Of a stretch of DNA of 64,000 nucleotides, positions 1 through 64,000 are shown in pieces (position 1 is the stretch's first letter; the number at the start of each line of letters is the position of its first letter). The position numbers and the translations under genes are program-made. The notes under the pieces were generated by a model. The model had not been told where the DNA came from, searched no databases, and saw only the letters and a program-made list of their open reading frames with translations. Origin of the DNA: Candidatus Binatia bacterium (GTDB taxonomy: Bacteria > Desulfobacterota > Binatia > Bin18); NCBI GenBank assembly GCA_022826945.1, contig JAJDTY010000043.1:1-64000 (forward strand), in the 5' to 3' direction.

Positions 1-741
1 ATCCAGGCTGTGGGCGTAGGGGTTGTCTTTGCTGGTAAACGAGTCCGGGATGGAGCGTTTGTGCAAAAAGGCAATATGGTACACTTCCTGAAAGGCATCC
101 TTGATGACTTTCCAGTTGGCGTTCACCTCCGAGGTCCACGAGGTACTGGTGGTTGAAAATTTGCCAAATGGGTAGCCCTCCAGTCCGGTTGCCAGGTCGC
201 CCAGATACTCTGGTAGGGTCTCGGTCGGATTGGGATCGACATTGACGAAGATAAAACCTTCCCACACATCCACCGCTACCGGCGTCATTCCCAGGGTCTC
301 TTTCTTAAGATCGAAAAAGCTCTCTTCGTCCGGTACGAATTTCAACCGCCCGTCCAGCCCATAGCTCCAGCCGTGAAACTTGCAGGTGAAATTCTGGCAC
401 GTCCCGCCCTGATCCCACACAATCTTATTGCCCCGGTGCGAGCACATATTATGAAAGGCATGCACGGTCCCGTCTTTGCCGCGGACGACAATGACCGAGG
501 TATTACACGCGGCCAGATCCTGGACAAAATAGTCGCCCGGATTCGGAATCCGTTCCACCCGCCCGACGTTTAGCCAGACTTTCTTGAAAATCCGCTCGCG
601 CTCCAGTTCAAACTGCTCTTGCGAGGTGAACACATCCGCCGGAACCGGGCCGGTCCCGAGATGAGGATATTTATTGTGCCACTTATAGCCGCTGGCCGAG
701 CCGTTGCCGTTTGCCAGAGTTCCGTTTGGTGTTGCACTCAT
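1..741 (-). CDS. Rieske non-heme iron oxygenase, alpha subunit (3' end cut by window)
   Basis: Only the N-terminal 247 codons are present; the reading frame runs off the window at position 1. The start is the ATG at 739-741, preceded by GGGAGG seven bases upstream. The Rieske [2Fe-2S] ligands are visible as CSHRGN and, about 20 residues later, CKFHGW. The mononuclear iron region follows an NWK motif, with an acidic residue and the pair YHIAFLH. The protein would hydroxylate or demethylate an organic substrate with electrons from a separate reductase, which is not in the window. It is a close paralogue of the next gene upstream (889-2127): both share the VGR, NMCSHRGNK and CKFHGWSYGL segments. 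The substrate cannot be told from sequence. Confidence 0.9.
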   Translation of the reverse strand, partial: MSATPNGTLANGNGSASGYKWHNKYPHLGTGPVPADVFTSQEQFELERERIFKKVWLNVGRVERIPNPGDYFVQDLAACNTSVIVVRGKDGTVHAFHNMCSHRGNKIVWDQGGTCQNFTCKFHGWSYGLDGRLKFVPDEESFFDLKKETLGMTPVAVDVWEGFIFVNVDPNPTETLPEYLGDLATGLEGYPFGKFSTTSTSWTSEVNANWKVIKDAFQEVYHIAFLHKRSIPDSFTSKDNPYAHSLD

Positions 742-797
742 TCCATTGCCTCCCTGGGTTGGTTTTCCTATTCCATGGTCCGATGTCCATATTCGTT

Positions 798-813
798 GAC
801 CGGGAACCCGGTC
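798..813. repeat. Short perfect hairpin between the two Rieske genes
   Basis: GACCGGG at 798-804 pairs perfectly with CCCGGTC at 807-813 across a two-base gap. It lies in the 147-base spacer downstream of the 889-2127 gene and upstream of the 1-741 gene, both on the minus strand. No run of T follows on that strand, so it is at best a weak terminator or mRNA-processing hairpin. Confidence 0.3.
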
Positions 814-888
814 GGGACACACACGACGTGGTGAAGCCCGAATCTAAAACATGTTCTGGCTTTTCGGTCAATATCACACCGCCGGCAT

Positions 889-2127
889 TTATGCCCCGGC
901 CCGGTAGAAACCGACTATATCCTCTATGACTTTGTGTCCGTGCCGGACCAAGAGTTCCTGGTCTTGGAGCACGAATTCTTTTTTCGCGCCCGAGGCCAGC
1001 ATGGATTGGGTTGCTTCTAGGGTACTGGCGTCCTCCAGCAATGCCTCGCGCAGCAGCACCTTGCTGTACTCTTGGCTAAAACGCTGCGCGGCATTGCGGG
1101 CGTCGGGGAAATACGTCTTGACCTCCCAGAGGGTCCGGTCCGGCGCGAGCGGCCAGAAATGGTGCGTCAGGTAAGTACCGTCAAAAACAAACACATCAAA
1201 ATTAGGAAAAATCATATTGGCGTCAAAGGCCCAAAACGGGCTCCGGGTCGGATTCACCCCTGGCGGTAAGCCCTCCATCTCCCAGTCGCGTCGGACAATC
1301 GACGACCCGAAGCGATGGGCCAGGAGTTCGACCGGGCTCGGCTGATGGCCGGGATTCCCAAAGACGGACATGCGGTGGTTGCGTGCATACAGCTTAAACG
1401 CAAAAGCATGGGCATACGGATTGTCCGGGCTGGTAAACGAATCGGGCAGAGAACGTTTATGGAGGAAGGGCACGTGATAGGCTTCGTGAAAGGCGTCTTT
1501 GAGCACCTTCCAGTTGGCCTTCAGTTCCGTATGCCAGGCATAGCAGGTCGTCAGCTGCGCGAACGGATAGCCCTCCAACCCAGCCCCAAGCTCGCCGAGA
1601 TGTTCTTGAAGGGTTTCCGTGGGAGTCGGGTTGAGGTTGATAAAAATAAAGCCTTCCCACACATCGACCCGGACCGGCGTGAGACCGAGCCGACCTTTTT
1701 TGAGATCGCAAAAGCGCGCTTCATCCGGAACAAATCGCAGATCGCCGTTGAGACCATAGCTCCAGCCGTGAAATTTACACGTAAAGTTCTGACGCGACCC
1801 CTTCTGATCCCACACGACCTTATTGCCCCGGTGGGAACACATATTATGGAACGCGTGCAGGGCTCCTTCCCGGCCGCGCGTCAGGATGACCGACGTATCA
1901 CAGACGGGCAGGTCTTGAACAAAATAGTCCCCCGGCCGAGGAAGCTGTTCAATACGGCCCACGTTGAGCCAGGTCTGCTTATAGATGCGCTCTCGCTCCA
2001 ACTCGAAATATTCTGGAGAAACACACGGCTCAATCGGAATCGGCTCGGTTCCGAGTTCCGGGTAAGCCTCGTGCCAGACCGTACCGTTCGTGCCCGCATC
2101 CCGGTCGTTGTGCGCTTGTGTAGTCAT
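889..2127 (-). CDS. Rieske non-heme iron oxygenase, alpha subunit
   Basis: 412 residues from the chosen ATG at 2125-2127. The frame is open to 2283, but the extra 52 residues are Arg-rich and unlike the family, whereas the shorter start matches the N-terminus of its neighbour. The [2Fe-2S] Rieske ligands are CSHRGN and CKFHGW. The catalytic iron site is in the stretch NWKVLKDAFHEAYH followed by FLH, giving the usual two His and one acidic ligand. The length fits a single-component alpha oxygenase; no beta subunit sits beside it. Together with the downstream paralogue (1-741) it forms a tandem pair, probably one transcript. The likely role is oxidation of an aromatic or quaternary-amine type compound, but the substrate is unknown. 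Confidence 0.93.
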   Translation of the reverse strand: MTTQAHNDRDAGTNGTVWHEAYPELGTEPIPIEPCVSPEYFELERERIYKQTWLNVGRIEQLPRPGDYFVQDLPVCDTSVILTRGREGALHAFHNMCSHRGNKVVWDQKGSRQNFTCKFHGWSYGLNGDLRFVPDEARFCDLKKGRLGLTPVRVDVWEGFIFINLNPTPTETLQEHLGELGAGLEGYPFAQLTTCYAWHTELKANWKVLKDAFHEAYHVPFLHKRSLPDSFTSPDNPYAHAFAFKLYARNHRMSVFGNPGHQPSPVELLAHRFGSSIVRRDWEMEGLPPGVNPTRSPFWAFDANMIFPNFDVFVFDGTYLTHHFWPLAPDRTLWEVKTYFPDARNAAQRFSQEYSKVLLREALLEDASTLEATQSMLASGAKKEFVLQDQELLVRHGHKVIEDIVGFYRAGA

Positions 2128-2387
2128 ATCAAGAGGAATCCCCCTTCCCTCGCGTCTGGTTACCAGTTCTGGCCTCCTTGCCAGTCTCATACCACTCCTG
2201 GAGAGAGAACAACACCGCGCTGAGTAAATACCCGGTGTGAGGGGTTCTCCGCACCGGCCTGTCTCAGACGCAATATCGGACAAGCCTCCCAGGTAGTTCT
2301 GCGTCAGAAGGGACGGTTTGCAGCCTCGTCAAAAAACAGTACAACAAGCAGGCCATAGGCAGGCACTCTTTCACACGGGAGGTGTAT

Positions 2388-2681
2388 ATGGATGTGTTAA
2401 TTACCATCACCTGGCGCGCAGGAGCGAGTCATACAGAGAATAGAGCCGCGGCCCAAGTCGTCCAGGAACGGCTCATGAATCCCTTTCCCGGTGTGACTCT
2501 CATCCATACCCTGGCCGATCTCGGGAAGCGTAAACTCTACGTTATCGCCGATGTCACCGAGCACGCCGTGAACGACGTTCGAACAACCTTGGAACTGACG
2601 ACACAACCGGCAATCGAGAGCGTTGATATTGCTCTTGTCGTGGACGGAAAGAAGGCGATCAATACCTATCTGGCAATGTAA
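2388..2681 (+). CDS. Small conserved-looking protein of unknown function
   Basis: 97 residues. The ATG at 2388 is preceded by GGGAGG at 2377-2382, five bases upstream, which favours it over the in-frame GTG at 2382. The protein is soluble, with an alternating beta/alpha pattern (starts MDVLITITW, contains KLYVIADV and IALVVDGKKA) that suggests a small ferredoxin-like fold. I do not recognise the family. It stands alone on the plus strand between the Rieske gene and the SDR and diverges from the former, so it could share the promoter region around 2130-2380. Confidence 0.65.
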   Translation: MDVLITITWRAGASHTENRAAAQVVQERLMNPFPGVTLIHTLADLGKRKLYVIADVTEHAVNDVRTTLELTTQPAIESVDIALVVDGKKAINTYLAM

Positions 2682-2704
2682 CAGCCTCTCTCTGGATTGC
2701 TGGC

Positions 2705-3412
2705 CTACCACTCCTCCCCGAACGGCCGGATGTCAATCTCAAAGGTCCAGCCCGAGCGGTCCTGGTGGACGACGTGCCAGATCGTGTCGGCAATCGCCGA
2801 CGTTTTAATGAAAAAGTCGTCCGGTTTGTCCGCAAGCAAGGTGCGGGCAAACGGCATATCAATGCCACCGTCGATGACCAGAAAAGACACATGGATGCCT
2901 TGCGGGTCGAGGGTACGGGCGATGGATTCGGCAAGAATCCGCTGAGCGGTTTTGGTGGGCGCAAAGGCGGCAAATTGCGGGCGGCCCCGTCTCGACGCCG
3001 TATTGCCCGTCACCATGATCGCGCCCTGTCCGGCTTCGAGCATATACGGTGCCACCGCCCGCGCCATATACAGCAGCCCCATGGTATTGACCTGAAAGTT
3101 GTGTTGGAGAGCCGCAGGGTCAATCTCCAGGAAGGTGCCAAAGATCGCATCAAAACTGACGGCGTTATGAATCAGGACGGTTGGGGGTCCGAGCTGCTCG
3201 GCAACGGCCGCAACCGTGGCGTTCACTTCCGCTTCATTGCTGATGTCACACGGATATGCCGTGGTTTCGGCAATCTCCCGCTCAAACTGGGTGAGGCGTT
3301 CCGTATTGCGGGCCAGCATGGCAACCCGGTAGCCACCCTCGGCGAACCGACGGACAACCCCCTGCCCTGTTCCTTGTCCAACGCCGGTGACAATGCAGAC
3401 TTTTTTCGTCAT
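2705..3412 (-). CDS. Short-chain dehydrogenase/reductase-like protein lacking the catalytic tyrosine
   Basis: 235 residues with a Rossmann fold. The nucleotide-binding glycine motif is TGVGQGTGQG near residues 9-18 and the HNA variant of NNAG is near residue 82. The usual Tyr-x3-Lys catalytic pair reads Phe150-A-P-T-Lys154, so the proton-donating Tyr is replaced by Phe; the Ser position is also altered (Asn137/Thr138). Related SDRs with an FAP-x-K signature exist, so this is probably an ancestral change and not a sequencing error. It may bind NAD(P)(H) without classical alcohol-dehydrogenase chemistry, or use another mechanism. It follows the toxin-antitoxin pair on the same strand but is separated from it by 36 bases. 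Confidence 0.88.
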   Translation of the reverse strand: MTKKVCIVTGVGQGTGQGVVRRFAEGGYRVAMLARNTERLTQFEREIAETTAYPCDISNEAEVNATVAAVAEQLGPPTVLIHNAVSFDAIFGTFLEIDPAALQHNFQVNTMGLLYMARAVAPYMLEAGQGAIMVTGNTASRRGRPQFAAFAPTKTAQRILAESIARTLDPQGIHVSFLVIDGGIDMPFARTLLADKPDDFFIKTSAIADTIWHVVHQDRSGWTFEIDIRPFGEEW

Positions 3413-3448
3413 GCCGACTCTCTTCTCAGACTGCCTGTTTCAGGCAGG

Positions 3449-3730
3449 TTATCGAGGCCGCTCCACGAGACGTCCGGAAATAAATTTATGGAGGACACTC
3501 GCCATGAGCGTCTGGTATGGAATACCCTCTTCTACCGCCCTGGCCTGGAGCTGCTCTAAGTCCTGAGAAGAAATTCTGATGTTCACTCGCTTGTCTTTTC
3601 GAAGAGTATTCGCGGCATACGTCTGATGCTTCGTGATCTCTTGTTTGACCTTTTTGACCGATTGCCACTCACCCTTCTCAATAGACTCAATGAGTTCCTT
3701 TTCTTCATCGTCTAGATAATATTTTGGCAT
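3449..3730 (-). CDS. BrnA/CopG-like antitoxin
   Basis: 93 residues. The N-terminal acidic segment (LDDEEKELIESIEKGEW) is followed by a ribbon-helix-helix region: KDKRVNIRISSQDLEQLQ and then EEGIPYQTLMASVLHKF. This arrangement is typical of CopG-type antitoxins that partner BrnT-like toxins: the ribbon-helix-helix binds the operon's own promoter and the N-terminal part wraps the toxin. The start lies only 3 bases after the stop of the upstream toxin gene, so the two are translationally coupled in the toxin-first order seen for brnTA. Confidence 0.85.
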   Translation of the reverse strand: MPKYYLDDEEKELIESIEKGEWQSVKKVKQEITKHQTYAANTLRKDKRVNIRISSQDLEQLQARAVEEGIPYQTLMASVLHKFISGRLVERPR

Positions 3731-3733
3731 AGA

Positions 3734-4003
3734 TCACCTGAGATATTGTTTCGTAAGTTTTCGGCTCGGGATAATGGTCTTCAAAAAACGGTCTTCTCCT
3801 TGTTCGACAAAGGGAACGGCATAAGCATATCCATTAATATTCAGGATGAGTACCTGCTGGCCAGGATACTTGTTCGAGTTTGGGTGGATAATAATATCAA
3901 GCACATCGCCCTGCTCAATGTGCATGACCGCTTGCTCAAAACTAATGCCCCTTAACCTCTTGAGTTGAAGGCTTTTTTCAGAACTCCAACGATAACGCCC
4001 CAC
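3734..4003 (-). CDS. BrnT-like ribonuclease toxin
   Basis: 89 residues. The sequence contains the pattern W-S-x-E-K near the N-terminus, the GISFEQAVMHIEQGDVLDI helix-strand segment and the C-terminal FLKTIIPSRKLTKQYL. These fit the BrnT/DUF4258-like small RNase toxins, where the Arg/Lys in the last strand and the N-terminal WS..K are functional. It is the first gene of a two-gene module with the CopG-like antitoxin at 3449-3730. The region has lower GC than its neighbours, suggesting separate acquisition. A candidate operator inverted repeat lies upstream (4023-4106). Confidence 0.82.
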   Translation of the reverse strand: MGRYRWSSEKSLQLKRLRGISFEQAVMHIEQGDVLDIIIHPNSNKYPGQQVLILNINGYAYAVPFVEQGEDRFLKTIIPSRKLTKQYLR

Positions 4004-4022
4004 ATCGAAAGATTAAGACATT

Positions 4023-4106
4023 GTGTGCCTTATGACAACAGTCAAGCTGATAGACTGCCAACCTTTCCTCCCCTGAATATATCGTTAAGTCTTGCCTAAG
4101 GCACAC
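4023..4106. promoter_or_regulatory. Inverted repeat upstream of the toxin-antitoxin operon
   Basis: GTGTGCCTTA at 4023-4032 is the exact reverse complement of TAAGGCACAC at 4097-4106; the arms are 64 bases apart in the spacer between the divergent toxin gene and MFS gene. Paired sites like this could be CopG antitoxin operators for autorepression. The function is inferred from position only. Confidence 0.35.
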
Positions 4107-4159
4107 CGGTTGTTGCTCTGTCCGCGGCAACCTGATAGCGCGATTCGTCACACGCATCC

Positions 4160-5377
4160 ATGCCAACCTCGTCAGAACCAGTCCACCCCGTCAACACGCC
4201 CATATTCCTTATCACAATCGGCTGTACGGTTTTTGCCGTCTTGACCGCGCTCAGCATGTTGGGGCCGCTGTTGGTCGCCATGTCGCACGACTGGCACACC
4301 ACCGTTCCGGCCGTGGCCCAACTCGTCACCTCGGCCGCCGTCGCCTGGGCCGCAACGGCCATTGTCGTTGGTCCGTTCTCCGACGCCTATGGCCGAAAGC
4401 CGATTTTACTGGCTGGTGCATTGCTGGTCGGCCTGGCTTCAATCGGAACAGCCCTGGCGCCGAATCTGTCCAGCGCAGCAGTCTTCCGTATCCTCGCCGG
4501 CGTAGGCGGAGGCATGGTCCCACCCACGTGTATCGCCTTGCTCGGCGACCTCCTGCCCTCTGAAAAACGGGCGCTGGGGGTCGCCGTGGTAACGACTCAA
4601 CCGGGGCTGAGCAGCGTGCTCGGTGTCCCGTTCGTCACCCTCATTGCCGCCTATGCCGGCTGGCGAGCAGCGTTCTTTTCCGTTGGCGGGGCTTTACTGT
4701 TATGCATGCTGATGGTGTTTCTCTATACACCGGAGCGTAATGAGCAGCGGAAGCTGCTCATCCTTGGCAGCCGCCTGAGACAGGTCGGACGTTTTTCTGT
4801 GACTTGGCTGCTGGCGTTCACCAACCTGACCGTCCGGACCGCCTACGGACTCATTATGACCTTCTTTCCACCTTTTCTCCAAGTGACGTATCAGCTCAGC
4901 ACCGCAGAGCTCGCTTTGCCGGTTTCCATTGTCGCCCTCGGCACGACCTGTGGTCTCTTTCTGGGTGGGAAAATAGGGAAGAGCCGAGGGCGTTTGTCCA
5001 TAGCAGCGGTTACAGCACTCATCGCGATCCTGCCTGGCATGGCCGCTTTTGTATTAGACGACGGCCTGTGGCTGAGCGTGGCGGTCACCAGCGCGTTTAT
5101 GGTGCTTACCATGCCGCTGGCAACCCTTCTCTTTGTTGTCGGCGTTGAGGTGGGCGGAACGGCGAGAGGAACGTTGACCGGAGTCTTATCCGGTAGCGGC
5201 TATGCCAGCTATGCGATTGGGGCGGCTATCGGGGGACTGGCGGTGGCCCACATCGGCTACTCTGCTCTGTCCTATGCGCTTATCGCCTCAACCCTGGGTA
5301 GCAGTCTTCTGCTGACCCTGCTGATTCACACTCAGGCCGAAGACCGGGCGCGGGCCTATTTTCGTCAGCCGTCATGA
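4160..5377 (+). CDS. MFS transporter, drug/metabolite efflux type
   Basis: 405 residues, very hydrophobic, with about 12 predicted membrane helices. The family signature in the loop between helices 2 and 3 reads GPFSDAYGRKP, the antiporter motif A of drug:H+ antiporters. A second glycine-rich stretch (RILAGVGGGMVPP) follows in helix 4. The length is normal for a 12-helix MFS exporter of the Bcr/CflA or AraJ kind. It stands alone on the plus strand, convergent with the CmcJ-like oxygenase at 5421-6407, with a hairpin between them. The substrate is unknown. Confidence 0.88.
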   Translation: MPTSSEPVHPVNTPIFLITIGCTVFAVLTALSMLGPLLVAMSHDWHTTVPAVAQLVTSAAVAWAATAIVVGPFSDAYGRKPILLAGALLVGLASIGTALAPNLSSAAVFRILAGVGGGMVPPTCIALLGDLLPSEKRALGVAVVTTQPGLSSVLGVPFVTLIAAYAGWRAAFFSVGGALLLCMLMVFLYTPERNEQRKLLILGSRLRQVGRFSVTWLLAFTNLTVRTAYGLIMTFFPPFLQVTYQLSTAELALPVSIVALGTTCGLFLGGKIGKSRGRLSIAAVTALIAILPGMAAFVLDDGLWLSVAVTSAFMVLTMPLATLLFVVGVEVGGTARGTLTGVLSGSGYASYAIGAAIGGLAVAHIGYSALSYALIASTLGSSLLLTLLIHTQAEDRARAYFRQPS

Positions 5378-5385
5378 GCCCCACC

Positions 5386-5407
5386 GGGCAACCACAGGGG
5401 GTTGCCC
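5386..5407. terminator. Hairpin between convergent MFS and oxygenase genes
   Basis: GGGCAACC at 5386-5393 pairs with GGTTGCCC at 5400-5407 around a six-base loop. It is in the 43-base gap between two convergent stop codons, the place expected for a shared terminator. No clear T run follows on either strand. Confidence 0.5.
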
Positions 5408-5420
5408 CTACCGTTCTCAT

Positions 5421-6407
5421 TCAGGCGTACAGGGCGATACACCGAACCTCGATACTCCACCGCTCGGGTGCATCGCGAGGAGTTTCCGGGTCCTGATAGG
5501 CGGTGTGAAAACTGAAGGTACACGGCGCTTTTGTGTCGTCGCTATCGGCCCGGTGTCCCTCTGAGCGGGCGATCGGTCCGGCCGAGTCCCACTGCTTGAT
5601 CAGCAGAGCCTCATCCCGGGCCATCGCCGGATAGGAGTACCACTGGTGGCGCGGGGCGTACTTGGAAAAATAATTCTCTCCCACCCGGTCCTGATAGTGA
5701 ATCTCGAATACCACCAGGTCTTCGGGATGTACGCTCTGCGCATCACATAACGCGAGAGGATGGGTTGCGACCGGCTCCGTAGCGATATTGCGCCAGACAT
5801 TAATGATGGCGAAGCGTCCATCTGGGGCGAGGGCTTGGTTCGCCTTCTCGGGCTCAATGAGCGACTGCCCCTGGTCGAGCACCGAGCGCAGGGTGTCGTT
5901 GCCGCCGGGCGGTCGGGCAAGCTGTTGCAACCGCTCCGGAGCGCTCCGCAGGGTATAGTCCCCGTGGGCGATAGAGGCCGGTCCCTGCACCTGCTGCCCA
6001 CCGCGAATACGGCGCTTGCTCTGCTTGCCCGCGGCCGACCGGACATTATGGTCAAAAGCCGCGACGGAGGCCGCTCCGGTCGCTTCTCTAACGATCCGGG
6101 CGCATTGGCGGTAGTAGTCCTGAACGACTTCCTGATGATCGAAAAAGTCGAAGTCTGGACGCTCAAGGGGGCGAGTCAGCAGTTCAAAGCCGTTTGTCTC
6201 AAGGCTGCGCGGCGCCTGTCCGTTCTGCCCGTCGAGCAGTCGAGCATTGTGGACCGGCATCTGCCGCTCATCAAAGATGACTCCCTGCATGTCGCTGTCG
6301 CTGCCGTCCGCATCACGGCGGAGGAGCACTTTGCCGTTGCGGTAGAGCGAACTCTGAAGAGAGGAATCGAGGTAGTTGAGCCGACCCGATGTGGAGATTC
6401 TCGTCAT
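5421..6407 (-). CDS. CmcJ/NvfI-like non-heme iron oxygenase
   Basis: 328 residues with GGAAGG upstream of the ATG at 6405-6407. Recognisable family segments are AHGDYT near residue 148 (part of the putative Fe(II) site), IINVWRNI in the middle, and a C-terminal block with QWYSYPAM, EALLIKQWDS and FSFHTAYQDP. These match the group of CmcJ-like (cephamycin 7-alpha-hydroxylase component), NvfI and GA4-desaturase-type proteins, some of which are 2-oxoglutarate-dependent oxygenases. It would hydroxylate or desaturate a small molecule. No non-ribosomal peptide or polyketide synthase is nearby, so a biosynthetic role is not supported. It is divergent from the DszA-like monooxygenase at 6636. Confidence 0.8.
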   Translation of the reverse strand: MTRISTSGRLNYLDSSLQSSLYRNGKVLLRRDADGSDSDMQGVIFDERQMPVHNARLLDGQNGQAPRSLETNGFELLTRPLERPDFDFFDHQEVVQDYYRQCARIVREATGAASVAAFDHNVRSAAGKQSKRRIRGGQQVQGPASIAHGDYTLRSAPERLQQLARPPGGNDTLRSVLDQGQSLIEPEKANQALAPDGRFAIINVWRNIATEPVATHPLALCDAQSVHPEDLVVFEIHYQDRVGENYFSKYAPRHQWYSYPAMARDEALLIKQWDSAGPIARSEGHRADSDDTKAPCTFSFHTAYQDPETPRDAPERWSIEVRCIALYA

Positions 6408-6635
6408 GCGTTTTCCTTCCCAGTTATGAGCAGGGACCGCTCGGAATTTGGTCCTGAATCATATCGCCCGCTCGCCTTCTATGGCAAGGCGTATTCCTCT
6501 ACTTGACACTTCCCCCCCGCTTCTGCTTTTGTATCCCGCCATTCGGGAGCCTGGTAGAAAATCCGCGACCCCATTTTTCGGCTTGAATATCGAGACCGGC
6601 TTGCATATGAGGAGAGAGGGGAGAGGAGAGAATCC

Positions 6636-8072
6636 ATGAAGAGACGCATCTATTTCAACGCCTTTCATATGAACTGTGTGGTCCATCAGTCACCCGGCCT
6701 GTGGGTTCGCGACGATGACCATATGACCGAGTACACCGACCTCGATCAGTGGGTCGAATTCGCCAAGATCGTCGAGCGGGGAAAGTTCGATGCTATCTTC
6801 CTGGCCGACGTACTCGGTGTGTACGATGTGTTTCGCGGCAACCGGGAGGCCGCGCTGACCGAAGCCGCCCAGATACCGGTCAACGACCCCATGCTGCTCA
6901 TCCCGGCCATGGCCTATGCCACCCAGCATATCGGTTTTGGTTTTACGAGTTCCATCATCCAAAACCACCCGTTCACGTTTGCTCGTCTCATCTCCACCTT
7001 GGACCATCTGACCAAAGGCCGGATCGCCTGGAATATCGTGACGTCATATCTCGAAAGTGCTGGCCGCAACTACGGCCAGGCCGGTTTAGCAGAGCATGAT
7101 AATCGCTACGACATCGCGGATGAGTACTGCGACGTGTGCTACAAACTGTGGGAGAAGAGTTGGGAAGATGATGCCGTGCTCAAGGATGTGAAGCGCGGGA
7201 TTTATGCCGACCCAACCAAAGTCCACGATGTCAGACATGAAGGCAAATACTATAAGGTTGAAGGCTGCCACCTGGCTGAACCCTCCCCGCAGCGGACGCC
7301 CGTTTTGTTTCAGGCGGGTGCCTCAGACCGTGGTCGTGCCTTTGCGGCGCAGCATGCGGAAGCTGTTTTTGTCATCGGTTCAAAGCCTGAGGTCGATGGC
7401 CAGTATATTAAGGATATCCGCAAGATCGCCCGCAAGAACGGCAGGAACCCGGAGGACATCCTGTGTTTTGCATATATGAAAGTGATTACCGGTGAGACCG
7501 AAGCCGCCGCCAAACGCCGCTATGAAGAGTACTTTGAGCAGTGCAGCTACGATGGCGGGCTGGCCTTGTTAAGCGGCTGGAGTGGCATCGACTTTGGGCA
7601 ATTTGAACCGGACCAGCCACTTGAGTATATCGAGACGAACGCCATTCGCACCCTCGTTCACAGCTTTACCGAGGGTGACCCGAATCGCAAATGGACATTG
7701 CGTGACCTCGCCCGCTACGTCGGTATTGGTGGGGCCGGACCGGTTCTGGTCGGTACGCCGGAGAGCATTGCCGACCAGTTCGAGGACTGGATCGACGCGG
7801 GGGTTGACGGATTTAACCTGGCCTATGCCACCACGCCGGGTTCCTTTGAGGAATTTGTTGACGGAGTGGTGCCCGTACTGCAAAAACGCGGTCGCATGCA
7901 AAAGGAATATCGGGAAGGCACGTTGCGCGAGAAGCTGTACGGCAAGGGATCACGGCTCAGCACGCCGCATCCGGCGGCCCTGCACAGACAGTCCTTGCTC
8001 AACGCCGGGAGCAGCGCGAACCGGAGCGCCCCAAGCGGTCACCCAGCGGCCAGCGCACCGGCGGCAAAGTAA
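6636..8072 (+). CDS. LLM-class FMN-dependent monooxygenase, NtaA/SnaA/DszA family
   Basis: 478 residues; GGAGAG precedes the ATG. The start (KRRIYFNAFHMNCV) and the segments FDAIFLADVLGVYDVF, FGFTSSIIQNHPF, GRIAWNIVTSYLESAGRNYG and TPVLFQAGASDRGRAFAA are those of the two-component FMNH2-using monooxygenases that attack nitrilotriacetate (NtaA), dibenzothiophene sulfone (DszA) or pristinamycin precursors (SnaA). A flavin reductase partner is required and is not adjacent. The last ~45 residues are Ala/Ser/Pro-rich and probably disordered, longer than usual. The substrate is unknown; family members cleave C-S, C-N or C-C bonds. Confidence 0.92.
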   Translation: MKRRIYFNAFHMNCVVHQSPGLWVRDDDHMTEYTDLDQWVEFAKIVERGKFDAIFLADVLGVYDVFRGNREAALTEAAQIPVNDPMLLIPAMAYATQHIGFGFTSSIIQNHPFTFARLISTLDHLTKGRIAWNIVTSYLESAGRNYGQAGLAEHDNRYDIADEYCDVCYKLWEKSWEDDAVLKDVKRGIYADPTKVHDVRHEGKYYKVEGCHLAEPSPQRTPVLFQAGASDRGRAFAAQHAEAVFVIGSKPEVDGQYIKDIRKIARKNGRNPEDILCFAYMKVITGETEAAAKRRYEEYFEQCSYDGGLALLSGWSGIDFGQFEPDQPLEYIETNAIRTLVHSFTEGDPNRKWTLRDLARYVGIGGAGPVLVGTPESIADQFEDWIDAGVDGFNLAYATTPGSFEEFVDGVVPVLQKRGRMQKEYREGTLREKLYGKGSRLSTPHPAALHRQSLLNAGSSANRSAPSGHPAASAPAAK

Positions 8073-8088
8073 GGCCATCCCTATAGTG

Positions 8089-8112
8089 TCGGGAGAGCGC
8101 AGCCTCTTCCGA
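8089..8112. terminator. Hairpin between convergent LLM and PPOX genes
   Basis: A nine-base-pair stem (8089-8097 with 8104-8112, one G-U pair) and six-base loop lies in the 50-base gap between the convergent stop codons. There is no T tract, so assignment as a terminator rests on position. Confidence 0.4.
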
Positions 8113-8122
8113 CCTACAGGTC

Positions 8123-8554
8123 TCAACTTAACTCCGCCTCGTCGGCAAAATCCCAGGCCCGCAGCACCCCCGGTTTGACCCGGATCAGCACGAGGTCGGC
8201 CTCACGGAAGTTTTCAACATAGGCCGAGCCCTGCTTAACTCCCAGATATCGCCCGGCGATACGCCGGGTTGTCTCAAACGCGTCCGTTCGCTCGATACTT
8301 GCCTCCCCGCGCACCTCAATCCCCCGGTAGGGAGCGCTATCTTCGGCAACGCTGATACTCACTTTCGTATCGCGCCGAATGTGACGGGCTTTAATATCAT
8401 CGCTCGGGACCACTACCGTAAATCCGCCGTCTTTCCACTCGTGCCAGACGGGCGACATCAGAATCGTCCCGTCCTTGAAATGTGTCGCCAAGGTTGCGCA
8501 CTTGGGTTGATCCAAGAAGTCTCCCAGGTCTTCGGGACGGAGATTTTTTCGCAT
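8123..8554 (-). CDS. PPOX-class (pyridoxamine-phosphate-oxidase fold) F420/FMN-binding protein
   Basis: 143 residues with the split-barrel pattern: CATLATHFKDGTILMSPVWHEW, then VVVPSDDIKARHIRRDTKVSISV and RGIEVRGEASIE. These are typical of the small F420-dependent or FMN-dependent PPOX proteins that reduce or oxidise small molecules. It is the last gene of a minus-strand set with an LLM oxidoreductase (9474-10340), a GST (8769-9455) and a small orf (8576-8764). The pairing with an F420-type LLM supports F420 as cofactor, but this is inference. Confidence 0.85.
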   Translation of the reverse strand: MRKNLRPEDLGDFLDQPKCATLATHFKDGTILMSPVWHEWKDGGFTVVVPSDDIKARHIRRDTKVSISVAEDSAPYRGIEVRGEASIERTDAFETTRRIAGRYLGVKQGSAYVENFREADLVLIRVKPGVLRAWDFADEAELS

Positions 8555-8575
8555 GACTCTCCCCTACTGCCAAGT

Positions 8576-8764
8576 CTACGGGTACACGCAGGGCCGCGTA
8601 GACCACTCGTACACAACGCCTTCGGCCGTCAGCCGGCCGGATGCCGAAGCTAAAGCCGACGTTTCAATCTCGCTCGCAACCGCAGCCGGTATCTCACTCG
8701 GGTTTACCAGCCGCCCGTCAATAAAAATATCGACCACCAAATCGGGTCCGCTGTCTGTCTCCAT
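8576..8764 (-). CDS. Small hypothetical protein in an LLM-GST-PPOX operon
   Basis: 62 residues beginning at ATG 8762-8764, four bases after the GST stop codon and ending 21 bases before the PPOX start, so the spacing fits an operon gene. The frame is open further upstream, but that part overlaps the GST gene. The product is acidic, with the segment VVDIFIDGRLVNPSEIP and a C-terminal YEWSTRPCVYP. No family is recognised. Confidence 0.55.
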   Translation of the reverse strand: METDSGPDLVVDIFIDGRLVNPSEIPAAVASEIETSALASASGRLTAEGVVYEWSTRPCVYP

Positions 8765-8768
8765 AGCG

Positions 8769-9455
8769 TTAATCGTCCGAAAAGCCGCATACCTTGGCGC
8801 CGCGCACCGAGGCCGGCTTTTCGGTGCAGCGCGCATACCAGGCAACCACATTGGGGAAATCCGCGTCCAGCTTCAAATCTTCACGCGCCCCATAGCCCCA
8901 GTCGAGGCAGCCGACCCAGGGAAAGGTCGCGATGTCGGCAATCGTGTACTCATCGTCCATCACATAGTTCCGGCCGGCCAAACGTTTTTCCAGCACGCCC
9001 AGGAGCCGCCGGGCTTCATTGGTATAGCGCTCGGTCGGATACGGAATACGCTCTTTGGCGAATTTGTAGAAGTGGCCGAACTGCCCGAACATGGGACCAA
9101 CCCCAGCCATCTGAAAGAACAACCACTGGATACATTCGCTGCGCCGGTGGGGGTCCGCCGGCAGCAGCTTCCCCGTCTTCTCCGCCAGGTATAACAATAT
9201 GGCCCCGGACTCAAAGATGGACAGCGGCTTCCCACCCGGACCGTCAGGGTCAACCATGGCGGGGATTTTCGAGTTGGGACAGACCGCGATAAACTCCTCG
9301 CTGAACTGCTCGTTCTCCAGGATATTCACCTTGTGGGCTTCATACGCCAGCCCCAATTCTTCCAGCGCAATACCCGCCTTCTGGCCGTTCGGGGTGGCCA
9401 GTGAATAGAGCTGAATGCGGTCGGGGTGTTCAATCGGCCACTTCTTGTCACTCAT
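8769..9455 (-). CDS. Glutathione S-transferase, YfcG/YghU-like
   Basis: 228 residues. The N-terminal thioredoxin-like domain has LYSLATPNGQKAGIALEELG (the T-P-N-G motif of nu-class GSTs), NSKIPAMVDPDG and the glutathione-binding FESGAILLYLAEKTG. The C-terminal helical domain has WLFFQMAGVGPMFGQFGHFY, characteristic of YfcG/YghU disulfide-bond oxidoreductases. Likely activity is glutathionyl-disulfide reduction or detoxifying conjugation in the cytosol. A good GGAGAAGGAG site precedes the ATG. It lies 18 bases after the LLM gene on the same strand and is probably cotranscribed. Confidence 0.92.
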   Translation of the reverse strand: MSDKKWPIEHPDRIQLYSLATPNGQKAGIALEELGLAYEAHKVNILENEQFSEEFIAVCPNSKIPAMVDPDGPGGKPLSIFESGAILLYLAEKTGKLLPADPHRRSECIQWLFFQMAGVGPMFGQFGHFYKFAKERIPYPTERYTNEARRLLGVLEKRLAGRNYVMDDEYTIADIATFPWVGCLDWGYGAREDLKLDADFPNVVAWYARCTEKPASVRGAKVCGFSDD

Positions 9456-9473
9456 CGGGTCTCCTTCTCCGGG

Positions 9474-10340
9474 CTAGGCCAGCTTCATTTCCGTTGCAAA
9501 GTGTTCCATGAGGCGCATGAGTTCGGCAAATTCATTCGTCCAGGCCCGGAACGACAGATAGACGTGATGCACCCCCAGGTCGGCGTAGCGCGGAATATCC
9601 TGAATCAGTTGATCCACACTCGGTGCCCCGAGCGGCAACATACAAATCTGCAAGTCGTCCGGGTTGCGGCCCGCCTGAGCGGTCAATTCCCGCAGGGTTG
9701 CCAAAGGCTCTTGGATGTCGTCCGGCCCCTTGCCCATGGCAATCCAGCCGTCGCCGCGCCGCGCTATGCGGCGCAGGGCACCCTTGGTCATCCCCCCGAC
9801 AAGAATGGGCGGATGTGGTTGTTGCACCGGCTTGGGAATGAATTTAATGTCGGCGAACTGAAAATGTTTGCCGGCAAACGCCGGCGTTTCCTGCGTCCAG
9901 ACCGCCTTGAAGATATCCATAGTCTCGTTCGTGCGAGCCCCTCGTTCCGTGATCGACGTGCCCAGGGCGGTAAATTCCTGTTCCAGCCAGCCCGCCCCCA
10001 CGCCGACAACCGTCCGCCCGCCGGATAAGACATCGATGGTGGCAAGCGCCTTTGCCGCGGCTAAGGGATGCCGGTAGGGAAGAATCAGGACTGCAGTGCC
10101 GAGTTTGACTGTTGTCGTCTTATACGCCAGGGCCGCCAGGACGGTGAGCGGGTCAAGAAAAGGGTCTTCCGGATTGAAAGCATAACTCCCCTCAATCTTG
10201 GACGGGAAGACAACGTGGTCGGCCACCCACAACGTCCGATAGCCCAGCGCTTCCGCGGTTGTGGCCGCAGTCAAAATCCGCTCAGCCGGGTTTTTATGCG
10301 CAAAGGCGCTGAAATGGGGCAAAATAATTCCGTAGTCCAT
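9474..10340 (-). CDS. LLM-class F420-dependent oxidoreductase
   Basis: 288 residues with AAGGA before the ATG. Family segments: YGIILPHF at the start, YRTLWVADHVVFP, FLDPLTVLAALAYKTT, LGTAVLILPYRHPL and GAGWLEQEF, then PHPPILVGG near residue 175. This is the TIGR03619-like subgroup of F420-dependent LLM enzymes that reduce or oxidise unknown substrates. It heads a minus-strand set with GST, a small orf and the PPOX protein, consistent with a xenobiotic or secondary-metabolite modification module. Confidence 0.9.
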   Translation of the reverse strand: MDYGIILPHFSAFAHKNPAERILTAATTAEALGYRTLWVADHVVFPSKIEGSYAFNPEDPFLDPLTVLAALAYKTTTVKLGTAVLILPYRHPLAAAKALATIDVLSGGRTVVGVGAGWLEQEFTALGTSITERGARTNETMDIFKAVWTQETPAFAGKHFQFADIKFIPKPVQQPHPPILVGGMTKGALRRIARRGDGWIAMGKGPDDIQEPLATLRELTAQAGRNPDDLQICMLPLGAPSVDQLIQDIPRYADLGVHHVYLSFRAWTNEFAELMRLMEHFATEMKLA

Positions 10341-10418
10341 GCTGGTCCTTTCTGCCGTCCCCGAGATTTTCCTGATATATCCGTGTCAGACCGCAAAGTC
10401 GATCTCGTCACAGAGCTG

Positions 10419-10450
10419 GGAAAGGTCCATCCCTAGCGACGGACCTTTCC
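10419..10450. repeat. Long inverted repeat in a divergent intergenic region
   Basis: GGAAAGGTCC at 10419-10428 pairs perfectly with GGACCTTTCC at 10441-10450, and the pairing extends inward by two further pairs after one mismatch. It lies between the divergent LLM gene (start 10340) and M50 gene (start 10502). No T tract follows, so an operator or mRNA leader hairpin is more likely than a terminator. Confidence 0.45.
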
Positions 10451-10501
10451 TCGGGCTATATCAGAGGGGCGCTCTGAGAATCGCTGGAGAACGACATTCT
10501 G

Positions 10502-11206
10502 ATGCCGAACAGCCAACACCTCCGACCACTCAACCTCCGCCAACTACTGGTTTTCCTCACCATCGGCTTTGTGTCACTCCTCTTCTGGCATACGCCGTTT
10601 CTCTATCCGATTAAAATTTTCGTGGTCTTTATCCACGAAGCGGGCCATGCCTTCACCACGGTTCTCACCGGCGGACAGGTGATCTCCATGGTGGTGACAC
10701 CGTGGCAGTCGGGCTATGTCCAGCACGTCGGTGGCAACCCGCTGATTATTGCCTCCGCCGGCTATGTCGGCAGTGCGCTTTTTGGCGGCCTGCTGCTCCT
10801 GCTCTCAACCCGGGACGAATGGGCTTCAGCGATCTTTTTTGGACTGGCCGTCTTCTTCGGGCTGGTGACGCTCGTTTTTGTGCGTAATGGCTTTGGGCTG
10901 GTGTTTGGCTGCGGGACGGCCCTGAGCTTTGCCCTACTCTCGCGACGGCCCTTTCCGGGCACGCACTACATCGTGGACATCCTGGCGGTCACGAGTTCGC
11001 TGTACGCCGTGTATGACCTAACGGATTTCTTGTTTGTCGGCGCACGCACAGACGCGGTCATTTTGGCGGAACTGACCGCAGTGCCGGCTTTTATCTGGGC
11101 CGGGCTGTGGAGTGTGCTCTCACTGGCAATCGTCTGGGGCGCTGGAAAGCGGGCCGTGCGTCATGCTCCCCGGACTGCCGACGAAGAGGCGCTGGAGTTT
11201 GAATAG
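10502..11206 (+). CDS. M50B-like membrane metalloprotease
   Basis: 234 residues, about six hydrophobic segments. The zinc-binding motif HEAGH sits at residues 45-49 within a membrane segment (IKIFVVFIHEAGHAFTTVLTGG). This is the PF13398-type M50B peptidase group, which is related to site-2 proteases but has no PDZ domain. Family members cleave or regulate membrane substrates; none is suggested by the neighbours. It is a single-gene unit on the plus strand. Confidence 0.85.
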   Translation: MPNSQHLRPLNLRQLLVFLTIGFVSLLFWHTPFLYPIKIFVVFIHEAGHAFTTVLTGGQVISMVVTPWQSGYVQHVGGNPLIIASAGYVGSALFGGLLLLLSTRDEWASAIFFGLAVFFGLVTLVFVRNGFGLVFGCGTALSFALLSRRPFPGTHYIVDILAVTSSLYAVYDLTDFLFVGARTDAVILAELTAVPAFIWAGLWSVLSLAIVWGAGKRAVRHAPRTADEEALEFE

Positions 11207-11221
11207 CTGCGATGCCCCCCT

Positions 11222-11677
11222 TCAGGACTTGGTCTTTTCTAGCAGTTCGACATCCCCACGATCTTTTTCACGGTTTGTCGCCCGCTTGTTTTTGATCAAA
11301 TGTTCCCGGCCTATGATATTGGTTTCGACCCCTGAGAGATGTCCGACCTCTCGTCCGGCCCACGCTTCCTCGAACGTCACCCCGCTGATCCCGGTGAGCA
11401 GATCGATCCGATTCGGCACCATACCGAGCTGAATCACTATATCTTCTTGCAAAAAGTCCTCACGCCCGATGCCAACACCACCGAATCCGAGCTCGTCGAG
11501 TACGTCTGTCAACTGTGCCGCGTTGTCCTGGTCGCACGAAACAAAAATGTCCAAGTCTCCGGTATAACGAGGCCGCCCATGGAAGGCGAGCGCCCAGGCA
11601 CCCACAATTACATATTTAACATTCTTCGTGTTCAGCAAGCGGATGAACTCGCGCAGATCGCTCGATAATTGCCTCAT
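11222..11677 (-). CDS. Nucleotidyltransferase-fold protein (DUF6036-like)
   Basis: 151 residues from the ATG at 11675-11677; the frame is open to 11728, but those extra residues are not family-like. The motif VIVGAWALAFHGRPRYTGDLDIFV carries the G-[GA]-x9-D-x-D pattern of MNT-type nucleotidyltransferases (D-L-D). The C-terminal part ends with HLIKNKRATNREKDRGDVE, commonly found in this group. The start overlaps the 3' end of the small gene at 11616-11807 by about 60 bases, so the two are translationally coupled. Such pairs may act as toxin-antitoxin or AMPylation modules; that role is inferred, not shown. Confidence 0.82.
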   Translation of the reverse strand: MRQLSSDLREFIRLLNTKNVKYVIVGAWALAFHGRPRYTGDLDIFVSCDQDNAAQLTDVLDELGFGGVGIGREDFLQEDIVIQLGMVPNRIDLLTGISGVTFEEAWAGREVGHLSGVETNIIGREHLIKNKRATNREKDRGDVELLEKTKS

Positions 11678-11807
11678 TGGGGTTCTCGGGCATGACGAGC
11701 TCAAGCAACATCTGAAGCTTCTCGTCACCGGACAAGGATTTGTAATACGCGTATTCGGCTTCGTCCGCCGCCTCGAAGCTGTGAAATTTCCGAACAGTTT
11801 TTTTCAT
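11616..11807 (-). CDS. Small partner of the nucleotidyltransferase
   Basis: 63 residues, highly charged: MKKTVRKFHSFEAADEAE followed by YYKSLSGDEKLQMLLELV. Small proteins with this helical FxSFxxAxxAEYxYxxSLSxxEKL pattern often precede a DUF6036-type nucleotidyltransferase, which is exactly the arrangement here. It overlaps the downstream gene. The upstream neighbour is the Rieske beta subunit, whose stop is 14 bases away. The function is unknown; it might be the cognate inhibitor. Confidence 0.72.
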   Translation of the reverse strand: MKKTVRKFHSFEAADEAEYAYYKSLSGDEKLQMLLELVMPENPNEAIIERSARVHPLAEHEEC

Positions 11808-11821
11808 GTGCGACAGAACCG

Positions 11822-12316
11822 TTACAGCGGCGTCGCCAGCAGCGACGAAATCCGGCTGGTGTCAACCACCACGATTTTCTCTTTCAGCTTGGCAACCCCA
11901 TCGTTGATAATCACTTTGTCTCGATACTCACCGGCGCTATACACCTCGGTGCTGCCGTAATCGACCGGGTCGAGGTGGGTCTGGAGCACCACGTAGTTGG
12001 CCCGGGCCTCAATCACCCCGTTGTCCTCACCGATGATCCGCACCCCGCTGACCACGTGGCGGTACAGATGGGGCGCGTAATAATTGGCCTTACGGTAAGC
12101 GGTCACGCGGTCCTGCAACATCCCGCGGCTGTCACAATAGATCAGCGAGATGGGCAGGTCCTGCGACGCATTCTCATGCGGGATGACCTGATACAGACAG
12201 TCTTCGACAAAAAAGCTCGGCCAGTCTTCGAGTTCGTCATTATCCAGACAGGCCACATAGGCGTGCAGCAGGTCTTCGACCGCAAAACGGGTTTCAATAG
12301 CACTCATGCCGCTCAT
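11822..12316 (-). CDS. Aromatic-ring-hydroxylating dioxygenase, beta subunit
   Basis: 164 residues from the ATG at 12314-12316, which has GGGAGGGTGAGG just upstream; the frame is open to 12379 but that part overlaps the alpha subunit. The SnoaL/NTF2-like fold pattern is clear: VEDLLHAYVACLDNDELEDWPSFF, CLYQVIPHEN, and YAPHLYRHVVSGVRI. It is the structural small subunit of an alpha3beta3 dioxygenase and follows the alpha gene by 17 bases. It closes the catabolic operon that starts at 16966. Confidence 0.93.
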   Translation of the reverse strand: MSGMSAIETRFAVEDLLHAYVACLDNDELEDWPSFFVEDCLYQVIPHENASQDLPISLIYCDSRGMLQDRVTAYRKANYYAPHLYRHVVSGVRIIGEDNGVIEARANYVVLQTHLDPVDYGSTEVYSAGEYRDKVIINDGVAKLKEKIVVVDTSRISSLLATPL

Positions 12317-12333
12317 GGCCTCACCCTCCCCGT

Positions 12334-13590
12334 TTACGCGCCCGCGTGAAAGCCCATGGTGTCGCGATAATAGCCCCAAAACCCACGGATGGCGGTTTCC
12401 GTAATCAGGCTCTGTTCGTTGGCGACCTCGGTTCCCCCCATTTCAACAAAGGATGTCGCGCTGTGGTCGCCCGTCACCGATTGCTGGACAATCTCGGCCG
12501 CATAGCCGTCTTCCATGGAAATCAGGCCGGCCGGACCGACCAAATTGGCCTGTTTCAGCCGAATCTCACGCATTTCCTCGTCGTCGTCCTCATAACCGAA
12601 ATAGGTGAAAATCAACTCAAAGCGATCCGGCGCCTTGGGCAGGACCTGCCTGACGGCCAGCGTATTGGCAATCTGCTGAACAATCAGACAGGGGAAGATG
12701 GTCTGGATAAAGAGGCCCTCAAACTCGGGCCGCCCTTTGAGCACGGACGGGTCGGCAAGCTGATAGCCCTTTTGATAACTGTGCAGTCCGGATTCATACG
12801 TCGAGAGATCTTCCTCGGCCCGCGGCTTGGCGTGTAGCACGTCATGCCGCGAGTGGGCGTCCATGATGACCCCACCCTGTTGCGACGAGCGGTACAGGCC
12901 AAACGTGGCGTGGAACATATGCAGCAGGCTGGCGTGATACGGGTCTTTGACGTTTTCAAAATACAGCTTCCAGTTGGCGTTCACCCACTGGCGGGTATGG
13001 CCCAGGACTCGGATGGGACGATGAAAAAGACGGTCCAGCCATTCCCGCATGGGCGGACCGAGATAGTCCTCAAGCGGTTCAACGTCCGGGCTGAACGAGG
13101 CAAAGATCAGGCCGCGATAGGCGGCGACGCGGAGTGTTTGGAGCGAGTGTTTGGCCCGATCAAAATCCTCACCGTAGCCGCCTACACCTCCAATCCCTTT
13201 CTTGAACGGCACCCCGGTCAGATTGCCTTTGAGATCATAGCTCCACTGGTGGTAGATGCAGGTATGGGTCGGACGGTTGCCGCTCAGTTCCCGGCAGACC
13301 ATGGCGCCGCGATGCGCGCAGCGATTCACGAAGGCGTTGAGCCCGCCCGCTTTGTCGCGCGTGACCACAACGGGCGTGTCGCCGATAAAGGTGGCTTTGA
13401 AATCACCCGGCTGCGCCACTTCGGCTTCGAGCGCCACATAATTCCAGATGGGGCCGCGAAAGAGCTTGTTCTGCTCCTGGGCGTAGATGTCAGGGTCATA
13501 GAAGACCTGATAGGGCACCCGCGCGCCGCCCTCTGCCGGCCAGGAAAAAGAAGTGCCATTGCTGCCGTTTCCGTTGTGTTGTGTCTGCAT
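12334..13590 (-). CDS. Aromatic-ring-hydroxylating dioxygenase, alpha subunit (anthranilate/salicylate type)
   Basis: 418 residues from the ATG at 13588-13590, four bases after the upstream gene's stop. Rieske ligands: CAHRG and CIYHQW. Catalytic iron motif: NWKLYFENVKDPYHASLLH, giving Asp, His and His. The FENVKDPYHASLLH context and the following FGLYRSSQQGG resemble AndAc/AntA anthranilate dioxygenases and salicylate hydroxylases more than naphthalene or biphenyl enzymes. With the beta subunit at 11822 it would form the terminal oxygenase; the ferredoxin and reductase are not in the window. Its neighbours (amidohydrolase-2, SDRs) suggest breakdown of an aromatic acid. Confidence 0.94.
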   Translation of the reverse strand: MQTQHNGNGSNGTSFSWPAEGGARVPYQVFYDPDIYAQEQNKLFRGPIWNYVALEAEVAQPGDFKATFIGDTPVVVTRDKAGGLNAFVNRCAHRGAMVCRELSGNRPTHTCIYHQWSYDLKGNLTGVPFKKGIGGVGGYGEDFDRAKHSLQTLRVAAYRGLIFASFSPDVEPLEDYLGPPMREWLDRLFHRPIRVLGHTRQWVNANWKLYFENVKDPYHASLLHMFHATFGLYRSSQQGGVIMDAHSRHDVLHAKPRAEEDLSTYESGLHSYQKGYQLADPSVLKGRPEFEGLFIQTIFPCLIVQQIANTLAVRQVLPKAPDRFELIFTYFGYEDDDEEMREIRLKQANLVGPAGLISMEDGYAAEIVQQSVTGDHSATSFVEMGGTEVANEQSLITETAIRGFWGYYRDTMGFHAGA

Positions 13591-13594
13591 ATGC

Positions 13595-14710
13595 CTACTC
13601 CACTGGCAATCCGTATAACTTCGACGCGTTATCGCGCGTAATCTTCTGTTTATCTGCTTCCGGCACATCCTGAAAGGCGCGCTCCAGCGCTTCCTGAGTG
13701 TGCGGAAAGGTTGAGGCCTGATGCGGATAATCGGTGGACCACATGAAGTTATCCGCCCCGCCGGCTAGATGATAGGTTTTGAGCCCCGTGGGATCATCGA
13801 TAAAAGTGGCATACATCTGGCGCTGGAAGTACTCGCTCGGTTTGAGCGACAGCTTCACCCCATAGCCTTCCTTAAACCGCCGGTAGTATTTATCCGCACG
13901 CTCCAATAGGTGCGGCACCCAGGCGATATCGCCCTCGGCGGAGACAAACTTGAGATTGGGGAAACGCTCCAGCACCCCGGTAAAGACCAACCGCAAAAAG
14001 GAGTGCTGCATCTCACTGGGCCGAATAATCATGCGCACATACAGTTCGGCAATATCCGACTCGTCCTGTTGGCTGTCCTTGCTGCGCCCAGTCGCCAGAT
14101 GCAGCGACAGGGGCATCTCAAGCTCTTGGGCCGCTGCCCAGAAGCGCTCATAGGCCGCCGAGCCGTAAGGCTGGTCATCGGGCGGCGAGGCCCAGATCAT
14201 GGCTCCCTTGAGACCCATCTTTTTACAGCGCTCAAGCTCGGCGCAGCCCTGCTCGATATCAAACAGGGAGATCAATCCCAGACCGGCGAACTTCTTAGAG
14301 TCATAACGGCAAAACTCGGCCAGCCAGTCGTTATAGACCCGGAAGCAGGCTTGTTGCAGCGCGGCGTCTTCCAGCCAGAACAGGACAAAGGCGCAGGTGG
14401 TATACAGGACTTCGGCCTGAATCCCGTCCAACTCCATGTCTTTCAGCCGGGCCGCGGGGTCCCAGCCGCCGGGCAGGGCGTCTTCGGGGCCAGCTTCCAT
14501 GAAGTCTTTATTAAACGTCTGCCCCGCGGCAAACGCCCCAGAGAGGCGCAGCGGCGGCAGGTCTTGGCACATAAAGAAGTGGCCTTTTTTATCGCCGGGG
14601 TTTTTGATCACCCTGGGAGCCTGGTCACGAAACCGTTTCTCTATGCGGTCCACCCACAGCGTCGGCGGCTCGCACATATGGGAGTCGGCAGAGATGATCT
14701 TATACGTCAC
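13595..14710 (-). CDS. Amidohydrolase family 2 (ACMSD-like decarboxylase/hydrolase)
   Basis: 371 residues. The N-terminal ISADSHMCEP carries the D-x-H metal motif, LHLATG the mid-barrel His, FVSAEGDIAWVPHLL a late metal-binding region and MWSTDYPHQASTFP the C-terminal catalytic Asp. This is the PF04909 group that includes aminocarboxymuconate-semialdehyde decarboxylase, gamma-resorcylate decarboxylase and related C-C hydrolases. It sits between the AllA-like gene and the Rieske alpha gene with gaps of 11 and 4 bases. In an aromatic-acid operon a non-oxidative decarboxylation or ring-fragment hydrolysis is plausible; the exact reaction is not determinable. Confidence 0.9.
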   Translation of the reverse strand: MTYKIISADSHMCEPPTLWVDRIEKRFRDQAPRVIKNPGDKKGHFFMCQDLPPLRLSGAFAAGQTFNKDFMEAGPEDALPGGWDPAARLKDMELDGIQAEVLYTTCAFVLFWLEDAALQQACFRVYNDWLAEFCRYDSKKFAGLGLISLFDIEQGCAELERCKKMGLKGAMIWASPPDDQPYGSAAYERFWAAAQELEMPLSLHLATGRSKDSQQDESDIAELYVRMIIRPSEMQHSFLRLVFTGVLERFPNLKFVSAEGDIAWVPHLLERADKYYRRFKEGYGVKLSLKPSEYFQRQMYATFIDDPTGLKTYHLAGGADNFMWSTDYPHQASTFPHTQEALERAFQDVPEADKQKITRDNASKLYGLPVE

Positions 14711-14721
14711 GGTCCCCCTCC

Positions 14722-15261
14722 TCAGACTTCGAGTTCAATCACCCGCCCGTCCCGCTTCTTCATGTCCACGAATTCGACATATGACCGCACGGCGTGGGCC
14801 TGCTCGATCTTGCCTTCCATCTCACCGGCGGGGCTGATGCCTTCACCCTTGTTCTTGCGGGTCACATTAATAAACGAGCACTCTTGGCCCAGGGTCAGCG
14901 CGTTGTGCCAAGTGCCCTTATAGATGAAGGCCGCCTGACCGGGATCGACATTAAAGGCTGCCACGTTGTCATAATCGAACGCATATTCCTCCGGGCCTCC
15001 CTCGCGGCTGTCGGGGGGCGGAGCGACGACCAGAATCAAAGAGCCCTGCACTGGGATAAAGGTCTGGTTGTAGGAAAAATGGATGGCCATCTGATCCATG
15101 ATTCTGGCATTGGGTCGATACTGAAACGACAGCATTTCCATGGCCACCCGACCCTCTTCGACCTCGGGATAGATCAGCTTTTTCTGTTCCAGGACTTTCC
15201 CGTACGGCGCAAATGCTTCGGCGGTGAGTGGTTTGATTTTGACCTTGATGTGTTCAGCCAT
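14722..15261 (-). CDS. AllA-like (ureidoglycolate lyase family) protein
   Basis: 179 residues from the ATG at 15259-15261, with GGAGG upstream; the longer frame to 15321 adds non-family sequence. The start (KVKIKPLTAEAFAPYGKVLEQ) and the cupin-like segments FIPVQGSLILVVAPP and PGQAAFIYKGTWHNAL match the ureidoglycolate lyase family PF04115, where the central His lies in the HNAL-like motif. No other allantoin-pathway gene is present, so it may act on another substrate in this aromatic operon, or be a cupin isomerase/lyase of unknown specificity. Confidence 0.8.
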   Translation of the reverse strand: MAEHIKVKIKPLTAEAFAPYGKVLEQKKLIYPEVEEGRVAMEMLSFQYRPNARIMDQMAIHFSYNQTFIPVQGSLILVVAPPPDSREGGPEEYAFDYDNVAAFNVDPGQAAFIYKGTWHNALTLGQECSFINVTRKNKGEGISPAGEMEGKIEQAHAVRSYVEFVDMKKRDGRVIELEV

Positions 15262-15399
15262 CGGACATCCCTCCTGTATCACTCCATGCGTATCACTCGT
15301 GCGAGGCTTGTAACATACCAAAGCCGGTGGTCTGGCGACAGAGGTTGAACGGATGCCCTGCCCGCCCGACCATCCGTCAGGAGGCTTCAGTCAAAGCAC

Positions 15400-16185
15400 T
15401 TACTCGCGCTCCCGGCTCGCAATAGACGATGACAGCAGCCCGCCATCCACAAGCAGGGTCTGGCCACGAATAAAATCGGCATCCTCGGAGCAGAGAAAGG
15501 CGGCCACCGCGGCAATATCTTCTGGTCGGCCTGTCCGGCCGGCCGGAGTCTGGGGAATGACATCGCGTTCGTACTGCGCGTAGGCAGCCTCCCCGCCCGC
15601 GTACATTTGAGCGGAGTCGGTCTGAATCAGGCCGGGATTAATGCCGTTGACGGCAATCCCGTGTGGGCCGAGTTCGTGCGCCAGGTACATCGTCATGTTT
15701 TCCAGGGCAGCCTTGGCCGCACCCAGCAAGCCGTGACCGGCCAGCATACGCAGGGAGTCGATGCCGGATATGGTGACGATCTTTCCCTGGCGGCCGGCCA
15801 TCAGGGGCACCGCTTCCTGCACGGCAACCAGGGTGCCGGTGATGGTCAGATCAAAGGTCCGTGTCACATTGTGCTCGCCTTGACGCAGCAGCGGCCGAAA
15901 GGCGGTGGCCGCGGCATTGGCGATCAAGATATCCAGATGGCCGAACGCTTCTTTCACCTGCCGGAACATCGCCCGGACCGCCTCGGCATCACTCATATCG
16001 GCCTGGAGCAGCAGCGCCTCGGAGCCCCGCTGTGCGATCTCGGCGGCAACCCTTTCCGCTTCGGCCGTATTGCGGCGGTAATTCACGCCGATCCTTGCCC
16101 CCTCGGACGCCAGCCGCAGGGCAATCGCCCGGCCGATGCCCCGCGAAGAGCCGGTGATAAGGGCTACTTTGTCTGCGAAACGCAT
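15400..16185 (-). CDS. SDR resembling enoyl reductase FabL, with catalytic Tyr missing
   Basis: 261 residues. The cofactor motif is TGSSRGIGRA (residues 11-20). The overall pattern, including INGLIQTDS-like and RGQTLLVDGG at the end, resembles FabL-type enoyl-ACP reductases. FabL has Tyr-x6-Lys; here the Lys is Lys158 while the x6 position is His151 and the classical x3 position is Leu154, so no Tyr is available at either place. The Ser region reads TISGIDSL. It lies 19 bases downstream of the BadH-like SDR on the same strand and is probably in the same operon. It may have lost, or changed, its catalytic mechanism. Confidence 0.88.
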   Translation of the reverse strand: MRFADKVALITGSSRGIGRAIALRLASEGARIGVNYRRNTAEAERVAAEIAQRGSEALLLQADMSDAEAVRAMFRQVKEAFGHLDILIANAAATAFRPLLRQGEHNVTRTFDLTITGTLVAVQEAVPLMAGRQGKIVTISGIDSLRMLAGHGLLGAAKAALENMTMYLAHELGPHGIAVNGINPGLIQTDSAQMYAGGEAAYAQYERDVIPQTPAGRTGRPEDIAAVAAFLCSEDADFIRGQTLLVDGGLLSSSIASRERE

Positions 16186-16204
16186 GCGCGTCTTCCTTTT
16201 GACG

Positions 16205-16966
16205 CTAGCCGGCCATGGTCAGCCCACCGCTGACGGACAGGACCTGGCCGGTCACAAAATCCGCGTCCGGCGAGGCAAAAAACGCGACGGCGTTGGCAAT
16301 TTCTTCGGGCTGACCCAACCGTCGAAATGGGACCGCACGGGTCATGGCGCTGATAATTTTGGCTCCCTTTTCTCCTGACGAAACCTGCTGGAGCAGGGCC
16401 GTATCCGTGGGACCGGGACAGACCACGTTAACAGTGATCTTTGCGCGCGCCAGTTCACGCGCCAGCGTTTTGGAAAAGCCGATAATCCCGGCCTTGCAGG
16501 CGGAATAGACCGCCTCTCCGGTCGAGCCGACCCGGCCGGCATCCGAGCTGATCGAAATAATCTTACCCTGACCGCGCTCGGCCATCTGCGCCGCCACCGT
16601 ATGGCAAAAATTAATCGGGCCGCGCAGATTGATCGCAATCACCTTCTCCCAGGTCTCGGGCGCGCTCTGGAGAAAGGGCTCGATCTTGTCCCAACCGGCA
16701 TTATTCACCAGCACGTCAACCGGTCCCCAGCTATCCGTTACCTGTCTCACGCAGGTCTGGACCTGCCCGAGCTGAGTCACATCGGTCCTGACCACTTGCG
16801 CCTGCCCGCCTGCGGCCAGAATATCGTCGGCTGTTTTCCGGGCTTCGTCTTCCAGAATATCGGCAATGGCGACTTTGGCGCCCTCCTCGGCCAGACGCAA
16901 ACAAATCGCCCGGCCTATGCCTCGACTGCCGCCCGTCACCAGCGCGACCTTGTCTTTGATACGCAT
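16205..16966 (-). CDS. SDR resembling 2-hydroxycyclohexanecarboxyl-CoA dehydrogenase (BadH)
   Basis: 253 residues from the ATG at 16964-16966 with GAGGAGGAACGC upstream. Cofactor motif TGGSRGIGRA; NNAGWD; catalytic Ser141, Tyr154 and Lys158 in the segments ISISSDAGRVGS and AVYSACKAG. The NNAGWD, SSDAGRVGSTGEAVY and NVVCPGPTDTALL segments are those of BadH, the 2-hydroxycyclohexane-1-carboxyl-CoA dehydrogenase of anaerobic benzoate and cyclohexanecarboxylate catabolism. In this operon it would oxidise a hydroxyacyl-CoA or a diol intermediate with NAD+. It is the first clearly catabolic gene of the operon running down to 11822. Confidence 0.9.
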   Translation of the reverse strand: MRIKDKVALVTGGSRGIGRAICLRLAEEGAKVAIADILEDEARKTADDILAAGGQAQVVRTDVTQLGQVQTCVRQVTDSWGPVDVLVNNAGWDKIEPFLQSAPETWEKVIAINLRGPINFCHTVAAQMAERGQGKIISISSDAGRVGSTGEAVYSACKAGIIGFSKTLARELARAKITVNVVCPGPTDTALLQQVSSGEKGAKIISAMTRAVPFRRLGQPEEIANAVAFFASPDADFVTGQVLSVSGGLTMAG

Positions 16967-17006
16967 GCGTTCCTCCTCCTCGTGAACGGTCAAATCTCCG
17001 CACGAT

Positions 17007-17249
17007 TTACCTCGGCCATGTCCTGGCTCCCGGCACGGGCGTCAATTCGTCCTCGCTCGCTGGATGGCGCTCATATCCTTCTCTATGGAGCCGGACCTTC
17101 TCGGCGGGAGACCTCCGTTTGAGCGATGGCTCTGAAGCATCTTCCTGCTCCAGCAAGTCGGCCAGCGAGGCAGCATCATCCAGGTCAACGCCTGGCAACG
17201 GCTCTGCTCCCTTGACGGTCGTGAGTCGCACTCGATCTTTTTTTCGCAT
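17007..17249 (-). CDS. Hypothetical small charged protein
   Basis: 80 residues, MRKKDRVRLTTVKGAEPLPG at the start, then an acidic stretch and basic segments (SLKRRSPAEKVRLHREGYERH). It is hydrophilic and probably partly disordered. It lies upstream of the BadH-like gene on the same strand (41 bases), divergent from moaA. No family is recognised and there is no strong ribosome-binding site, so it may not be a real gene. Confidence 0.4.
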   Translation of the reverse strand: MRKKDRVRLTTVKGAEPLPGVDLDDAASLADLLEQEDASEPSLKRRSPAEKVRLHREGYERHPASEDELTPVPGARTWPR

Positions 17250-17320
17250 AGGTCAAGGCATAAGGCATATTGAGGAGACACGAATATGTCAATATAAACA
17301 GCGGTGGACGAACCGGCATC

Positions 17321-17348
17321 TTTGCTCAACAGGCGAGATAGATATAAT
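17321..17348 (+). promoter_or_regulatory. Candidate sigma-70 promoter for moaA
   Basis: TTTGCT at 17321-17326 and a perfect TATAAT at 17343-17348 are separated by 16 bases. The predicted start of transcription would be about 30 bases upstream of the moaA GTG start at 17384. Confidence 0.5.
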
Positions 17349-17383
17349 ACAGGACAGACTGAAAGAAAGGGAGAAACCGACTC

Positions 17384-18394
17384 GTGCTCGATACCCTGCA
17401 ACGCCCGCTCAAAGACCTGCGCATTTCCGTCACCGACCGGTGCAATTTTCGTTGCACCTATTGCATGCCGCTGGACGACTACGACTGGCTGGACAAGAGC
17501 GAGGTGCTGACGTTTGAGGAAATCACACGGCTGGCCCGCCTGTTTATTCAACTCGGGGTTGAAAAAATTCGTTTGACCGGGGGCGAGCCCTTGGCCCGGC
17601 GCGACCTTGAGCAACTCATCAAAAGCCTGTCCGGCCTCGACGGCCTGCGTGATCTGTGTCTCACCACGAACGGCTCAACCCTGGCGGAAAAGGCCCAGGT
17701 CCTGAAAGCGGCTGGCTTACGCCGGCTGAACGTCAGCCTCGACAGCCTCAAACCCGACCGTTTTCGACGCATCACCAAGCGCGGCGACTTGCAGAAAGTT
17801 CTGCACGGCCTGTTTGTGGCCAAGGAGCACGGCTTCTCGCCGATTAAGCTCAACGCGGTCATCGAACGTGGCGTGAATGACGACGAGATTATCGATCTGG
17901 TGACGTTCTCGCTTGAGCATGACTTTGCCATCCGTTTCATTGAGTTCATGGATGTGGGCAATGCCAACCACTGGCAGTCGGACACCATCGTGCCCAAGCA
18001 GGAAATCCTGGACATTATCAACACGCGCTTTTCCCTGCGGGAGATCGGCCGGAAAGGCGGCAGTGCACCGTCGGTGGATTATCAATGCGTCGATGGCAGC
18101 GGTGATATCGGGGTGATCGCCTCGGTCACCGAGCCGTTCTGCGCGTCTTGTACGCGCGCACGGCTCACCGCGGATGGCAGACTCGTGACCTGTCTTTTTG
18201 CTAACACTGGCCATAACCTCAAGGTTCTGCTGCGCGGTGGGGCCAGCGATGACAGGCTGCTCGACGTGCTGCAGCAGGTCTGGCTCCGACGGACGGACCG
18301 CTACTCGGAAGAACGCCTGGCCGCCCTGCGTTCGGGAGCCGGCTACGACCCCAAAGAGCATAAAAAGATCGAAATGATTAGTTTGGGCGGCTAA
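17384..18394 (+). CDS. moaA: GTP 3',8-cyclase MoaA
   Basis: 336 residues, GTG start with AAGGGAG about 10 bases upstream. It is a radical-SAM enzyme: the first [4Fe-4S] cluster is bound by Cys20, Cys24 and Cys27 in CNFRCTYC, and the second by the C-terminal CASCTRARLTADGRLVTC. The LTGGEPL segment (SAM binding) and the terminal Gly-Gly required for activity are both present. It converts GTP to 3',8-cyclo-7,8-dihydro-GTP, the first step of molybdopterin synthesis. No other moa/mob gene is nearby; a molybdopterin oxidoreductase that would need the cofactor is encoded at 56973-59021. Confidence 0.98.
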   Translation: MLDTLQRPLKDLRISVTDRCNFRCTYCMPLDDYDWLDKSEVLTFEEITRLARLFIQLGVEKIRLTGGEPLARRDLEQLIKSLSGLDGLRDLCLTTNGSTLAEKAQVLKAAGLRRLNVSLDSLKPDRFRRITKRGDLQKVLHGLFVAKEHGFSPIKLNAVIERGVNDDEIIDLVTFSLEHDFAIRFIEFMDVGNANHWQSDTIVPKQEILDIINTRFSLREIGRKGGSAPSVDYQCVDGSGDIGVIASVTEPFCASCTRARLTADGRLVTCLFANTGHNLKVLLRGGASDDRLLDVLQQVWLRRTDRYSEERLAALRSGAGYDPKEHKKIEMISLGG

Positions 18395-18409
18395 GGTCAC
18401 GCCGCCGAG

Positions 18410-18979
18410 TCAGAACGTCGTCGAGAACTCCGACAGCACGGCAAGCGTCTTGAGATCGTAGATCTCAACCGTCCCGCCACGGCCTTCTTCCAGGGTCAAC
18501 ATACCGACCGTGCCCGGTTGAGCCGCGTAATTGTGCGGATAGGTCGGACTGCCGGGATTGATGACCAAGACATCGGCGTAGCGCTGGATACGCTCGACAT
18601 GGGTATGGCCGCAGACAATAATATTGGTCCGCTGGCCAAAAGCCTGCTCCATTGTCCGCTCAATCGGCCAGTGCGGATATTCGTTCGGATCCAATACATC
18701 GTGCACCAGTCCCAGCGTGTAGCCCGCGCACTGCGTCACAACAGCCTCGTGCAGCCGAGGATCTTCCGGGACGACCGCGCGACCGCCCGAACCCTCGTCG
18801 CCATTGCCCCGACACGCCACTACCGGCGCGATTTCTTCGAGCCAGTCCAGCACGGCAAGGCAGTGGAGGTCGCCGGCATGGACAATCAGGTCAACCCCGG
18901 CGAATACCGTCCGCACCTGGCTCGGGAGTTCAGACATGGCCTCGGGGATGTGCGAGTCTGCGATGAGTCCGATTTTCAT
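18410..18979 (-). CDS. Metallophosphoesterase, YfcE/MJ0936 type
   Basis: 189 residues from the ATG at 18977-18979; the frame is open a further 150 codons upstream, but that part is not family-like and crosses the promoter region. All metal-binding motifs of the calcineurin-like fold are present in order: IADSHIPE, HAGDLH, CRGNGD and VCGHTHVE, followed by NPGSPTYP. YfcE-type enzymes hydrolyse phosphodiesters with Mn2+ or similar metals; the physiological substrate is not known. It is convergent with moaA (15-base gap) and divergent from the acyl-CoA dehydrogenase. Confidence 0.93.
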   Translation of the reverse strand: MKIGLIADSHIPEAMSELPSQVRTVFAGVDLIVHAGDLHCLAVLDWLEEIAPVVACRGNGDEGSGGRAVVPEDPRLHEAVVTQCAGYTLGLVHDVLDPNEYPHWPIERTMEQAFGQRTNIIVCGHTHVERIQRYADVLVINPGSPTYPHNYAAQPGTVGMLTLEEGRGGTVEIYDLKTLAVLSEFSTTF

Positions 18980-19066
18980 ACCAAGAAAACTGTCCGCGAG
19001 CGTTTTCTCGTGATGATATACCGGCTGGACATCCGAGAAGCAACGTGCCAACAATGATGCTATCCA

Positions 19067-19120
19067 AAAGAGGAAACGTGTCCTCCAACCAGACACACCT
19101 GCTGGACACGTTTCCTCTTT
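19067..19120. repeat. Perfect 17-bp inverted repeat upstream of the acyl-CoA dehydrogenase
   Basis: The 17-base arm at 19067-19083 (AAAGAGGAAACGTGTCC) is the exact reverse complement of the arm at 19104-19120; the loop is 20 bases. The repeat ends 18 bases before the ATG of the dehydrogenase gene (19139), so an RNA hairpin would sit just ahead of the ribosome-binding site (19131-19137). No T tract follows. It could be an operator, a leader hairpin or a remnant of a mobile element. Confidence 0.6.
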
Positions 19121-19138
19121 CCAGACAAAAGGGGAAAG

Positions 19139-20305
19139 ATGTCTATGGATCACGCAACGCATCTGCCTCTGGTGACGCTGAGCGAGGAAGAGGAACTCTT
19201 TCGGACTATGGTACGGGGGTTTGCCGAGGAACAGGTCAAGCCCCACGTCATGGAGATGGACCACGCGGCCAAGATCCCCCAGGAGCTGATTCGCCAACTC
19301 TTTGATCTGGGGGTGATGGGCATAGAAATTCCGGCCAGCTACGGGGGCGCCGGCTCCAGTTTCTTTATGTCCATTCTGGCCATTGAGGAGTTTGCGCGGA
19401 TCGATCCGGCGGTCGCCACCTGTGTGGATGTCCAAAACACGCTGGTCAATAACGCCCTCGTCCGCTGGCTCAACTCCGAGCAGAAAGCCCAGTTTTTTCC
19501 CCGCCTAGCCGCGGACACGGTGGGAGCTTATTCCTTGTCCGAGGCCGGTTCCGGGAGCGACGCCTTTGCCATGCAGACCCGCGCCCGGCCGGATGGCGAC
19601 ACCTTTGTGCTGAACGGCCAAAAGATGTGGACGACCAACGGCGCTGAAGCCGGGGTGTATCTGCTCTTTGCCAATGCCGATCCGGACAAGGGCTATAAGG
19701 GTGTGACCGCCTTCATGGTCGAACGCGATATGCCGGGTTTCAGCGTTGGGAAAAAAGAGGACAAGCTTGGCATCCGCGCCAGCTCGACCTGTGAGTTGAT
19801 CCTCGAAGACGTCCGGGTGCCGCGCAATCAGGTCGTAGCAGAGATCGGCCAGGGCTATAAGGTCGCGATTGAGACCCTGAACGAAGGCCGGATCGGGATC
19901 GGAGCGCAAATGACCGGTCTGGCCCAGGGAGCCTTCGAGTGCGCGCTGGGCTATGCCAGGGAACGCTCACAGTTTGGGCGGGCGATCACGGATTTTCAGG
20001 CCATTCAATTTGAGTTGGCCGAGTTGGCGACTGAGATCGAAGCCGCCCGGCTGATGGTGTATAACACGGCCCGCCTCAAGGAGAGTGGACAACCGTTTGC
20101 CCATTCCGCGGCCATGACCAAATTCTTTTGCTCCCAGGTCGGGGAACGGGTGGCCTCGCGTGCTCTGGAGGTTTTCGGCGGCGTGGGTTTTACCAAGGAC
20201 TATCCGGCTGAGAAGTTCTACCGGGACGCCAAGATCGGCAAAATCTACGAGGGCACCTCGAATATGCAACTCAAAACCATTGCCGCCAATCTGCTGAGGA
20301 GTTGA
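19139..20305 (+). CDS. Acyl-CoA dehydrogenase (short/branched-chain type)
   Basis: 388 residues, the normal length. Signature segments: GAYSLSEAGSGSDAFAMQT and LNGQKMWTTNG (FAD/substrate region), RSQFGRAITDFQAIQFELAEL, and the catalytic base Glu371 in IYEGTSNMQ near the C-terminus. FAD-dependent, it desaturates acyl-CoA thioesters at C2-C3 and passes electrons to ETF. The closest look is to ACADSB/short-branched-chain enzymes. It is followed, 3 bases after its stop, by an MBL-fold hydrolase and is probably cotranscribed with it. A 17-bp inverted repeat precedes the start. Confidence 0.95.
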   Translation: MSMDHATHLPLVTLSEEEELFRTMVRGFAEEQVKPHVMEMDHAAKIPQELIRQLFDLGVMGIEIPASYGGAGSSFFMSILAIEEFARIDPAVATCVDVQNTLVNNALVRWLNSEQKAQFFPRLAADTVGAYSLSEAGSGSDAFAMQTRARPDGDTFVLNGQKMWTTNGAEAGVYLLFANADPDKGYKGVTAFMVERDMPGFSVGKKEDKLGIRASSTCELILEDVRVPRNQVVAEIGQGYKVAIETLNEGRIGIGAQMTGLAQGAFECALGYARERSQFGRAITDFQAIQFELAELATEIEAARLMVYNTARLKESGQPFAHSAAMTKFFCSQVGERVASRALEVFGGVGFTKDYPAEKFYRDAKIGKIYEGTSNMQLKTIAANLLRS

Positions 20306-20308
20306 GAC

Positions 20309-21178
20309 ATGCCGCAACGCGTTGTAACTGACACCATGGCCGGGCTGAAGCTGCCCGACTTCGACACCTGGAGCGAGCGGGTTGCGACCGTGCTCGGTCA
20401 AAACCCCGGGCCGTTCACCGGCCCCGGCACCAACACCTATCTGGTCGGTACGAGCAAACGGCCGTTGCTGCTCGACACGGGGATCGGCCTGGAGGTCTAC
20501 GACCCCTTATTGGAACAGGGCCTGTCCGAAACCAAAGGCGGCACCGAACTCCAGGAGATCGTCCTCACCCATGTGCATCAGGATCACATCGGCGGGGTCC
20601 CCAATGTGCAGAAACGCTTTGGTGAACTCAGCGTCTCAAAACATCGCTGGCCGGAAAAAGACCAGGCGTATGATTTTCCGCTGACCTATATCGAAGACGA
20701 AGCGACCATCGAGACCGACGGAGCCACCCTGCACGCGATCCATACGCCGGGCCATGCCAAAGACCACCTGTGTTACTACCTCGAAGAGGAAAAAGCGCTC
20801 TTTACCGGAGACCTGGTGCTTGGGGCCGGAACAACGGTCGTACCGGAAGAGGGCGGCGGCTTGATTGACTATATGGCCTCACTGCGCAAGCTGCTCGATC
20901 TCGACCTGTCGGTGATCTATCCCGCCCACGGCCCGGCGATTCGCGAGCCGTACAAAAAGCTGAACGACTACATCGCCCACCGCGAGCTGCGCGAGCAGCA
21001 GGTGCTGGACGCGCTCAACGCCGGCCTCACCAGAATTCCAGACATGGTGAAGCGTATTTATGTTGACGTGCCCGAGTTTCTGCACGCCGCGGCCGGGAAC
21101 TCCGTCCAGTCCCACCTGATTAAGCTGGAAAAAGAAGGCGTGGTGAAAAATGAAGGCAAGGAGTGGGCGTTGGTGTAG
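20309..21178 (+). CDS. MBL-fold metallohydrolase, LACTB2-like
   Basis: 289 residues. The zinc motif is THVHQDHIGG (HxHxDH), followed by GHAKDHLCYYLEE, FTGDLVLGAGTTVV and YPAHGP, which give the remaining metal ligands. The N-terminal GPFTGPGTNTYLVG and the C-terminal winged-helix-like region (QVLDALNAGLTRIPDMVKRIY) are typical of the LACTB2 (beta-lactamase-like 2) group. Members are endoribonucleases or thioester/lactone hydrolases; beside an acyl-CoA dehydrogenase a thioesterase role is possible. Confidence 0.9.
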   Translation: MPQRVVTDTMAGLKLPDFDTWSERVATVLGQNPGPFTGPGTNTYLVGTSKRPLLLDTGIGLEVYDPLLEQGLSETKGGTELQEIVLTHVHQDHIGGVPNVQKRFGELSVSKHRWPEKDQAYDFPLTYIEDEATIETDGATLHAIHTPGHAKDHLCYYLEEEKALFTGDLVLGAGTTVVPEEGGGLIDYMASLRKLLDLDLSVIYPAHGPAIREPYKKLNDYIAHRELREQQVLDALNAGLTRIPDMVKRIYVDVPEFLHAAAGNSVQSHLIKLEKEGVVKNEGKEWALV

Positions 21179-21219
21179 AGAATCCTCAGATGACGCTCCG
21201 CCCACCCGACCTACCGTAC

Positions 21220-22080
21220 CTAACTGAACAACACCTTGGCCAGTTCCGACCGGTACCGATCCGCCAGATCACTCCGCGCGCCAACCACCTCAAAAATTTC
21301 GAGCATGGCCTTGCGCGCCCCCTCGTCCCGGAAGGCACGGTCTTTTTTGACAATCTCCAGGTATTCGGCAAGCGCTTCTTCGTAGCGGGTCGAGGCGGCC
21401 AGAATCTGGGCCAGTGCAAACCGGGCATCCAGGTCGTTCGGGTCGGCCTCGATTTTCTCGCGGCAGGCAGTCTCTTCATCGGCGCTGGCGCCGGTCTGTT
21501 TCACCCGTATCTGAGCGGTCAACTGCTGGGCTTCAGAATGCTCCTGCGTATGTGGGGGGATACGACCAAGCAGGGTAAGCGCGTCCGCGTGCTCTTCCTT
21601 ACCCATGAGAAGACGGGCAAGCCCGAGCAGCGCCTTTGGCTGCCGCTCATCCTTTGAGAGGGCGGCCCGATACAGACTCTCGGCGCCCTGATCTTTTCCC
21701 TGGTCTTGCAGGTCCTGGCCTTGCTGAGCCAGGGAATCGGCCTCGGACGGCATCAGTTCTTCAATAAATTGGCGAATCGCCGGCTCGGGCAGAGCGCCCA
21801 GAAACTCGTTGGCAATAGCCCCCTCCTTGACGGCCTTCACCGCCGGAATGCTGCTGATCTGAAAGGATTGGGCCAGGGCGGGGTTTTCATCAACATTCAC
21901 CTTCGCCAAAACAAACTTGCCAGCTTGTTCGTCCGCGAGTTTCTCCAACACCGGGCCGATGGCACGACAGGGGCCACACCACGGCGCCCAAAAATCCAGC
22001 ACAACCGGGACACTGTACGAGCGTTCGAGCACGTCCTGCTCAAAGTCTTTTTCGTTGATATCAACGGTCCATTCGCTCAT
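21220..22080 (-). CDS. cnoX: Thioredoxin-TPR co-chaperone, CnoX/YbbN-like
   Basis: 286 residues from the ATG at 22078-22080, with AGGGGGAA upstream; earlier in-frame starts lack a ribosome-binding site. The N-terminal thioredoxin domain has the active site WAPWCGPC, then PVLEKLADEQAGKF and ISSIPAV. The C-terminal half is TPR-like with repeated ALxGLARLL and ARFALAQILAAS helices. The fusion of thioredoxin and TPR is that of CnoX (YbbN), a holdase that hands proteins to chaperones under oxidative stress. E. coli CnoX lacks the CxxC pair (SxxC); here a full CGPC is kept, so it may be redox-active. It stands alone on the minus strand. Confidence 0.9.
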   Translation of the reverse strand: MSEWTVDINEKDFEQDVLERSYSVPVVLDFWAPWCGPCRAIGPVLEKLADEQAGKFVLAKVNVDENPALAQSFQISSIPAVKAVKEGAIANEFLGALPEPAIRQFIEELMPSEADSLAQQGQDLQDQGKDQGAESLYRAALSKDERQPKALLGLARLLMGKEEHADALTLLGRIPPHTQEHSEAQQLTAQIRVKQTGASADEETACREKIEADPNDLDARFALAQILAASTRYEEALAEYLEIVKKDRAFRDEGARKAMLEIFEVVGARSDLADRYRSELAKVLFS

Positions 22081-22276
22081 GAAATTCCCCCTGCACGATT
22101 GTCTCTTGTTTTTGAAGCGATTGGACATGACGACCCATGCCCGCCTACTCAGGAGGGCCATCCTACCATACCGTCGCCACTCCTTCCATCTTGCCAGCCT
22201 CTACCAAATCTGAGAAAGGTATAGCTCTTTCAGCAGCTACGTCCCAAAAGAAAGATAAGGCATAAAGGGGTAGATC

Positions 22277-23680
22277 ATGGTGAGCAAGACGATGTTTGAA
22301 AAAATCTGGGAGTCGCACGTGGTGCGGACCGAAGAGGACGGCACCGCGCTCTTGTATGTTGATCGTCACCTCACCCACGAGGTGACTTCTCCGCAGGCGT
22401 TTGAGGGTTTGCAACTGACCGGCCGGAACGTGCGCCGCACTCAGGCGACGATAGCCGTGCCCGACCACAATGTGCCAACAACCGACCGGGACAAGCCGAT
22501 TGAGGATGCGGTGGCGGCCAAGCAGATCGAAGCACTCCAGGAGAACTGTCGGACAACCGGCGTCCCGATTTTCGACATAGACGATATCCGCCAGGGCATT
22601 GTGCATGTGATCGGACCGGAGCAGGGACTCACCCTGCCGGGCATGGTCATTGTGTGCGGGGATTCCCATACCGCCACGCACGGCGCGTTTGGCGCCCTGG
22701 CCTTTGGTATCGGCACCAGCGAGGTTGAGCACGTGTTAGCCTCCCAATGCCTGCTCCAGAAGAAAGCCAAAACCATGCAGGTGCGGGTGGAGGGCGAGTT
22801 ACCCGAGCGGTGCTCTGCCAAGGATATTATCCTGGCCGTTATTGGCAAAATCGGGACAGCCGGCGGAACCGGGCATGTCATCGAATACACGGGCTCGGCC
22901 ATCCGGGCCCTGTCAATGGAAGGCCGCATGACGCTGTGCAATATGTCCATTGAGGGCGGCGCGCGGGCCGGTATGGTTGCACCGGACGAAAAGACGTTTG
23001 CCTATATCAAAGACCGTCCGTTTGCACCCAAGGGCGAGCTGTTCGAGCGGGCGGTAGCGGCCTGGCAGCAACTGCCGTCAGACCCGGACGCTAGCTTTGA
23101 CAAGACCGTAGAACTGAAAGCGGCAGACATTGCCCCCCAGGTCACCTGGGGTACGAATCCGGGCATGGTCACCGAGATTACCGGGACCGTGCCGGACCCG
23201 GCCGATATGCCCTCGCCGGAAACGCAAGAGGCCACGCAGCGGGCCTTGGCCTATATGGATCTGAAGGCCGGGACCCCCATGACGGAAATTCCGGTCGACC
23301 GGGTCTTTATCGGCTCCTGTACCAATTCCCGCATCGAAGACCTGCGCATTGCTGCCCAGTATGCAAAAGGGAGAAAGGTCGCCTCGACAGTCAACGCCCT
23401 GGTGGTGCCGGGCTCCGGTCTGATCAAAAAGCAGGCCGAGGACGAAGGACTTGACGTCGTTTTTAAGGACGCGGGCTTCGAGTGGCGCGAGGCCGGCTGT
23501 TCCATGTGTCTGGCCATGAACGCCGACACCCTGCAGCCGGGTGAGCGCTGCGCTTCAACCAGCAACCGCAATTTTGAAGGTCGCCAGGGCAAGGGTGGGC
23601 GTACCCATCTGGTCTCCCCGGCCATGGCCGCGGCCGCGGCTATCGAAGGCCGCTTTGTCGATATCAGAAACTGGAGCTAA
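22277..23680 (+). CDS. leuC: 3-isopropylmalate dehydratase, large subunit
   Basis: 467 residues, a full-length aconitase-superfamily protein. The [4Fe-4S] ligands are Cys in FIGSCTNSR and the pair in [10 protein letters not shown]. Other signatures: [27 protein letters not shown], and the [21 protein letters not shown] block. With LeuD it isomerises 2-isopropylmalate to 3-isopropylmalate in leucine biosynthesis. leuD follows 30 bases after its stop. leuA and leuB are not in the window. Confidence 0.97.
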
Positions 23681-23710
23681 AGCCATATTATCAACATAAA
23701 GGAAACCGCT

Positions 23711-24331
23711 ATGGACGCTTTTACCACGCTCACAGGTATTGTTGCCCCGCTCGACCGGGTGAATGTTGATACCGACCAGATTATCCCCAAGCAGTACCTC
23801 AAGACCATTAAGCGCACGGGCCTGCGGGAAGGTCTGTTCTCGGATTGGCGCTACGCCAGCGACGGCAACCCCCAGGACGGCTTTGTCCTGAATCAGCCGC
23901 GCTATGCTGGCGCAAGCATTCTCCTGGCGCGGGATAATTTCGGCTGCGGCTCGTCGCGCGAGCACGCGCCGTGGGCCTTGTTGGATTACGGCTTTCGGTG
24001 CGTTATCGCCCCCAGCTTTGCCGACATCTTTTTTAATAACTGCTTCAAAAACGGCATGCTGCCGGTTGTCCTGACCAACGCAGAGGTTGACCAATTATTC
24101 ACAGAGGTCGAACCCCAGCCGGGCTATCAGCTCAGCGTGGACCTCGCGGCCCAAACCGTCACCACACCGGATGGGACGAGTTTTCATTTCGACGTTGATC
24201 CCTTTCGGAAAGACTGCCTGCTCAACGGCCTGGACGAAATCGGGCTCACCCTGCAAAACGAGGCCGATATCACGGCCTATGAGCAACGCCGCAAAAACGA
24301 AGCGCCCTGGCTGTTTCCGGATTTGGGATAG
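23711..24331 (+). CDS. leuD: 3-isopropylmalate dehydratase, small subunit
   Basis: 206 residues. The start ([34 protein letters not shown]) and the segment [16 protein letters not shown], followed by [11 protein letters not shown], identify the swivelling-domain small subunit. The length fits the E. coli-type LeuD. It is coupled to leuC, and the following small gene begins 12 bases after its stop. Confidence 0.97.
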
Positions 24332-24343
24332 CAAATACTCATC

Positions 24344-24649
24344 ATGTCCTCATATCCCCTCACCACCCAGGAAGTCGCTTTGCTCCAGCAAGCCGCGGGT
24401 ATGGCGGGCGACCGACTGGCGCGGCAGGAGAATGACGCTGGGGTCCGCTCCATGGAAACCCTCCTGGCTCACCTCGAACAGGAACAACCGCACACCATCA
24501 GCCTCAATGTGCTCCAACGCGAAGTCCTCGGAAAAATGCTCATGAATTTGTCTTTTGATCTGCTTCGCGAGGATGAGGACGAGCGTTCCGCGCTCGCCGA
24601 GGAATTGGCTGAACGTTTGTTTCAAGACGGCGAAGGAGAAGAAGTATGA
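24344..24649 (+). CDS. Hypothetical helical protein
   Basis: 101 residues, strongly acidic, almost all helix (VALLQQAAGMAGDRLARQE and LQREVLGKMLMNLSFDLLREDEDERSALAEELAERLF). The stop overlaps the start of the next LLM gene by four bases (ATGA), which argues it is a real translated gene. It lies in line with leuCD. I do not recognise the family, and no ribosome-binding site is obvious. Confidence 0.65.
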   Translation: MSSYPLTTQEVALLQQAAGMAGDRLARQENDAGVRSMETLLAHLEQEQPHTISLNVLQREVLGKMLMNLSFDLLREDEDERSALAEELAERLFQDGEGEEV

Positions 24650-25482
24650 AATTTGGTGTTGTCATCCGCAATATGGGTCCGGCCGCTACCCGGGACACGC
24701 TCGGTGCGTGCGTGCAGGCTGTGGAAGAAGCCGGCTTTGATGCCGCGTTTGTGGTCGATCATCTGGCGATTCCGCCGGACCAGACCGAAGGCTCGGGGGG
24801 CCGTTATTTTGAGCCGCTGACAACGCTGGCCTATTTTGCCGCGCTGACCCGGAAGGTTCAGCTCGGTATTTCCGTTCTGGTCTTTCCGTACCGGCCCGCC
24901 GTATATATGGCCAAGCAGGTGGCCACCCTCCAGGAACTCTCAGGCGAGCGGATTATCTTGGGCGCCGGGGTCGGCTGGATGCGGCCGGAATTTGAAGCCC
25001 TGGGCGTAGACCCGCGCAAGCGTGGTGCCATTACCAACGAAACCCTCGAAGTCGTCCACCAGTTGTTTGATAACGATGTGAGTTCGTACAGCGGCAGCCA
25101 CATCAAATTTCCCGAATTTGTCTTTGCTCCGCGTCCGGCGCGCCCGCCCATCTGGGTGGGGGGGGCTGGACCCAAGGCCATTGAACGGACCATCAAATGG
25201 GGCGACGGCTATTATCCGATCGGGCTCCAGTCCGGTGAGTTGTCCCAGGTTGCCGCCCATTTACGTGAGGAATCCGAAAAACACGGCCGGTCCATGCCCG
25301 ACCTGATCGTCGGCGGCATGATCCGCGAGGGCAGCCCCGAACCCATGATCGATCGCATATCGGCCATGAAAGAGGCTGGGGCCAATTACTATGTTTTGGG
25401 GCTAGGGCGCTACGCTGACGCCGCGACCTTCCGCAGCGGCATAGAGCGCTTTGCCGCCGAGGTGATGCCGAAGATTTCCTGA
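24646..25482 (+). CDS. LLM-class F420-dependent oxidoreductase
   Basis: 278 residues, translationally coupled to the upstream gene (ATGA overlap). Segments: FGVVIRNMGPAATRDTL at the start, FDAAFVVDHLAIPP, KVQLGISVLVFPYRPAVYMAKQVATLQEL, ILGAGVGWMRPEFEALGV and PARPPIWVGGAGPKAIER. This is the F420-dependent TIGR03619-like type, related to the protein at 9474. Context with leuCD gives no clue to its substrate. Confidence 0.9.
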   Translation: MKFGVVIRNMGPAATRDTLGACVQAVEEAGFDAAFVVDHLAIPPDQTEGSGGRYFEPLTTLAYFAALTRKVQLGISVLVFPYRPAVYMAKQVATLQELSGERIILGAGVGWMRPEFEALGVDPRKRGAITNETLEVVHQLFDNDVSSYSGSHIKFPEFVFAPRPARPPIWVGGAGPKAIERTIKWGDGYYPIGLQSGELSQVAAHLREESEKHGRSMPDLIVGGMIREGSPEPMIDRISAMKEAGANYYVLGLGRYADAATFRSGIERFAAEVMPKIS

Positions 25483-25531
25483 TCCGGAGGGGTATCTCCT
25501 TGAGGGAAAAGGTGGGGGAGAAGGCGAATTT

Positions 25532-26326
25532 TTACCCTCTCCCTCGCGCCACTTCCAGCAAACGAGACGGAAAATCCGACATTACCCCGTCTACACCGAG
25601 GTCAAGCAGACTGTGCATCTCCTGTGGGTCATTAATCGTCCACGCATGGATTTCCACATTGAATTGGTGCGCGGCGGCAACCGTTTGTTCCGTCACCAGC
25701 GGGATATTCTGATACGTGGGCGGAATCTGGAGCGCCTGGCCGGGCGGCTGATAGCCGTCTAGCTGACCGGTTGCAACGCGCTGGATAAAATCAACCACTT
25801 CGTTATAGCCAAAATTCGTCGGGATATCCGGGGCCAGCGCTCGCACACGAGCCAGGACCACGTCATGTTCTGACGCAATGATAACCCCATCCGCCTTGCC
25901 GCAGTCTTTAATCACCGCAATCACCGGTTCTTCGATAGGCGGGTCGGACGGCTTGATCTCAACTGTAAACTTTACCTGCGGAAAGCTCTCCAGCACTTCT
26001 TGGAGCGAAGGAATAACCACGTCCGACGCACGGAAAGGGAGTGTCTTACCCTCATCCGGCGAAAATCGGTAGCCTGCGTCGAGCTGTTGCAGGGCAGCGA
26101 GGGAATAATTCTGAACCGCGCCCAGACCATTGGTCGTCCGCTCGATGGTCGCGTCGTGGATAACCATGATCTGTCCATCCTCAGAGGCGTGCACATCCAG
26201 CTCAATATACTCAACTCCTGCATCCACAGCCCGCTGAAACGCGGCCATGGTGTTCTCAGGCGCTTCTCCGCTGGCGCCCCGGTGTGCAAACAGTCTGGGT
26301 TTCGATCCATCGAAAAATGTGGTCAT
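25532..26326 (-). CDS. Glycerophosphodiester phosphodiesterase
   Basis: 264 residues. The N-terminal LFAHRGASGEAPENTMAAF and the segment YIELDVHASEDGQIMVIHD carry the conserved catalytic and Ca2+-binding residues (HRG, ELD, H), and FTVEIKP the second metal-binding stretch. The C-terminal WTINDPQEM and GVMSDFP are typical of cytosolic UgpQ-like enzymes. It hydrolyses glycerophosphodiesters to an alcohol and glycerol-3-phosphate. It is convergent with the LLM gene at 24646. Confidence 0.93.
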   Translation of the reverse strand: MTTFFDGSKPRLFAHRGASGEAPENTMAAFQRAVDAGVEYIELDVHASEDGQIMVIHDATIERTTNGLGAVQNYSLAALQQLDAGYRFSPDEGKTLPFRASDVVIPSLQEVLESFPQVKFTVEIKPSDPPIEEPVIAVIKDCGKADGVIIASEHDVVLARVRALAPDIPTNFGYNEVVDFIQRVATGQLDGYQPPGQALQIPPTYQNIPLVTEQTVAAAHQFNVEIHAWTINDPQEMHSLLDLGVDGVMSDFPSRLLEVARGRG

Positions 26327-26536
26327 ACAACCTACCTTGAAAGCGTTGGGAATATGTCCGGCTTGCTACCCCATATCAGCATCTTTTCGCGCCTCCTAAT
26401 GCGGTAGGAGGGCAGCAAGATCACCGACACTTTTTATACTGGCTTGCAGTAAAATCACCCCTCCATTCAGGTGCGCGCCAAAGTATTTTGGGAGTTTTTT
26501 GAGGTCAATCCCACTCTTAGAAAGAGTCGGTTTTTC

Positions 26537-27445
26537 TCACTCGAGTTCTTTGAACCTATTCTTTCGATGCCAAGCTAAATGACGGGGGTCGGGCCAAAGT
26601 GTAGAGTCGTCGGGTAGAAGAATCTTTTCTCCATGATAATCACAAAGCGGCTTTTGATCAGGGCTGTGTTCGGCAAACTGACTGGTAGCAACCCGCACTG
26701 TATAATCATCAGAGATTGTCCAGAGCCCTTGGTCAAAGAGCCAATGCGCATTTTTAGATAATGCTAAACCATTCCGCGGATTATTGTTTCGAGAATGGGC
26801 AAATTGGTGGATATGGGCTGCATCCACAATGCTGCCCATCGTAAGAGTCGTAAGACGATAGCCTGTTAAAGCACAAGTATAATCATAAGCAGAAACAACA
26901 GCTATACGAAAGCGAGCTTCTCGTCCTTGCTTTTTGGCCTCATTATATTGTGAGGTATAATCGGCCTCGGAGATGGCCCCTCCTTCGTGAGGAGCGGGTA
27001 TGTTGACTAGGGTGTAAAGAGATACACGTTCCAGTGGTTGGAAATACTTTTTGATAAGAATATGAAAAGCCTTATTACGCAGTCGAGGGTGCTTCATAAA
27101 TTCGATAAAGTCAGAGTTTAAAGAAGCGTATCTCGTTAGCTCCCTTTTAGGAGATGGCTTACAATCGTCATCAAGGGCATCCCAAAATCCAGCGCTTTTC
27201 AAATGATGAAATGGTAGACGAATGTCAGGAGGGCTATTACGACGGTGGGCAACTACGCTCCAGAAAGTAGAGAACCGGAAAGCTAGCTCTGGAGTTAATG
27301 GGAGGAGTTTATCGGGAAGCATTTCTTTCTCTGCAAGTTCTAACAGCACAAGAAGGAAAAGCGGTTTGTGTGGAGCTGGATCTCCTCGGGCACTGTCAAT
27401 TCTCAAGTGGGCGATTTTATCAAGCCATTTTTCTGAATTGGCCAT
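26537..27445 (-). CDS. Predicted sulfur-binding-domain HNH restriction endonuclease (type IV)
   Basis: 302 residues. The N-terminal region (IDSARGDPAPHKPLFLLVLLELAEKE, and later IRLPFHHLKSAGFWDAL) looks like the SBD domain of ScoMcrA/SprMcrA-type enzymes that recognise phosphorothioated DNA. The C-terminal part is an HNH nuclease: SIVDAAHIHQF, NPRNGLALSKNAHWLFDQGLW. SBD-HNH proteins restrict DNA carrying phosphorothioate (dnd-type) or 5-methylcytosine modifications. The gene and its flanks are visibly AT-richer than the surrounding 60% GC sequence, so it was probably acquired. No methylase or dnd gene is beside it, as expected for type IV. Confidence 0.75.
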   Translation of the reverse strand: MANSEKWLDKIAHLRIDSARGDPAPHKPLFLLVLLELAEKEMLPDKLLPLTPELAFRFSTFWSVVAHRRNSPPDIRLPFHHLKSAGFWDALDDDCKPSPKRELTRYASLNSDFIEFMKHPRLRNKAFHILIKKYFQPLERVSLYTLVNIPAPHEGGAISEADYTSQYNEAKKQGREARFRIAVVSAYDYTCALTGYRLTTLTMGSIVDAAHIHQFAHSRNNNPRNGLALSKNAHWLFDQGLWTISDDYTVRVATSQFAEHSPDQKPLCDYHGEKILLPDDSTLWPDPRHLAWHRKNRFKELE

Positions 27446-27500
27446 GGCATCTGTTTATTAAAGGTTGTTCTGCTTGCTAATTCTCTCTGTAGAAATCAGA

Positions 27501-27875
27501 CTACAAATATACTTCCATATCCAGCCGATCAAAGGGACTCACTGGACGTTTACGCTGGCGAGGTGACTCCCGCTCTTCGGCTTCGACCAATCCCAGGTTC
27601 TCCAACACTTTCAGGTTCGTACTGACATTCTTGATATCCCTGCCCGCCAATGCGGCCAATTGGCGCACTGATTGAGGATCGTTTCGTCGGATCAATCTCA
27701 AGAGTTCAAGCCGCTTTGGCGACAGTGTCCGGGCCATCTCCTTAATGCTGGGAAAGGAGAGAACCGGGGTGGACCGTGGGAGTTTTTCGCCTTTCCGCGA
27801 CGCTTTGGCGACAGTAGAAAATGCCTCGCGGATCTGATCGAAAAAATCGTCCTCTGGCCGCACGACAATCTTCAT
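27501..27875 (-). CDS. HTH antitoxin-like transcriptional regulator (orphan)
   Basis: 124 residues. The winged helix-turn-helix is clear: RLELLRLIRRNDPQSVRQLAALAGRDIKNVSTNLKVLENLGLV, with an N-terminal region PSIKEMARTLSPKRL typical of the HVO_A0114-like antitoxins. In related loci this gene follows a small DUF6516-type toxin; here the upstream sequence (27876-27939) holds no such gene. It is therefore an orphan, or its partner has been lost. It sits in an AT-richer stretch between an HNH nuclease and a broken Uma2 gene. Confidence 0.78.
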   Translation of the reverse strand: MKIVVRPEDDFFDQIREAFSTVAKASRKGEKLPRSTPVLSFPSIKEMARTLSPKRLELLRLIRRNDPQSVRQLAALAGRDIKNVSTNLKVLENLGLVEAEERESPRQRKRPVSPFDRLDMEVYL

Positions 27876-27939
27876 TCATTTTAGCTTCATACCAGAGCAA
27901 ACGTCCACTTCCCGCCCCGACCGATGATATTCCTGTCAC

Positions 27940-28556
27940 CTACCACAGCTCCCGAACATCCAGGACGAATCCGGTCAGGACGGCTTCACCATCGAGTGAA
28001 GCCGGATCATCACGAATCTCAACGGCCTGCTTCGGGCGGTAGATGTGGACACGCTTTTCGAGCGGATCAATCAGCCAGCCGAGCTGGGCTCCGGTGGCAA
28101 GATACTCCTGCATTTTTTCTTTCAAGGTAGCGAAACCATCCTTTGCGAGCGAAGCTCGACCACAAAGTCGGGACACAGCGGGGCAAAGCCGTTCTGCCGT
28201 GCCTCGGTCAAAGCCTCCCAGCGGGCGCGTCTCAGCCATGAGACGTCCGGTGAACGTTTTGCGCCATTCGGCAGCCTGAATCCGGTTGAAGAATCGAATA
28301 CCAGACCGGTTCCGTCCGTTTCTGCCCAGTTTGCTAAACGCTGGGTCATTCTACTATTCCGCCATCCCGTTTTTGATCCTGTTGGAGGCATAATCACCAA
28401 CTCGTGCTGTGCAGTCAGTTCAAGGCGTAACTCCGGGTTCTCTTGGCACAGAAGCACGAACTGTTCATCCGTCAGTTGTATCGCCTGCACATTAATTTTC
28501 ACCGGAATGGAATATTCTACCCAACCCGGCCAGGCTGGTTCGCTTACTTGAGGCAT
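27940..28556 (-). pseudogene. Uma2-family endonuclease-like gene broken by a frameshift
   Basis: Two overlapping minus-strand frames give the two halves of one Uma2 (DUF820) protein. The N-terminal frame from the ATG at 28556 runs through MPPTGSKTGWRN, RSPDVSWLRRARW and CPDFVVELRS. After about 28145 the reading continues in another frame with KDGFATLKEKMQEY, WLIDPLEKRVHIYRP and GFVLDVRELW, which are the typical C-terminal segments. One inserted base at the sequence CGCTCGCAAAGG would restore the frame. The PD-(D/E)XK-like fold would be intact in the ancestor; the present gene is probably inactive unless the base is a sequencing error. Confidence 0.8.
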
Positions 28557-28705
28557 ATTTGTTCTCCGCTATCTTTTAGCCTAGAGCGCCACCCGTAGCT
28601 TTTCAATGTCTAGCCGAGATTCCGTGAGGTATCCATTGAGAATACCGGCTCACTCTTTTACAGTCAGACAGAACACCGACCTGAGTTGTGACAAAGGAGC
28701 GTCCC

Positions 28706-29512
28706 ATGTGGCCAAACAATAAACGCTGTGCGGTTGGCCTGAGTTTTGACTTTGATGCGGAAACGCTGTGGACTCGCACCATGCGGCAGCCCTTCCCAGG
28801 TCAGCTCTCGCGCGGCGAGTATGGAGCGCGGGTCGGGGTGCCGCGCATTCTCAACCTGCTTAAAAAATACGGCCTCAAGGCAACGTTCTTTGTACCGGGC
28901 TGGTCGGCGGATACCCACCCCCAGTTGGTTGAACAGATGTACGCCGATGGGCATGAGATCGGGCATCACGGCTATGAACACGAGTTTGTCGCGAACAAAG
29001 GCCGAGAAGCCGAGCTAGAGGTGTTGTTGAGGGGGACAGAGAGCCTCAAGCGGATTACCGGCCAGGCGCCACGGGGCTATCGCTCTCCAGCCGGCAATAC
29101 CGGCCCGCATACCTTTGACTTATTGCTCGACCATGATTTTCTGTACGACAGCAGCCTGGTTGGCGACGATAACCCCTACTGGCTCACCACCCCACAGACC
29201 AAGCGTCAGCTCTTGGAAGTTCCCTTTAGCTGGGAGCTGGATGATGCGCCACACTTTTTTTTCAGCTTCTCCCCCTATTTCACGGGCATGTCGAGCCAGA
29301 ACAAGGTGTATGAAATCTGGGAGGCCGAGTTTGACGGCGCCTATGCGGACGGCGGCTTTCTCGGCATCGTCATGCACCCACAGATTATTGGCCGTCGCTC
29401 GCGCATGGCCATGCTGGAGCGGCTGATTCAACACATCCTGGAACATGAGGGCGTCTGGTTTGCGACGCATTGTGAAGTCGCCCAAGCGTGGATAGCGGAA
29501 ACTACGCCCTGA
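28706..29512 (+). CDS. Polysaccharide deacetylase (NodB-like, PgdA/PuuE type)
   Basis: 268 residues from the ATG at 28706, with AAGGAG eight bases upstream; this is preferred over the in-frame GTG at 28688. The catalytic motifs are present: GLSFDFDAET (Asp ligands), ATFFVPGW, and GHEIGHHGYEHE with the H-x3-H metal pair, then RSPAGN. The C-terminal segment IVMHPQIIGRRSRM completes the NodB homology domain. Enzymes with this layout deacetylate peptidoglycan or act as allantoinases (PuuE). No signal peptide is present, so a cytosolic substrate is likely. Confidence 0.9.
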   Translation: MWPNNKRCAVGLSFDFDAETLWTRTMRQPFPGQLSRGEYGARVGVPRILNLLKKYGLKATFFVPGWSADTHPQLVEQMYADGHEIGHHGYEHEFVANKGREAELEVLLRGTESLKRITGQAPRGYRSPAGNTGPHTFDLLLDHDFLYDSSLVGDDNPYWLTTPQTKRQLLEVPFSWELDDAPHFFFSFSPYFTGMSSQNKVYEIWEAEFDGAYADGGFLGIVMHPQIIGRRSRMAMLERLIQHILEHEGVWFATHCEVAQAWIAETTP

Positions 29513-29594
29513 GTGCACACCGCGTCCAATTGATTGACCCCCAACAGACCGAGTGTTAGGCTGGTGCCCACGCGTTAAGCCCGAGGAGAAACGT

Positions 29595-30254
29595 ATGAAT
29601 GGCGTACATGACATGGGTGGTATGACCTGCTACGGCCCGGTCAAACCGGAAGAGAATGAGCCGATCTTTCATGCCGCGTGGGAAAAACGCGTGTTTGCCA
29701 TGACCATGCTCGGCATGGGCCAACTCGACACGCTCGACGCCTTTCGGCACGCAATCGAACGTATGGACCCCACCCATTATCTCTCCTCGACCTATTATGA
29801 GCACTGGCTGGCCGCGCTGGAAACCCTGGCTGTGGAAAAAGGCGTGCTCACCTCAGAGGAATTAGCAACCGGAGTCGCCCAGGAGGCCGGCAAACGAACG
29901 GAAGGCCCGCTTCCACCGGAGGCGATTCCGGCAGTTGTGCAAGGCGGAGCACCCTGCAATCGGACAGAAGGCCGCCTGACCCCGCGTTTCTCGGTTGGCG
30001 ACCAAGTTCACGCCCGCAATCTGAATCCAACCGGCCACACCCGGCTGCCCCGCTATGTCCGCGGGAAAAACGGCACGATAGCCCAAGTCCACGGCACTTT
30101 TGTGTATCCAGACACCAATGCTCACGGCCAGGGTGAACAGCCACAGCCGTTGTATTCAGTCTGCTTTACCGCCCAGGAACTCTGGGGTCCGGACGCCGCC
30201 GCCACAGACGATCTGTATATCGATCTGTGGGAAGATTACCTTGACCCAGCCTAA
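29595..30254 (+). CDS. nthB: Nitrile hydratase, beta subunit
   Basis: 219 residues from the ATG at 29595, GAGGAG upstream. The start [15 protein letters not shown] and the segments [39 protein letters not shown] and [12 protein letters not shown] are those of the beta subunit of nitrile hydratase; the C-terminal part with [13 protein letters not shown] carries the interface. It forms an alpha2beta2 complex with the subunit at 30266 and hydrates nitriles to amides. The gene order beta-alpha-activator is the one used by cobalt-type enzymes of Rhodococcus J1. Confidence 0.96.
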
Positions 30255-30265
30255 GGAGAGGAGTC

Positions 30266-30925
30266 ATGAGTAGCGATCATACTCACGGCCACAGCGCCCA
30301 TGATGCGCCGCCGAATCCCTACCTGGAGAAACACGCCTCCCCCGAACAGACCGCAGCCCTGGAGAAACGGGTCCAAGCCCTAGAGTCCTTACTCGTGGCC
30401 AAGGGGTTGGTCTCTTCGGAAACGCTCGACAAGCTGGTCGAAACGTATGAGAACGACCTCGGGCCGGTCAACGGGGCCAAGGTCGTTGCCCGGGCTTGGG
30501 TCGATCCCGCGTATAAAGAGCGTTTGCTCAAAGACGCCACCGCAGCCATTGCGGAACTCGGCTTCAGCGGCCTCCAGGGTGAGCATATGGTGGTGGTTGA
30601 GAACACCCCGGACACCCACAACCTAGTCGTGTGCACCCTGTGCTCCTGCTACCCGTGGCCGGTTCTGGGTCTGCCGCCGGCCTGGTTCAAGGATGCCGCC
30701 TATCGCTCGCGGTCCGTGGTGGACCCGCGCGGCGTGCTGCGGGACTTTGGTCTGGAACTCGACGAATCCACCGCGGTGAAAGTCTGGGACAGTAGCGCAG
30801 AAATCCGCTATATGGTCCTGCCCGAACGGCCCGCCGGAACTGAAGACATGAGTGAAGAAGAACTCACCGCACTGGTCAGCCGTGACTCGATGATCGGTGT
30901 CACCAAGGTCGAAAAGAATACTTGA
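30266..30925 (+). CDS. nthA: Nitrile hydratase, alpha subunit (cobalt type)
   Basis: 219 residues. The metal-binding motif is [14 protein letters not shown], with Cys123, Cys126 and Cys128 giving the claw setting; Thr in CTLCSC (not Ser) is the hallmark of cobalt enzymes. The flanking [15 protein letters not shown] and the N-terminal helix ([14 protein letters not shown]) are typical. Two of the Cys are post-translationally oxidised in the family. It lies 11 bases downstream of the beta gene. A cobalt transporter is not in the window. Confidence 0.97.
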
Positions 30926-30981
30926 CGTTGACAGAACGCTTGGAAGTATAGGGAACGGAAAGTATTCTTTCATCCGGCAGC

Positions 30982-31377
30982 ATGAAGTCTACACCCAATC
31001 GCAAGATCTCAAATATGGAAGGGGACGCCGCCCTGCCGCGGAAGAGCGGCGAGCTGGTCTTTCACGACGCCTGGGAACGGCGCGCCTTTGCCCTGGCCGT
31101 AGCCCTGTGCGAGCAGGGGCAGTATCAGTGGGACGATTTTCGGGACCATTTGATTGCCGAAATTGGAGCCGCGGATAAGGTCCACGCCGATAACCCGGAC
31201 GCACCTTTCCCGGGCTATTATGAACACTGGCTGGCCTCGTTGGAAAAAGTCCTGATCGAAAAGGGACTCTGTACGCCCGACCAGCTCCGGACGGGCGGGG
31301 GAGAAGGGACTCCTCCCCAGACCCCACCGCCGGGCGGGTCGCACCGCCCCGTCCCGCGCGTACTGCGACCGATCTAA
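30982..31377 (+). CDS. Nitrile hydratase activator / accessory protein (P14K-like)
   Basis: 131 residues. The core RAFALAVALCEQGQYQWDDFRDHLIAEIG and GYYEHWLASLEKVLIEKGL is homologous to the N-terminal part of the beta subunit, as in the P14K/NhlE-type activators that load cobalt into the alpha subunit. The C-terminal 30 residues are Pro/Gly-rich and probably disordered. An in-frame ATG at 31015 is an alternative start; neither has a clear ribosome-binding site. It closes the nitrile hydratase operon. No amidase gene follows, so the amide would be released or handled elsewhere. Confidence 0.88.
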   Translation: MKSTPNRKISNMEGDAALPRKSGELVFHDAWERRAFALAVALCEQGQYQWDDFRDHLIAEIGAADKVHADNPDAPFPGYYEHWLASLEKVLIEKGLCTPDQLRTGGGEGTPPQTPPPGGSHRPVPRVLRPI

Positions 31378-31398
31378 CCAATCCGGGAATGCGGCAGG

Positions 31399-31818
31399 CT
31401 AGCCGTTGAGCGCGTCGAGTCCGGCTTGCGAGCAGGCCACGTCTTCATCGACCGTACCGCCGCCAACGCCGATCCCACCGATGACCTCTCCATCAACGAC
31501 AATGGGTAGTCCGCCCCCGACCATGGTCGCCCGAGAGAAGTGCGACAAGCCGACGACCAGGGACTGGTCGTCTTTGATGGCGCTGTAGAGGTCTTGGGTC
31601 CCCACCCCAAACAACGAGGTAAATGCCTTGCGTTGACAGCCTTCCACCCCAAGCAGCGGGGCGCCGTCCATGCGGCCAAACGCCTTGAGGTTGCCGCCAT
31701 CATCAACAACCGCAACGTTCTGTTTGCAACCCAACTCCTCCGCCTTGGCGACGGCTGCGGCCACCATTTTTGCTGCGGATTCATACGAAATCGTGCTCTT
31801 GGCGTAGGTCTTTGCCAT
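31399..31818 (-). CDS. GlcG/HbpS-family protein
   Basis: 139 residues from the ATG at 31816-31818 with GAGGAGGACC upstream. Family segments: AKMVAAAVAKAEELGCKQNVAVVDDGGNL, GAPLLGVEGCQRKAFTSLFG and GGGLPIVVDGEVIGGIGVGGGT, matching the heme-degrading/heme-binding-like GlcG (DUF336) family. These are small octamer-forming proteins of uncertain function, often next to oxidoreductases. It is convergent with the nitrile hydratase activator and divergent from the LLM gene at 31941. Confidence 0.9.
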   Translation of the reverse strand: MAKTYAKSTISYESAAKMVAAAVAKAEELGCKQNVAVVDDGGNLKAFGRMDGAPLLGVEGCQRKAFTSLFGVGTQDLYSAIKDDQSLVVGLSHFSRATMVGGGLPIVVDGEVIGGIGVGGGTVDEDVACSQAGLDALNG

Positions 31819-31940
31819 AGTCGGTCCTCCTCTCCGGCTATCCGTATGCGGCCTGCTGATAAGAGTCAAGCTGCGTTCGCCCCTTTCTCTTGATCCGTTG
31901 ATACCAGACAGGATAGTGTCCGAGAGAAGGAAGGAGGGGC

Positions 31941-33161
31941 ATGGGTATGTTTCTCATGCGTTTTACCGAGCGAGCCTATGTAGACTACTCGGAAGAAGAT
32001 GTGCGCCAGAGTTTTCGCAGTGCGGTCCGCCTGACGTTTCCGAATACCCATTTCAATCCCACCCTGGGGGCGGACCTGTATAATACCTATCTCGACGAAT
32101 ACGAGTATGCCGAAGAGGTGGGCTTCGACGGCCTGATGTTGAACGAGCATCATAATACCCCGACGTGTATGGGGGCGGCCATGAATCTCGAAGCCGCCAT
32201 CCTGGCCCGCACCACCAAGCGGGCAAAAATCGTCCTGCTGGGCAATCCGCTTCCGATCTTCGATAACCCGCTACGTCTGGCCGAGGAGTTGGCGGAGATT
32301 GATATGATCTCGCGGGGCCGACTCGTGTCGGGCTTTGTACGGGGAACGGGCATCGAGAGCTGGGCAACGAATACCAACCCGGTGTATAACCGCGAGCGCT
32401 TTGAAGAGGCGCATGACCTGATTGTCAAAACCTGGACAACTCCAGGACCGTGGCGCTGGGAGGGGAAGCATTACCAGTTTCGGGTGGTCAATCCATTCGA
32501 ACGGCCACTCCAACAGCCGCACCCGCCCGTTTGGATTCCCGGTATTGGCAGTCCGGAGACGCTGATCTGGTGTGCCCGGCACCACTATCCCTACATCTAT
32601 CTGGAAACCGACCCCCAGGTGACTCTGGACCTGACCGCGATTTATACCGAAGCCGCCAAGCAGGTGGGCTATGAGCCGGGTCCACAAAACTTTGGCTATC
32701 TCGTCCGCGTTCATGTCCAGGACACGGACGAAAAAGCGTATGAGGTCGGCAAGGGCTTTCTGATTGGGAATGCCGGTGTCGGACGGGTGCCGCTGCCGGG
32801 AGACTTCATGGCCCCACCGGGCTATAACTCGCGCGAAGGGGCCAAGCGTATTGTGGATCAGTACCGGCGCTATTCACTCCGGCCTGACCCCCTCTACGGC
32901 GGCGTTGACGCCGCGGGTTGGGAGAAGGTTGTGGAAAGCAACCGGGTTATTGTCGGCAACCCGGACACGGTGGTCAGAAAATTACGCGAAGTCCTCAGCG
33001 TTGTCCGTCCCGGCATTCTCGGCGTCTGGACAAATGACGGCACCATTGGACATGAAGACACGATGCGCTGTTTAGCCCTCATGGAGCATGACGTGCTCCC
33101 GGCAGTCCGGGACATGGGGAAAGAGCTGGGGCTGCCCGGACCCTTTGAACAAGCGCCATAG
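31941..33161 (+). CDS. LLM-class flavin-dependent oxidoreductase
   Basis: 406 residues. Segments: FNPTLGADLYNTYLDEYEYAEEVGFDGLMLNEHHNTP, KIVLLGNPLPIFDNPLRLAEELAEIDMISRGRL, GTGIESWATNTNP and PHPPVWIPGIGSPETL. This LLM subgroup has the NEHH motif in place of ADH and resembles the FMN-dependent monooxygenases found in Tectomicrobia and Actinobacteria. The alpha/beta hydrolase-fold gene at 33191 follows 29 bases after the stop, then the esterase at 34001, which suggests a three-gene set. Confidence 0.92.
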   Translation: MGMFLMRFTERAYVDYSEEDVRQSFRSAVRLTFPNTHFNPTLGADLYNTYLDEYEYAEEVGFDGLMLNEHHNTPTCMGAAMNLEAAILARTTKRAKIVLLGNPLPIFDNPLRLAEELAEIDMISRGRLVSGFVRGTGIESWATNTNPVYNRERFEEAHDLIVKTWTTPGPWRWEGKHYQFRVVNPFERPLQQPHPPVWIPGIGSPETLIWCARHHYPYIYLETDPQVTLDLTAIYTEAAKQVGYEPGPQNFGYLVRVHVQDTDEKAYEVGKGFLIGNAGVGRVPLPGDFMAPPGYNSREGAKRIVDQYRRYSLRPDPLYGGVDAAGWEKVVESNRVIVGNPDTVVRKLREVLSVVRPGILGVWTNDGTIGHEDTMRCLALMEHDVLPAVRDMGKELGLPGPFEQAP

Positions 33162-33190
33162 ACAACCCCCATGGAACAGAGACAACGACC

Positions 33191-33973
33191 ATGCCGGAAC
33201 ATGCGGAACACACTATCGAAGTTGGCGGTGCCCGGATTCATTATCTGAAAGGCGGCCAGGGCAAGCCGCTGGTCATGCTGCACGGCGCGGAAGGCGGCCT
33301 CGGCTGGCGGCAGTATCACGAACAGTTAGCCGAATCCTTTACCGTCTATGCGCCAACCTGTCCGGGTTTTGGACAGTCCGAGCGTCCTCCCTGGCTCGAA
33401 TCCTTCACGGACCTGGCCCGCTTCAGTTTATGGCTGCTGGATGCGTTGGACTTGTCTCAGGTGACTCTGGCCGGTCACTTTATCGGCGGCTGGCTGGCAG
33501 CAGAAATGGCGGTCATGTCGCCGAGGACATTCGGTCATCTCATTCTGATTGACGCGGCCGGTATCCAACCGCAGGATGGTGAAATTGCCGATGTCTTTCT
33601 GCATGGGCAGGAGGGCACCAGACAACTGGCATATTTCGATCCGCAGCAGGTTGCCGAGTATGCCGAACTGTTTCAGGGCAAACCGTCCAAGGAAGAGCGT
33701 GACATCCAAACGCGCAACCAGGAAACCCTGGTCCGCTACTGTTGGAAGCCATATATGTTCAGCCCCAGCCTGCCAGGACTGTTAGGTCGGGTGCATCTGC
33801 CAACGCTGATTATCTGGGGGCAGGACGATCGGATCGTACCGCTTGAGTGCGGCACGTTGTATCAGCACGCGCTGCCCAACGCTCGCCTGGAGATTATTCC
33901 GCAATGCGGCAACTGTCCGCCACTGGAAAAGCCGGTTGAATGTGTCCAACTCATCCGCAACTTTCTGACATAA
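33191..33973 (+). CDS. Alpha/beta hydrolase-fold protein with a non-catalytic triad
   Basis: 260 residues with the normal alpha/beta hydrolase outline: LHGAEGG (oxyanion loop), CPGFGQS and WGQDDRIVP. The nucleophile elbow reads AGHFIGGW, so the catalytic Ser is replaced by Phe97. The catalytic His position in the usual G-H-x-P-x-x-E-x-P context reads CGNCPPLEKP, i.e. Asn241. Only the acid Asp213 remains. With two of three triad residues gone it cannot act as a classical hydrolase. It may be a binding or scaffolding protein, or catalyse a non-hydrolytic reaction. It lies between an LLM monooxygenase and an esterase. Confidence 0.85.
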   Translation: MPEHAEHTIEVGGARIHYLKGGQGKPLVMLHGAEGGLGWRQYHEQLAESFTVYAPTCPGFGQSERPPWLESFTDLARFSLWLLDALDLSQVTLAGHFIGGWLAAEMAVMSPRTFGHLILIDAAGIQPQDGEIADVFLHGQEGTRQLAYFDPQQVAEYAELFQGKPSKEERDIQTRNQETLVRYCWKPYMFSPSLPGLLGRVHLPTLIIWGQDDRIVPLECGTLYQHALPNARLEIIPQCGNCPPLEKPVECVQLIRNFLT

Positions 33974-34000
33974 CGTGTACTCGGCTGAAAGGAAAACACC

Positions 34001-34936
34001 ATGCCACTCCATCCCCAGGTCGCAAAAGCCCTCGAACAAATGGCCGCTGCCGGCCCACCCTTACATCATCTCTCACCCCAGGAGGCGCGGGCCGCTATGG
34101 AAGCCGCGCGGGGTGCGACGGATGACCCTGAACCGGTCGGTACGGTTGAAGACCGGCTGATACCCGGCGTGGCCGGCAAACAGCCCATCCGTGTTTACAC
34201 TCCCGCCGGAGACGGCCCGTTTCCCCTATTGGTCTATTTTCACGGAGGCGGTTGGGTGGTTGGCAGTCTGAACACGGTGGATGCGTCCTGCCGTGCCTTG
34301 GCCAATCTTGCCAACTGTGTGGTGGTCTCCGCAGACTACCGGCTCGCGCCGGAAGACAAATTTCCGGCGGCAGTCAATGACTGCTACGCCGCCACGCGGT
34401 GGGTCGCATTCAACGCAGCCGCCCTGAACGGAGACGCCGCTCGGCTGGCAGTGGGCGGCGAGAGTGCGGGTGCCAACTTGGCGGCCGCGGTGACCTTAAA
34501 GGCGCAAGAGAGCGGCCTGCCGGCTCTCGCCTATCAATTCCTCATGTACCCGGTCACGGCGCACGCGGTTGATCTACCATCGCATACGGACAATGCGGAA
34601 GGATATTTTCTGACAACCGAGATGATGGCGTGGTTCTGGAATCACTACCTCGCCAGCGAGGCGGATGGACAAAACCCACTGGCCTCCCCCCTGCATGCCT
34701 CGGCCGACCAATGCAGTTCCCTGCCGCCAGCTTTCATTGCCACTGCGGAATACGATCCCTTGCGGGACGAGGGAGCCGCGTACGCAGCCAAGTTGCGAGA
34801 GGCGAGCGTAGCGGTTGAATACATATGCTTCGAGGGGCTTATCCACGGTTTCATGGGCATGGCCAAAGTCATCGAACCGGCAGGGCAGGCACTGGAAACG
34901 GCCGCGACGGCGCTGAAAACTGCCCTGCACGAATAG
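34001..34936 (+). CDS. Hormone-sensitive-lipase-family esterase
   Basis: 311 residues. The oxyanion motif is YFHGGGWVVGS, the nucleophile Ser is in GGESAGANLAA, the catalytic Asp in TAEYDPLRDEG and the His in IHGFMGM. This is bacterial lipase/esterase family IV. It would hydrolyse short-chain esters in the cytosol. It follows the pseudo-hydrolase by 27 bases and is probably cotranscribed with it and the LLM gene. The complete triad contrasts with its upstream neighbour. Confidence 0.95.
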   Translation: MPLHPQVAKALEQMAAAGPPLHHLSPQEARAAMEAARGATDDPEPVGTVEDRLIPGVAGKQPIRVYTPAGDGPFPLLVYFHGGGWVVGSLNTVDASCRALANLANCVVVSADYRLAPEDKFPAAVNDCYAATRWVAFNAAALNGDAARLAVGGESAGANLAAAVTLKAQESGLPALAYQFLMYPVTAHAVDLPSHTDNAEGYFLTTEMMAWFWNHYLASEADGQNPLASPLHASADQCSSLPPAFIATAEYDPLRDEGAAYAAKLREASVAVEYICFEGLIHGFMGMAKVIEPAGQALETAATALKTALHE

Positions 34937-34982
34937 GCAGGTCCAGGTCACTCGATAGCGTTGCTCCTACGACCCCCTCACC

Positions 34983-36632
34983 CTAACCCTCGCCCCCTTG
35001 GGGGAGAGGGGAATTAGCAGCGTCCGGCGCGTGCCTGACAAACTCTACCGTCAGCCGGATATCCGGCTTCAGCAACCCGCTCACATAGCAGCCGCGCTTG
35101 GCCCGTTCGAGAAGAATCTGCAAATCCTGCTCCGAAGCCGCACTCCACACTGCCAGGGTTAAGGCTATTGCTTTCACATGACCCTTCGGTGGTGCTTTGG
35201 CCTGCCCGGCTATCCGTTCAATGGCAATCTTGCGACGCCGGGCGGCCGCTTTGAAGGCAATCGTCATGCAGGAAAGAAGAGCGCCAAGGAAGGCCGTGAC
35301 TGGGTCCGGGCCGATGTCCTCTCCGCCGTCGCTCGCCGGCTCATCAAGGTTCCAGACATGACCGTGGCTCCGCACCTGAACGGTATAGCGATCACCGGCC
35401 GATACCGAGCGGACTTCCCGTTTGCCCAACGGCTCTTGAGACGGCGGCGCTTCCGACTGTTGGCTTCCGACCGTTGAGTCAAATTCTTCCAAGGCCACTT
35501 TGAGGCCCTGACTCAAGCGGGAGGCCGCTACTCCGTCCGCTACCCGATGGTCATACGCGATGCTGAGCGTCAGCATCGGCCGAGCGATAATCTGCCCGTT
35601 ATGCACGACCGGCCGCTCTTCAATCGTGCCCACAAAAACGAGGATGGGTTCACCCAGATTGATAACCGGCGTTCCAGCCCGAATGCCGAACATGCCGAGG
35701 TTGGAGACAGTCAGGCTGGCCTGACCCATATCGGCCGACTGCAACTGCCCCCCACGAGCGGCTTCAACCAACCGCTGCCTTTCCCTCACAAGCGATGTGA
35801 TAGACAGGCCGTCCGCTCTGCGGATAACCGGGACCAGCAGGCCGCGCGGCGAGTCAACAGCAAAGCCGATATCCACGCCGTCATAGAGTATGAGTTCTTC
35901 GTTTTCGACCGTGCCGTTGAGATCGGGCAGTCCGGCCAGCACGCGCGCCGCGGCGTATAAAATCAGATCGTTGAGCGTCAACTCGGAAATGTCCGTTCTG
36001 AGTCGCTCCCGGACCGCTTGCAGCCCGCTGGCGTCGACATCGACCATCTGGACAATATGCGGAATGGTCTGCCAGGCCGCCTGGACTCGACGGGCGGCGG
36101 CCTTCCGTATGCCGGTCAAGGGGCGGCGTTCGCGCTCGGTCCGTAGGGATGCACTATGAGCAGCGGCCGCTGACTGCTGGCTGGCAACAGCGCTTTCCGC
36201 AGCTCGCTCTACATCAGCCGCGGAAATCACGCCATCCGCGGAGGACGGCGTCAGGGTCGAAAGATCGATGCCGCGTTCAGCGGCCAACCGTTTGGCCTTT
36301 GGCGAGGCGAGGACTCGTCCTGGGCGGGACGCTTTTTGCTGTTGGACAACCGGTTCAACCGGCAACGGAGTGGGTGCGGTGCCCGCCTGGACCGGAGCGT
36401 CGCCAATTTCGGCAATAACGGTATGAATCGGAACCTCTTCGCCTTCTTGGACCACAACGTGGAGCGTTCCACTCGCCGTCGCCTCAAGATCGTACGTGGC
36501 CTTGTCCGTCTCCACCGTGACGAGCAAGTCGCCGGCAGCAACGCGCTCGCCGTCTTTACGGTGCCACTGCATAACCACACCCTCGGTCATGGCCTGGCCG
36601 AGTTTGGGCATCACGACTTTGGTATTTTGCAC
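34983..36632 (-). CDS. Lipoyl dihydrolipoamide acyltransferase (E2) fused to an OsmC peroxidase domain
   Basis: 549 residues in one uninterrupted frame. Domains: lipoyl domain 1-76 with Lys44 in ETDKATYD; peripheral-subunit-binding domain about 105-145 (RVLASPKAKRLAAERGIDL); 2-oxoacid acyltransferase catalytic domain about 170-385 with the HRxxD motif (His362, Asp366); linker; and an OsmC/Ohr-like domain about 405-533 with the two peroxidatic Cys, Cys455 (LLSCMTIAF) and Cys515 (RGCYVSGLL). E1 beta and E1 alpha genes follow in order, so it is the E2 of a 2-oxoacid dehydrogenase. The last nine residues (SPLPQGGEG) are read from an intergenic repeat. OsmC proteins are reduced by lipoyl-E2, so the fusion is functionally sensible. 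Confidence 0.92.
   Translation of the reverse strand: MQNTKVVMPKLGQAMTEGVVMQWHRKDGERVAAGDLLVTVETDKATYDLEATASGTLHVVVQEGEEVPIHTVIAEIGDAPVQAGTAPTPLPVEPVVQQQKASRPGRVLASPKAKRLAAERGIDLSTLTPSSADGVISAADVERAAESAVASQQSAAAAHSASLRTERERRPLTGIRKAAARRVQAAWQTIPHIVQMVDVDASGLQAVRERLRTDISELTLNDLILYAAARVLAGLPDLNGTVENEELILYDGVDIGFAVDSPRGLLVPVIRRADGLSITSLVRERQRLVEAARGGQLQSADMGQASLTVSNLGMFGIRAGTPVINLGEPILVFVGTIEERPVVHNGQIIARPMLTLSIAYDHRVADGVAASRLSQGLKVALEEFDSTVGSQQSEAPPSQEPLGKREVRSVSAGDRYTVQVRSHGHVWNLDEPASDGGEDIGPDPVTAFLGALLSCMTIAFKAAARRRKIAIERIAGQAKAPPKGHVKAIALTLAVWSAASEQDLQILLERAKRGCYVSGLLKPDIRLTVEFVRHAPDAANSPLPQGGEG
34986..35011. terminator. CCCTC-CCCCC hairpin repeat at the end of the E2-OsmC gene
   Basis: The sequence CCCTCGCCCCC followed by TT and GGGGGAGAGGG folds into a near-perfect hairpin. 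The same type of repeat is widespread between bacterial genes and when translated reads SPLPQGGEG, as it does here at the C-terminus of the E2-OsmC protein. It lies between convergent genes and may serve as a terminator. Confidence 0.5.
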
Positions 36633-36639
36633 ACCAGCC

Positions 36640-37611
36640 TCAGTCAGCGAGCTCTTTTACTGCCCGATAAATATCGTCCGCTGAAGGAACAATGGCATCG
36701 ACCAGATGCTGGCTGGTCGGAATCGGCACGTCGGGAATGGCCAGGCGCTTGAACGGTTTGTCCAGATAAGGCAGGGCTTCTTCCACGAGCAGAGCCCCGA
36801 TCTCCGCCCCAACTCCGAGCGTGCGATAGGCCTCTTCAACCACAATACAGGCCCCGGTCTTTTTGACCGACTCGATAATGGTTTCGCGGTCGAACGGATT
36901 CAGGGTACGCGGGTCGACGATCTCGACCTCGATGCCTTCCTGGCTCAGCCGCTCCGCTGCTGCAAGTGAACGGCGCAGCATGTCCTGCCAAGCCACAATC
37001 GTCACGGCTTCGCCCTCGCGGCGGACGACCGCTTTGCCAAAAGGTGTCAGGAGCTCTCCGTCCGCCACCTCATCCCGCATTTGATACAGCAGTTTATGCT
37101 CAAAATAGATGACCGGGTTATCCAGTCGAATCGCCTGCTTGAGCAGACCCTTGGCATCTTCCGGTGTTGAGGGCACGGCGCACAACAGGCCGGGAGCGTG
37201 CATGATAAAGGCTTCGGGGCAGGCCGAATGCTCTGGCCCAAAGCCCGAGCCGCCCGAGGGGGCTCGCACCACCAGCGGAATCGTATGCGCCCCGCCGTGC
37301 ATATAGCGCCACATGCCGGCCTTAAAGAAAATTTCATCACCCGCGGTGATAACGAAATCGGCAAACTGGAGTTCCACCACCGGCCGCAGGCCCATTGAAG
37401 CCGCCCCCACACCGGCCCCGACCATCACGCTCTCGGAGATAGGCGTATCGAACACACGATCCGGACCAAACTTTTCAAGCAGTCCGTCGGTGACTTTAAA
37501 AATCCCGCCCCAGACCGCAACATCCTGACCGTACAGGATCACATTTTCATCGCGCTGCATTTCTTCGGCGAGAGCATCGTTGATCGCCTGACTATAGGTC
37601 CGTGTTGGCAT
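36640..37611 (-). CDS. 2-oxoacid dehydrogenase E1 component, beta subunit
   Basis: 323 residues from the ATG at 37609-37611; the longer frame upstream overlaps the E1 alpha gene. Segments: TYSQAINDALAEEMQRDENVILYGQDVA, FDTPISESVMVGAGVGAASMG, FADFVITAGDEIFFKAGMWRYM and VVEEAYRTLGVGAEIGALL. It is the pyruvate/acetoin-type dehydrogenase E1 beta subunit, forming an alpha2beta2 heterotetramer with the E1 alpha encoded upstream. The E2-OsmC gene follows 7 bases after its stop. No E3 (lipoamide dehydrogenase) is in the window. Confidence 0.95.
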   Translation of the reverse strand: MPTRTYSQAINDALAEEMQRDENVILYGQDVAVWGGIFKVTDGLLEKFGPDRVFDTPISESVMVGAGVGAASMGLRPVVELQFADFVITAGDEIFFKAGMWRYMHGGAHTIPLVVRAPSGGSGFGPEHSACPEAFIMHAPGLLCAVPSTPEDAKGLLKQAIRLDNPVIYFEHKLLYQMRDEVADGELLTPFGKAVVRREGEAVTIVAWQDMLRRSLAAAERLSQEGIEVEIVDPRTLNPFDRETIIESVKKTGACIVVEEAYRTLGVGAEIGALLVEEALPYLDKPFKRLAIPDVPIPTSQHLVDAIVPSADDIYRAVKELAD

Positions 37612-37634
37612 GGTTCTGTACTCCGCTTGACTGC

Positions 37635-38585
37635 TCACTCCGCATACACATCTTGCAGAGCGACTTCCGGTGCGAGCAGCGGGGCCGCGCGCATGGCCGC
37701 TACAGCCGCTTCGACCTGTTGGTCTGCGTCGGCCTGAATGTCGTCTACCTCCGACTGCGTCAGGATGCCCCGGTCGCACAGGGTCTGTTGCAGCTTCGGG
37801 AGGGGATCTTTTTCCGCCACAGTGTCGATGTCGGTCCGGTATTCCTGCTGGTCGGCCACATAATGCCCTTGCAGCCGTGTCACCTTGGCTTCAATCAGCG
37901 TTGGGCCGTGACCGGCCCGTGCCCGCGCCACGGCCTGTTCCATGACTTCGTACACTGCCACCGGATCATTCCCGTCGACGACTACGCCAGGGACGTTGTA
38001 GCCTGCGGCCCGGTCCGCGATATTCTCGACCGCGGTCGAGCGGCTGGTTGGCATGGAAATCGCGAAACCGTTATTCTCACAAAAATAGATGCAGGGCAGT
38101 TTCTGCACCGCGGCCCAGTTGAGCGCTTCGTGGAACGGGCCCCGGTTCGCGGTCCCATCCCCAAAGAAGTAAGTCACGACCGTGTCCGGCTGCTTGCGCT
38201 TGAGCGCCATGCCCACGCCAACCGAGACAACGAAGCTGCCGCCCAAGGTTCCGCTCTCACCCAGAATCCCCTTTGGCACGTCCACAACGTGCATCACCCC
38301 GCCCTTGCCTCGACTGGTCGCGCCCTCCTTGCCGGCCATATCGGCCAGCATATCGGCCAGGCTCACACCCCGGGCGACCATATACGCCACGCCGCGATGG
38401 CCGTACAGAATATAGTCGTCGGGTCGCAAGGCTTCGATGGCGGCGATCTGCGCCACCTCCTGGCCAGCGCCAACGTGCAGCGCAGGCGGGAGTTCGCCAG
38501 CCATGGCCAGCTCAACAATTTTGGCCTCAAAGCACCGTGCCAGCACTGAGTTCCTGTACACTCTGACGAGTTGTTCCTGATCCAT
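37635..38585 (-). CDS. 2-oxoacid dehydrogenase E1 component, alpha subunit
   Basis: 316 residues. The TPP motif is FFGDGTANRGPFHEALNWAA followed by the FCENNGFAIS Asn-Asn end, about 30 residues apart. LHVGAGQEVAQIAA and LYGHRGVAYMVARG near the N-terminus are the acetoin/branched-chain-type E1 alpha pattern. The C-terminal segment QGHYVADQQEYRTDIDT carries phosphorylation-loop-like residues. It decarboxylates a 2-oxoacid (pyruvate, acetoin-type or branched-chain) and passes the acyl group to the lipoyl-E2. The SDR upstream (38611) may be in the same operon, 25 bases away. Confidence 0.95.
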   Translation of the reverse strand: MDQEQLVRVYRNSVLARCFEAKIVELAMAGELPPALHVGAGQEVAQIAAIEALRPDDYILYGHRGVAYMVARGVSLADMLADMAGKEGATSRGKGGVMHVVDVPKGILGESGTLGGSFVVSVGVGMALKRKQPDTVVTYFFGDGTANRGPFHEALNWAAVQKLPCIYFCENNGFAISMPTSRSTAVENIADRAAGYNVPGVVVDGNDPVAVYEVMEQAVARARAGHGPTLIEAKVTRLQGHYVADQQEYRTDIDTVAEKDPLPKLQQTLCDRGILTQSEVDDIQADADQQVEAAVAAMRAAPLLAPEVALQDVYAE

Positions 38586-38610
38586 ATTCTCCTCTTTTTC
38601 AGCAGTCCGC

Positions 38611-39405
38611 CTAGGCTAGCCCAATATGCTGGATAATCCCGCCATCAACGGCAAATGCTTCGCCGGTCACAAAACGTGACTGATCGCTCGCCAGGAAGAG
38701 CGCCACATCGGCTACATCTTCCGGCGTCCCGTTGCGCTGGAGCGGGGTGTTGCGGGCTAGGAGATCGCTGATATTCTTCTGGCTGATTAAGGTATCGTGA
38801 ATCATTTCGGTGTCGATCACGCCGGGGCAGAGCGTGTTGGCACGGATGCCTTTGGGGCCATAGGTCACCGCAATCGCCCGGGTCAGGGCCAGAATAGCAC
38901 CTTTGCTAGCCGTGTAGGCATGCGCGTCCTGAGCTCCGCGCAGAGCGGCAATGGAGGCGGTATTGATAATGACCCCGCCGCCGCGTTCGATCAGCTGAGG
39001 AATCCCGTATTTGCAGAACAGGAAGATTCCACCGACATTGATATCTATGATGCGCCGCCAGTCATCCTCGGTACAATTGACGATATCGCTCATGGCAATG
39101 CCGAAGCGCTGCGTCGCCGAGTAGCCGATCCCGGCGTTGTTATACAGGATGTCAAACCCGCCAAAGGCGTCTTGGGCGGTTTGCAGAACGGCTTGCACAT
39201 CCGCGGCTTTCGATACATCACCGGCCGCTCCAACCGCCTCGCCCCCGGCATCTTTAACCGCGGCAACCGCGGCCTCGACAGACTCCGCATCCAGGTCGTT
39301 CATTACGATCTTTGCCCCTTCTGAGGCAAATCGCTTGGCAGCCACCAGCCCCTGCCCCCGCCCGGAGCCGGTAATCAGAGCGATTTTGTTTTCCAGTTGT
39401 CCCAT
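38611..39405 (-). CDS. Short-chain dehydrogenase/reductase
   Basis: 264 residues with all SDR motifs: TGSGRGQGLVAA, YNNAGIG, the catalytic Ser in NTASIAA, and Tyr-x3-Lys in HAYTASKGA. The C-terminal segment FVTGEAFAVDGG is typical of the classical family. Upstream of E1 alpha on the same strand, it could supply or remove a 2-oxo or hydroxy intermediate for the dehydrogenase complex, e.g. a diol or hydroxyacid; the substrate is unknown. No extension or deletion is seen. Confidence 0.93.
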   Translation of the reverse strand: MGQLENKIALITGSGRGQGLVAAKRFASEGAKIVMNDLDAESVEAAVAAVKDAGGEAVGAAGDVSKAADVQAVLQTAQDAFGGFDILYNNAGIGYSATQRFGIAMSDIVNCTEDDWRRIIDINVGGIFLFCKYGIPQLIERGGGVIINTASIAALRGAQDAHAYTASKGAILALTRAIAVTYGPKGIRANTLCPGVIDTEMIHDTLISQKNISDLLARNTPLQRNGTPEDVADVALFLASDQSRFVTGEAFAVDGGIIQHIGLA

Positions 39406-39708
39406 AGAGCTTTCCTTCCACGATGTCCGCCATGTTTATTCGGAAAAAGGTTTACTCGAAAACATTCCGGAGATAAAGCGGCGGGCTTGCGGCCATTGGC
39501 ATTCTGTCGAATCGGGGATTCTACAACACTGGTATGAGCGTTTATAGTACGCGACCGCAATAGCTTTGCGATCCCATACCCATGCAGGAGGGGAAGCGCT
39601 CCACGTGCGTATTGCCTCATTATAGCGACACAGAATCGTATGTTGCTCTCTCCCGCTTCCTGAGGCCAGGGAAGCGCTTTATGGGCAGGGTGTGGACTCA
39701 TGGCCGCT
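39406..39708. other. Intergenic region without a recognisable gene
   Basis: No supported coding sequence lies here. The only structure seen is a ten-base direct repeat, GGGAAGCGCT at 39591-39600 and 39669-39678, each containing the palindromic core AAGCGC(T). It could be a regulatory site for the minus-strand SDR or for nothing; the evidence is weak. Confidence 0.5.
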
Positions 39709-41475
39709 TTAGACCTGTCCGCCGGAGATTTTCTCCGGGGCATCCACACGGACAGTCACGATATCGGTGTCGTGGTATTGCTCGTGGCGGACCGAAGACG
39801 CGAGGTGTCGTAACAGCCGGAGCGAAACGTCCCGCTCGACCGGGATTTCACCCACCTGCTCGCCAAGCAGTGCCATCCGGTCCTGGAGGTTGTCCTCGCC
39901 GGTCGCGGCAACGAACTCGAGTACCGCTCCAGCCCCCTCCTTGCGCGCCATCAGGAGGAGCCGTCGCTGCTCCTTCTCCTCGTCGGCCTCGTCTTGCCCG
40001 AGCAGCGTCAGCAACGTCTCCTCGCCGACCGCCTCAAGGCGCCCTGCCATCGCCCCGTCCCAGTCGCAACGAGACGCGAACGCGACCAGAAACTCCCTAA
40101 TCTTTGGCAGCGCGGAAAGACCAAATCGTGTCTCCATCCGGCCGCGGCGCGGTTTTGTCATCTCCATGAAGAACGTCATGAGGATGGCCATAAGACCGCC
40201 TGCCGTGACCCCATTCCGCAGCAAGCCTCCGGCGAATGCCTGAGCAAACTCAGGAAATATCGCGCCATTCTGAAAGCCGACACCGACCCAGAACGACATG
40301 CCGACGATCAGCCCCTTGCGATAGTCAATCCCGTCCTGAACGATGACCTTCATGCCGACCACGAAGAGCGTCGCCTGTAAGACGGCGAGATAGGCCGCGA
40401 CGACCGGACCCGGTATTGCCAGGACCACGGCAAGCGCCTTGGGAAGGAGGGCCACGGCGACGAAGACGACCCCAACGGCAACCCCAACGCGGCGGGCCGC
40501 CGCCCCGGTGAGTTCGATCACCGCCACGCCGGTCGATAGCAGTGTGTTCGGCACCGTTCCGGCCAAGCCAGACAGCAGGTTGCCGATTCCGGCCGCCGCC
40601 ACCGCGCCCTGTACCGCCCGAAAATTCACCGCCCGGGGCTGTCGCCAGGAAACACGCTGCACGGCGACGGCATTACTGATTGTCTGGACGCTTTCGATCA
40701 GCGCCACGAGTACAAATGCGGGAAGGAGCGCCCAAAAAAGTGGCCCGAAATCAAGAGCCAAGCCGGGCCATCCGCCCGCCGGAAGGCCGACCCACGCAGC
40801 CTCGACGATGCCGTCCACGTTGAAGAGACCGAACCACCCCGCCACCAAAGAGCCGACGGCTACGCCGATCACAGGCGCCCAGAGACGCAGCGCGCCTGTT
40901 GTCCGGAGCGCGATGCCGGTAATGATCAACACGGCCACGAGGGCGCTCAAAGGAGCGGCCAGAGTCGAGGTTCCCACCGGCACCTCCTCCAGTAGACCGA
41001 AGACTGTTGGCATCAACGTGGCCGGGATCAACATGATGACCGTTCCCGAAACGGTCGGGGTCAGGATCCGCCGAAACAGCGAGAGCCGTGCGGAAAGCGC
41101 CAGCGGGACCAGCGACGCAACGACCACCAGGGTCGCGAGCAACGCCGGGCCGCCCTCGGCCACCGCCGTGATGCTCACCGCTACGACAGCCAGGGAGGTG
41201 CCCATCACGGCAACATAGCCCGCACCAATACGGCCAAACCGGAACGCTTGCAGGACCGTGGTCAGACCACAGATCGAAACCGCGGCGAACAAAGCCCAGG
41301 ACAGGTAGGCTTCGGTCCCGCCGCCGGCCCGTACTACAACCATGGGGATCACGACTATTCTGGCAATGATGAGAATGGCGAACTGTAAACCGAGACCGAA
41401 CGCGACCGCGGGCGGCGGTTTCTCGTCGGGCTGGTAGCGTACACTCGCAAGCTGGCCGGAACCCTCAACACCCAT
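39709..41475 (-). CDS. NCS2-type nucleobase permease with C-terminal cytosolic domain (paralogue 1)
   Basis: 588 residues from the ATG at 41473-41475 with GAGGAG upstream. About 12-14 membrane helices make the xanthine/uracil permease core, including AGTVPNTLLSTGVAVIELTGAAAR and VALIESVQTISNAVA; the Glu in the second segment sits where UraA has its substrate-binding Glu. A soluble tail of about 140 residues follows (LRxVGEETLLTLL, then EFVAATGEDNLQDRMALLGEQ and SLRLLRHLASSVRH). The tail resembles a degenerate GHKL/RsbW-like ATPase. It is one of three similar genes in 8 kb, separated from the others by a subtilase and murJ. Confidence 0.9.
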   Translation of the reverse strand: MGVEGSGQLASVRYQPDEKPPPAVAFGLGLQFAILIIARIVVIPMVVVRAGGGTEAYLSWALFAAVSICGLTTVLQAFRFGRIGAGYVAVMGTSLAVVAVSITAVAEGGPALLATLVVVASLVPLALSARLSLFRRILTPTVSGTVIMLIPATLMPTVFGLLEEVPVGTSTLAAPLSALVAVLIITGIALRTTGALRLWAPVIGVAVGSLVAGWFGLFNVDGIVEAAWVGLPAGGWPGLALDFGPLFWALLPAFVLVALIESVQTISNAVAVQRVSWRQPRAVNFRAVQGAVAAAGIGNLLSGLAGTVPNTLLSTGVAVIELTGAAARRVGVAVGVVFVAVALLPKALAVVLAIPGPVVAAYLAVLQATLFVVGMKVIVQDGIDYRKGLIVGMSFWVGVGFQNGAIFPEFAQAFAGGLLRNGVTAGGLMAILMTFFMEMTKPRRGRMETRFGLSALPKIREFLVAFASRCDWDGAMAGRLEAVGEETLLTLLGQDEADEEKEQRRLLLMARKEGAGAVLEFVAATGEDNLQDRMALLGEQVGEIPVERDVSLRLLRHLASSVRHEQYHDTDIVTVRVDAPEKISGGQV

Positions 41476-41567
41476 CACGCACTCCTCATGTCCCACATGA
41501 ATATCGGATAATACCCACACCTCTTGTGTAATATGTTTTAGTCATTCTATCTTCTCCATTCATCTCA

Positions 41568-41573
41568 TATAAT
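41568..41573 (+). promoter_or_regulatory. Possible -10 element of the subtilase gene
   Basis: A perfect TATAAT lies 22 bases upstream of the ATG at 41596. No convincing -35 is seen at the right spacing, so this is only a candidate promoter. Confidence 0.35.
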
Positions 41574-41595
41574 AGACGCCTCTGGGGGGCATCGT

Positions 41596-42537
41596 ATGGG
41601 GATTGTATCTTTTCTGACCGTTGCTACGGCGGCACTGCTGCACACGCCGTGCACCTTCCAATCTTTACAGCCCTCACAGGCCCGCTACCGCGTGGCCGTC
41701 GTGGATCATTTTTATCCGGGCGATGAGGTGTTTAAGACGCAGAAAGAGCGGACAACCCAACGCTGGCTGTACGGAATCGTTGACCTGGACCGCGATTGGA
41801 TTCGCGAACCCTATTATCATGGCGACATGGTCAGCCTGATTGCGGCCCATCCCCAGGTGTCGCTTATTCCGTATCCCGTCAGAAACTATACTCCGCCCAA
41901 ACGCGAACTGCTGGCGACGTTACAGCGTATCAAGCGGCAGGTCTTTCTGGGTGAGCGCATTGATGCAGTCCTGATGTCCTGGGAATCGTCCACCTTGGTC
42001 AGTGCTTTTGAAAAACCTCTCCGGCTCGAACGAGCAGAGGCGTACAAAGCTCAGATCAGAAAGTGGGGAGAGTCGGAGGAAACCTGGCTGCTGACCTATG
42101 AGATTATCCGGACGCTGGAGGCCCTGGTTGATTCAGGAGTAAGCGTGTACACGATCGCCGGCAACGGTGGGCCGGGCATGGTGAATACCTACTCCTTTGC
42201 GAATGGGGTCATCACCGTTGGGGCGGTGGAATCCGAGTTACAGCGCTTTGTCGCGGATAATGTCTTTGTCGATATCCACGACCATGCCGCCTATCTGATC
42301 CGTCTGATTTTCCATGCGCCAGGCAAACCCATCGGTTATGACGTCAACAACGATCAATGCCCGGATATTCCGATTACATGCATGTCCGGTTATTCCCCGA
42401 CCCGGAGCGAATACCCGAGTCAATCGTTCTGGTCTATCCGCGGCTCGTCTTTTGCCGCGCCTACGGCCCTGCGACGTCAGTTCACCACAGAGCCTCTTCC
42501 CTGCCCCTTCGTCGAAGGAGTACAGAGCATACAGTAG
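41596..42537 (+). CDS. Secreted subtilase (S8) without prodomain
   Basis: 313 residues. After a signal-peptide-like N-terminus (hydrophobic 3-15, Ala-rich) the catalytic triad appears in the usual order: Asp37 in VAVVDHF, His75 in YYHGDMVS and Ser285 in RGSSFAAP; the oxyanion Asn is in TIAGNGGPG, followed by VITVGAV. The spacing is that of a small subtilisin-like serine protease. No propeptide domain is present. It may act on periplasmic or extracellular proteins; neighbours (NCS2 permease, murJ) give no clear link. Confidence 0.85.
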   Translation: MGIVSFLTVATAALLHTPCTFQSLQPSQARYRVAVVDHFYPGDEVFKTQKERTTQRWLYGIVDLDRDWIREPYYHGDMVSLIAAHPQVSLIPYPVRNYTPPKRELLATLQRIKRQVFLGERIDAVLMSWESSTLVSAFEKPLRLERAEAYKAQIRKWGESEETWLLTYEIIRTLEALVDSGVSVYTIAGNGGPGMVNTYSFANGVITVGAVESELQRFVADNVFVDIHDHAAYLIRLIFHAPGKPIGYDVNNDQCPDIPITCMSGYSPTRSEYPSQSFWSIRGSSFAAPTALRRQFTTEPLPCPFVEGVQSIQ

Positions 42538-42557
42538 CTTTTTCCCTGGCTCAGATT

Positions 42558-44159
42558 TTATCTCAGTCCCCTCACCACCCGCTTGAGCACACGCACTCCC
42601 GTACGAATCTCTTCGACTTTGAAGAGCAGACCAAGCACGAGATACACACCTCCACCGGCAATCAGGATGCCAGCCAAACGGAGGAGACGCTCACCGGTCA
42701 TGAGCGAGCCGGGGGCAGCGGCCAGAGGTTGGCTGAAAAAAAACAGGCAGCCGCCCAAAACCATCGCTAACAAGACATGGGCTCCAAGACTCCGCAGGAG
42801 GGTTCCTTCATCAAGCGAGCCGTGCCGCCGTCGAAAGATGACGTACAGGACACAGGTGTTCAGATAGGACACCAGCGAGGTCACCAGGGCAATACCCCAG
42901 TGACCCCACACCTGCATCAGCAGCCAACAGCCGGCCGCGTGCAGCCCAATCGAACCAACACCAATCCAAGCGGGCGTCCGAGTGTCCTTTGTGGCGTTGA
43001 AGAGGCGCACCATGACCTGACTGGTTCCATAGGCCAGGATACCAGCCCCGTAGGCTATCAGTGCCTGGCTGGTCATGGCCACGTCTTCCGGAGTAAATTG
43101 ACCACGTTCGTACAGCAGGCGGGTGATGGGCAGCGCCAGGGCAATCAGGAGCGCCGTTGCCGGCAGGGCAACCGCAAAGAGCAACGAGAGTCCGGCCTCG
43201 GCCTGTTTTTTGAAGGTCGCAAGCTGTCCCTGGTTGTGGGCGCTTGAAAGTTCGGTCAGCAGGACGGTATAGACCGGCACCGCGATCACACTGACCGGTA
43301 ACAGAAACACCCGAAAGGCATAGGCCAGCGCGGAGATACTGCCCTCGGCCAGGGTTGATGCCAAAGCCCGCGCCACAAAGGCATTAATGGGCACCACCGC
43401 GGTGGCAATAAAGGCACCGAGCGCCAGGCCACCCATTTCTCGCAGGGCCGGGTGGGAGAACGCCAGGGTAGGTCGATAGCGGAGGCCGTAGCGTCGGAGC
43501 GTGGGTAGTTGGATCAGCACCTGGAGGCTGCTACCGGCGACAACGCCGATTGCCAGGCTGGTAATGCCATAGCTGGGCGCGAGGGCCAGGGCGCACAGAA
43601 TCATGACCAGATTGAAAAACACCCCTGCGTATTCCGGCATGGCGTAGTGGTCGAGGCTGTTGAGCGTACCTTTCATCACGGCCAGCAGGCAGTGTAGAAT
43701 CAGCATGGGCAGCATGAATCGAAACAGGAAAACCGCCAAGGCATGATCGTCCCCGGCCAAACCGGGCGCCGCCACAGTCATGAGGCCGGAGGCGAAGACA
43801 TAACACCCGCCGGCCAGCAGCACGGCCAACAGGAGAGCCCCATTCAGAGCGAGGCTGAAAATCGTACTCAGCTCATCTTTCTTGTCGCGATAACGGGTAA
43901 TGACCGGCACGAAAAAATTGCTCAGTACCCCACTGAAGAAAAGGGTCTGCATCATTTCCGGGACGTTATACGCCACCAGAAAGGCGTCCGTCAGGCGAGA
44001 CGCCCCAAACAGGGCGGCCTGAACGGCTTCCCGGATAAAACCCAGCGGCCGGCTCAGCAGCGTTGCAATAATAATGGGGCTACCCTTCCGAGCGATCCGG
44101 GATCGCAAAGAGTCAGGCGTCCGTTGGGCAGGGTCTACAGGCGTGTCGGTTGAGGGCAC
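42558..44159 (-). CDS. murJ: Lipid II flippase MurJ
   Basis: 533 residues with 14 predicted membrane helices. MurJ/MviN signatures are clear: LLSRPLGFIREAVQAALFG near residue 35, the segment FFSGVLSNFFVPVITRYRD, and RFMLPMLILHCLLAVMKGTLNS. It transports lipid-linked peptidoglycan precursor across the inner membrane, so it is probably essential. It lies 20 bases downstream of the convergent subtilase gene and upstream of paralogue 2 of the permeases, on the same strand. Confidence 0.96.
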   Translation of the reverse strand: MPSTDTPVDPAQRTPDSLRSRIARKGSPIIIATLLSRPLGFIREAVQAALFGASRLTDAFLVAYNVPEMMQTLFFSGVLSNFFVPVITRYRDKKDELSTIFSLALNGALLLAVLLAGGCYVFASGLMTVAAPGLAGDDHALAVFLFRFMLPMLILHCLLAVMKGTLNSLDHYAMPEYAGVFFNLVMILCALALAPSYGITSLAIGVVAGSSLQVLIQLPTLRRYGLRYRPTLAFSHPALREMGGLALGAFIATAVVPINAFVARALASTLAEGSISALAYAFRVFLLPVSVIAVPVYTVLLTELSSAHNQGQLATFKKQAEAGLSLLFAVALPATALLIALALPITRLLYERGQFTPEDVAMTSQALIAYGAGILAYGTSQVMVRLFNATKDTRTPAWIGVGSIGLHAAGCWLLMQVWGHWGIALVTSLVSYLNTCVLYVIFRRRHGSLDEGTLLRSLGAHVLLAMVLGGCLFFFSQPLAAAPGSLMTGERLLRLAGILIAGGGVYLVLGLLFKVEEIRTGVRVLKRVVRGLR

Positions 44160-44237
44160 CTCACGACTATAGCAGGGACGTGGCGCAGCGTCAGGAAGAC
44201 GCAGTAAGACGAGCCCCGCGTCAAGCGGGTCCGTTTA

Positions 44238-45989
44238 TCAAGAGACAGTCGACTCCACACGGACCGTGACCACGTCGGTATCATAAAATTGCTGATGGCG
44301 CACAGACGAGGCGTAATGCCGCAGCAGCCGTAGAGAGAGCTCTTGCTCGACCGGCGGACCCGCGGCCCGTTCGCTGAGCAGTGCCATCTGATCCTCGATA
44401 TTCGCCTCGTCGGCCGCGGCGATGAACTCCAGGTCGGCCGCCTCGCCATCACCGTGCGCGGTCAGCAGTAAGCGACGTCCATCGTGCGTCGGCCCTCGCT
44501 CTTCCTGCTGGATGAGGGTGAGGAGTGTCTCCTCACCGACCGCGCGGAGTCGAGCGGTCATCTCTTCGTTCCAGCCCCGGTGGGCGGCGAACCCGGACAG
44601 GAAGGCGTCAATCTTCGGATAGGCATCGGCGCTCAGGGCGGCCTTGAGGCGTTGGCGGCGCGGCCCTATCAGATCCACAAACAGGGTCAAGAAAATCACG
44701 GTGAAGCCGCCGACGGTCATTCCGTTCCCAAGCAATTTGCTCCACGGCCCCTGAAAATATTCCGGGAAGATCCAGTCAAGCTGAAACGCGCTCCCGATCC
44801 AGAACGCGAGGCCCACGATAACGCCCTTCCGATAGTCAAGGCCGTCCTGAAAGAGGATATGCATGCCCATGACGAAGAGGATGGCCATTAGCACGATGAA
44901 GTAGGCCGCTACCACCTGACTCGGTATGGCGACCACAACAGCCACACATTTCGGCAGGAAGGCCAGCACGACGAAGATGACGCCCACACACGCGCCAACA
45001 GAGCGAGCCGCCACTCTGGTAATTTCGGCGACCGAGATACTCGACGCATACGTCGTGTTGGGCACCGTGCCGGCGAAACCGGAGAGCAGATTGCCCAAAC
45101 CATCGGCAGTGAGCGCACCCTGAATCGCACGGAAGTCGATGGCACGCGGCCTGCGCCACGAGGCCCGTTGGATCGCAATGCCGTCGCCAATCGTATCGAG
45201 TGCGCCAATGAGCGTCACCATCACGAACGCCGGCAAAAGAGCCCAAAAGGCCGGACCGAAGCTGAGATCGAGTCCGGGCCATGCGGCGGCGGGTAAGCCG
45301 ATCCAGTCCGCCTCAAGGATACGCGCGGTGTCGTAGATGCCGAAGCCCAGACCACCGATCGCACTGCCCGCGCCTATCCCAATAACCGGAGCCCAGAGCC
45401 GCCACGTGCTGGAGCTGGCGAGCGACATCGCAATCGTGACCACCAGGGTTACACCCGCGGTCACCGGCGCAGCCGCAGGCGACACACCCTCCGGCACGTC
45501 GGCCAGCTTGCCCAGAACGATCGGTCCGATAGTCATCGGAATCAGCATCAGTACGGTGCCGGCCACCGTTGGCGTGAAGATTCGCCGGAATAGCGACAGC
45601 TTGGTCGCAAGTACAAACTGAAAGAGAGAGGCAATGACGATCAGACTCGCCATCAGTCCCGGCCCACCCTGCTCCAGGGCTGACACGCAGACGGCGATGA
45701 AGGCGCCCGAACTGCCCATGAGGAGCAGATAGCCCGCGCCAACGTGTCCGATACGGACGGCCTGCATCACCGAGGTGACCCCGCTGATCACGAGCGCGGT
45801 GAACACCGCCCATGACAGATAGGCTTCACTGCCGCCCGCAATGCTGATCATCATGACCGGTGTCAGCACGATACCGGCAACGACGAGGACGGCATACTGG
45901 AGCCCAAGCCCGATGGTGAGCGCGAGCGGGGGACGCTCATCGGGCTCGTAGCGAATATCCTGAGGGGTGTGAATGGACTGCTCCTCCAT
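44238..45989 (-). CDS. NCS2-type permease with C-terminal cytosolic domain (paralogue 2)
   Basis: 583 residues. The core is the same as in paralogues 1 and 3, with FAGTVPNTTYASSISVAEITRVAARSVG. In the TM8-like segment (VTLIGALDTIGDGIAIQ) a Gly stands where paralogue 1 and UraA have Glu, so the substrate is probably different. The soluble C-terminal 140 residues (ERAAGPPVEQELSLRLLRHYASSVRH) are again present. A good ribosome-binding site (AGGAAGTG) precedes the ATG. Confidence 0.92.
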   Translation of the reverse strand: MEEQSIHTPQDIRYEPDERPPLALTIGLGLQYAVLVVAGIVLTPVMMISIAGGSEAYLSWAVFTALVISGVTSVMQAVRIGHVGAGYLLLMGSSGAFIAVCVSALEQGGPGLMASLIVIASLFQFVLATKLSLFRRIFTPTVAGTVLMLIPMTIGPIVLGKLADVPEGVSPAAAPVTAGVTLVVTIAMSLASSSTWRLWAPVIGIGAGSAIGGLGFGIYDTARILEADWIGLPAAAWPGLDLSFGPAFWALLPAFVMVTLIGALDTIGDGIAIQRASWRRPRAIDFRAIQGALTADGLGNLLSGFAGTVPNTTYASSISVAEITRVAARSVGACVGVIFVVLAFLPKCVAVVVAIPSQVVAAYFIVLMAILFVMGMHILFQDGLDYRKGVIVGLAFWIGSAFQLDWIFPEYFQGPWSKLLGNGMTVGGFTVIFLTLFVDLIGPRRQRLKAALSADAYPKIDAFLSGFAAHRGWNEEMTARLRAVGEETLLTLIQQEERGPTHDGRRLLLTAHGDGEAADLEFIAAADEANIEDQMALLSERAAGPPVEQELSLRLLRHYASSVRHQQFYDTDVVTVRVESTVS

Positions 45990-46048
45990 CGTTCACTTCC
46001 TTCCCTTTGTGGTGGTGTAAGGAGCCGTACGTCGCGCAGCCCTACGCA

Positions 46049-47797
46049 TCAAGAGCCCGCTGACTCCACACGGACCGTGACCACGTCGGTATCGTGGAAT
46101 TGCTGATGGCGTACGGACGTAGCGTGGTGTTGGAGCAGGCGCAAGGACAGCTCATCTTCATTGGGTATCTCGGCGGCCTGTTCACTGAGGACTGCCATTT
46201 GATCCTCTAAGTTGGCCTTGTTGGCAGACACAATAAACTCCAAATCGATTGCTCTGCCATTCTTTCGGGCAATGAGGAGCATTTGGCGCTCTTCCCGTGC
46301 TTTTCCATCGCCTTGCTGTTGAATAAACGTCAGTAATGCTTCCTCTCCGACCGCTCGGAGTTGCTCGGCCCATTTCGGGCCGCAGCGTTTGCGGGCAGCA
46401 AATTCAGACAGAAAGGTGTCCATTTTCGGGAGGGCTTCTATATGGACGGCAGTCTTGAAACGTTGCGGACGTGAGCCCGTCAGGCGAAGGAATAAGGTCA
46501 GGACGATGACCATACCGCAGCCGGTTGTTACCCCGTTCTCTAACAATTCTCCCAGCGTTCCATGGAGATAATCAGGAAATATCCAGCCGAACTGCATGGC
46601 AATTCCGGTCCAGAACGAGAATCCGACAATCACCCCCTTTTGATAGTCGAGTCCGTCCTGGACAAGAACGCGAATGCCCATCACAAAGAGAACGGACACG
46701 ATCACAATGAGGTACGCTGCCATCACTGGACTCGGGATGGCCAATACCACCGCGATCAGTTTTGGCAGGAAGGCAATGACCAGGAACAGTCCTCCCACGC
46801 ACACGCCAACCGCCCGCGATGCCACTCTGGTGATTTCGGCAATCGCGATACTGGCCGCATAGGTCGTGTTCGGCACCGTACCAGCAAGCCCAGAGAGCAG
46901 ATTGCCCAGCCCGTCGGCATTGAGCGAGCCTTGAATCGAGCGAAAGTCCACGGCCCGTGGTCTGCGCCACGAGGCTCGTTGTATTGCGATGGTATCCCCA
47001 ACCGTATCGAGCGCCCCCACAAATGTTATCATCACGAACGCCGGTAGCAGGGCCCAGAAGTGCGGACCAAAGCTCAGATCGAATCCGGGCCAGACCATAG
47101 AGGGCGTCCCAATCCAGTCGGCTTCAGGAATGCGGGCGGTCTCGTATAGGCCGAAAAAGGCCCCCGTGATACTGCCGGCCCCTAAGCCGATGATGGGCGC
47201 CCACAATCGCCACATTCCAGAGCCGCGGATCGCCACAACAATCATCGCGAGGACGGTTACGGCCGCCGTTGCCGGTGCAGCCGCAGGAGAAGCCCACTCT
47301 GGTACGTCCACCAACTTCTTCATAATAAGCGGCCCAATCATGACGGGAATCAGGAGCATCGCGGTACCGGCCACTGTTGGCGTGAATATCTGTCGAAGGA
47401 GCGACAACTTCCCGGCCATGATGAACTGGAAGAATGAGGAAATGATGATCAAACTCGCCAACAGCTCCGGCCCCCCCTGCTCCAGTGCAGAGACGCAGAC
47501 GGGAAGGAAGGCGTTCGTGCTCCCCATAAGCAGAATATAGCCCGAGCCAAAGCGCCCAAACCGGATCACTTGAATGAGCGTGGTGGCCCCGCTGATAATC
47601 AGCGCCGAAAAGACCGCCCAAGACAAATACGCCTCGCTGCCTTTGGCCAATTGGATCATTATGGCGGGCGTCACCATGACGCTTGCCATAGCAATCACGG
47701 TATACTGAAGCCCCAGCCCGAGGGTGAGCGCGAGCGGGGGACGCTCATCAGGTTCGTAGCGAATGTCCTGGTGGGTGTCTGTGTGCTGGTCCGCCAT
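46049..47797 (-). CDS. NCS2-type permease with C-terminal cytosolic domain (paralogue 3)
   Basis: 582 residues, about 60-70% identical by eye to paralogue 2, including the N-terminal QDIRYEPDERPPLALT, the Gly in the TM8-like segment (ITFVGALDTVGDTIAIQ) and the C-terminal SLRLLQHHATSVRHQQFHDTD. It lies 59 bases upstream of paralogue 2 on the same strand, so the pair is a recent tandem duplication and probably cotranscribed. AGGTGA precedes the ATG. Confidence 0.92.
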   Translation of the reverse strand: MADQHTDTHQDIRYEPDERPPLALTLGLGLQYTVIAMASVMVTPAIMIQLAKGSEAYLSWAVFSALIISGATTLIQVIRFGRFGSGYILLMGSTNAFLPVCVSALEQGGPELLASLIIISSFFQFIMAGKLSLLRQIFTPTVAGTAMLLIPVMIGPLIMKKLVDVPEWASPAAAPATAAVTVLAMIVVAIRGSGMWRLWAPIIGLGAGSITGAFFGLYETARIPEADWIGTPSMVWPGFDLSFGPHFWALLPAFVMITFVGALDTVGDTIAIQRASWRRPRAVDFRSIQGSLNADGLGNLLSGLAGTVPNTTYAASIAIAEITRVASRAVGVCVGGLFLVIAFLPKLIAVVLAIPSPVMAAYLIVIVSVLFVMGIRVLVQDGLDYQKGVIVGFSFWTGIAMQFGWIFPDYLHGTLGELLENGVTTGCGMVIVLTLFLRLTGSRPQRFKTAVHIEALPKMDTFLSEFAARKRCGPKWAEQLRAVGEEALLTFIQQQGDGKAREERQMLLIARKNGRAIDLEFIVSANKANLEDQMAVLSEQAAEIPNEDELSLRLLQHHATSVRHQQFHDTDVVTVRVESAGS

Positions 47798-47869
47798 CGT
47801 TCACCTGTGGCTCTATGTCAGGACGGGGTGGTAGGCGTGAGCGTGTCAGACGAGAGGCGTGCGATGAGC

Positions 47870-48721
47870 TCAGCCGGCCACGACCGGATTTTCCAAAACC
47901 CCAATCCCCTCCACTTCAATCCGAACCGTATCGCCAGCCTTGAGAAAGCGCGGCGGCTCGCGATAGGCCCCAACACCTGAGGGGGTTCCGGTGGTAATCA
48001 CATCACCCGGTTCCAGGGGAAAGATATGCGACAGGTACTCGATCACATAGGGAATGCGAAAAATCAGATGTTTCGTATTGGAGTGCTGCATTTCCTGTCC
48101 GCTTACCACGGTTCGAATGTCCAACGCGTGGGGGTCGGGAACTTCGTCTCGGGTGACAATGACCGGCCCCAGCGGGGCAAACGTCTCAAACGACTTGCCG
48201 GGTGTATGGCCGCTCCGGCGCTGATAGTCGCGCGCGCTCACATCATTACAAATCGTGTAACCGGCAACATAATCAAGAGCGTCCTGGGCTGAAACCGCTC
48301 TGGCCAAGGTGCCGATGACAACCGCCAGCTCGCCCTCAAAATCAACCATCTGACTCACGGGCGGGAGATGGATCGCCTCTCCCATACCGATTGTTGCCGG
48401 CACGGTCTTGGCAAAAATCAGCGGATAGTCCGGTTTCTTCCTGCCGCCTTCCGCGGCGTGGTCGGCATAGTTCAGTCCGATCCCGAGGAGTTTCCCCGGC
48501 TTCGCAATGGGGGCTTTGATCTGGATATCGGCCAGTGGAATCGGGCTGTCGGCACCGAGGGCTTCCTGCGCCTGAGCCAGCATGCCTACTCCGCCTTGGA
48601 GCAGATGCAACATGTCGCCAGGGACCGCTCCGTGGGAGGCGCTCGGGAGATCGACAACACCGGCGTCGGTCAACGCGCCCGTGCTGCGTTGATTGTTGCG
48701 TTCATAGGTGACGAGCTGCAT
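47870..48721 (-). CDS. Fumarylacetoacetate hydrolase family protein
   Basis: 283 residues. Metal-binding and catalytic segments: GIGLNYADHAAE, MVDFEGELAVVIG, GYTICNDVSARDYQRR, GKSFETFAPLGPVIV, and the C-terminal DVITTGTPSGVGA. Enzymes of this family cleave 1,3-dioxo bonds or act as isomerases/decarboxylases on ring-cleavage products. It follows the acyl-CoA ligase on the minus strand (24 bases) and probably forms an operon with it. Confidence 0.93.
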   Translation of the reverse strand: MQLVTYERNNQRSTGALTDAGVVDLPSASHGAVPGDMLHLLQGGVGMLAQAQEALGADSPIPLADIQIKAPIAKPGKLLGIGLNYADHAAEGGRKKPDYPLIFAKTVPATIGMGEAIHLPPVSQMVDFEGELAVVIGTLARAVSAQDALDYVAGYTICNDVSARDYQRRSGHTPGKSFETFAPLGPVIVTRDEVPDPHALDIRTVVSGQEMQHSNTKHLIFRIPYVIEYLSHIFPLEPGDVITTGTPSGVGAYREPPRFLKAGDTVRIEVEGIGVLENPVVAG

Positions 48722-48745
48722 GATCGCTTCTCCTTCAGGCTGCCT

Positions 48746-50314
48746 TCAGACCTCTGGGGCTTCGCTTCCCATGTCCTTGAGTTTGCCGCGTTCGACCTTA
48801 CCCATGGAGTTACGCGGGATTTCGGTCAGGAATCGATACAGGCGTGGGCGCTTATACGGCGCAAGGTCCTGTTCGGCGCGTTTACGCAGCCGGTCTTCAA
48901 GGGTCGCCGCATCCTGGTCAGCCTGGGGAACGATGAAGGCTGCGACTTTTTCGCCTAAATCCGCATCCGGCACACCGGCAACCGCACACTCACGCACGCC
49001 GGCCTGGGTCTCCAATGCGGCTTCGACCTCACCCGGCGTAACATTGGTTCCCCCCACAATGATGAGTTCCTTCATCCGGCCGTTGATGGACAGATAGTTG
49101 TCTGCGGATAAGACGCCCAAATCGCCGGTACGAAACCAGTCGTCACAGAAGGCCGTCGCGGTGGCCTCCAGATTGTTCCAGTAGCCGCTGAAGACGTTCG
49201 GCCCACGCACCCAGATTTCTCCGGTCTCCCCTGGCGAGAGCGGCTGCTTGGTATGTGGGTCGAAAACCCCAACCTCGATCCCCGGCAAGGCCAGACCGAC
49301 CGTGCCGGGGCGGCGCTCTCCGTCTAGGGGATTGGACGTATTGATCGCCGTCTCGGTCAGACCATAACGCTCGACAATGCGGAAGCCCGACTGCTCTTCA
49401 AAACGCCGGAAGGTCTCCGGCGAAAGCGGTGCGGAGCCGGAGATAAACACCCGCATTGAGGCATAGGACACGTCCCCGGCCAGCTCGACCATGCGTTCAA
49501 CCATGCGATGATACATGGTCGGGACACCCATAAACACGCTGATGCGCTGTCGCGCCAATGCGGTCAGAACGACCACGGGGTCGAAGCGGTCCAGCAGCAC
49601 GGCCACGTTGCCAACATAGAGCGTTCCATACAAGCCGAGGCCTAGGCCGTGCAGATGATGCGGCGGCAGGGCATGCAACAGACGGTCCTCAGCGCTCATT
49701 TGCCAGGTATCGACCAACAAGGATTGAAGATTGGAGCCGATATTGTGATGAGTCAGCCCAACACCTTTAGGTTGCCCGGTCGTTCCACTAGTGAACAGCA
49801 GCAAGGCAACCGCGTCATTCGAGCCGATATAGGGTTCAGCGCCAGATTGATAACCGGCCAGCACATTGGCTAACGCGACGGTATGCGGCGGAATATCGTC
49901 TGGCGCTTCATCCTGGGTGGCGACCCACCACGGTCCGTTGACCGCGGTGACAATCTCCGGCGAACGGTTGACCGTTGACGCGGTCGTAATCGCCAGTTTG
50001 ACCTCGGCCTGCTTCAGGACGGCTTCGGTCTCGACTGCGGAGAGCGCGGGGTTGAGCGGAACCACACCGGCCCCAACACCAAGAATGGCCAAGTGCGCGG
50101 TGACCAGACCGGTGGCTTTGCCCAGCGACAGGGCAACCCGGTCACCCGGCCGGATACCGGCGTCGCGCAGAGCGGCCATCCACAGCGATGCCTCCGTGAG
50201 CAAGGCGCCGCGGGTTTGCCGCCAAATGACTTCTCCCGAAGGCGCGAGATGTTCAAACAGTACGCGGTCTGCGTCGTGAGAAAGCTGGTTCCAGAAATGC
50301 TGCACCAAATTCAT
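48746..50314 (-). CDS. AMP-binding acyl-CoA ligase
   Basis: 522 residues from the ATG at 50312-50314 (MNLVQHFWNQL); the longer frame upstream has no family match. The P-loop is LLFTSGTTGQPKGVGLTH, followed by YGLTET and GRMKELIIVGGTNVTPGEVEAALE; the catalytic Lys is in NSMGKVERGKL near the end. It activates a carboxylic acid to acyl-CoA. Beside an FAH-family hydrolase, a role in degradation of an aromatic or fatty acid is likely. Confidence 0.93.
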   Translation of the reverse strand: MNLVQHFWNQLSHDADRVLFEHLAPSGEVIWRQTRGALLTEASLWMAALRDAGIRPGDRVALSLGKATGLVTAHLAILGVGAGVVPLNPALSAVETEAVLKQAEVKLAITTASTVNRSPEIVTAVNGPWWVATQDEAPDDIPPHTVALANVLAGYQSGAEPYIGSNDAVALLLFTSGTTGQPKGVGLTHHNIGSNLQSLLVDTWQMSAEDRLLHALPPHHLHGLGLGLYGTLYVGNVAVLLDRFDPVVVLTALARQRISVFMGVPTMYHRMVERMVELAGDVSYASMRVFISGSAPLSPETFRRFEEQSGFRIVERYGLTETAINTSNPLDGERRPGTVGLALPGIEVGVFDPHTKQPLSPGETGEIWVRGPNVFSGYWNNLEATATAFCDDWFRTGDLGVLSADNYLSINGRMKELIIVGGTNVTPGEVEAALETQAGVRECAVAGVPDADLGEKVAAFIVPQADQDAATLEDRLRKRAEQDLAPYKRPRLYRFLTEIPRNSMGKVERGKLKDMGSEAPEV

Positions 50315-50612
50315 GAGTGCCCCGTGTACCACACCTGCTCGGAGGGAAACAAGCAGCCGAGACTCCCCGATTGGGCAAGAATCCGCTAGAAAATCAGGGA
50401 TATCCCAGCCACCCACTGACGCGCCGACCCTGTCCGCGCTCCAGCCCCCGCACTCCTCACCACAGCCCGCCGACAGGGTCTGACCACGCTCATACAGGAC
50501 GGCGTGATGAAATGTATTCAGGGTCTGACCGATGATAAACAGGTACAGGCTGTAGCCATACGCTAAGATCCATTCCTCATCATTGATATCACTCGGAGGG
50601 GCGCGGCTGGCA
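50315..50612. other. Spacer between acyl-CoA ligase and lipoprotein genes
   Basis: No supported gene. The minus strand stays open in the ligase frame through about 50340-50590 and reads a hydrophobic stretch (WILAYGYSLYLFII), but it lacks a start codon and a ribosome-binding site. It may be a leftover of a former gene or chance. Confidence 0.4.
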
Positions 50613-51692
50613 TCATCTGACGGGCAGGGTCAGGGTCGGTCCCTGGGCTCTGGTCTGTCCCGCTTGCAGGTCAAACAGTTGGCGCAGCAGCATAAAGGTC
50701 GATTTGGATTCCAGGTCCGTGTCTTCAATATAAAACCAATGGCCTCGGTAGTAGGTCGCGATATAGGCGTTATCGGGCCGTTCGGCCGTGGTTCTGATCC
50801 TGAAGCGACGACCGGCGGGCGTATGCGTCCAGTCGAATATCCCCCCGGTTTTCGATGTGGTGCTAGTCACCAGTCCATCGACCTGGTGTTGCTCGGGTGT
50901 TTCCACAGTCTGAGAGAGATAATACAGCAGGCCGGAGATAGAGCGGGGGCGAACCGCCCACTGCGTCTGGTTCACCTCAAGGAAATCCGTGCTCAGATCA
51001 AAGTCCTTGACCTCCCGGTCGAGTTGGAGCAGCGCATAGATGCGGTCGATTTCCTGTTGGTGGTGCACATCATCCACGACCAACCGTACCCTGATACCGG
51101 GGGAGTCGTGCTGGTGGGTTGTGCCGATTTCGATGAGCTGGCGCTTTTGTAAAACGGACAGCGCTTCCAGCAGGTGGTTGAATGCTTCATAGTCCGGCTC
51201 CTGCTGCGGGGTTGGCCCGGAGGCGCTGGGCGCATTGTACAGGTTGTTGATCCTTTCAAAGCACAAGCCGAACACCCGGTCGATCTTCCACCCGGACTGG
51301 GTCAGCACGAGAATGGCTTCGAGTTGGAGGGGGCTGAGAAGACTCTTTAGCAGGTTTTCTCCCTGTAACGGTGTATAGGAGATGGTCGGGTTATCGGCAT
51401 AGCCCAGGCCGACGCCGGGGCTCAGGGAGTCCCGGGTGCCGAAATTCAGCGCGGCGTCAACTCCGGCACTGGCTTGCAGAGACAAACTCGTAGTGACGCT
51501 GCCTATTTCCAGAAAAAACGTGACATCCCGGTACCGCATCCGCACCAGGTTCTGGAGCATCTGCTCATTGATCGACGCGATAATGGCTTCGTTATAAGCC
51601 GGATGGGTGCGTTCGACGGCTTGCGGCCCGAAGGTCGCCAGGCAGCCTGACAACAGGCTGGTCAAGACACTGAGCAGGAACAGGGATGGCAT
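50613..51692 (-). CDS. Lipoprotein of unknown function
   Basis: 359 residues. The N-terminal signal FLLSVLTSLLSGC has a lipobox with the lipidated Cys at 17, so it is anchored to a membrane. The rest is soluble, with NEQMLQNLVRMRYRD, DFLEVNQTQWAVRPRSI and a C-terminal FRIRTTAERPDNAYIATYYRG. Scattered repeats of NEQMLQNLVRxRY-type lipoproteins occur in many genomes, but no function is known to me. The gene is on the minus strand, 8 bases downstream of the toxin gene of the UPF0175/DUF3368 pair. Confidence 0.82.
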   Translation of the reverse strand: MPSLFLLSVLTSLLSGCLATFGPQAVERTHPAYNEAIIASINEQMLQNLVRMRYRDVTFFLEIGSVTTSLSLQASAGVDAALNFGTRDSLSPGVGLGYADNPTISYTPLQGENLLKSLLSPLQLEAILVLTQSGWKIDRVFGLCFERINNLYNAPSASGPTPQQEPDYEAFNHLLEALSVLQKRQLIEIGTTHQHDSPGIRVRLVVDDVHHQQEIDRIYALLQLDREVKDFDLSTDFLEVNQTQWAVRPRSISGLLYYLSQTVETPEQHQVDGLVTSTTSKTGGIFDWTHTPAGRRFRIRTTAERPDNAYIATYYRGHWFYIEDTDLESKSTFMLLRQLFDLQAGQTRAQGPTLTLPVR

Positions 51693-51699
51693 AGGAGAG

Positions 51700-52170
51700 T
51701 CACTCTCCCAACTCTTTCAGAAATCCTTCGACGAACCTACGGCTATAACGGAACCCTTCGACCTGCATATGTTCGAGAAAAGGACGGACAGCAGTAACGA
51801 AACCCCGTTGTTTTGCGCGGGCAAGGAGACCAGCCGTGCCGATGATGTTTACGCCTCGAGCCGTCGCAATAGCCCGAGCTGCTCGCTCGTCAAGGAGCAA
51901 TTCGCTAGCTGTGATTTCTTCCGCAAGAGCAATAGCTTCGGTTTCTCCTGGATCAAGCAATGGTATAAGCTCTGGAGGAATGGTACGAACCCTTCGCGAT
52001 TCCACCCAAGGAGCGTTTCGAATTTCTTCCGCTCCAAGGCGGTTACCAGCTTGTGTCACCTCTCGCCATACTGCGTCTGGGATGAGAATGTACCCGATAA
52101 TTTTTTGCAGCAAATCAAGCTCCCCGATACGCGCAAACGCAATTAGAGGAGTCGTGTTACTGACAATCAT
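51700..52170 (-). CDS. DUF3368 PIN-like toxin
   Basis: 156 residues from the ATG at 52168-52170. The PIN-fold acidic pattern is visible: MIVSNTTPLIAFARIG (variant of the usual D), LLDPGETEAIALAEE, LLLDERAARAIA and IIGTAGLLARAKQRG. This is the DUF3368 group of VapC-like RNase toxins, which pair with UPF0175 antitoxins. It starts 4 bases after the antitoxin stop. It probably cleaves tRNA or mRNA when free. Confidence 0.88.
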   Translation of the reverse strand: MIVSNTTPLIAFARIGELDLLQKIIGYILIPDAVWREVTQAGNRLGAEEIRNAPWVESRRVRTIPPELIPLLDPGETEAIALAEEITASELLLDERAARAIATARGVNIIGTAGLLARAKQRGFVTAVRPFLEHMQVEGFRYSRRFVEGFLKELGE

Positions 52171-52174
52171 TCGA

Positions 52175-52438
52175 TTAAGACTCTCGCTGCGCGGCCTGGA
52201 CTTCCGCCTTTGCATCTTCGACCGAGAGGTCAAAAGCCGGAACTCTTCGCGCGCTCAGGGCGTCGAGAAAGTCTAGGCGGTTCATGCCAGCAAACCTAGC
52301 GGCTTGACCCAGAGACAGACGCTTCTCCCCAAAATAATAGACAGCCGCAACCAGCCGTATCTCTTGGGACAGTTCGGCCGGCTGCTCGCGAAGAGTAACG
52401 AGTAAATCTTCAGGAATGTCCAGAGACACGTTTGGCAT
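52175..52438 (-). CDS. UPF0175-family antitoxin
   Basis: 87 residues. VSLDIPEDLLVTLREQPAELSQEIRLVAAVYYFGEKRLSLGQAARFAGMNRLDFLDAL has the pattern of UPF0175: an N-terminal strand, a long helix and a helix-turn-helix-like region used for DNA binding. It is the antitoxin for the adjacent DUF3368 toxin, antitoxin first, coupled by a 4-base gap. Confidence 0.88.
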   Translation of the reverse strand: MPNVSLDIPEDLLVTLREQPAELSQEIRLVAAVYYFGEKRLSLGQAARFAGMNRLDFLDALSARRVPAFDLSVEDAKAEVQAAQRES

Positions 52439-52733
52439 GATTTTTTACCTCCGTACTCTGTTGGCGATCAAACTCCTACGGGCTGAGGGACGTAATAGGG
52501 GAGACGAGTCCAATACATTCTCCTCGTTATATTGGTCTGCCGTCTGAGAATGTAGTCTGTTATCACACTGGCTGACCCCAGTATACAAAACGTGCTCAGC
52601 ATGAAAACTCGTTGCATCCCCTCTTTTCCCTTCTCCGATCCGCGTCGAACTGTTCTTCCCTCCCACCGGCAATGGAAACCAATCCTGAGCCAGTGTTCGT
52701 TTTGACGGCCTATCAGGTCTCACGGAGCTAGGC

Positions 52734-52980
52734 ATGGGATCAATTAGAATCGTGTATGACATGGAAGGAGACATTCTTGACGTGGATTTTCGGCTTACCG
52801 GCGAAAAGCCTCAAACAGCTCCCTTCTCAATGGCAGACCGAGGTGGTCAAGCTCCTGACACGCGAGCCACTCAAATGTCTGCTGACCTGCCTTGATGAGA
52901 AGGCGCTTCGTTTTCAGGTTATCGAACCAAAAGTAAAAGAACTGGCCACTGAACCCATGAGGCGGAGCGCTTCGGCATAG
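52734..52980 (+). pseudogene. Broken DUF2283-like gene
   Basis: An ATG at 52734 with GGAG six bases upstream starts a frame reading GSIRIVYDMEGDILDVDFRL, the opening of a DUF2283-type protein, and stops at 52895. The typical C-terminal part (SLKQLPSQWQTEVVKLL, then RFQVIEPKVKEL) is read from another frame, ending at 52980. So the middle of the gene has been deleted and the frame lost. Confidence 0.6.
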
Positions 52981-53119
52981 CGTTCGTTTCATCTCGCCCG
53001 TCTCTTTTTTTCGAGACTCGACCTACTCAAGCCGGGCAAAAAGGGATTAACTTCCTTTCTCAAAAGAGCGACTGACACGCAATGCCCTCTATTCGTTGTA
53101 TTGGTACGTCGCCTTTCCC

Positions 53120-53344
53120 CTAATGATTCGCCCGTAGGTAACGGACAATTTCCATCATTACCTTGCAGTCAACTTCGTTGTCGCGAGCAACCTCATTCAT
53201 GAGTGGCAACTTGGTCATCGACACGCCTTGCGCCACCCCTGCAAGGAGGTGGTCCTTAGGATCGAATTGACACGGCGCCCCGAATTGCGCAAAGTGGAGC
53301 GCTGAAATATGGACAGAACTGGTTAGAGGAACGCACTGCGCCAC
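53120..53344 (-). pseudogene. Possible fragment of a RecB/RNase H-like nuclease
   Basis: A 74-residue open frame ends with DNEVDCKVMMEIVRYLR, a pattern like the end of YprB/RNase H-like nuclease domains (Y-N-E-x-D-C-x-x-M-M-E). The N-terminal part does not look protein-like and no start with ribosome-binding site is seen. It is probably the last 40 residues of a lost gene. It ends 12 bases before the deacylase start on the other strand. Confidence 0.35.
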
Positions 53345-53355
53345 AAGGAGGAGTC

Positions 53356-55038
53356 ATGGCCTACGATATCGTCATTAAAAACGGGACCGTCATTGACGGC
53401 ACCGGCAGCCAACAACGACACGCAGATGTTGCCATCCAGGGCGACCGGATTGCTGAAATCGGTACGGTGACCGGCGCAGCCAAACGAACCATCGATGCTG
53501 AAGGCAAGCTCGTCACCCCCGGTTTTGTTGATATTCATACCCACCTGGACGCCCAGATCTGGTGGGACCCTGCGGTCTCCTCCTCGTGCTGGCACGGCGT
53601 GACCTCGGTTGTCATGGGCAACTGCGGTGTGACGTTTGCTCCGTGCCGTCCGCAGGACCGGGACTATCTGGCCCATCTGATGGAATCGGTGGAAGATATT
53701 CCCGCGGCGAGCATTACCGAAGGCATGCCCTGGAAATGGGAAACCTACGGGGAATATCTCAAGGCGCTCGATACGGCTCCCAAGGGAGTCAACGTCGGCG
53801 GCATGGTTGGCCATTGTGCGGTCCGCTATTGGGCCATGGGTGAAGAAAGCCTGGAAAACACCCCCGCCAGCCCCGAGGCCATTGGCAAGATGCACGATAT
53901 TGTCGCCGAAGCCATTGCCGGCGGGGCGCTCGGATTTTCCACCTCACGGACCATTCTCCACCGTACCCCGGAGGGGCAGCCCGTTCCCGGTACGTTTGCC
54001 GAGTTTGACGAGTTGATGGGAATCGCCAGCGCGCTCGGCGAGCTGCAACGCGGCGTGGTCGAGGCCGCTCCGGGTATCGACAGCGGCAGCCAGGAAGACC
54101 TGCAACGCGAAGTGCACTGGATGACGGAAGTCAGCCTGGCCACCGGCCGACCCGTGACCTTCGGCCTGGCCCAGAGCCGCCCCCATCCGGCGGCGTATGC
54201 GTCCATGCTGGACCAGATCAACGCCAGCGCCGAGCGCGGGGCCAAAGTCTTTGCCCAGTCCACTACACGGGGTATTGGGGTGCTGTTCGGCTTTGTCAAT
54301 CGGACGCCCTTTGACCGGGCTCCGGCGTGGAGAGCCCTGCGCAGCCTGAGCCTGTCCGACAAAGTCGCCAAACTACGCGATCCGGCCTATCAAGCACGGA
54401 TGATACAGGAAGCCAAGGACGATCCACCGCCGATTGATTTCAGCCAGATCTTTGTCCTGCCCCAAGGCGAAGTGCGCTATGACCTGGGTACATCGGACAG
54501 TCTCCAGACCCATGCCGACCGCCTTGGAGTAAGTCCAGGCGAAGCCTTTATTGCCCTGTCTCTCGAAAATAACGGCGAGACGCTGTTCAACTACCCCTTC
54601 CTCAACCCACAGTTCGAGGCCGTGCAGCACATGCTGGATCATCCGCAGGTCGTTATTGGCTTGGGCGACTCCGGCGCCCATTGCGGGCAGATCATGGATT
54701 CCAGCCTGCCGACCTATTTTCTGAAGTATTGGGTCAAGGAACGCGAACACTTCGCGCTCGAACAGGCCATCCATATGCTGACCGCGGAACCGGCCCAACT
54801 GTTCGGCATTCATGATCGGGGCGTGCTGCGTGAAGGCGCTTACGCCGATGTGAACGTTATCGATTATGACAACCTGCGTCTGCCGCCGCCGACCTTTGTG
54901 TACGATTTCCCTGCCGGAAGCGGGCGATATATTCAAAAGTCTTCGGGCTATGAGTACACCCTGGTCAACGGCCAGGTCTTTATGGAAGGGCTCGATCATA
55001 CCGGTGCGTTTGCCGGGCAGGTGCTGCGCAGCGCGTAG
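53356..55038 (+). CDS. N-acyl-D-amino-acid deacylase-type amidohydrolase
   Basis: 560 residues. N-terminal IKNGTVIDGTG, the metal motif GFVDIHTHLDAQIWWD, then GNCGVTFAPC, GHCAVRYWAMGEE, GLGDSGAHCGQIMD near residue 435 and the C-terminal GVLREGAYADVNVID are the D-aminoacylase / dihydroorotase-like pattern. It hydrolyses an N-acyl-D-amino acid or a similar amide, zinc-dependent. A strong rho-independent terminator follows at 55067-55091. GGAGG precedes the ATG. Confidence 0.94.
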   Translation: MAYDIVIKNGTVIDGTGSQQRHADVAIQGDRIAEIGTVTGAAKRTIDAEGKLVTPGFVDIHTHLDAQIWWDPAVSSSCWHGVTSVVMGNCGVTFAPCRPQDRDYLAHLMESVEDIPAASITEGMPWKWETYGEYLKALDTAPKGVNVGGMVGHCAVRYWAMGEESLENTPASPEAIGKMHDIVAEAIAGGALGFSTSRTILHRTPEGQPVPGTFAEFDELMGIASALGELQRGVVEAAPGIDSGSQEDLQREVHWMTEVSLATGRPVTFGLAQSRPHPAAYASMLDQINASAERGAKVFAQSTTRGIGVLFGFVNRTPFDRAPAWRALRSLSLSDKVAKLRDPAYQARMIQEAKDDPPPIDFSQIFVLPQGEVRYDLGTSDSLQTHADRLGVSPGEAFIALSLENNGETLFNYPFLNPQFEAVQHMLDHPQVVIGLGDSGAHCGQIMDSSLPTYFLKYWVKEREHFALEQAIHMLTAEPAQLFGIHDRGVLREGAYADVNVIDYDNLRLPPPTFVYDFPAGSGRYIQKSSGYEYTLVNGQVFMEGLDHTGAFAGQVLRSA

Positions 55039-55066
55039 GGCTTTCTCTACAGAGTCTGCCGAGGAG

Positions 55067-55091
55067 GGGCGGCCAGTAGGTCGCCCTTTTT
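55067..55091 (+). terminator. Rho-independent terminator of the deacylase gene
   Basis: GGGCGGCC (55067-55074) pairs with GGTCGCCC (55079-55086, one G-U pair) around AGTA; TTTTT follows at 55087-55091. It lies 29 bases after the stop codon and 10 bases before the next start. Confidence 0.8.
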
Positions 55092-55100
55092 GTCGTTCGT

Positions 55101-55631
55101 ATGTCCCCGGTCACCATCGTTGAAATCAAGGCACGCTGCACGCAGGCCCAGCGGGTCCGGGACTATCTGCGCTCGCACGGCGCGGACGTGCGAGGCGTCG
55201 ACTACCAGACGGACACTTATTTTCAGGTTCCGCACGGACGACTCAAGCTCCGGGAAGGTCAACTTGAAAACGCCCTCATCTACTACGAGCGTCCCGATCA
55301 GGAGTCGGCCAAACAATCGAACGTTCTCTTAACCAAGACGCAGCCGGATTCGGCACTCAAAGCCCAACTCGCCCAGGCCCTAGGTGTCCTTGTTGTGGTC
55401 AAAAAGCAACGAGAGATTGCGTTCATCGACAACGTCAAATTTCATATCGATAACGTCGAAGGGCTCGGACACTTTGTCGAGATCGAAGCCATTGATAGCG
55501 AAGGCACTCTCAGCCAAGAGCAGCTCCTCGCCCAGTGCCAATCATTTCAGGCCGGACTGGGAATCCAGCCACACGATCTTGTTGCCGGATCGTATAGTGA
55601 TTTACTCCTCGCCCAGGCGAAGCGCGCATAG
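55101..55631 (+). CDS. CYTH-domain protein (class IV adenylate cyclase-like)
   Basis: 176 residues. The N-terminal VEIKARC carries the ExExK-like signature in a variant form; TDTYFQVPHGRLKLREGQLENALIYYER, and a C-terminal VEGLGHFVEIEAID complete the CYTH beta-barrel pattern of acidic residues. Members are class IV cyclases, thiamine triphosphatases or triphosphate tunnel enzymes. It is not cotranscribed with the deacylase because of the terminator in between. Confidence 0.88.
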   Translation: MSPVTIVEIKARCTQAQRVRDYLRSHGADVRGVDYQTDTYFQVPHGRLKLREGQLENALIYYERPDQESAKQSNVLLTKTQPDSALKAQLAQALGVLVVVKKQREIAFIDNVKFHIDNVEGLGHFVEIEAIDSEGTLSQEQLLAQCQSFQAGLGIQPHDLVAGSYSDLLLAQAKRA

Positions 55632-55694
55632 ATGGGGGGCGGCCTCCCTCAATCAGAATATCATGGTGTCAGACCCTCAGCAGCCCATTCCATA

Positions 55695-56408
55695 CTACTC
55701 CGCCCCGGCCCGATGCGTTGCCGTCCACTGCTGGGACAAGTGCTGGGCTTCGGCGACCTGGGCCGGGGACATCTCCTTAGCCACCAAGTCGCGAACCTCA
55801 AGTAACTTTTTGGGGCCGTTTGCGCCAGCAAGATTGAACCACATATAGGCCAGGATATAATCCTGCGGAACGCCCTCACCCTTGTAGTACATGCCGCCGA
55901 GACTAGACTGCGCCCTCACGTGTCCCTGCTCGGCGGCCCGACGATACCACACCGCCGCCTCCGCATAGTCCTGCGCTACGCCCTCGCCCGTATTGTACAT
56001 GTAGCCAAGATTGAACTGGGCATTTGCGTGTCCGGCTTCAGCGGCCCGGCGATACCACCCCGCCGCCTCCGCATGGTCCTGCGCCACGCCCTCATCCCTG
56101 TAGTACATGACGCCGAGGTTGAACTGGGCCTGAGCGTCTCCCTGCTCGGCAGCCCGACGATACCACACCGCCGCCTCCGCATAGTCCTGCGGGACGCCCT
56201 CACCCGTGCTGTACATATAGCCGAGACTGTACTGCGCATCCGCGTGTCCGGCTTCGGCGGCCACGCGGCAGGCAACGAACCGGGTTGCGGGTGCCAGATC
56301 AGTCTTGAAGCAGTCCGCAACCTCGATGTCTTCCGCCGCAACGGAATATGGAGCCGTGCAGACCCACAACAAGACGATACACACGGAAGACCAGAAAATA
56401 AGTTTCAT
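55695..56408 (-). CDS. Secreted Sel1-repeat protein
   Basis: 237 residues. A signal peptide (FWSSVCIVLLWVCTAPYSVAA) is followed by four Sel1-type TPR repeats of 36 residues, each ending AVWYRRAAEQGHAxAQxxLGxMYxxGEGVxQDYAE-like, with a C-terminal YMWFNLAGANG. The repeats are near-identical at DNA level (about 108 bases each, 55920-56230), which suggests recent expansion and could allow length changes. Such proteins mediate protein-protein contacts in the periplasm or on the surface. Confidence 0.93.
   Translation of the reverse strand: MKLIFWSSVCIVLLWVCTAPYSVAAEDIEVADCFKTDLAPATRFVACRVAAEAGHADAQYSLGYMYSTGEGVPQDYAEAAVWYRRAAEQGDAQAQFNLGVMYYRDEGVAQDHAEAAGWYRRAAEAGHANAQFNLGYMYNTGEGVAQDYAEAAVWYRRAAEQGHVRAQSSLGGMYYKGEGVPQDYILAYMWFNLAGANGPKKLLEVRDLVAKEMSPAQVAEAQHLSQQWTATHRAGAE
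55900..56250. repeat. Tandem 108-bp DNA repeats encoding Sel1 units
   Basis: About three units of 108 bases inside the Sel1-repeat gene share long identical stretches (for example the sequence around the Gly-Glu-Gly-Val codons). The high DNA identity is more than protein constraint needs. Confidence 0.6.
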
Positions 56409-56531
56409 GGACGCTCTTTTCTCACTGTGCCACCATAGGAGTCCGGTTCAGGCGACCCGACCATTAGATACCGAATAACGTCCGGCATGACGAGAGCGGA
56501 ACGGCATGGCGACAGCCTAGCGTGAATTGCT

Positions 56532-56948
56532 CTAGCCGCCTTTTCGCTGTCTTTCCCGCAAGGTCACACAGGTGCCGCTGGCTTTACAGACTAGGACCGG
56601 TTCTTCGAGCAGGTCCGCCGCCGAGTCGGAGATATCGGGGCGAGGTACAATCACCTTCCAGGCTTCGAATTCGAGTTGACGCGAGGTTCGTCCCACGCGG
56701 GTTATCCGCCCGGACACCTCAATAAAATCACCGGCATAAACCGGGGCGAGAAACTCCACATTGTCATAGGCGCGGAACAGCCCCTCATCCCCGTCCAGGC
56801 GGATACTCAATTCTGTCCCCACATCACCGAAGAGTTGCAACATCTTCGCACCATCGACCAGACCGCCCCCATAGTGGGCGTCCGGGCCGTTCATACGGAC
56901 CCGCAGCATGGCGGTCGGCAGGTTATCGACGGGCTCCATTCGTGGCAT
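56532..56948 (-). CDS. Hotdog-fold protein resembling 3-aminobutyryl-CoA ammonia-lyase
   Basis: 138 residues. [34 protein letters not shown], the segment [27 protein letters not shown], and [26 protein letters not shown] correspond to Kal, the 3-aminobutyryl-CoA ammonia-lyase of the lysine-fermentation pathway, a hotdog-fold enzyme. No other lysine-fermentation gene (kamA, kamDE, kdd, kce) is in the window, so the function may differ. It lies 24 bases downstream of the molybdopterin oxidoreductase on the same strand. Confidence 0.8.
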
Positions 56949-56972
56949 GCCTGATTCCTCTTGAGCGGTGTC

Positions 56973-59021
56973 TTATGAGAGCGCCTGCCCGTCCCAGCGC
57001 TCGACCTCAACGCGGCAGTCATAAAAGGTGCCACCGCCGCCAATGTCCGTCAGTTGGGTCGACGTCACATTATTAACATTGCCCTTCCCTCCAGACAGTT
57101 TGTCCCACCAGCCCCAGAAGGTGGCAACCGTGCCGGCCTGGACCCGCTCGGAGACAACAACCGGCAGCACGAACGCCCCACGGTCGTTGAACACCCGCAC
57201 CTCATCACCCGTGTCTACGCCGCGGGCGGTCGCATCGTGTGGGTGGATTTCCAAGGTCCGGGCCGTGGATTCCTGACGGCGCATCACCGGCAAGTGCCCA
57301 TAGGAGGAATTCAGCGAATCCTTGTGCTTGCGCGGAAGGAAATTCAACGGAAACGGCCCCTCGCTCAGAGTCTCGTGGGGAGGGACAAAGGACGGGAGCG
57401 GGTCCAGCCCGTCCCGCTCCATTTTTTCACAAAAGAACTCGAACTTTCCCGAAGGAGTCAGGAAGCCGCCCTGCGCTCGGGGCAGCAGGTCGGGCTCGGA
57501 GCGGGTCGGCAGAAAGGGACGGGACAGGAATTCGGCGGCAGACAGCCCGGCCTTGAGGGCTTCCCCGGTAAATTCCTCCGCCGACGCATGCACCGCCGGC
57601 TCAGTGATACCCAGCCCGGTCGCCAACAACTGAAATACGTCGGCGTTCGACTTTGCTTCGCCCAGCGGTTCAAGCGCCTTACGGCTGAAGCTGCCAAAAT
57701 CACCGCCGTACGCCAGAATCATATCATCCTGCTCAAGTGGAGAAGTCGCCGGTAGGACGATATCCGCATAATCCGCGCTATCCGTCAGGAAAAGATCGTG
57801 GACGACGGTAAACAGCCCTGCTCGTTGCAGCGCACGTCTCAGTTCGGCTTGATGAGGCAGCGAGGCGGCCAGATTGCAATTGTAAACATGCAGCACGTTG
57901 ATGGGCGGATCAAAACTGGGATCGAGCAGATGCTCGGCCAGCCGCATCATATTGATTTCGCGGGTCCCTTCCGGCGAGAGATCAAAGCGCATGGCCTGTT
58001 TCATATTCTGGGCGGTAAACATGGCTCCACCGAAGTTGCACAAACCCCCGCCAACCTCACGCCAGGCACCGGTCAACGCGGGCAGACAAGCCACGGCCCG
58101 GACGGCCGCCGCGCCCCCGCCGCTACGCTGGATGCCAACCCCGGTCCGAATCGCAGCCGGCCGGGTCGTGGCATAGGTGTGCGCCAAGTCCTGAATAGCG
58201 CTCACCGGAACGTCGCACATCTGGGCCAGGTCCGGGAGCGAGAGGGAACGCAGGCGTCTGAAAAACGGCTCGGCGCCGATGGTATGCTGCTCTACATAGT
58301 CAAGGTCGGCCAGCCCCTCTGCTTCAATGACCTTCATCATGGCCAAGGCCAAGGCTGCGTCGGTGCCTGGCCGGACGGCAATATGCTCGTCGCACGCCCG
58401 GGCGGTCCGCGAACGATACGGGTCAATGGCGATCAGCCGCGCCCCGCGCCGCTGGGCCTGACGGACGAAGGGCCAGACGTGGAAGCCCGTGTCCAGTGGA
58501 TTCGCAGCCCAGAAGATGATGAGTTTACTCTCAACCAAGCCCTCTGGAGCAAAGCCAAAGAACACATCGGAGTAATCCATTGCACCCAGCAATCCACCAG
58601 CGCAAATCGTGCGCGCCAGGGTGGATGCGCCCAGGGCATGAAAGAAGCGCCGGTCGATCCCGTTGCTCTGATACGCCCCGTTATTCCCACGATATGAATA
58701 CGGCAGAATGGACTGCGGTCCGTGCGTTGCTATCGTGGCCTGCATTCTCTCCACAATGGTCGAGACGGCTTCATCCCACGAAATCCGGACGAACTGCGCT
58801 CCAGGGCCTTTCGGGCCGACGCGCTTGACCGGATACAGCAGACGATCCGGCGCGTACACCCGATCCAGAAATTTGTTGACCTTGGTGCACAAGGCCCCCC
58901 GCGTGAACGGATGCTCTTTGCTCGCCTTGATATTAACCGCTCGATCATGCTCAACCGTCACATCCATGAGACAGGAATCCGGACAATCGTGCGGACAGAC
59001 GACCTGGGCAGTATGAGACAT
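56973..59021 (-). CDS. Molybdopterin oxidoreductase (DMSO reductase family)
   Basis: 682 residues. The N-terminal [4Fe-4S] motif is CPHDCPDSCLMDV followed by ALCTKVNK. Molybdopterin-binding segments include YSYRGNNGAYQSNGIDRRF, IFWAANPLDTGFHVWPF, and the C-terminal MRRQESTARTLEIHPHDATARGV with GDEVRVFNDRGAFVLPV. The length is short for the family but normal for soluble single-chain members of this branch. It transfers oxygen or hydride on an unknown substrate and depends on MoaA (17384) for cofactor. The hotdog protein follows on the same strand. Confidence 0.93.
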   Translation of the reverse strand: MSHTAQVVCPHDCPDSCLMDVTVEHDRAVNIKASKEHPFTRGALCTKVNKFLDRVYAPDRLLYPVKRVGPKGPGAQFVRISWDEAVSTIVERMQATIATHGPQSILPYSYRGNNGAYQSNGIDRRFFHALGASTLARTICAGGLLGAMDYSDVFFGFAPEGLVESKLIIFWAANPLDTGFHVWPFVRQAQRRGARLIAIDPYRSRTARACDEHIAVRPGTDAALALAMMKVIEAEGLADLDYVEQHTIGAEPFFRRLRSLSLPDLAQMCDVPVSAIQDLAHTYATTRPAAIRTGVGIQRSGGGAAAVRAVACLPALTGAWREVGGGLCNFGGAMFTAQNMKQAMRFDLSPEGTREINMMRLAEHLLDPSFDPPINVLHVYNCNLAASLPHQAELRRALQRAGLFTVVHDLFLTDSADYADIVLPATSPLEQDDMILAYGGDFGSFSRKALEPLGEAKSNADVFQLLATGLGITEPAVHASAEEFTGEALKAGLSAAEFLSRPFLPTRSEPDLLPRAQGGFLTPSGKFEFFCEKMERDGLDPLPSFVPPHETLSEGPFPLNFLPRKHKDSLNSSYGHLPVMRRQESTARTLEIHPHDATARGVDTGDEVRVFNDRGAFVLPVVVSERVQAGTVATFWGWWDKLSGGKGNVNNVTSTQLTDIGGGGTFYDCRVEVERWDGQALS

Positions 59022-59088
59022 AAGACCCTCCCCCTTTGTTCAGGCTCTACCACGGCGACATACAGAAATCCAGAAAAGAAATGGCGGT

Positions 59089-59487
59089 TCAGAGGTATTG
59101 AGTGCGCTTGGCAGTGGAGCGCTGCCGGACAAAGACCCCCGCTCGCACGAGCCAGATCCCAGCAATCACCAGCAGGGTCTGCGTACGGCCATTGGCCTCC
59201 CGCAGCCCTCGGCACGGCCCAAAGAGCCAAGGGTCCTGCACCAGCGTACGGTGCTTCCACAGCCAGAAAATGGCTATCGCCCGCTCCTCTGCGGTCTGCG
59301 GAACAGTGCCGTCCGGCAGGTAGAATTCTTGGCCCGCCAAGCGAACCTGCCGGGAAGTATGGATGGGGTCGGAGAGCAGGGCCGGCCACCAAAAGGCGAC
59401 AAGAGCGGTGGCGAGCTGACACAGCCAGTTCAGCCAGGCGGCCGAGGCAGAAGGCCTGCGTCCCTTCCCCGTACGTCTGCGCCACAT
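59089..59487 (-). CDS. Possible small membrane protein
   Basis: 132 residues from the ATG at 59485-59487 (MWRRRTGKGR). Two hydrophobic segments (LCQLATALVAFWWPALL and LLVIAGIWLVRAGVFV) flank a charged region. It is downstream of nothing on its strand and faces the cysteine-rich gene at 59575. No family is recognised and codon pattern alone supports it; an opposite-strand frame of similar length also exists. Confidence 0.4.
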   Translation of the reverse strand: MWRRRTGKGRRPSASAAWLNWLCQLATALVAFWWPALLSDPIHTSRQVRLAGQEFYLPDGTVPQTAEERAIAIFWLWKHRTLVQDPWLFGPCRGLREANGRTQTLLVIAGIWLVRAGVFVRQRSTAKRTQYL

Positions 59488-59574
59488 GCCCTTGTCCTTA
59501 GTCTGCTCTTTGGAGTTGCGCAACCGTAGCGGGGAAGGTATGAAACACTCGTTCTTTCATGTGAAGGAGAGGCT

Positions 59575-59946
59575 ATGCGTCACACATTCTTCCGAATGGT
59601 AGGGGTGAGTGGGATCGTCTTGAGTCTGGTTTTCGCCGGCCTGTCTGCGGGCTTTGCCGAGGACGGCTACCCCGCAGACTATACGCCCTCAACTCCGGCA
59701 GAGGGCGGCGGACGGAAAAGTCTGGATCGCGTCTTTGCGGTCTCGACGTATATGACCGATAAGCTTGAGGCGGCTGGCGGGGAACAGTCGCCAGAATGCT
59801 ACCGGGCGTGTCTCACGATCCCTCTCAATGAGTCCATCGCCTGTGCCGAAGCGAACGATACCTATGCCGGCAGTGAATCGTGCGAAAAGGACGCAGCCCA
59901 AAAAATGGCGGCTTGTGACCCGCAGTGTAGTGGTTCAGATTCGTAA
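59575..59946 (+). CDS. Secreted six-cysteine small protein (copy 1)
   Basis: 123 residues with AGGAGAGG upstream. The signal peptide (SGIVLSLVFAGLSAGFAED) is followed by DGYPADYTPSTPAE and a helical core with six Cys: ECYRAC, IACA, ESCEKD and ACDPQC. The positions of all six Cys, and the DGYPxxYTPSxPAE motif, are shared with the next gene, so the two are paralogues. The product is probably disulfide-bonded in the periplasm or outside the cell. I do not know the family. Confidence 0.8.
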   Translation: MRHTFFRMVGVSGIVLSLVFAGLSAGFAEDGYPADYTPSTPAEGGGRKSLDRVFAVSTYMTDKLEAAGGEQSPECYRACLTIPLNESIACAEANDTYAGSESCEKDAAQKMAACDPQCSGSDS

Positions 59947-59973
59947 TCGGACGAGAAAGAAAGGAAGAGAAGT

Positions 59974-60333
59974 ATGCCAGTCAAGAAGATACTCCTGACG
60001 CTGTGTGGGCTCTGTTTCGGTGCCCTTGTCGCGACCGCTCCTGTCGGAGCCGCTGACGGCTATCCGGAGGGCTACACTCCCTCAAAACCGGCGGAGACGG
60101 GAGCGACGAATATCCTGGCCCGGTTTGGGGCGCTCAACACCTATGTCAGCAACCAACTGGAAGCCGCGGGCGGAGACCAGGCCCCGGAGTGTTTCAGGAA
60201 CTGCCTGACGGTTCAGATTAACAATATCCTGGAGTGTCTGGACCAGAAAAATACCTATGCGACCAGCGAGTCGTGCGAAAAGGACGCGGCCCAGCAAGCA
60301 GTCCAGTGCGACCCCAAATGTACGGACGGGTAG
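59974..60333 (+). CDS. Secreted six-cysteine small protein (copy 2)
   Basis: 119 residues; AAGGAAGAG upstream. The signal peptide (LCGLCFGALVATAPVGAADG) leads into DGYPEGYTPSKPAET. The six conserved Cys lie in ECFRNC, LECL, ESCEKD and QCDPKC. The gene is 27 bases after copy 1 and probably shares its transcript; a bidirectional rho-independent terminator follows at 60374-60405. It is a tandem duplicate that has diverged at the signal peptide and the middle. Confidence 0.8.
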   Translation: MPVKKILLTLCGLCFGALVATAPVGAADGYPEGYTPSKPAETGATNILARFGALNTYVSNQLEAAGGDQAPECFRNCLTVQINNILECLDQKNTYATSESCEKDAAQQAVQCDPKCTDG

Positions 60334-60373
60334 CCTCTTTTTCCGTTCACTTTCTCGCGTGCAACAGCACAGG

Positions 60374-60405
60374 AAAAAAGGGCGGTCAGACAACCGCCCT
60401 TTTTT
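60374..60405. terminator. Bidirectional rho-independent terminator
   Basis: AAAAAAGGGCGGT at 60374-60386 pairs perfectly with ACCGCCCTTTTTT at 60393-60405 around a six-base loop. It serves the cysteine-rich genes on the plus strand (ends 60333) and the GST gene on the minus strand (ends 60427). Confidence 0.9.
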
Positions 60406-60426
60406 CTCTTTCGTTCTGACTGAGAT

Positions 60427-61071
60427 TTAGCTCTTCATCATGGCTGCCAGGGCAGCTCCTTGTTCGCCCAGCACCTTTTTGGTTGACTCCCGCTCCTGGA
60501 TGCGCTGCCACCAGGCGGCGAGTTTGGGTCGGCCCTCGAACGGCTTCTTCGAGCCGAAGTTCGGCAGCAGATTATCCATGAGAAACAGGGTCGGCGCGAG
60601 GGCCGCGTCTGCCAGGGTGAAAGCATCGCCGGTCAGCCACGGCCCGTCGGAAACCGACGCCTCAAGCTGATCGAGGTTATTATTCACTTCGGCGATCTTG
60701 TCGGCGATGAACTGGTCGTCCAGATCTTGACCGAACAGCTTGGGGAAACACGCGCGCATCGGCGGATCGATATACAGATCGTGATAGCGCGTAATGGAAC
60801 GGACCGCGGCTCGCCCCCCCGCATCGCTCGGCAGCAGCGGCGTCTCCGGGAATTTATCCTCCAGATACTCGTTAATGACTTCCGACTCGGCAATAAGCTG
60901 TCCGTCGTCGGTTTCCAAAGCCGGGACTTTGCCGGTGGGATTGATTTTTCTGTACTCTTTTTGTCCGGGGTTTTCGCGCGGATCAACGAACTCGATGTTG
61001 AGCCCTTTTTCATAGGCCGCGACCCGGCACTTTCCAGCAAAATTACTGAGCTGGTAGCTATACATCTTCAT
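60427..61071 (-). CDS. Glutathione S-transferase family protein
   Basis: 214 residues from the ATG at 61069-61071, which has AGGAGG eight bases upstream; the GTG at 61080 overlaps that site. N-terminal thioredoxin-fold segments: MYSYQLSNFAGKCRVAAYEKGL, KINPTGKVPALETDDG and ESEVINEYLEDKFPE. The C-terminal helical domain has GPWLTGDAFTLADAAL. A Ser or Cys acts on glutathione in this group; the typical SxxC-like start here reads SNFAGKC. Likely role is detoxification. It shares a terminator with the cysteine-rich genes. Confidence 0.92.
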   Translation of the reverse strand: MKMYSYQLSNFAGKCRVAAYEKGLNIEFVDPRENPGQKEYRKINPTGKVPALETDDGQLIAESEVINEYLEDKFPETPLLPSDAGGRAAVRSITRYHDLYIDPPMRACFPKLFGQDLDDQFIADKIAEVNNNLDQLEASVSDGPWLTGDAFTLADAALAPTLFLMDNLLPNFGSKKPFEGRPKLAAWWQRIQERESTKKVLGEQGAALAAMMKS

Positions 61072-61086
61072 ACCAAACACCTCCTG

Positions 61087-61136
61087 TGGAGAATTTTTCG
61101 AGCCCCCAGACTATCCTGGACTCTGTCGGTGAAGTC
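61087..61136. repeat. Direct repeat, copy 1
   Basis: TGGAGAATTTTTCGAGCC at 61087-61104 and TCGGTGAAGTC at 61126-61136, separated by 21 bases, recur at 61926-61976 with a 22-base spacer. Copy 1 lies just upstream of the GST start. Confidence 0.6.
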
Positions 61137-61156
61137 AACTCCGAGACGCGAGCGGT

Positions 61157-61888
61157 TCAGCGCCGGGCGTACTTGACCTCGAACCGGCGAATCCAGATCG
61201 GGTCGCCGTTCTCGCTCCGCAGGCTGACAGTTGCCCCGGACGGAACGGGATGGTCAAGGAGCTTTCTGTCCCGGTCCCATTTCTTCTTCACGTCGGTCCG
61301 CCACACCCGAACGCCGTCGATATGGACCAGCAGCTTTCCCTTGAGTCCATAGTCCCGCCACTCTCCGACCAGATTGGTGATACGCGCCGCACCGCGCGGC
61401 AGTCGGAACGTCAGCACGTTGGTCTGATTAGGGCAGGGACGCTTACCGGCCGCGTTTCCGCCGAGACACGTCTCCTCCCGAATGAAGCCATACGAGTACA
61501 CTTGAGAGGAAGGCGGGGACGGCTCAAACGAGGACACGAGTCTTCCGTCCAGCGCGCGGATGTCCTGTTGGAGGTGAGTCAGGATGAAACTCATCTCTCG
61601 GTCCAGGGCAAATCCGTACGACGTGCGAACAGTTCTGAACGCGGCGGTCAGCTCGGTATACTGCCTACGCGACAGGCCCGCTCGGGAGTAGACGGACTGC
61701 TGGAAACGGAGCGCCGCCTCGTGCAGCGCCCGGGTGCTGAAGCTGGGCCGGTGAGCGTGTAGCAGCGAGGTCCCGCCGACAATCCGGTCGGTCAGCGTAT
61801 TGAGTTCCGCCCCATGCGCAAGAGGCAGCGAAAGCACCCACACCAGGACACCAGTCAGAACCAGCTTCCATTTGAGTTGGCGACTCAT
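61157..61888 (-). CDS. Secreted protein of unknown function
   Basis: 243 residues from the ATG at 61886-61888 (MSRQLKWK). A signal peptide (VLTGVLVWVLSLPLAHGAE) is present. The rest is soluble, with FQQSVYSRAGLSRRQYTELTAAF (helical) and a C-terminal beta-rich part: VLTFRLPRGAARITNLVGEW, LLVHIDGVRVWRTD and IWIRRFEVKYARR. The late region looks like a carbohydrate-binding or jelly-roll-like domain, but this is only a visual impression. It is flanked by two copies of a direct repeat (61087 and 61926). Confidence 0.7.
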   Translation of the reverse strand: MSRQLKWKLVLTGVLVWVLSLPLAHGAELNTLTDRIVGGTSLLHAHRPSFSTRALHEAALRFQQSVYSRAGLSRRQYTELTAAFRTVRTSYGFALDREMSFILTHLQQDIRALDGRLVSSFEPSPPSSQVYSYGFIREETCLGGNAAGKRPCPNQTNVLTFRLPRGAARITNLVGEWRDYGLKGKLLVHIDGVRVWRTDVKKKWDRDRKLLDHPVPSGATVSLRSENGDPIWIRRFEVKYARR

Positions 61889-61925
61889 CGTAGGAAGAAT
61901 ATACGGACACTCATTCCTTTTCCAC

Positions 61926-61976
61926 TGGAGAATTTTTCGAGCCAGCGCGTCGGCCCTCGCTCCCATCGGTGAAGTC
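61926..61976. repeat. Direct repeat, copy 2
   Basis: The same two conserved blocks as at 61087-61136 (TGGAGAATTTTTCGAGCC and TCGGTGAAGTC) lie 37 bases upstream of the start of the secreted unknown protein. The pair encloses a segment of about 840 bases that includes that gene. Confidence 0.6.
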
Positions 61977-62109
61977 CATCCCGAGGCGCGTCACCCCTCT
62001 TGCTCTTGGCAGACGAGGCAGCCGCGTATATTGCTGAGACGTGCAGCGCCAAGTGGGTACGGATTGTGTGATGCCATAAGCCTCACACAAACGAATGAAG
62101 GGAGTGTTC

Positions 62110-63156
62110 GTGGAGTTCGGATTATTTTCGTTATTCGACTTTTTCCGAGACCGACAGGACGAAGTCCGGTATTTTCAGGATACGCTGGAGTTGAGCATTG
62201 TGGCCGAAGAGCTGGGCTTTGACTCGGTCTGGTTCGGAGAGGAGCATTTCTACTCCTTTGGGATTTGTCCGAGTCCGCAGATATTCCTGACCGCGGTCGC
62301 CCGTGAGACTTCGCGGATTCGACTGGGCACGGCGATCAGTCTGCTCCCGTTTGAGAATCCACTGCGAAAGGCCGAAGACTTTGCCATGCTCGATATCCTG
62401 AGCAACGGCCGGCTCAACTTCGGGGTCGGACGTGGCATTATTGCCAAACACTTCGAGGGCTTTCGGGTCCCGTTACGCGAGAGCCGGGCGCGCTATGAAG
62501 AATCGCTGGAAATCATCCGTCGTGCCTGGACCGAGGACCCCTTCGCGTATCAGGGCGAATTCTGGCAGGTGCCATCGCTGTCACTGGGACCCAAACCCGT
62601 ACAGCGGCCCCACCCGCCTATCTATCGCGGGACGATCAGCAGGGAATCGTTTGAGGGTGCGGGGATCGTGGGTGATAATGCGTTCATCGTGCCCTGGCTC
62701 ACCGGCCCTCACCGCTCGGTGCGGAAGCGGGTCCAGCGCTACCGTACCCTGCTCGAAGAAAACGGTCATGGTCAGAAGCGGACCACCTGCATCTTCTTTC
62801 TGTTCGTGGACCCGGACCATAATGTGGCCCTGCGTGAGGGACAGGATGTCACCCGTGCCTACACCGACCTGTTCACGAATATGATCCCCGCGGAATTGCT
62901 GACCAAGATGCACACCGCCGACCCGGTCCGACAGTTCATCGACTTCGCCCGAGCCATGCCCGACCAGATTGAGGAGCGCGCCGTGGTCGGCACACCGGCT
63001 GAATGCCGCCGTCGGCTGCACGAGTTGGACGACGAGTTCACGCTGGACCAAGTTGCCTTTTATTTTCACGCCGGAGCACGCGACCCCAAGCGGGCGCGCT
63101 ATGGGCTGGAATTGTTTGCCAATGAGGTCATACCGGAATTTCGCCCATCTCTTTAG
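62110..63156 (+). CDS. LLM-class flavin-dependent oxidoreductase (copy 1 of a tandem pair)
   Basis: 348 residues from the GTG at 62110, with AAGGGAG just upstream; it aligns with the ATG of the next gene (both read EFGLFSLFDFF). An in-frame ATG at 62095 is the alternative. Segments: GFDSVWFGEEHFYSFGICPSP, LGTAISLLPFENPLRKAEDFAMLDILSNGRL, NFGVGRGIIAKHFEGF and RPHPPIYRGTISRESFEGAG. The GEEHFY motif is that of LLM monooxygenases related to LuxA. The paralogue follows 48 bases after the stop. Confidence 0.92.
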   Translation: MEFGLFSLFDFFRDRQDEVRYFQDTLELSIVAEELGFDSVWFGEEHFYSFGICPSPQIFLTAVARETSRIRLGTAISLLPFENPLRKAEDFAMLDILSNGRLNFGVGRGIIAKHFEGFRVPLRESRARYEESLEIIRRAWTEDPFAYQGEFWQVPSLSLGPKPVQRPHPPIYRGTISRESFEGAGIVGDNAFIVPWLTGPHRSVRKRVQRYRTLLEENGHGQKRTTCIFFLFVDPDHNVALREGQDVTRAYTDLFTNMIPAELLTKMHTADPVRQFIDFARAMPDQIEERAVVGTPAECRRRLHELDDEFTLDQVAFYFHAGARDPKRARYGLELFANEVIPEFRPSL

Positions 63157-63204
63157 ACCGTAGGAGTGGGATCACTGCGTCCTGCCCGAAGAAGGAGTTT
63201 TGTA

Positions 63205-64000
63205 TGGAGTTTGGTCTCTTTTCTCTTTTTGATTTTTTCCGCGACAGGCAAGACGAGGCGCAGTATTTTCAAGATACCCTTGATATTTGCATCCTGGCAG
63301 AGGAGCTCGGTTTTGACTCGATCTGGCTAGGCGAAGAACACTTCTATGCGTTTGGCATTTGTCCCAGTCCGCAAATGTTTCTGACCGCGGTGGCGCGCGA
63401 GACCTCGCGTATCCGGCTGGGTACGGCGATCAGTCTGTTGCCGTTTGAGAATCCGCTCAGAAAGGCCGAAGACTTTGCCATGCTCGATATCCTGAGCAAC
63501 GGCCGACTCAACTTTGGGGCTGGACGCGGTATTATTCCAAAACATTTTGAAGGATTTTGTGTTGATCAGGCCGAGAGTCGAGCCCGCTACGAAGAGTCCC
63601 TGGAAATCATCCGACGGGCCTGGACCGAGGATCCCTTTGCGTATCAGGGCGAATTCTGGCAGGTGCCGTCGTTGTCGGTCGGCCCCAAGCCGGTCCAGCA
63701 ACCCCACCCCCCGATCTATCGCGGCACACTCAGCCGTGAATCGTTTGAAGGCGCCGGCAAGGTCGGGGACAACGCGTTTATTGTCCCGTGGTTAAGCGCA
63801 CCCCATCCCGAGGTCGTCTCCCGACTCCAGCATTACCGCGCCACATTGCAGGAACACGGACATGGGCCAACTCGGACGACGTGTATCTTCTTTCTATTCG
63901 CGAATAGCGATCATCAGGAAGCCGTACGCGACGCGAGAGAGACCACCCGAGCCTATACGGAATTAATCACCTCATTTGTGCCACGTGAGGCACTCCATCA
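63205..64000 (+). CDS. LLM-class flavin-dependent oxidoreductase (copy 2; 3' end cut by window)
   Basis: The ATG at 63205 has GAAGGAG upstream. 265 codons are present before the window ends. It is a close paralogue of the preceding gene: the segments SIWLGEEHFYAFGICPSP, LGTAISLLPFENPLRK and PHPPIYRGTLSRESFEGAG are almost the same. It differs around FCVDQAESRARY, with two residues inserted compared with copy 1. The two could form a heterodimer, as LuxA and LuxB do. Confidence 0.92.

What the first reader, a model, noticed from the sequence alone, without database searches (positions are those of the whole stretch)
34983..36632. Lipoyl-E2 acyltransferase fused to an OsmC peroxidase domain
Seen: one uninterrupted frame with a lipoyl Lys44, a PSBD, the HRxxD acyltransferase motif and a C-terminal OsmC domain with both peroxidatic cysteines (455 and 515), in an operon with E1 beta and E1 alpha. 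Known: Ohr/OsmC peroxidases use the lipoyl group of E2 proteins as electron donor, reduced by lipoamide dehydrogenase. Inference: this chain couples a 2-oxoacid dehydrogenase directly to peroxide removal, so the lipoyl arm can serve either acyl transfer or peroxide reduction. I do not know of a described E2-OsmC fusion.
Basis: partly seen in the sequence, partly recalled or inferred. Interest (0 to 1): 0.85.

Follow-up and report, generated by a model that had tools for sequence, protein, structure and literature searches.

The report
Dehydrogenase E2 with fused OsmC domain
Some uncultured bacteria (Binatota) carry a core metabolic enzyme whose swinging lipoyl arm is built into the same chain as a two-cysteine redox domain of the OsmC family; the pairing is conserved and looks selected, but that it destroys peroxides is a guess that the sequence only partly supports.

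Summary
On the minus strand at 34983-36632 one 549-aa frame holds lipoyl (Lys44), E3-binding, 2-oxoacid acyltransferase and OsmC domains, downstream of SDR, E1alpha and E1beta. It is no artefact: 22 of 148 genomes of the class carry the E2-OsmC pair (20 as one frame, 2 interrupted), in two families, down to about 35% identity; E1alpha-E1beta-E2-OsmC stand in this order in 19 of 22, the other three being cut by contig ends. Both OsmC cysteines are kept in 22 of 22, and the OsmC part evolves under purifying selection like the acyltransferase. Free relatives of this OsmC type lie by a DsbD/CcdA-thioredoxin membrane protein (9 of 12 loci) or before GST and LLM genes. I read it as a dithiol redox domain served in cis by the lipoyl arm. 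'Peroxidase' is weaker: the Ohr catalytic Glu is Val in 22 of 22, its Arg is not conserved, no Ohr model is reached, and a published esterase-OsmC fusion showed no peroxidase activity (PMC5113044). Literature listings showed no E2-OsmC fusion. New variant of a known kind; substrate open.

The parts
34983..36632 (-). E2-OsmC fusion protein, 549 aa, GTG start
36405..36620 (-). lipoyl domain, residues 5-76
   Evidence: Pfam PF00364
36501..36503 (-). Lys44, expected lipoyl attachment site
   Evidence: K in 21 of 21 aligned rows that reach this column (2 of 23 rows do not reach it)
36207..36314 (-). E3-binding domain, residues 107-142
   Evidence: Pfam PF02817
35478..36137 (-). acyltransferase catalytic domain, residues 166-385, with His362 and Asp366
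   Evidence: Pfam PF00198; H and D in 22 of 22
35421..35477 (-). linker, residues 386-404, variable in length and sequence among relatives
   Evidence: alignment
35043..35420 (-). OsmC domain, residues 405-530 (Pfam match 437-530)
   Evidence: Pfam PF02566; predicted fold matches OsmC/Ohr structures
35268..35270 (-). Cys455, counterpart of the peroxidatic Cys of Ohr/OsmC
   Evidence: kept in 22 of 22
35088..35090 (-). Cys515, counterpart of the resolving Cys
   Evidence: kept in 22 of 22
36640..37611 (-). E1 beta subunit (start taken at the Met of MPTRTYSQ; my choice)
   Evidence: Pfam Transket_pyr and Transketolase_C; NCBIfam NF006667 over cut-off
37635..38585 (-). E1 alpha subunit
   Evidence: Pfam E1_dh; nearest solved chains are PDH E1 alpha
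38611..39405 (-). short-chain dehydrogenase upstream of E1 alpha on the same strand
   Evidence: present at this place in the window and in 8 other loci of the family, absent within 2.2 kb in G014 and beyond the contig end in G012 and G015

Best explanation
A 2-oxoacid dehydrogenase acyltransferase that carries, after a complete E2 core and a variable linker, a two-cysteine OsmC-type thiol-redox domain. Shown: the architecture, its conservation in two Binatota families, the kept cysteines, selection on the domain, the E1alpha-E1beta-E2 gene order. Inferred: the dihydrolipoyl arm on Lys44, loaded with electrons by E1 or by lipoamide dehydrogenase, swings to the OsmC domain and reduces its Cys455-Cys515 disulfide, and the reduced domain then reduces a small oxidised substrate. 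That may be an organic peroxide or another oxidant such as a disulfide; the sequence does not say which. The lipoyl arm would thus have two outlets, lipoamide dehydrogenase (the E3-binding domain is kept) and the OsmC domain.
Against: No biochemistry. Two genomes keep a free OsmC gene before the same GST-LLM pair with E1 and E2 absent, so OsmC may serve that pathway and the fusion may matter less than it looks. The window genome has a free paralogue of the same type and two further OsmC-family genes, so the cell may have this activity without E2. The full-length model is weak (pLDDT 70.7, pTM 0.43), so reach of the lipoyl arm to the OsmC site is untested. Three of 12 free f1 loci lack the thioredoxin neighbour in the stretch seen.
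Confidence: 0.55

Rival explanations
1. One reading: the OsmC domain is a lipoyl-dependent organic hydroperoxide peroxidase of the Ohr/OsmC kind, coupling 2-oxoacid oxidation to peroxide removal. Electrons go from E1 or E3 to lipoyl to Cys515-Cys455 to ROOH.
For: Both Cys kept in 22 of 22. Ohr is reduced by lipoylated proteins (PMC4069020, PMC5962072, passages). Fold match to Ohr. LLM oxidoreductases near the fusion in both families, and a regulator with a below-cut-off match to the iron-sulphur regulator SufR in some f2 loci, would fit an oxidative setting.
Against: The Ohr Glu51 counterpart is Val in 22 of 22 and the likely Arg19 counterpart is R in 5 of 22. No Ohr model matched by the fused domain. 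EstRM, an esterase-OsmC fusion with both Cys, showed no significant activity on H2O2 or cumene hydroperoxide with DTT (PMC5113044). The introduction of PMC4069020 excepts the YhfA subfamily from the peroxidases.
Confidence: 0.3
2. The OsmC domain is a redox enzyme of the neighbouring gene cluster (GST, LLM oxidoreductase) that became tethered to E2 because both were in one operon; the lipoyl arm is not its donor and the linkage serves dosage or location.
For: Free OsmC directly before GST and LLM in G019 and G056; fused OsmC before LLM in eight f2 genomes, five with GST between and three without.
Against: In two f2 genomes (G051, G055) and in f1 the fused gene is not beside that GST-LLM pair, yet it is fused to the same E2 clade. 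The OsmC tree leans towards two separate joinings to one E2 lineage, which would argue for a functional tie.
Confidence: 0.2
3. The OsmC domain is a redox switch: its disulfide state senses oxidants and alters E2 assembly or activity, with no turnover of its own.
For: Two conserved Cys, attached at the E2 C-terminus, which in known E2 cores lies at subunit contacts (recalled, from no call). PMC5113044 reports that removing the OsmC domain raised esterase activity on short-chain substrates (passage).
Against: Free copies under their own genes exist, which a switch for E2 would not need.
Confidence: 0.15
4. Artefact: frameshift, misassembly or a run-on frame joins two genes.
For: One of 22 relatives is split in the linker (G001).
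Against: 20 of 22 are single frames, in many assemblies including two single-contig genomes.
Confidence: 0.01

Closest known systems
2-oxoacid dehydrogenase E2 (PDH, BCKDH or acetoin type)
   Same: Lipoyl, E3-binding and catalytic domains, DHRxxDG motif, E1alpha and E1beta upstream
   Different: About 150 extra residues with an OsmC domain at the C-terminus; scores below the cut-off of every NCBIfam E2 equivalog matched, so the acyl substrate is open
Ohr / OsmC lipoyl-dependent peroxidases
   Same: Fold, two cysteines at matching positions
   Different: Glu replaced by Val, loop Arg not conserved, 19% identity to E. coli OsmC in the alignment, covalently joined to the presumed electron donor
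Esterase-OsmC fusions (EstRM family, PMC5113044; six hydrolase-OsmC proteins of the phylum; perhaps PDB 9wo1, by its length and match position)
   Same: C-terminal OsmC domain fused to a metabolic enzyme; both Cys kept in the EstRM family; role of the OsmC domain unknown
   Different: Other enzyme partner, no lipoyl arm
OsmC-related (seleno)protein, NF041052
   Same: Only NCBIfam model matched by the domain alone (48.8 bits); Sec stands in some OsmC-like proteins (PMC1088965, table passages)
   Different: Cut-off of 95 bits not reached

Membership tests
2-oxoacid dehydrogenase E2 | Lipoyl domain with target Lys | tested here: met
   Pfam; K44 in 21 of 21 rows that reach it
2-oxoacid dehydrogenase E2 | E3-binding domain | tested here: met
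   PF02817 40.5 bits, cut-off 23.7
2-oxoacid dehydrogenase E2 | Acyltransferase domain with catalytic His and Asp | tested here: met
   PF00198; H362 and D366 in 22 of 22
2-oxoacid dehydrogenase E2 | Genes for E1 with it | tested here: met
OsmC superfamily (Pfam OsmC) | Score over curated cut-off and OsmC fold | tested here: met
   44.7 against 27.5 bits; fold
Ohr/OsmC peroxidase subfamilies | Two catalytic Cys | tested here: met
   22 of 22
Ohr/OsmC peroxidase subfamilies | Catalytic Glu (XfOhr Glu51) | tested here: not met
   Val in 22 of 22; placed by alignment to E. coli OsmC and to Ohr 3eer
Ohr/OsmC peroxidase subfamilies | Catalytic Arg on the mobile loop (XfOhr Arg19) | tested here: inconclusive
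   Likely counterpart R in 5 of 22, but the loop aligns poorly
Ohr/OsmC peroxidase subfamilies | Lipoyl-dependent peroxide reduction | not testable with these tools
   needs an enzyme assay
OsmC-related (seleno)protein NF041052 | Score over the curated cut-off | tested here: not met
   48.8 bits against 95

The most novel reading that the evidence does not exclude
A 2-oxoacid dehydrogenase with its own built-in oxidant outlet: the OsmC domain reoxidises the dihydrolipoyl arm with a peroxide or disulfide, so the complex can run as a 2-oxoacid:oxidant oxidoreductase without lipoamide dehydrogenase and NAD+, and evolution made this joint twice on one E2 lineage with two different OsmC lineages.
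Probability: 0.2. Interest if true: 0.85.

Novelty: new variant of a known kind. Interest (0 to 1): 0.6.

Why it matters
Ohr-type enzymes are known to draw electrons from lipoylated proteins, but in trans. A natural, conserved, perhaps twice-formed fusion of donor and acceptor makes that electron path testable in one protein and asks whether central carbon enzymes can be wired straight to thiol redox chemistry. It also gives the poorly understood non-Ohr OsmC proteins candidate partners: a lipoyl arm, a DsbD/CcdA-thioredoxin protein, GST and LLM oxidoreductases.

Tried and rejected
Artefact and chance: rejected. A single fusion event: not settled. The E2 tree puts all 22 fused E2s on one side of a branch against 11 unfused, 100/99 (midpoint root, long-branch warning). 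The OsmC tree, rooted on six hydrolase-OsmC and two free OsmC proteins, puts the f1 tails with two Dehalococcoidia free copies (90/87) and the f2 tails with the f1 free paralogues (84/89). A tree with one fusion origin is 5.4 log units worse, AU p 0.066, not rejected. Two narrower groupings, named after a first tree was seen, were rejected (p 0.0095 and 5e-6). Long branches and 145 columns limit this. The free copy of G003 (L134) was fetched but not put in the tree.

E2-OsmC outside the two families: none found among the other 91 class genomes, in 395 genomes drawn from the phylum, where only the window's own gene is one, or in genome contigs with two OsmC-motif patterns (24 loci, of which 17 fused, 3 free in Chloroflexota, 3 free in Binatota, 1 remnant). 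Of the phylum frames over 400 aa with an OsmC match, six were run through Pfam and all six are hydrolase-OsmC; the others were not. The frames of 836 aa (G115) and 720 aa (G421) were fetched and show no E2 match by tblastn. A fusion with a distant OsmC type would be missed.

Full report
What is there. The reported frame is on the minus strand, 34983-36632, 549 aa from a GTG. hmmscan against Pfam finds, in order and each over its curated cut-off, Biotin_lipoyl 5-76, E3_binding 107-142, 2-oxoacid_dh 166-385 and OsmC 437-530. Lys44 sits in the TDKA turn, His362 and Asp366 in DHRVADG, and the only cysteines are 455 and 515. Upstream on the same strand are E1beta, E1alpha and a short-chain dehydrogenase. 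The 11 unfused E2 proteins of the class that I compared end at about residues 382-392 of the window protein, so the OsmC part is added to a complete E2.

Is it real. A search of 148 genomes of the class with the OsmC part gave 42 genomes with some match; in 22 the matched gene goes with an E2: 12 of 16 genomes of the window's family (f1) and 10 of 41 of a second family (f2). Contig lengths and titles tie f1 to Candidatus Binatia/Binatota MAGs and f2 in part to Candidatus Binataceae. Twenty are single frames, one of them (G052) open at its contig's end; G001 has a frameshift in the linker and G015 an in-frame stop in the lipoyl domain. A further genome, G010, has only a remnant in which a stretch of E1alpha abuts a broken OsmC in another frame. 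Two of the intact ones lie in single-contig genomes. Within the genus (6 genomes, 15 pairs) median dN/dS is 0.16 for OsmC, 0.17 for the acyltransferase, 0.09 for the lipoyl domain.

Neighbourhood. In f1 the order is SDR, E1alpha, E1beta, E2-OsmC in the window and 8 other loci; G014 has no SDR within 2.2 kb, and G012 and G015 are cut. Convergent esterase, hydrolase and LLM-family genes follow in the five genus loci that reach so far besides the window, and in G015. In f2 the order is E1alpha, E1beta, E2-OsmC in 8 of 10 genomes, the other two (G051, G052) being cut by contig ends; an LLM oxidoreductase follows in 8 of 10, with a GST between in five of these. The LLM protein's best models are F420-type, below their cut-offs. 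A regulator with a below-cut-off SufR match lies upstream in three of these genomes (G033, G034, G053). In two f2 genomes, G056 and G019, the regulator, a free OsmC, GST and LLM follow each other without E1 and E2; in G019 a reverse-strand gene lies between regulator and OsmC. G056 has one E2 hit elsewhere, and G019, 85% complete, none at E 1e-40. In f1, free OsmC paralogues lie within one gene of a membrane protein like the one of the window genome, which has DsbD_TM and thioredoxin-like domains and a WCGPC motif, in 9 of 12 loci; L135 and L139 lack it in the stretch fetched and L142 is cut by the contig end (Pfam run on 3 of the 9). So this OsmC type recurs with thiol-redox company: a thioredoxin conduit, a GST setting, a lipoyl arm.

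History. The fused E2s form one side of a branch, 100/99, against 11 unfused E2s. The OsmC tails do not clearly mirror that: with hydrolase-OsmC and free OsmC proteins of the phylum as outgroup the f1 tails group with free OsmC of two Dehalococcoidia and the f2 tails with the free f1 paralogues. This leans to two separate joinings, with the free G019 gene (L052) among f2 fusions as a possible loss of E1-E2, but one origin is not rejected (AU p 0.066).

How it works, most likely. Shown: domains, residues, gene order, conservation. Known from others: Ohr is reduced by lipoylated proteins (PMC4069020 introduction and PMC5962072 discussion, passages). Inferred: the lipoyl arm reduces the Cys455-Cys515 pair in cis, giving the complex a second electron outlet next to lipoamide dehydrogenase, which is encoded elsewhere with another E2; lipoate synthase is present. 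The substrate of the reduced domain is open. Against a plain peroxidase stand the missing Glu and unconserved Arg, the lack of an Ohr model match, and PMC5113044, whose esterase-OsmC fusion with both cysteines showed no significant peroxidase activity with DTT (passages). That assay did not use a lipoyl donor, so it is not decisive.

Place among known things. By test it is an E2 and an OsmC-superfamily domain; by test it lacks a defining residue of Ohr (Glu not met). In the listings of nine literature searches I saw fused OsmC domains described only with esterases; E2-OsmC did not appear. I file it as a new variant of a known kind.

Noticed in passing
L051:5208-8122; L052:1-3414: In two f2 genomes (G056, G019) the E1alpha-E1beta-E2 section is absent and OsmC stands free before the GST-LLM pair, where relatives have the fusion.
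   Followed up: yes
L130-L134, L136-L138, L140: Free OsmC paralogue by a DsbD_TM plus thioredoxin-domain membrane protein in 9 of 12 family loci; in the window's genus a glyoxalase-like gene lies between them.
   Followed up: partly
L047:2573-3232 (G010): A stretch of E1alpha abuts a broken OsmC in another frame: looks like a deletion through E1beta and E2. The record is titled Klebsiella pneumoniae although its other genes match the window's at 57-84% identity, so it is probably mislabelled.
   Followed up: partly
window 34983-35030: The last residues of the frame (SPLPQGGEG) vary or are missing in relatives and look to me like an intergenic repeat read through at the gene's end.
   Followed up: no
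G061:C123, G062:C205, G101:C63, G102:C88, G147:C62, G084:C16: E2 hits in frames of 650 to 870 aa in other families of the class: other E2 fusions or just long open frames.
   Followed up: no
L049:1796-2446: Reverse-strand frame between the regulator and E1alpha in f2 with no Pfam match.
   Followed up: no
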